Below are positions 1 to 11,151 of a stretch of 11,151 nucleotides of DNA, one piece after another. Position numbers and translations under genes: made by a program. The DNA lies in NCBI GenBank assembly GCA_017861415.1, contig JAGFXS010000029.1, forward strand, positions 1 to 11,151, read 5' to 3'. How positions within the stretch are numbered: position 1 is the stretch's first letter; each line of letters begins with the position of its first letter. This stretch comes from Bacillota bacterium. GTDB lineage: Bacteria; Bacillota; Clostridia; Oscillospirales; Oscillospiraceae. Under the pieces are notes generated by a model. The model was given only the letters and a program-made list of their open reading frames with translations, had not been told where the DNA came from and ran no database searches.

Positions 1-1026
1 GAGAAGCAGGCCCTGTCCAAGGAAGCCATCCCCGCCCTCACCCTGGAAAACCTCTCTCGGGTCATTGAGCTGTGGACCAAAATTCCCGCCAGCCAGATCC
101 AGGAGCAGGAGTACGAGCGCCTGGCCCATCTGGAAGCGCGTCTCCGGGAGCACATTATCGGCCAAGATGAGGCCATTGCCGCCGTCTCCTCCGCCATCCG
201 GCGGAACCGGGTGGGCGTCGCCTCTAAGCGCAAGCCTGTATCCTTCATCTTTGTTGGCTCAACCGGCGTTGGCAAGACCGAGCTGGTGAAGCGTCTGGCC
301 TCTGACCTTTTTAACTCCCCGGAATCCCTTATCCGGTTGGATATGTCTGAGTTCATGGAGAAACACTCCGTTTCCCGGATCATAGGCTCTCCACCGGGCT
401 ATGTGGGCTATGACGAGGCTGGCCAGCTGACAGAGAAAATCCGTAGAAAGCCTTATTCCGTCATCCTCTTTGACGAATTAGAAAAGGCCCACCCCGATGT
501 TCTCAACGTCTTGTTGCAGATTTTGGACGACGGCCACATTACCGACGCCCAAGGTCGGACCATTAATTTTGAGAATACTGTTATCGTCATGACCTCCAAC
601 GCCGGCAGTGACCGCAGCACCGGCGCCTTGGGCTTTGGCCGCAGCGCCAACGAGCAGGGCAAGGCCCGGGTCATGAAGGCGCTAAGTGACTTCCTCCGTC
701 CTGAGTTTATTAACCGGGTGGATGAGGTGATCTACTTCAATCAGCTCACCGAGGAGCATTTCCGCTCCATCGCTCTCATCATGCTGAAGGAACTGCAGGA
801 CGCGCTGGCAGATAAGAATCTCACCTTCACCTGGGACGACAGCGTGTTGGATCATCTGGTGAAGCATTCCTTTTCCGCCGCCTACGGCGCGCGGAACCTG
901 CGTCGCTATATCCAGAAGCATCTGGAAGACCCTATTGCCACACGGATTATTGAAAGCTACCTGAACCCAGTGAAGCAAATGAAGGCCACTGTGGTTGAAG
1001 ACGCGATCCAGGTGATAGCCCTTTAA
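1..1026 (+). CDS. clpC: ATP-dependent Clp protease ATP-binding subunit, ClpC type (5' end missing)
   Basis: This is the C-terminal 341 residues of an Hsp100/Clp AAA+ unfoldase. Reading frame 1 is open from the first base, so the N-terminal domain and the first ATPase domain lie beyond the left edge. Visible residues (numbered from the edge): second-domain Walker A GSTGVGKT at 86-93, pore-loop region SPPGYVGYDE, Walker B ILFDE ending at D158/E159, sensor 1 Asn200 in MTSNAG, arginine finger R239 in RPEFINR, and sensor 2 R298 in GARNLRR. A tripeptide LGF at 210-212 sits where ClpC/ClpA proteins carry their ClpP-docking loop (VGF/IGL). ClpB lacks this loop, so a ClpP-partnered unfoldase is inferred. 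Such proteins unfold substrates in the cytoplasm and feed them to ClpP. The gene ends just before a strong terminator. The symbol rests on family resemblance and could equally be given as clpA-like. Confidence 0.9.
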   Translation, partial: EKQALSKEAIPALTLENLSRVIELWTKIPASQIQEQEYERLAHLEARLREHIIGQDEAIAAVSSAIRRNRVGVASKRKPVSFIFVGSTGVGKTELVKRLASDLFNSPESLIRLDMSEFMEKHSVSRIIGSPPGYVGYDEAGQLTEKIRRKPYSVILFDELEKAHPDVLNVLLQILDDGHITDAQGRTINFENTVIVMTSNAGSDRSTGALGFGRSANEQGKARVMKALSDFLRPEFINRVDEVIYFNQLTEEHFRSIALIMLKELQDALADKNLTFTWDDSVLDHLVKHSFSAAYGARNLRRYIQKHLEDPIATRIIESYLNPVKQMKATVVEDAIQVIAL

Positions 1027-1040
1027 AATGAAATATATTA

Positions 1041-1080
1041 AACCCCGGGGCGCAAGCAAGTTTGCTTGCGCCCCGGGGTT
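1041..1080. terminator. Bidirectional terminator between convergent clpC and degV
   Basis: This is a 19-bp perfect stem (1041-1059 with 1062-1080) separated by only two bases, so the real RNA loop must open the innermost pairs. It starts AACCCCGGGG, ends CCCCGGGGTT, and continues into TTT on the plus strand. Read on the minus strand it is followed by TTTAATATATTT. It lies 14 bases after the clpC stop and just beyond the degV stop, so it probably ends both transcripts. Confidence 0.93.
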
Positions 1081-1087
1081 TTTGTCA

Positions 1088-1960
1088 TTATCGTCCTTTA
1101 GCCAGGAAAAACAGGGCTATGGTGCCCGGCCCACTGTGTGCTCCGATGACAGGGCCTATATAGTTGATGACAACTTCTTTCACCGAAAGCGACTCTCGAA
1201 TCATATCGGCCAAAAGCTCCGCATCCTCCAAAGCGTCCCCGTGGCTGATGAAGACCGTTTGCTCCGCAAAATCAACCCCATTGGCGCTCATCTCCTCCAG
1301 CAGCTTTTTGATGGACTGCCTTCTCCCTCTCACCTTCCCCACGGAAATGAGATGTCCTTCATTATCCACGTGAAGGATGGGTTTGATGTTCAGGGTGCTA
1401 CCCAAAAGGGCCGCCGCCGCAGAGATTCGTCCGCCCCGCTTCAAGTGATTCAAATCATCCACCGTGAACCAGTGGGCGATGCTGAGCTTAATTCCCTCCA
1501 CGTAGTCACGCAGTTCCTGGATTGTCATTCCCTTTCGTTTCTCCTGAACTGCCAGGTAGACCAGGAGCCCTTGTCCCATAGAGGCCGACAGAGTATCCAC
1601 CGCCAGAATAGTCGCCTCCGGATACTCACTGCGCATATCCTCTGCCGCCAGTGTGCCAGACTGGTAAGTGGCGGACAGGCCCGAGGAAAAACCTAAGTAG
1701 AGAATGTCTTTCCCCTCTTGGAGCGGACCTCTCATAGCACTACAGAACTCATCCACATTTACTGCGGAGGTGCTTCCCTGCTTCCCTGCGCGAAGCTTAC
1801 TGTAAAATTCCTGGAAAGCAATCTCTCGGCCATCCAGGTAATTGCGATAACTGTTCCCATCTATCATCACTGTGAGGGGGGCAACAACAACTCCCAGCTC
1901 ATCAGCCATCTCCTGAGATAGATCGCAGGACGAATCCGTTAAAATTACATAGTCTCTCAT
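1088..1960 (-). CDS. DegV family fatty-acid-binding protein (FakB-like)
   Basis: This 290-residue protein has the full length and motifs of the DegV/FakB family. Members bind one fatty acid in a cytoplasmic pocket, and in several Firmicutes they present it to the kinase FakA, which makes acyl-phosphate for phospholipid synthesis. Visible features are the opening TDSSCDLS (8-15), GSTSA (62-66), FSSGLSATY (91-99), HLKRGGRIS (172-180) and the C-terminal GPVIGAHSGPG (269-279). These hold the Thr, Ser, Arg and His positions that line the head-group site in the family. The start is fixed by AGGAGG at 1969-1974, 8 bases upstream. No fakA gene is in view, and the fatty acid bound cannot be read from sequence. 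It lies 59 bases after the PAQR gene on the same strand, so co-transcription is possible. Confidence 0.93.
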   Translation of the reverse strand: MRDYVILTDSSCDLSQEMADELGVVVAPLTVMIDGNSYRNYLDGREIAFQEFYSKLRAGKQGSTSAVNVDEFCSAMRGPLQEGKDILYLGFSSGLSATYQSGTLAAEDMRSEYPEATILAVDTLSASMGQGLLVYLAVQEKRKGMTIQELRDYVEGIKLSIAHWFTVDDLNHLKRGGRISAAAALLGSTLNIKPILHVDNEGHLISVGKVRGRRQSIKKLLEEMSANGVDFAEQTVFISHGDALEDAELLADMIRESLSVKEVVINYIGPVIGAHSGPGTIALFFLAKGR

Positions 1961-2019
1961 CTCTATTTCCTCCTATGTGGGGGCCTTAGCCTAACGTGCA
2001 ACTCCCCAAATTTCTTATA

Positions 2020-2691
2020 TCAGATTGCGTAACAGAAATATTGATAGATCATACAAAAGTGAAGGGTGCTTCCTGCCAGCACAAAAATATGCCAGACAAA
2101 ATGCATATAATTGGATTCTTTTTTCCGATAAAACCATACCCCCAGGGTATAGGCCACACCTCCCAATAAGAGAAATAAGATTCCCTTTGCCGATACCATA
2201 TCATAAATGGGCCGAATGGTGAATACCGCAAGCCAGCCCATTGCCACATAGAGCACAAGAGAAAAGCGCTTAAATCGGTGAAGGTTTACTGCATTCAGTG
2301 TGACGCCCAGCACAGCGCAGAAGGCTATGACACCAAATACTACCCAGCCAAAGGCACCACCGATTCCAACCAGAGCAATGGGGATATATGTCCCGAGGAT
2401 TAGCAAAAATATGGAGCAGTGATCCAACACCTGAAACACCCGCTTCCCCCTCGGCAGAGTCAGCGCATGGTACAGACAAGATATGGTGTAAAGGAGGATC
2501 ATGCTGGCTCCGTAGAGTGCGGCACTCACAACGGCTATGGGGCTGCCATACAACGCCGACCGCACCAGAAGCAGCACCGTTCCAGCAATGGCCAGCAGGG
2601 CACCTAAACCGTGGGAAATGGCATTTGCTATTTCTTCTCCCAACCCCTGCTTTCGAACCTGCAGGATTCCTTCGCCGCCTATTCCACTCAT
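2020..2691 (-). CDS. Hemolysin III / PAQR family membrane protein
   Basis: This 223-residue integral membrane protein has about seven hydrophobic segments and the PAQR/hemolysin III signature. Visible are S71 and H75 (SCLYH) at the end of TM2, D90-H91 at the start of TM3, and HxxxH (H197 and H201) before the last helix; these are the proposed metal-ligand positions in the superfamily. The N-terminal GEEIANAISHGLG block is also typical. The role of bacterial members is unsettled: membrane-lipid homeostasis has been proposed, and the 'hemolysin' name comes from one early report. The open frame extends upstream to a TTG at 2712, but ATG at 2691 is chosen because AAGGAG (2702-2707) sits 10 bases ahead of it. 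A good housekeeping-type promoter lies further upstream. Confidence 0.9.
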   Translation of the reverse strand: MSGIGGEGILQVRKQGLGEEIANAISHGLGALLAIAGTVLLLVRSALYGSPIAVVSAALYGASMILLYTISCLYHALTLPRGKRVFQVLDHCSIFLLILGTYIPIALVGIGGAFGWVVFGVIAFCAVLGVTLNAVNLHRFKRFSLVLYVAMGWLAVFTIRPIYDMVSAKGILFLLLGGVAYTLGVWFYRKKESNYMHFVWHIFVLAGSTLHFCMIYQYFCYAI

Positions 2692-2713
2692 TCTTGTCAC
2701 ACTCCTTAACAAC

Positions 2714-2726
2714 TTTCGAAGGTTAA
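2714..2726 (-). promoter_or_regulatory. 13-base motif TTAACCTTCGAAA, copy 1, in the PAQR leader
   Basis: Read on the minus strand this is TTAACCTTCGAAA, ending 6 bases before the AAGGAG of the PAQR gene. The identical 13-mer occurs at 3507-3519 in the same position relative to the dehydrogenase gene on the opposite strand. It contains the palindrome TTCGAA, and its CCTT could pair with the ribosome-binding AAGG. A function as an operator or leader element is inferred only. Confidence 0.4.
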
Positions 2727-2752
2727 ATCTTTATCATGTAATCTTGTGTATT

Positions 2753-2781
2753 AGGATATCACATCTTTCCAGACGCGTCAA
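2753..2781 (-). promoter_or_regulatory. Probable sigma-A promoter for the PAQR (and degV) genes
   Basis: On the minus strand, TTGACG (2781-2776) and TATCCT (2758-2753) are 17 bases apart, with a TG one base upstream of the -10 (extended -10). The start of transcription would fall near 2746, about 55 bases upstream of the ATG. Confidence 0.65.
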
Positions 2782-2828
2782 TAGATAATTGTGTCGCTTT
2801 TACACTGTTTTGTTCTCCAAGTCTATTC

Positions 2829-2857
2829 TTGCCAGAAAGTAAAAAGCATGTTATAAT
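2829..2857 (+). promoter_or_regulatory. Probable sigma-A promoter for the DUF1836 gene
   Basis: TTGCCA (2829-2834) and a perfect TATAAT (2852-2857) are 17 bases apart, with TG at 2849-2850 forming an extended -10. Transcription would begin near 2864, before the ribosome binding site at 2880-2886. Confidence 0.75.
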
Positions 2858-2893
2858 GCTTAATATTATATAATGCGACAAGGGGACTACGCC

Positions 2894-3475
2894 ATGTATC
2901 TTGATCAACAGAAAATTGTGACAGAGCTTTCTCGTTGGAAACAAACCATGCGGGACTTCTCCCTCCCAACCTGGGATGAGCTTCCTTCTATTCCCCTTTA
3001 TATGGATCAGGTTGTAATTTTTTTGGGCTACCGACTGGAGCCGCATCTTGAGGATAAGCCCCTCTCCGCCAGCACTATCAATAATTACGTCCGTACCCGG
3101 ATGATGCCCCCTCCCGTGAAGAAAAAATATTTCCGTCTACACCTAGCATATCTCATTATGATTTGCACCTTGCGGGACGGGCTGAGCATGCATTCCATCC
3201 AGCGAATGCTGCCTCTGGGCATTTCCGAGGCCAGCTTCCGAGATATCTACAATGAATATGTCTCTCAGTACAGGAACGTTTCCCTGACCTTTATGGAGCA
3301 ACTCTCCCCCCTCATTGGTGATCCGGAAATGGATGTGCCCAACTATCAGCGGGAACAGGATATCGACTCCCTCATCGCTACCACAGCCTCCGTGGCGATT
3401 CTCTCCAAGCTGCTGACAGATCAGCTCATAGCCCTGCGCCACAGTGAAACGGAGCCCGAGCAGACAAAGGATTGA
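2894..3475 (+). CDS. DUF1836 domain protein, probable DNA-binding regulator
   Basis: This 193-residue protein matches what is known of the DUF1836 family, found mainly in Firmicutes. The domain spans roughly residues 20-125. It includes LPSIPLYMDQVVIFL, then STINNYVRTRMMPPPVKKKY, then HLAYLIMICTLRD. The order (short helix, 'tool-box' turn, INNYV helix, PPP-basic stretch) resembles a MerR-like winged helix-turn-helix, so DNA binding is likely but inferred. The C-terminal part carries no motif I recognise. An ATG at 2873 is in frame but has no ribosome binding site and would lie almost at the transcript start. ATG 2894 has AAGGGGA 7 bases upstream and is preferred. The gene is divergent from the PAQR gene and 56 bases ahead of the dehydrogenase, with no terminator between. 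Confidence 0.82.
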   Translation: MYLDQQKIVTELSRWKQTMRDFSLPTWDELPSIPLYMDQVVIFLGYRLEPHLEDKPLSASTINNYVRTRMMPPPVKKKYFRLHLAYLIMICTLRDGLSMHSIQRMLPLGISEASFRDIYNEYVSQYRNVSLTFMEQLSPLIGDPEMDVPNYQREQDIDSLIATTASVAILSKLLTDQLIALRHSETEPEQTKD

Positions 3476-3506
3476 CGGCCCAGATGTTTTTCGGTAGACC
3501 ATACTG

Positions 3507-3519
3507 TTAACCTTCGAAA
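3507..3519 (+). promoter_or_regulatory. 13-base motif TTAACCTTCGAAA, copy 2, ahead of the dehydrogenase
   Basis: This is an exact copy, in the opposite orientation, of the 13-mer at 2714-2726. It runs directly into the AAAAGGAG ribosome binding site (3517-3524). CCTT at 3511-3514 can pair with AAGG at 3519-3522 across a CGAA loop, which would cover the ribosome binding site. A regulatory role is inferred. Confidence 0.4.
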
Positions 3520-3531
3520 AGGAGCTATTAT

Positions 3532-4494
3532 ATGAGAAAGATTGTTGTGTTGGACGGTTATGTGGCAAATCCCGGTGATTTGAGCTGGGGCCCTCTGGAG
3601 AGTTTGGGGGAGCTTATTGTTTACGACCGTTCCGCGCCTGAAGAAGTGGCCGCCCGCATTGGCGATGCTGAAATCGTACTCACTAATAAAGTAGATATCA
3701 CGGCGGAAATCATGGATGTCTGCCCCTCTCTGAGATTCATCGGCGAGATGGCTACCGGCTATAATAATATTGATGTGGTTGCGGCAAAGGCCCGAGGAAT
3801 TCTTGTGACCAACATTCCCGCCTACAGCACTGCCTCTGTTGCCCAAATGGTCTTCGCCTTCCTGTTGGAGATTGCCCAGCAAATTGTCCCACACAGCAAT
3901 GCGGTTCATACCGGCCGATGGACCAACTGCGAGGACTTTTGCTTTCGGGACTATCCCCTTTTTGAGCTGGAGGGAAAAACTCTTGGTATCATCGGCTATG
4001 GCGCCATCGGCAAACGGGTGGCAAAGATTGCCGTGGCCTTAGGTATGAAGGTGTTGGCGTACAGCCGAACCTACCGCCCCGAGCTCTCAATCGAGGACGT
4101 TAAGATCGTCACTCTGGATGAGCTGCTGGCATACTCTCAGGTAATTACCCTGCATTTTCCACAGAATGACGACAGCATTAACTTTATTAACCAGGAAACC
4201 ATTGCCCAGATGCAGGATGGTGTCATCCTCATCAACACCGCCCGTGGCGGCTGCGTGGTGGAGCGGGATCTGCGGGAAGCTTTGGAGTCCGGCAAAATCT
4301 CCTGGTATGCAGCGGATGTCCTTTCCACCGAGCCACCCACTGAGGACAATCCCCTCTTAGGCGCCCCCAATTCACTGATTACCCCCCACATCGCCTGGAT
4401 GACCATGGAAGCCCGGACGAGACTGCTGCAGGTGGCCTACGAGAATGTAAAGGCTTATATTGAGGGCAGCCCGGTTCATGTGGTAAACCCATAA
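3532..4494 (+). CDS. D-2-hydroxyacid dehydrogenase, NAD(P)-dependent
   Basis: This is a full-length 320-residue member of the D-isomer-specific 2-hydroxyacid dehydrogenase family, which reversibly reduces 2-oxo acids to D-2-hydroxy acids in the cytoplasm. The Rossmann motif is GIIGYGAIG (152-160, Gly155/157/160). The catalytic triad is complete: R238 (NTARGG), E267 (STEPP) and H286 (TPHIAW). At the end of the second strand of the nucleotide fold the sequence is YSRT (177-180). There is a Ser-Arg where NAD-specific members usually have Asp, so NADP(H) use is plausible. The closest feel is the glycerate dehydrogenase/hydroxypyruvate reductase group (HprA-like). An aromatic 2-oxo acid substrate is possible but not shown. 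The start is set by AAAAGGAG 7 bases upstream. It probably shares a transcript with the DUF1836 gene. Confidence 0.92.
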   Translation: MRKIVVLDGYVANPGDLSWGPLESLGELIVYDRSAPEEVAARIGDAEIVLTNKVDITAEIMDVCPSLRFIGEMATGYNNIDVVAAKARGILVTNIPAYSTASVAQMVFAFLLEIAQQIVPHSNAVHTGRWTNCEDFCFRDYPLFELEGKTLGIIGYGAIGKRVAKIAVALGMKVLAYSRTYRPELSIEDVKIVTLDELLAYSQVITLHFPQNDDSINFINQETIAQMQDGVILINTARGGCVVERDLREALESGKISWYAADVLSTEPPTEDNPLLGAPNSLITPHIAWMTMEARTRLLQVAYENVKAYIEGSPVHVVNP

Positions 4495-4510
4495 AATCAT
4501 GCCAGCACCC

Positions 4511-4539
4511 TTGACTTCCCCCAGCTCTTATGCTATATT
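4511..4539 (+). promoter_or_regulatory. Strong sigma-A promoter for the T-box/paaK operon
   Basis: TTGACT (4511-4516) and TATATT (4534-4539) are separated by 17 bases, with TG at 4531-4532 (extended -10). Transcription should start near 4546, just ahead of T-box Stem I. Confidence 0.85.
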
Positions 4540-4545
4540 TTCTAA

Positions 4546-4840
4546 CAAGTTCATAAAGATAAAGGTGTTGACCGGGAACCAGTAACCATGTAAAGTCCCC
4601 TCCAGAGAGCTGCCGGATGGTGTGAGGCAGCGGGGATAGCTTGGTGAATTCCTCCCGCGAGCTGTGCGCTGAAGGCCTCTTGAGGCTGGTAGGATGCACC
4701 GGTTGTGCCCGTCATCGCACTAGGGTATCGCCCTCGGGCCGTACCCAACAAGGCCCTTGTCGCGAGGCAAGGGTAAACTGAGGTGGTACCGCGGATCTGT
4801 CATCCGTCCTCTGTATAACGCAGAGGACGGATGTTTTTTC
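4546..4840 (+). promoter_or_regulatory. T-box riboswitch leader controlling paaK-ACT
   Basis: All main T-box parts are visible. Stem I has AGTA (4581-4584) opposite GAA (4646-4648), flanked by helix ACCA/TGGT above and CGGGA (4573-4577)/TCCCG (4653-4657) below. Its apical part carries AGAGAG and GGATGGTGTGAGG. The T-box sequence AGGTGGTACCGCGG is at 4781-4794. The antiterminator forms as GAGG/CCTC plus GCGGAT/ATCCGT around the bulge TGGTACC, and competes with the terminator at 4801-4839. T-boxes bind a specific tRNA and allow read-through when it is uncharged, so paaK-ACT should be induced by lack of one amino acid. After GAA the sequence is TTCC. The usual register gives UCC (Ser), and one base earlier gives UUC (Phe). 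The base after UGG in the bulge is U, which pairs with an A73 discriminator. That suits tRNA-Phe rather than the typical G73 of tRNA-Ser. Confidence 0.95.
4801..4839 (+). terminator. T-box attenuator terminator
   Basis: This is a perfect 13-bp stem (4801-4813 with 4821-4833) with a 7-base loop TATAACG and six T residues (4834-4839). Its 5' arm overlaps the 3' strand of the antiterminator, as expected for tRNA-controlled attenuation. Confidence 0.95.
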
Positions 4841-4915
4841 ATATGCCGTCCTTCTGTAAAGCTCAATCCCTTTTCAGCCAATTTTGAGTCTCAGCAATTG
4901 AAAGGAAGGATAACC

Positions 4916-6220
4916 ATGGCAATGTATCAGCCCAACATCGAAACCATGCCCCGTGAAGCCCTCGAGCAGCTCCAGAGCCAGCGCCTGCGCTGGCAGGTGC
5001 GCCGCATGTATGAGCGTGTAGCTCCTTTTCGCGCTCGTATGGAGGAGCGGGGTCTGACCCCTGACGACATTCGCGGCATCTGTGACCTCCACCGCCTCCC
5101 CTTCTCCTACAAGAAAGATCTCCGGGATCATTATCCATACGGACTCTTCGCTGAACCCATGGAGAATATCAAGCGAGTGCACGCCTCCTCCGGCACCACG
5201 GGTAAGCAGATTGTGGTGGGTTACACCCAGGGAGATCTGGCCCGCTGGGCAGACTGCGTCTCTCGCAGTATGGCTGTGGCTGATATTACCGAGCGCTCTT
5301 TTGTCCAGAACGCCTTCGGGTACGGCTTCTTCACCGGAGGTTTCGGTATCCACAGCGCCGCCGAATGTCTGGGAGCCACCATTATCCCCATTTCAGCGGG
5401 CAACACCCCGCGTCAGCTGCAAACCATGATCGATTTCGGCGCCACCCACATCACCTGCACGCCCTCCTACGCCATGTTCTTGGCGGAGACCATTGAGGAG
5501 CAGGGTCTCCTACCCCAGCTGAAGTTGCAGGCCGGCATTTTCGGAGCAGAGCCTTGGAGCGAGAATATGCGCCGGACTATTCAGGAAAAACTACATATTA
5601 AGGCTTACGATATTTACGGCCTTTCAGAGATTATGGGGCCCGGTGTCTCCTATGAGTGCGAAGCGCAGAACGGCTTGCACATCTGTGAGGATCACTTCAT
5701 CGCTGAGATCATTGACCCAGAAACCGAGGAAGTGCTCCCCTACGGTTCTCCCGGAGAGCTGGTGTTCAGCACTCTCACCAAGGAGGGCTTCCCCGTCATC
5801 CGCTACCGCACCCGTGATATTTGCACCCTCAACGCAGAGCCCTGTGCCTGCGGCCGTACCCATATCCGCATGGGACGCCCCACCGGCCGCAGCGACGATA
5901 TGCTGATTATCCGCGGTGTCAACGTCTTCCCCTCCCAGATCGAGGAGGTGCTCCTGAAAGTGAGCGAAGGCACCATTACCCCCAACTATCAGATCATTGT
6001 AGACCGGGTGAACAACACCGACACCTTGGATGTCAACGTAGAGATGAGCGAACATCTTTTCTCCGACGACATCCGTTCCGTAGAGGCAGTGGAACGTAGA
6101 ATTTCCTCGGAACTCCGCTCCATTCTGGGCATCGGCGCTAAGATTCATCTGCAGAACCCCAAAACCATTGAGCGTAGCGAGGGCAAGGCCAAACGCATCA
6201 TTGACAACCGAAAGCTTTGA
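4916..6220 (+). CDS. paaK: Phenylacetate-CoA ligase (AMP-forming), PaaK-like
   Basis: This 434-residue adenylate-forming enzyme has the normal PaaK length. It would activate phenylacetate or a related aryl acid with ATP to the AMP-ester and then the CoA thioester. Motifs in order are the phosphate loop SSGTTGK (91-97), YDIYGLSE (231-238), the ribose-binding TRD (299-301), the hinge GRSDDML (324-330) followed by RGVNVFPSQIEE, and the C-terminal catalytic lysine region SEGKAKR (421-427, probably K424). A Cys pair in CACG (310-313) with further cysteines is typical of the family. The frame stays open upstream into the T-box, but ATG 4916 with AAAGGAAGGA just upstream is the clear start. In Clostridia and archaea such ligases often go with indolepyruvate:ferredoxin oxidoreductase, which makes or uses aryl-acetyl-CoA. 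No iorAB is in this window. The gene is controlled by the T-box and followed 14 bases later by the ACT protein. Confidence 0.9.
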   Translation: MAMYQPNIETMPREALEQLQSQRLRWQVRRMYERVAPFRARMEERGLTPDDIRGICDLHRLPFSYKKDLRDHYPYGLFAEPMENIKRVHASSGTTGKQIVVGYTQGDLARWADCVSRSMAVADITERSFVQNAFGYGFFTGGFGIHSAAECLGATIIPISAGNTPRQLQTMIDFGATHITCTPSYAMFLAETIEEQGLLPQLKLQAGIFGAEPWSENMRRTIQEKLHIKAYDIYGLSEIMGPGVSYECEAQNGLHICEDHFIAEIIDPETEEVLPYGSPGELVFSTLTKEGFPVIRYRTRDICTLNAEPCACGRTHIRMGRPTGRSDDMLIIRGVNVFPSQIEEVLLKVSEGTITPNYQIIVDRVNNTDTLDVNVEMSEHLFSDDIRSVEAVERRISSELRSILGIGAKIHLQNPKTIERSEGKAKRIIDNRKL

Positions 6221-6234
6221 AAGGAGGTATTTTC

Positions 6235-6666
6235 ATGTTAGTGCAGCAAATCTCTGTCTTTATTGAAAATCAGCCCGGTCGACTGGAGGAAGTGGCCCGC
6301 GTTTTAGGGCAAAGCGGGGTAGACATCACCGCCCTCTCCCTGGCGGACACCTCGGAGTTCGGTATTCTCCGCCTTATCGTAGATAATCCGGAATTGGCCC
6401 AGACAGCACTCCGCGAGGCGGGACTCGTTGTCAAGGTCACAGAGGTTCTGGCTGTTGCCATGGAGGATCAGCCCGGAGGGCTGGCTTCCATCCTCCATCA
6501 CATTACCCAGGCGAGCATCACCATTGAATACATGTATGCCTTTGTGGGGAAGCAGGACGGCAAGGCCGTGGTTGTCATGCGGGTCAGCGATTTGGCTGCT
6601 GCGTCAAAAGCGCTGGAGAAGGATGTAAGCGCCAAGGTCACCGCCCGGGATATTTATAATTTGTAA
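6235..6666 (+). CDS. Tandem ACT-domain amino-acid-binding protein
   Basis: This 143-residue protein consists almost wholly of two ACT domains. The first (about 3-66) opens QQISVFIENQPGRLEEVARVL, and the second (about 70-140) carries AVAMEDQPGGLASI. Each has the QPG(R/G)L ligand-loop signature that follows the first strand. ACT domains bind amino acids and act as regulatory sensors. Stand-alone tandem ACT proteins commonly accompany paaK and indolepyruvate oxidoreductase genes, so binding of an aromatic amino acid and modulation of the ligase are inferred. ATG 6235 has AAGGAGGT (6221-6228) 6 bases upstream. An in-frame TTG at 6217 overlapping the paaK stop is rejected because it precedes that site. 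Translational coupling with paaK is likely. Confidence 0.9.
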   Translation: MLVQQISVFIENQPGRLEEVARVLGQSGVDITALSLADTSEFGILRLIVDNPELAQTALREAGLVVKVTEVLAVAMEDQPGGLASILHHITQASITIEYMYAFVGKQDGKAVVVMRVSDLAAASKALEKDVSAKVTARDIYNL

Positions 6667-6682
6667 TCACACAACAAAAAAG

Positions 6683-6724
6683 AACCGCCCAGACGATCTC
6701 CTAAAGAGACCAGTCTGGGCGGTT
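6683..6724. terminator. Bidirectional terminator between the ACT gene and the ZIP gene
   Basis: This is a 12-bp perfect stem AACCGCCCAGAC (6683-6694) with GTCTGGGCGGTT (6713-6724), and a weaker TCTC/GAGA extension in the loop. On the minus strand it is followed by TCTTTTTTG, an excellent U-tract for the ZIP gene. On the plus strand the T-run is short (TTTTC including the stem end). Confidence 0.9.
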
Positions 6725-6729
6725 TTCAA

Positions 6730-7518
6730 TTAGCCTAGGGCAACATCCAGCACCATCATGAGGGCAAAGCCCAAGGCCATGCCGATGGTACCGATATTTG
6801 AGTGCTTCCCCTCTTGGGATTCTGGGATTAACTCCTCCACCACCACATAGATCATGGCACCCGCTGCAAAAGCGAGTATGTAGGGCAAGGCTGGCACCAC
6901 AAGACTGGTAAGAAGAATGGTCACCAACGCGCCCAAAGGCTCTACCACACCGGAGAGCGCTCCTACACCGAAGGCTTTGCGACGGCTGTACCCCTGACCC
7001 AGAAGAGGCATGGAAATTACGGCGCCCTCTGGCATATTTTGAATGGCGATACCTAGGGCCAGCACCAAGGCGGCGCTCATATGGAAGTCCATGGTACCCG
7101 AGAGGATCCCCGCAAACACCACACCCACCGCCATGCCTTCCGGAATATTGTGAAGGGTCACGGCTAATATCAACATGGTGGACTTGGAGTATCCCACATT
7201 TGGGCCTTCCGGTTCAGCTGCATTCAAGTGCAGGTGGGGGATCAACATATCCAAAACCAGCAAAAACCCGATCCCCAGTAGGAAACCTACCAAGGCTGGC
7301 AACCAAACAACTCCCCCCTTTTCCGCCGTCATATCGATGGCAGGGATTAGTAGGGACCAAACAGAAGCCGCCGTCATGACGCCGGCGGCGAAGCCCAGAA
7401 GCAATTTCTGAAGCCCCGGCCTCATCCCCTTCTTAAGCAGAAACACCATAGAGGCACCTAGGCAGGTTCCGACAAGGGGCAGCAAAATGCCCAGGATCAC
7501 AATTACAGTCTCGTCCAT
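6730..7518 (-). CDS. ZIP family divalent metal transporter (GufA-like)
   Basis: This 262-residue membrane protein of the ZIP family probably has eight transmembrane segments. ZIP proteins bring Zn2+, and sometimes Fe2+ or Mn2+, into the cytoplasm. The metal-site motifs are visible: HNIPEG (123-128) in TM4, QNMPEG (160-165) in TM5, VVEP with E193, and EE (228-229) near the end. The TM5 motif has Gln in place of the His of ZupT-type members, which is usual for the GufA subgroup. A short metal-binding-looking HLHLN (95-99) lies in the loop after TM3. ATG 7518 has AGAGGA about 8 bases upstream. The gene is divergent from the SOD-like gene. Metal specificity cannot be read from the sequence. Confidence 0.92.
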   Translation of the reverse strand: MDETVIVILGILLPLVGTCLGASMVFLLKKGMRPGLQKLLLGFAAGVMTAASVWSLLIPAIDMTAEKGGVVWLPALVGFLLGIGFLLVLDMLIPHLHLNAAEPEGPNVGYSKSTMLILAVTLHNIPEGMAVGVVFAGILSGTMDFHMSAALVLALGIAIQNMPEGAVISMPLLGQGYSRRKAFGVGALSGVVEPLGALVTILLTSLVVPALPYILAFAAGAMIYVVVEELIPESQEGKHSNIGTIGMALGFALMMVLDVALG

Positions 7519-7543
7519 ATCAGTTCCTCTCTGTTTTAATAGG

Positions 7544-7574
7544 ATTAGTGTCCCATAAATTTTAGATTTGTCAA
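7544..7574 (-). promoter_or_regulatory. Possible promoter for the ZIP gene
   Basis: A perfect -35 hexamer TTGACA lies at 7574-7569 on the minus strand. The -10 is poorly defined: ACACTAAT begins 17 bases downstream (7551-7544), and no better hexamer is present at proper spacing. No clear metal-regulator palindrome was found around it. Confidence 0.4.
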
Positions 7575-7674
7575 GATAGATCTCGAAGTTTATCCCCGTC
7601 TTTCGCCTTTTTTACCGTAGGCCGCAAAAAACATGAATTTTTGTTCTGTAGAAGTGTCGTCAACCTTCCCTTTA

Positions 7675-7701
7675 ACCGTTTTTTCTTTAGTCCATATAAT
7701 A
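7675..7701 (+). promoter_or_regulatory. Sigma-K-like promoter for the SOD-like gene
   Basis: CATATAATA at 7693-7701 fits the sigma-K -10 consensus CATAnnnTA at all fixed positions. AC (7675-7676, in AACC) lies 16 bases upstream as the -35. The same string also contains TATAAT (7695-7700), with only a weak sigma-A -35 TTAACC at 7672. A sigma-A start near 7707 would leave almost no leader ahead of the ribosome binding site. The next gene has the same arrangement with identical spacing. Confidence 0.6.
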
Positions 7702-7720
7702 AGTTATGGAGGTGATACGG

Positions 7721-8230
7721 GTGCTCACCATTCGAGAACTGAATTTTGTTTTACAACAGCCACCCAATGCCTGTGCGGAAATATCTGGAACGATTTCTTA
7801 TCCAAACCTGATCGGCCTTGCTAACTTCTACACCATTAGCAGCGGCGTTTTGCTCTTTGTACGTGTGAAGGGGCTTCCCTTTAGCGCCCAGGTATGTGGC
7901 CCCGCTTTCTTTGGCTTCCATATCCACGAAGGCCTGTCCTGTACCGGCACCAGCGCAAGTCCCTTTGCTGACGTGGGCGGCCATTACAATCCCCACAACT
8001 GCGCCCATGCGGAACATGCAGGCGATCTTCCGCCTCTCCTCAGCAGTCGCGGAGATGCGCTGATGCTTGTCCTAATCAATAGTTTTACAGTTGAAGAAGT
8101 GATTGACCGGACCCTCATCATTCATTCCTCTCCAGTCCCCACAGAGAACCCAGATATATCAGGTCCCGCTATCGCCTGCGGAGTTATTAGCAAGGGCCCC
8201 TGTACCACAAACAGCATTCTATTCAAATAA
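7721..8230 (+). CDS. Cu/Zn superoxide dismutase-like protein, no signal peptide
   Basis: This 169-residue protein of the SodC fold dismutates superoxide if active. The metal ligands all appear present: H67 and H69 (FHIHEG), H88 (GGHYNP), H96, H99 and D102 (HAGDLPP), and H135 (LIIHSSP). C74 and C153 (IACGVI) match the conserved disulfide. Compared with classical enzymes the loop between H88 and H99 is very short, and the active-site Arg three residues before C153 is replaced by Ala150. The chain begins at the first strand of the domain with no signal peptide or lipobox, unlike periplasmic or lipoprotein SodC. An in-frame ATG at 7706 precedes the ribosome binding site. GTG 7721 with GGAGG (7708-7712) 8 bases ahead is the proper start. 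Given the sigma-K-like promoter and the neighbour, a spore-coat location is inferred. Confidence 0.85.
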   Translation: MLTIRELNFVLQQPPNACAEISGTISYPNLIGLANFYTISSGVLLFVRVKGLPFSAQVCGPAFFGFHIHEGLSCTGTSASPFADVGGHYNPHNCAHAEHAGDLPPLLSSRGDALMLVLINSFTVEEVIDRTLIIHSSPVPTENPDISGPAIACGVISKGPCTTNSILFK

Positions 8231-8294
8231 TCCCAGATGGCAAAGCCGACTTCTATTTTTGAATTATTTTCTTCCCTGCCCGTCCTATTCCGGC

Positions 8295-8321
8295 ACCAAT
8301 GCTGTGAATTTTCATAGGATG
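8295..8321 (+). promoter_or_regulatory. Sigma-K-like promoter for the cysteine-rich gene
   Basis: CATAGGATG (8313-8321) matches CATAnnnTA at all but the last base. CACC (8294-8297) supplies the AC -35 with a 16-base gap, the same gap as in front of the SOD-like gene. Predicted transcription from about 8327 leaves a leader of about 40 bases. No sigma-A promoter is evident in 8231-8367. Confidence 0.55.
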
Positions 8322-8367
8322 GATTGGCGACAAAATCCCATTTCTCTGATTTAGGAGGTATCATTAT

Positions 8368-9279
8368 ATGAGCGAAAGGGTTATGCCGGGTCCTGTGTGC
8401 GATAACACCGGCATCCGAGAGGCTGTCTGTATTAGTACTAAGAAAATTTACGATAGCTGTAGGGACAGGGATTGTATTGAAAATCTTCGATTCTATCCCA
8501 CCCACAGCTCCCAGAGTGTCATTGATCGCGCCTTGTCAATCCGCTCCGGAAAGGCTGAGCTACTGAACGTACACATTGATGTAGAGCCCACTGGCTTTAG
8601 CAGAGGTTTCTTCACCGTAGATATCCGGTATTTCTACCGCATCACGGCTGAGGCCTTTGTCGGTGCCGCCCGCCCTGTTGAAATCACAGGCCTTGCCATT
8701 TTCGACAAGCGGGTTATTCTCTTCGGCGGGGAAGGCAGTGCGAAGATTTTCAGCTCTCAGTATGTACTGGATGACATCGATGAACAGAGCTTGAGGCGTA
8801 CCAACATGCCCACCGCCGTTGTCGAAGCAGTGGATCCCATTGTTCTGAGCATGAAGCTGGTAGATCCGGCATCCGACTGTTGCATGCCTTGTCCCCCGCC
8901 CTGCTGCCCACCCTGTTGCGCTGCGACTCCCTTTGATGTCGGCGGCGTTTCCCCCTGTAATAGCGACAGCTTTGACATCCCGCCCAACATCTGCTCCTGC
9001 TTTGGCTCCGACCTCAGCTTTGGCAATGACAGGAAGCGCGTATATCTTACTTTGGGTCAATTCTCCATCATTCGCCTGGAGCGGGATTCTCAGCTCCTGA
9101 TCCCCGTGTATGACTACTGTCTGCCTACCAAGGAGTGCACCGGAACTGGCGGCGCCACAGAGGATGATCCCTGCGAGCTCTTCCGTCAGGTGCAATTCCC
9201 CGTAGATGAATTCTTCCCACCCAGCAGCACCAATGGCACTGACGACACTGTAAACAACTGCTGCTGCCGCCGCTGCTAA
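8368..9279 (+). CDS. Cysteine-rich protein of unknown function, probable spore-surface protein
   Basis: I do not recognise a named family. The 303-residue protein has 21 cysteines arranged in three zones: C11, C21, C31 and C36 at the N terminus (within VCISTKKIYDSCRDRDC); a proline-cysteine cluster C171-C184 (CCMPCPPPCCPPCC) followed by C197, C209 and C211; and C251, C257, C269 and a terminal CCCRRC (298-303). Residues about 45-165 contain no cysteine and look like a folded beta-rich domain (ELLNVHIDVEP, FFTVDIRYFYRI, VILFGGEG). A second cysteine-free stretch (KRVYLTLGQFSIIRLERDSQLLIPV) lies at 223-247. There is no signal peptide or membrane segment. AGGAGG at 8353-8358 lies 9 bases before ATG. 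High Cys, the sigma-K-like promoter and the adjacent SOD-like gene suggest a disulfide-cross-linked coat or exosporium protein. Metal binding by the CPPPCCPPCC cluster is an alternative. Confidence 0.85.
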   Translation: MSERVMPGPVCDNTGIREAVCISTKKIYDSCRDRDCIENLRFYPTHSSQSVIDRALSIRSGKAELLNVHIDVEPTGFSRGFFTVDIRYFYRITAEAFVGAARPVEITGLAIFDKRVILFGGEGSAKIFSSQYVLDDIDEQSLRRTNMPTAVVEAVDPIVLSMKLVDPASDCCMPCPPPCCPPCCAATPFDVGGVSPCNSDSFDIPPNICSCFGSDLSFGNDRKRVYLTLGQFSIIRLERDSQLLIPVYDYCLPTKECTGTGGATEDDPCELFRQVQFPVDEFFPPSSTNGTDDTVNNCCCRRC

Positions 9280-9367
9280 TCACATCTTTCTAAGACGGAC
9301 AGCGTACTCCCTGACACGCCCCCATGACGCTGGACTTCAGGGATCTCGCGTTTATTCACTCTTCAAG

Positions 9368-9408
9368 ACAGAGGGGCCCCTGCAACACGCTGCAGGAGGC
9401 CCCTCTGT
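9368..9408. terminator. Terminator between the cysteine-rich gene and rpiB
   Basis: A 17-bp stem pairs 9368-9384 with 9391-9408, with one bulged A and the loop ACACGC, and is followed by TTGTT on the plus strand. It lies between convergent genes and probably serves both, although neither strand has a long T-run. Confidence 0.75.
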
Positions 9409-9418
9409 TTGTTCCCGT

Positions 9419-9853
9419 CTACGCCTCAATGTCCATCATCTGCTGGACACGGCGGGCGTGGCGTCCACCTTCAAATTCCGTGCTCAGAAAAACCTCCGCA
9501 ATCCGCTCCGCCAGGTTGGGGCCGGTGATCCCCGCTCCGATGGCCAGCATGTTGGCGTCGTTATGCCGCCGGGTCATCTCTGCGGAGAAGGGATCCCCGC
9601 ACAGGGCGCAGCGGACACCCTTCACTTTATTGGCAGAAATGGAGATACCAATGCCGGTGGTACAGATTACAATTCCCCGGTCACAGTCTCCCCGGGCCAC
9701 CGCCTCTGCCGCTGCTTTACCAAAGAGGGGATAATCTACGCTCTCCGTACTGTAACAACCAAAATCCTTATAGGCAAATCCTTTCTGCTCTAAAAAGGCC
9801 CGGATACGTTCCTTTAGGGCAAAACCGCCGTGGTCACAAGCCAATGCAATCAT
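9419..9853 (-). CDS. rpiB: Ribose-5-phosphate isomerase B
   Basis: This 144-residue RpiB/LacA/LacB-family sugar-phosphate isomerase interconverts ribose 5-phosphate and ribulose 5-phosphate in the pentose phosphate pathway. Visible are the substrate-binding D7-H8 (ACDHGG), the catalytic C64 in ICTTGIGISISANK, H97 in RRHNDANML and R131-H132 near the C terminus. The usual CGTG anion-hole turn reads CTTG here (Thr65 for Gly). The start has AGGAGGA (9861-9867) 7 bases upstream. It follows the PHP phosphatase gene by 18 bases and is probably co-transcribed with it. Because LacAB and RpiB share this fold, a related aldose phosphate (such as allose 6-phosphate) cannot be excluded. Confidence 0.93.
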   Translation of the reverse strand: MIALACDHGGFALKERIRAFLEQKGFAYKDFGCYSTESVDYPLFGKAAAEAVARGDCDRGIVICTTGIGISISANKVKGVRCALCGDPFSAEMTRRHNDANMLAIGAGITGPNLAERIAEVFLSTEFEGGRHARRVQQMMDIEA

Positions 9854-9871
9854 CGTATATTCCTCCTGTTT

Positions 9872-10678
9872 TTACAGCTTTATAAATGTGGGCTTCCTTT
9901 GTTGATAGCTCGCCACATATCGGAAACCCAGGTCCGTCAGCATGGCATATGCATCCCGAATTCCTGCACCCACCGGGGCAGGATCGTGAGCATCCGAGCC
10001 TACGGTGATGATCTCCCCCCGGCTCTCCCGGTATAGCTCCAGAATGGGACGCCACTCCACGAGGGTCTTTCCCTTCCATGTGTTGACTTCCATTCCCCGA
10101 CCAGCCTCCACGGCGTTTTTCAGGATGCTCCGAATGTGATCCGTATATCGATAAAGGCTTATGGGCCTCTCGTACCCCCCCGTCATGTATCGCAGAGGGT
10201 AGATGATATGTCCCAGCACATCGTAAAAGGGGCTACGTGAGAGCGCCTCCATAGAGGAAAAGTAATTGTCCAGCGCGCGGTAGCAATCCCCTTCTGTTTC
10301 ATAGGGAAGAAAGTAAAAATCCTTTCCACCTTCTGTCTCAGTTAGATTGTGTACAGAGCCGATGACAAAGTCCAGTTCAGGCAAACTCAATACCTGTTGG
10401 GCTGCCTGGGCATCCAGATGTCCCATCCCGAACTCCAACCCTAAAGACAGATTCAGACGATTACCGTATGCGGCCTTCATCTCCAGCCACTGGGCAAACA
10501 CCGGTGCCCAATCGTAGGTGGTAGTGCGAGCTGTTCCATCCAGTGTCAGAAAATCACAGTGGTCGGTGATGCACAGATCGGTCACTCCCGCCTTCATGGC
10601 TCCCTGAGCCATCTGTATCATGGGCACCGTTCCATCCGGCGAACAGCTGGAATGGGTGTGGCTGTCAATTAAAATCAT
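9872..10678 (-). CDS. PHP-domain histidinol-phosphatase-like protein (HisJ family)
   Basis: This 268-residue protein is a polymerase-and-histidinol-phosphatase (PHP) domain metal-dependent phosphoesterase. The metal-ligand motifs occur in order: DSHTHSSCSPDG with H7, H9 and D15; TDH (D39, H40); GLEFG (E82); GSVHN (H110); DVLGHI (H157); and VGSDAHDP (D229, H231). Length and layout fit HisJ-type histidinol phosphatase (L-histidinol phosphate to L-histidinol). No other his gene is in the window, however, so another phosphorylated substrate is possible. AAGAGG (10686-10691) lies 7 bases before ATG. It sits between dnaJ and rpiB on the same strand. A hairpin after dnaJ suggests at least partial transcriptional separation from dnaJ. 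Confidence 0.88.
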   Translation of the reverse strand: MILIDSHTHSSCSPDGTVPMIQMAQGAMKAGVTDLCITDHCDFLTLDGTARTTTYDWAPVFAQWLEMKAAYGNRLNLSLGLEFGMGHLDAQAAQQVLSLPELDFVIGSVHNLTETEGGKDFYFLPYETEGDCYRALDNYFSSMEALSRSPFYDVLGHIIYPLRYMTGGYERPISLYRYTDHIRSILKNAVEAGRGMEVNTWKGKTLVEWRPILELYRESRGEIITVGSDAHDPAPVGAGIRDAYAMLTDLGFRYVASYQQRKPTFIKL

Positions 10679-10693
10679 AGACTTACCTCTTGG

Positions 10694-10729
10694 GAAAATG
10701 GGTGAACGCAGCAGCGCTCACCCATTTTC
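10694..10729 (-). terminator. Terminator-like hairpin after dnaJ
   Basis: This is a perfect 12-bp stem GAAAATGGGTGA (10694-10705) with TCACCCATTTTC (10718-10729). It extends by three further pairs (CGC/GCG) across one A/C mismatch to a loop AGCA. On the minus strand the stem ends in TTTTC without a separate long U-tract, so termination may be leaky and allow read-through into the PHP gene. Confidence 0.65.
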
Positions 10730-10730
10730 T

Positions 10731-11151
10731 CTATTTCTTTTTCCGTTTCTTGAATCGGGACGCTGGTGGTTCCTCTTCCTGGGGTGCGGCGGTGTCCACG
10801 GTGTCTACAATCAGTTCGCCCATGGAGATGCCGAAGTGACGCAAGGCTTCTCGTTGGGACGGCGTCAGATTTTGTGGCACCTCCACCTTCACAGTCACCA
10901 GCTGATCTCCCCGACCGCGGCCGTTGAGATGAGGAACGCCTTTCTCCCGCAGGCGGAAGGTGGTGCCTGTCTGTGTTCCCTCAGGAATGGTATACTTCAC
11001 CTTGCCGTCCAAGGTGGGAATCTCAATCTCTGCTCCCAGGGCAGCCTGGAGAAAGCTGATGTTCCGGTCCAGGTAGATAGAGGTTCCCTCACGGCGCAGC
11101 ACTGGATGGGGTTGCACTCGAATCCCGATGATCAAATCACCGACTGCACCG
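10731..11151 (-). CDS. dnaJ: Chaperone protein DnaJ, C-terminal part (5' end missing)
   Basis: About 139 C-terminal residues of DnaJ (Hsp40) are visible; the frame is open to the right edge, so the J domain, Gly/Phe linker and zinc-finger domain lie outside. The visible part opens GAVGDLIIGIRVQPHPVL and continues with FLQAALGAEIEIPTLDGK, IPEGTQTGTTFRLREKG and GRGRGDQLVTVKVEVP. These are the hallmarks of C-terminal substrate-binding domain II, ending in the dimerisation region. DnaJ delivers unfolded proteins to DnaK and stimulates its ATPase. The tail adds a negative stretch (QEEEPP) and a very basic end (RFKKRKKK), longer and more charged than in many homologues. The TTG at 11135 is an internal Leu codon, not a start. 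Confidence 0.95.
   Translation of the reverse strand, partial: GAVGDLIIGIRVQPHPVLRREGTSIYLDRNISFLQAALGAEIEIPTLDGKVKYTIPEGTQTGTTFRLREKGVPHLNGRGRGDQLVTVKVEVPQNLTPSQREALRHFGISMGELIVDTVDTAAPQEEEPPASRFKKRKKK

Follow-up and report, generated by a model that had tools for sequence, protein, structure and literature searches.

Two adjacent plus-strand genes of a gut Clostridia bacterium, one for a Cu/Zn superoxide dismutase (SOD)-like protein and one for a cysteine-rich (Cys-rich) protein, each follow a promoter-like sequence of the sigma-K type, and the locus raises the question of whether they are late sporulation genes and whether they work together. The window, by which we mean the whole 11,151-nucleotide stretch that was analyzed, is contig C85 of a 1.27-Mb assembly that is 73% complete; the nearest named loci, as judged by the Cys-rich protein, belong to Evtepia MAGs and Clostridium viride. 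The SOD-like gene (169 aa) occupies bp 7721-8230 behind the predicted promoter ACC-N15-CATATAAT (bp 7675-7700). Its most likely start is GTG 7721, because a Shine-Dalgarno sequence (GGAGGTG, bp 7708-7714) stands at a spacing suited to this codon and not to ATG 7706, and because near relatives begin with MLTIREL. The Cys-rich gene (303 aa, intact) occupies bp 8368-9279 behind the Shine-Dalgarno sequence AGGAGGT (bp 8353-8359) and the predicted promoter ACC-N15-CATAGGAT (bp 8295-8320). All of these features are on the plus strand. Elsewhere in the window, a T-box leader (RF00230, 115.6 bits, bp 4559-4814) precedes a phenylacetate-CoA-ligase-like gene and its ACT-domain partner. The close relatives L002, L007 and L048 keep the gene order Cys-rich gene, rpiB, PHP-domain gene, dnaJ, without a SOD gene.

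The two promoters are the only exact matches to ACC-N15-CATANNNT in the window, where 0.29 would be expected and where two or more occurred in 8 of 200 shuffles. The shared geometry described in the earlier note is thus exact at both sites, although the ends that it quoted (7701 and 8321) are one base too long. Matches with one mismatch are not in excess in the window (8 found, 7.2 expected), and across the whole genome the pattern with a spacer of 14-17 is not enriched (120 matches versus 125 for the reversed control). As the motif by itself is little proof, the proof lies in its conservation among relatives. The Cys-rich set contained 111 loci with the gene, of which 103 supplied a start and upstream DNA; removal of the window's duplicate and of near-identical regions left 83 upstream regions. 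CATANNNT is found within 125 bases in all 83 (reverse strand: 12; shuffles: 7.8) and is preceded by ACC at a distance of 14-17 bases in 58 (reverse strand: 0; shuffles: 0.4), with a spacer of 15 in 47 regions and 16 in 10. When AC was counted in place of ACC, under a slightly different redundancy cut, AC-N15-17-CATANNNT was identified in 86 of 87 non-redundant regions (window included). These loci are not fully independent, since most belong to one bacterial family. Promoters of sigma-K and sigma-E in C. difficile are described as having a similar -10 element, with AC and ATA, respectively, at -35 (PMC3789822, in the passages available). In the Cys-rich upstream set, CATA is never preceded by ATA at a distance of 14-19 bases.

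The Cys-rich protein has 21 cysteines, as previously counted, and in keeping with the unknown function then assigned to it we obtained no match in Pfam or NCBIfam. It has 4371 homologues. Profile comparison ties the family to three wider clostridial groups with probabilities of 99.3, 97.6 and 92.4% (the last of these covering 55 columns only), and members of the third group match the NCBIfam BMQ_0737 family (NF052457) below its cut-off. NF052457 itself has no match in the window protein at E ≤ 1 and none in the window genome. Its predicted structure is of low confidence (pLDDT 64.5), with no recognized fold and no trustworthy fold match. In a class sample of 243 Clostridia (250 requested, completeness at least 90%, the window's own genome included), with membership set at E ≤ 1e-30, the family was found in 91 genomes. 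spoIVA was present in 88 of these (unmatched in three) compared to 95 of the 152 others (Fisher p = 1e-10); in a set of 60 near relatives the difference is slight, spoIVA being present in 43 of 46 carriers and in 10 of 14 non-carriers. We would describe this as a large unnamed clostridial family that appears to be distantly tied, through intermediates, to a spore-coat family. Its promoter, its family links and the interruptions described below suggest that the product is probably a spore-surface protein, in support of the location proposed in the earlier note.

In 19 of the 91 genomes, the Cys-rich gene exists only in separate parts (G058, G073, G087, G088, G100, G124, G125, G129, G148, G151, G168, G190, G224, G225, G241, G276, G291, G292 and G298), which lie on one contig in 11 genomes and on different contigs in eight. 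Split copies in the relatives sample are those of G003 (C-part only), G006, G035, G037 and G058. As a control, which is rough because the spoIVA profile is shorter, two spoIVA matches were seen only in G161 and G288 among 183 spoIVA genomes, those of G288 being two full copies. The breaks fall at four places, near codons 33 (site A), 71 (site B), 96 (site C, seen once) and 153 (site D), and all four are empty in the window. Site A (codons 32-33, bp 8461-8466 of the plus strand) is defined by the junctions of G006 (C. viride), G148, G225, G276 and G037; site B (codons 71-72, bp 8578-8583) by those of G129, G292, G276 and G037; and site C (about codons 95-97, bp 8650-8658) by that of G125. Site D (codons 153-154, bp 8824-8829) carries an element in G088, G035, G087, G168, G124, G190, G224, G241, G291, G100, G125, G151 and G073. 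As the window gene is intact, it requires no excision. The gene of G037 is broken into three parts (L270:457-711, L270:12332-12880 and L271:11031-11663), with the middle one on the opposite strand, an arrangement that suggests a nested insertion with inversion. At two loci an N-half runs in frame into an ORF within the element that by eye resembles a HAD hydrolase (L262:2122-3315 and L263:1182-2375).

Serine recombinases accompany most of these interruptions. One was identified in the fetched flanks of 17 of the 19 split genomes, compared to 3 of 131 intact loci with a recombinase anywhere, a control that is rough because flank lengths differ and because the search profile was built from split-locus recombinases. 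All ten enzymes tested have the Pfam resolvase and recombinase domains, and the compact ones keep what we take to be the catalytic serine motif. In a phylogenetic tree the site-A, site-B and site-D enzymes form three groups (support 100/99, 100/100 and 98/99) comprising nine members plus one beside the G037 middle piece, three members and 11 members, respectively; each group spans several bacterial families. CATANNNT is not in excess upstream of the recombinase genes (5 of 24, versus 4 of 24 on the reverse strand). The elements differ greatly in size. That of G124 is complete at about 1,380 bp with a single 282-aa recombinase, while the 13.9-kb insert in the C. viride gene resembles a prophage remnant, with holin, endolysin, regulator and polymerase genes. 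This insert also carries two collagen-repeat genes with nearly equal N-termini beside the phage-like lysis genes (L258:3210-7127). In the window's own genome sigK is in two pieces (profile positions 3-68 on C77 and 109-225 on C67), each adjoining a different serine recombinase (L313:2033-3956 on C77 and L312:3177-5250 on C67), and may be interrupted by two elements.

Such split genes could be dead, the elements having destroyed a dispensable gene. That no recombinase lies in the fetched flanks of two of the split genomes, G100 and G125, would fit decay, and the evidence for selection comes from one related group. We consider this reading unlikely for three reasons. First, joining the flanks by script gave, at each of the 23 junctions tested, a continuous reading frame whose protein has the conserved motif at its usual distance (G058, G298 and G003, in which the script located no N-half, were left out). 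Fourteen of these junctions share 4-13 bases; the other nine share 2-3 bases and have weaker support, the join being the best-scoring of 116-216 candidates. Second, in five related genomes both halves of the gene are under strong purifying selection (dN 0-0.12, dS 0.2-2.3), as are the compact recombinases (dN 0.02-0.27, dS 0.6-3.0; 9 of 15 pairs with a computable dS, one further enzyme included), and dN/dS for halves and recombinases ranges from 0 to about 0.11. Third, CATANNNT is kept by 19 of 20 N-halves and the full sigma-K pattern by 16 of 20, although in G148 the pattern is too close to the start to weigh much.

The SOD-like protein is more readily assigned. As the earlier note had recognized, it is a Cu/Zn SOD-like protein (PF00080, 55.5 bits against a cut-off of 28.9) with no export signal visible by eye. 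Its AlphaFold model (pLDDT 89.8) has the fold of a Cu,Zn SOD, and the best Foldseek match in the PDB is 7b4p (E-value: 1.7e-9), among Cu,Zn SODs. For the roles of individual residues we assume seven Cu/Zn ligands (one of them shared), a pair of disulfide cysteines and the active-site Arg143. In an alignment of 70 rows, which holds repeats (the window appears twice), all seven metal-ligand columns and C146 are invariant, and the disulfide cysteines C74 and C153 are kept; in P0122, a near relative, one of the Zn-ligand positions is occupied by Gln. The column equivalent to Arg143 contains 39 Arg and 29 Lys (68 of 70 rows) and two Ala, both of them the window's, and in the nearest relatives (P0122-P0127) this place is taken by Ile or Ser. 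In Cu/Zn SODs, loss of Arg143 slows the enzyme. A strong role in making hydrogen peroxide is thus doubtful for the window protein, which weakens the earlier idea of the SOD as a peroxide source for cross-linking; judging from these residues, SODs of the window's clade may be poor dismutases that still bind metal.

Were the two proteins a functional pair, with peroxide from the SOD cross-linking the neighbouring Cys-rich scaffold, their adjacency and common promoter layout in the window would be readily explained, and one near relative probably keeps both genes together (P0002 and P0123, for which the longest contigs are equally long, 114717). SodA of B. subtilis is a Mn enzyme. It has been implicated in coat cross-linking and so provides a precedent (PMC3533761, in the portion available). 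Elsewhere the two genes part company. The earlier note had suggested looking across Clostridia for conserved adjacency; beyond the window and the one probable relative, none was found in the 36 other class-sample genomes that have both genes (on different contigs in 34, more than 1 Mb apart in two), in the seven such genomes of the relatives sample (about 51 kb apart in G006) or in 80 named Cys-rich loci with flanks of up to 6 kb (L002-L081). Co-occurrence is weak as well: of the 91 carriers of the Cys-rich gene, 37 also have a Cu/Zn SOD and 54 do not, compared to 43 SOD carriers among the 152 genomes lacking it (p = 0.05). Arg or Lys is lost, moreover, in exactly the window's SOD clade. In these samples the pairing is thus local and the proposed module unsupported, and we consider a functional pair quite unlikely. 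G249 has a Cu/Zn SOD gene at a distance of 3.8 kb from the gene of a distant Cys-rich relative (L257:4216-4704 and 8472-9248); behind that relative comes a 175-aa, 15-cysteine protein.

The SOD-like gene might instead be a vegetative oxygen-defence gene driven by sigma-A. A sigma-A-like sequence, TTAACC-17-TATAAT, overlaps its promoter and fits at 10 of 12 positions, and the full sigma-K pattern is missing in 31 of 66 SOD-family upstream regions, 19 of which lack CATANNNT altogether. CATANNNT is nonetheless present in the remaining 47 of the 66 (reverse strand: 14; shuffles: 9.5), four of which have ATA 15-18 bases upstream. AC-N15-17-CATANNNT was found in 35 of 66 regions (window included; 34 of 65 other clostridial ones), against one on the reverse strand and a shuffle mean of 1.2 (largest 6). 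Cu/Zn SOD was also identified in 80 of the 243 class-sample genomes, with spoIVA in 77 of these (unmatched in three) compared to 106 of 163 others (p = 1e-8). Vegetative expression from sigma-A seems to us just as improbable as the functional pair. Taken together, the upstream regions show that both window genes carry promoters of the sigma-K type, and sigma-K would use both. The case is very clear for the Cys-rich gene; for the SOD-like gene it is a trend across its family. Of the ACC-N15-CATA spacing that the earlier note proposed to look for in Clostridia, the relaxed form AC-N15-17-CATANNNT is conserved upstream of the Cys-rich family and, more loosely, of the SOD family, and the near-restriction of both to spoIVA genomes agrees with its expectation that they would be absent from non-sporulators. 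That the two window promoters have equal spacing is partly luck, as the commonest AC spacer is 16 in the Cys-rich family and 17 in the SOD family.

That the two halves of a split Cys-rich gene act as separate polypeptides, with no joining of DNA, would account for the conservation of both halves in the tested group, yet it is the least probable of the readings considered, as the full sigma-K pattern occurs in 0 of 22 C-halves within 130 bases upstream (CATANNNT in three of 22) and the break positions correspond to recombinase clades. Excision would account for a sigma-K-type promoter that stands before the N-half only, and for selection acting on the N-half and C-half alike. We thus think it likely that both window genes are late mother-cell genes under sigma-K control that are neighbours by chance, and that split copies of the Cys-rich gene are excised of their elements in the mother cell. 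The SOD-like protein, of a clostridial kind found almost exclusively in spore formers, probably becomes part of the spore envelope; in the window's clade its catalysis may be weakened, leaving it a mainly metal-binding or structural role. The Cys-rich protein is probably a structural coat or exosporium protein locked by disulfides, as is thought for ExsY, CotY and CsxA. Where its gene is split, excision in the mother cell would most likely restore one reading frame behind the sigma-K promoter. With somewhat less assurance, we favour the broader reading that the gene is developmentally spliced: at least three independent serine recombinase lineages would have split it, each at its own codons, in about a fifth of sampled carriers, and it would be made whole only in the mother cell. 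On this developmental-splicing reading some elements, of 1.4 kb with one recombinase, would in effect be sporulation-tied DNA introns, and few sporulation genes may be interrupted more often than the Cys-rich gene.

In the parts of the open-licence literature that we covered, the Cys-rich family is not named as a target of intervening elements and no Cu/Zn SOD is named as a clostridial spore protein; target genes are ranked in a survey of large serine recombinases (PMC10083194). The present analysis would assign a large unannotated clostridial family to the late spore envelope, making its product a likely surface marker for many uncultured gut spore formers, and would place in the probable sigma-K regulon of anaerobes a kind of Cu/Zn SOD that few genomes other than those of spore formers have. 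The Cys-rich gene becomes a candidate for a new and frequent target of developmental excision by several recombinase lineages, one gene being split in so many genomes of a single sample, and the minimal elements are suited to biochemical study. If this is true, many "pseudogenes" of spore formers may be live genes awaiting splicing.

Several known systems offer points of comparison. The window SOD shares its fold, metal ligands and disulfide cysteines with SodC (PF00080) and its paralogue YojM, the latter of which lost its Cu ligands; it differs from them in having no visible export signal, in the loss of the Arg143 equivalent and in its sigma-K-type promoter. BMQ_0737 is located in the outer layers of B. 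megaterium spores, among the outermost proteins (PMC4656864, in the text available). Distant relatives of the Cys-rich family match its family, NF052457, below the cut-off, whereas the window protein itself is unmatched and is linked to it through intermediates. CsxA of C. sporogenes is a Cys-rich exosporium protein that forms a disulfide-linked lattice (PMC4942563 and PMC7333573, in the sections available). Compared by description only, it resembles the window protein in its length of about 300 aa, its cysteine content (25 versus 21) and its proposed place in a disulfide-locked envelope layer. In contrast, csxA has zapA and a U32 peptidase gene as its neighbours on either side and the window gene lies by rpiB; no zapA, U32 peptidase or collagen-repeat gene was found among the scanned window genes.

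The closest parallel to the split Cys-rich genes is provided by the skin-type elements. sigK, spsM, gerE, spoVFB and yabG are split by such elements and restored by excision during sporulation (PMC10747680, PMC5595907 and PMC5025042, in the portions available). Excision is known in those systems and is predicted from sequence for the Cys-rich gene, which is also a different target. Here three recombinase lineages each prefer codons of their own, the gene can be in as many as three pieces, elements are as small as 1.4 kb and the window copy is empty. What the two have in common is a sporulation gene of the mother cell that is interrupted by a mobile element with a serine recombinase, and the frame of which is restored when the element is removed.
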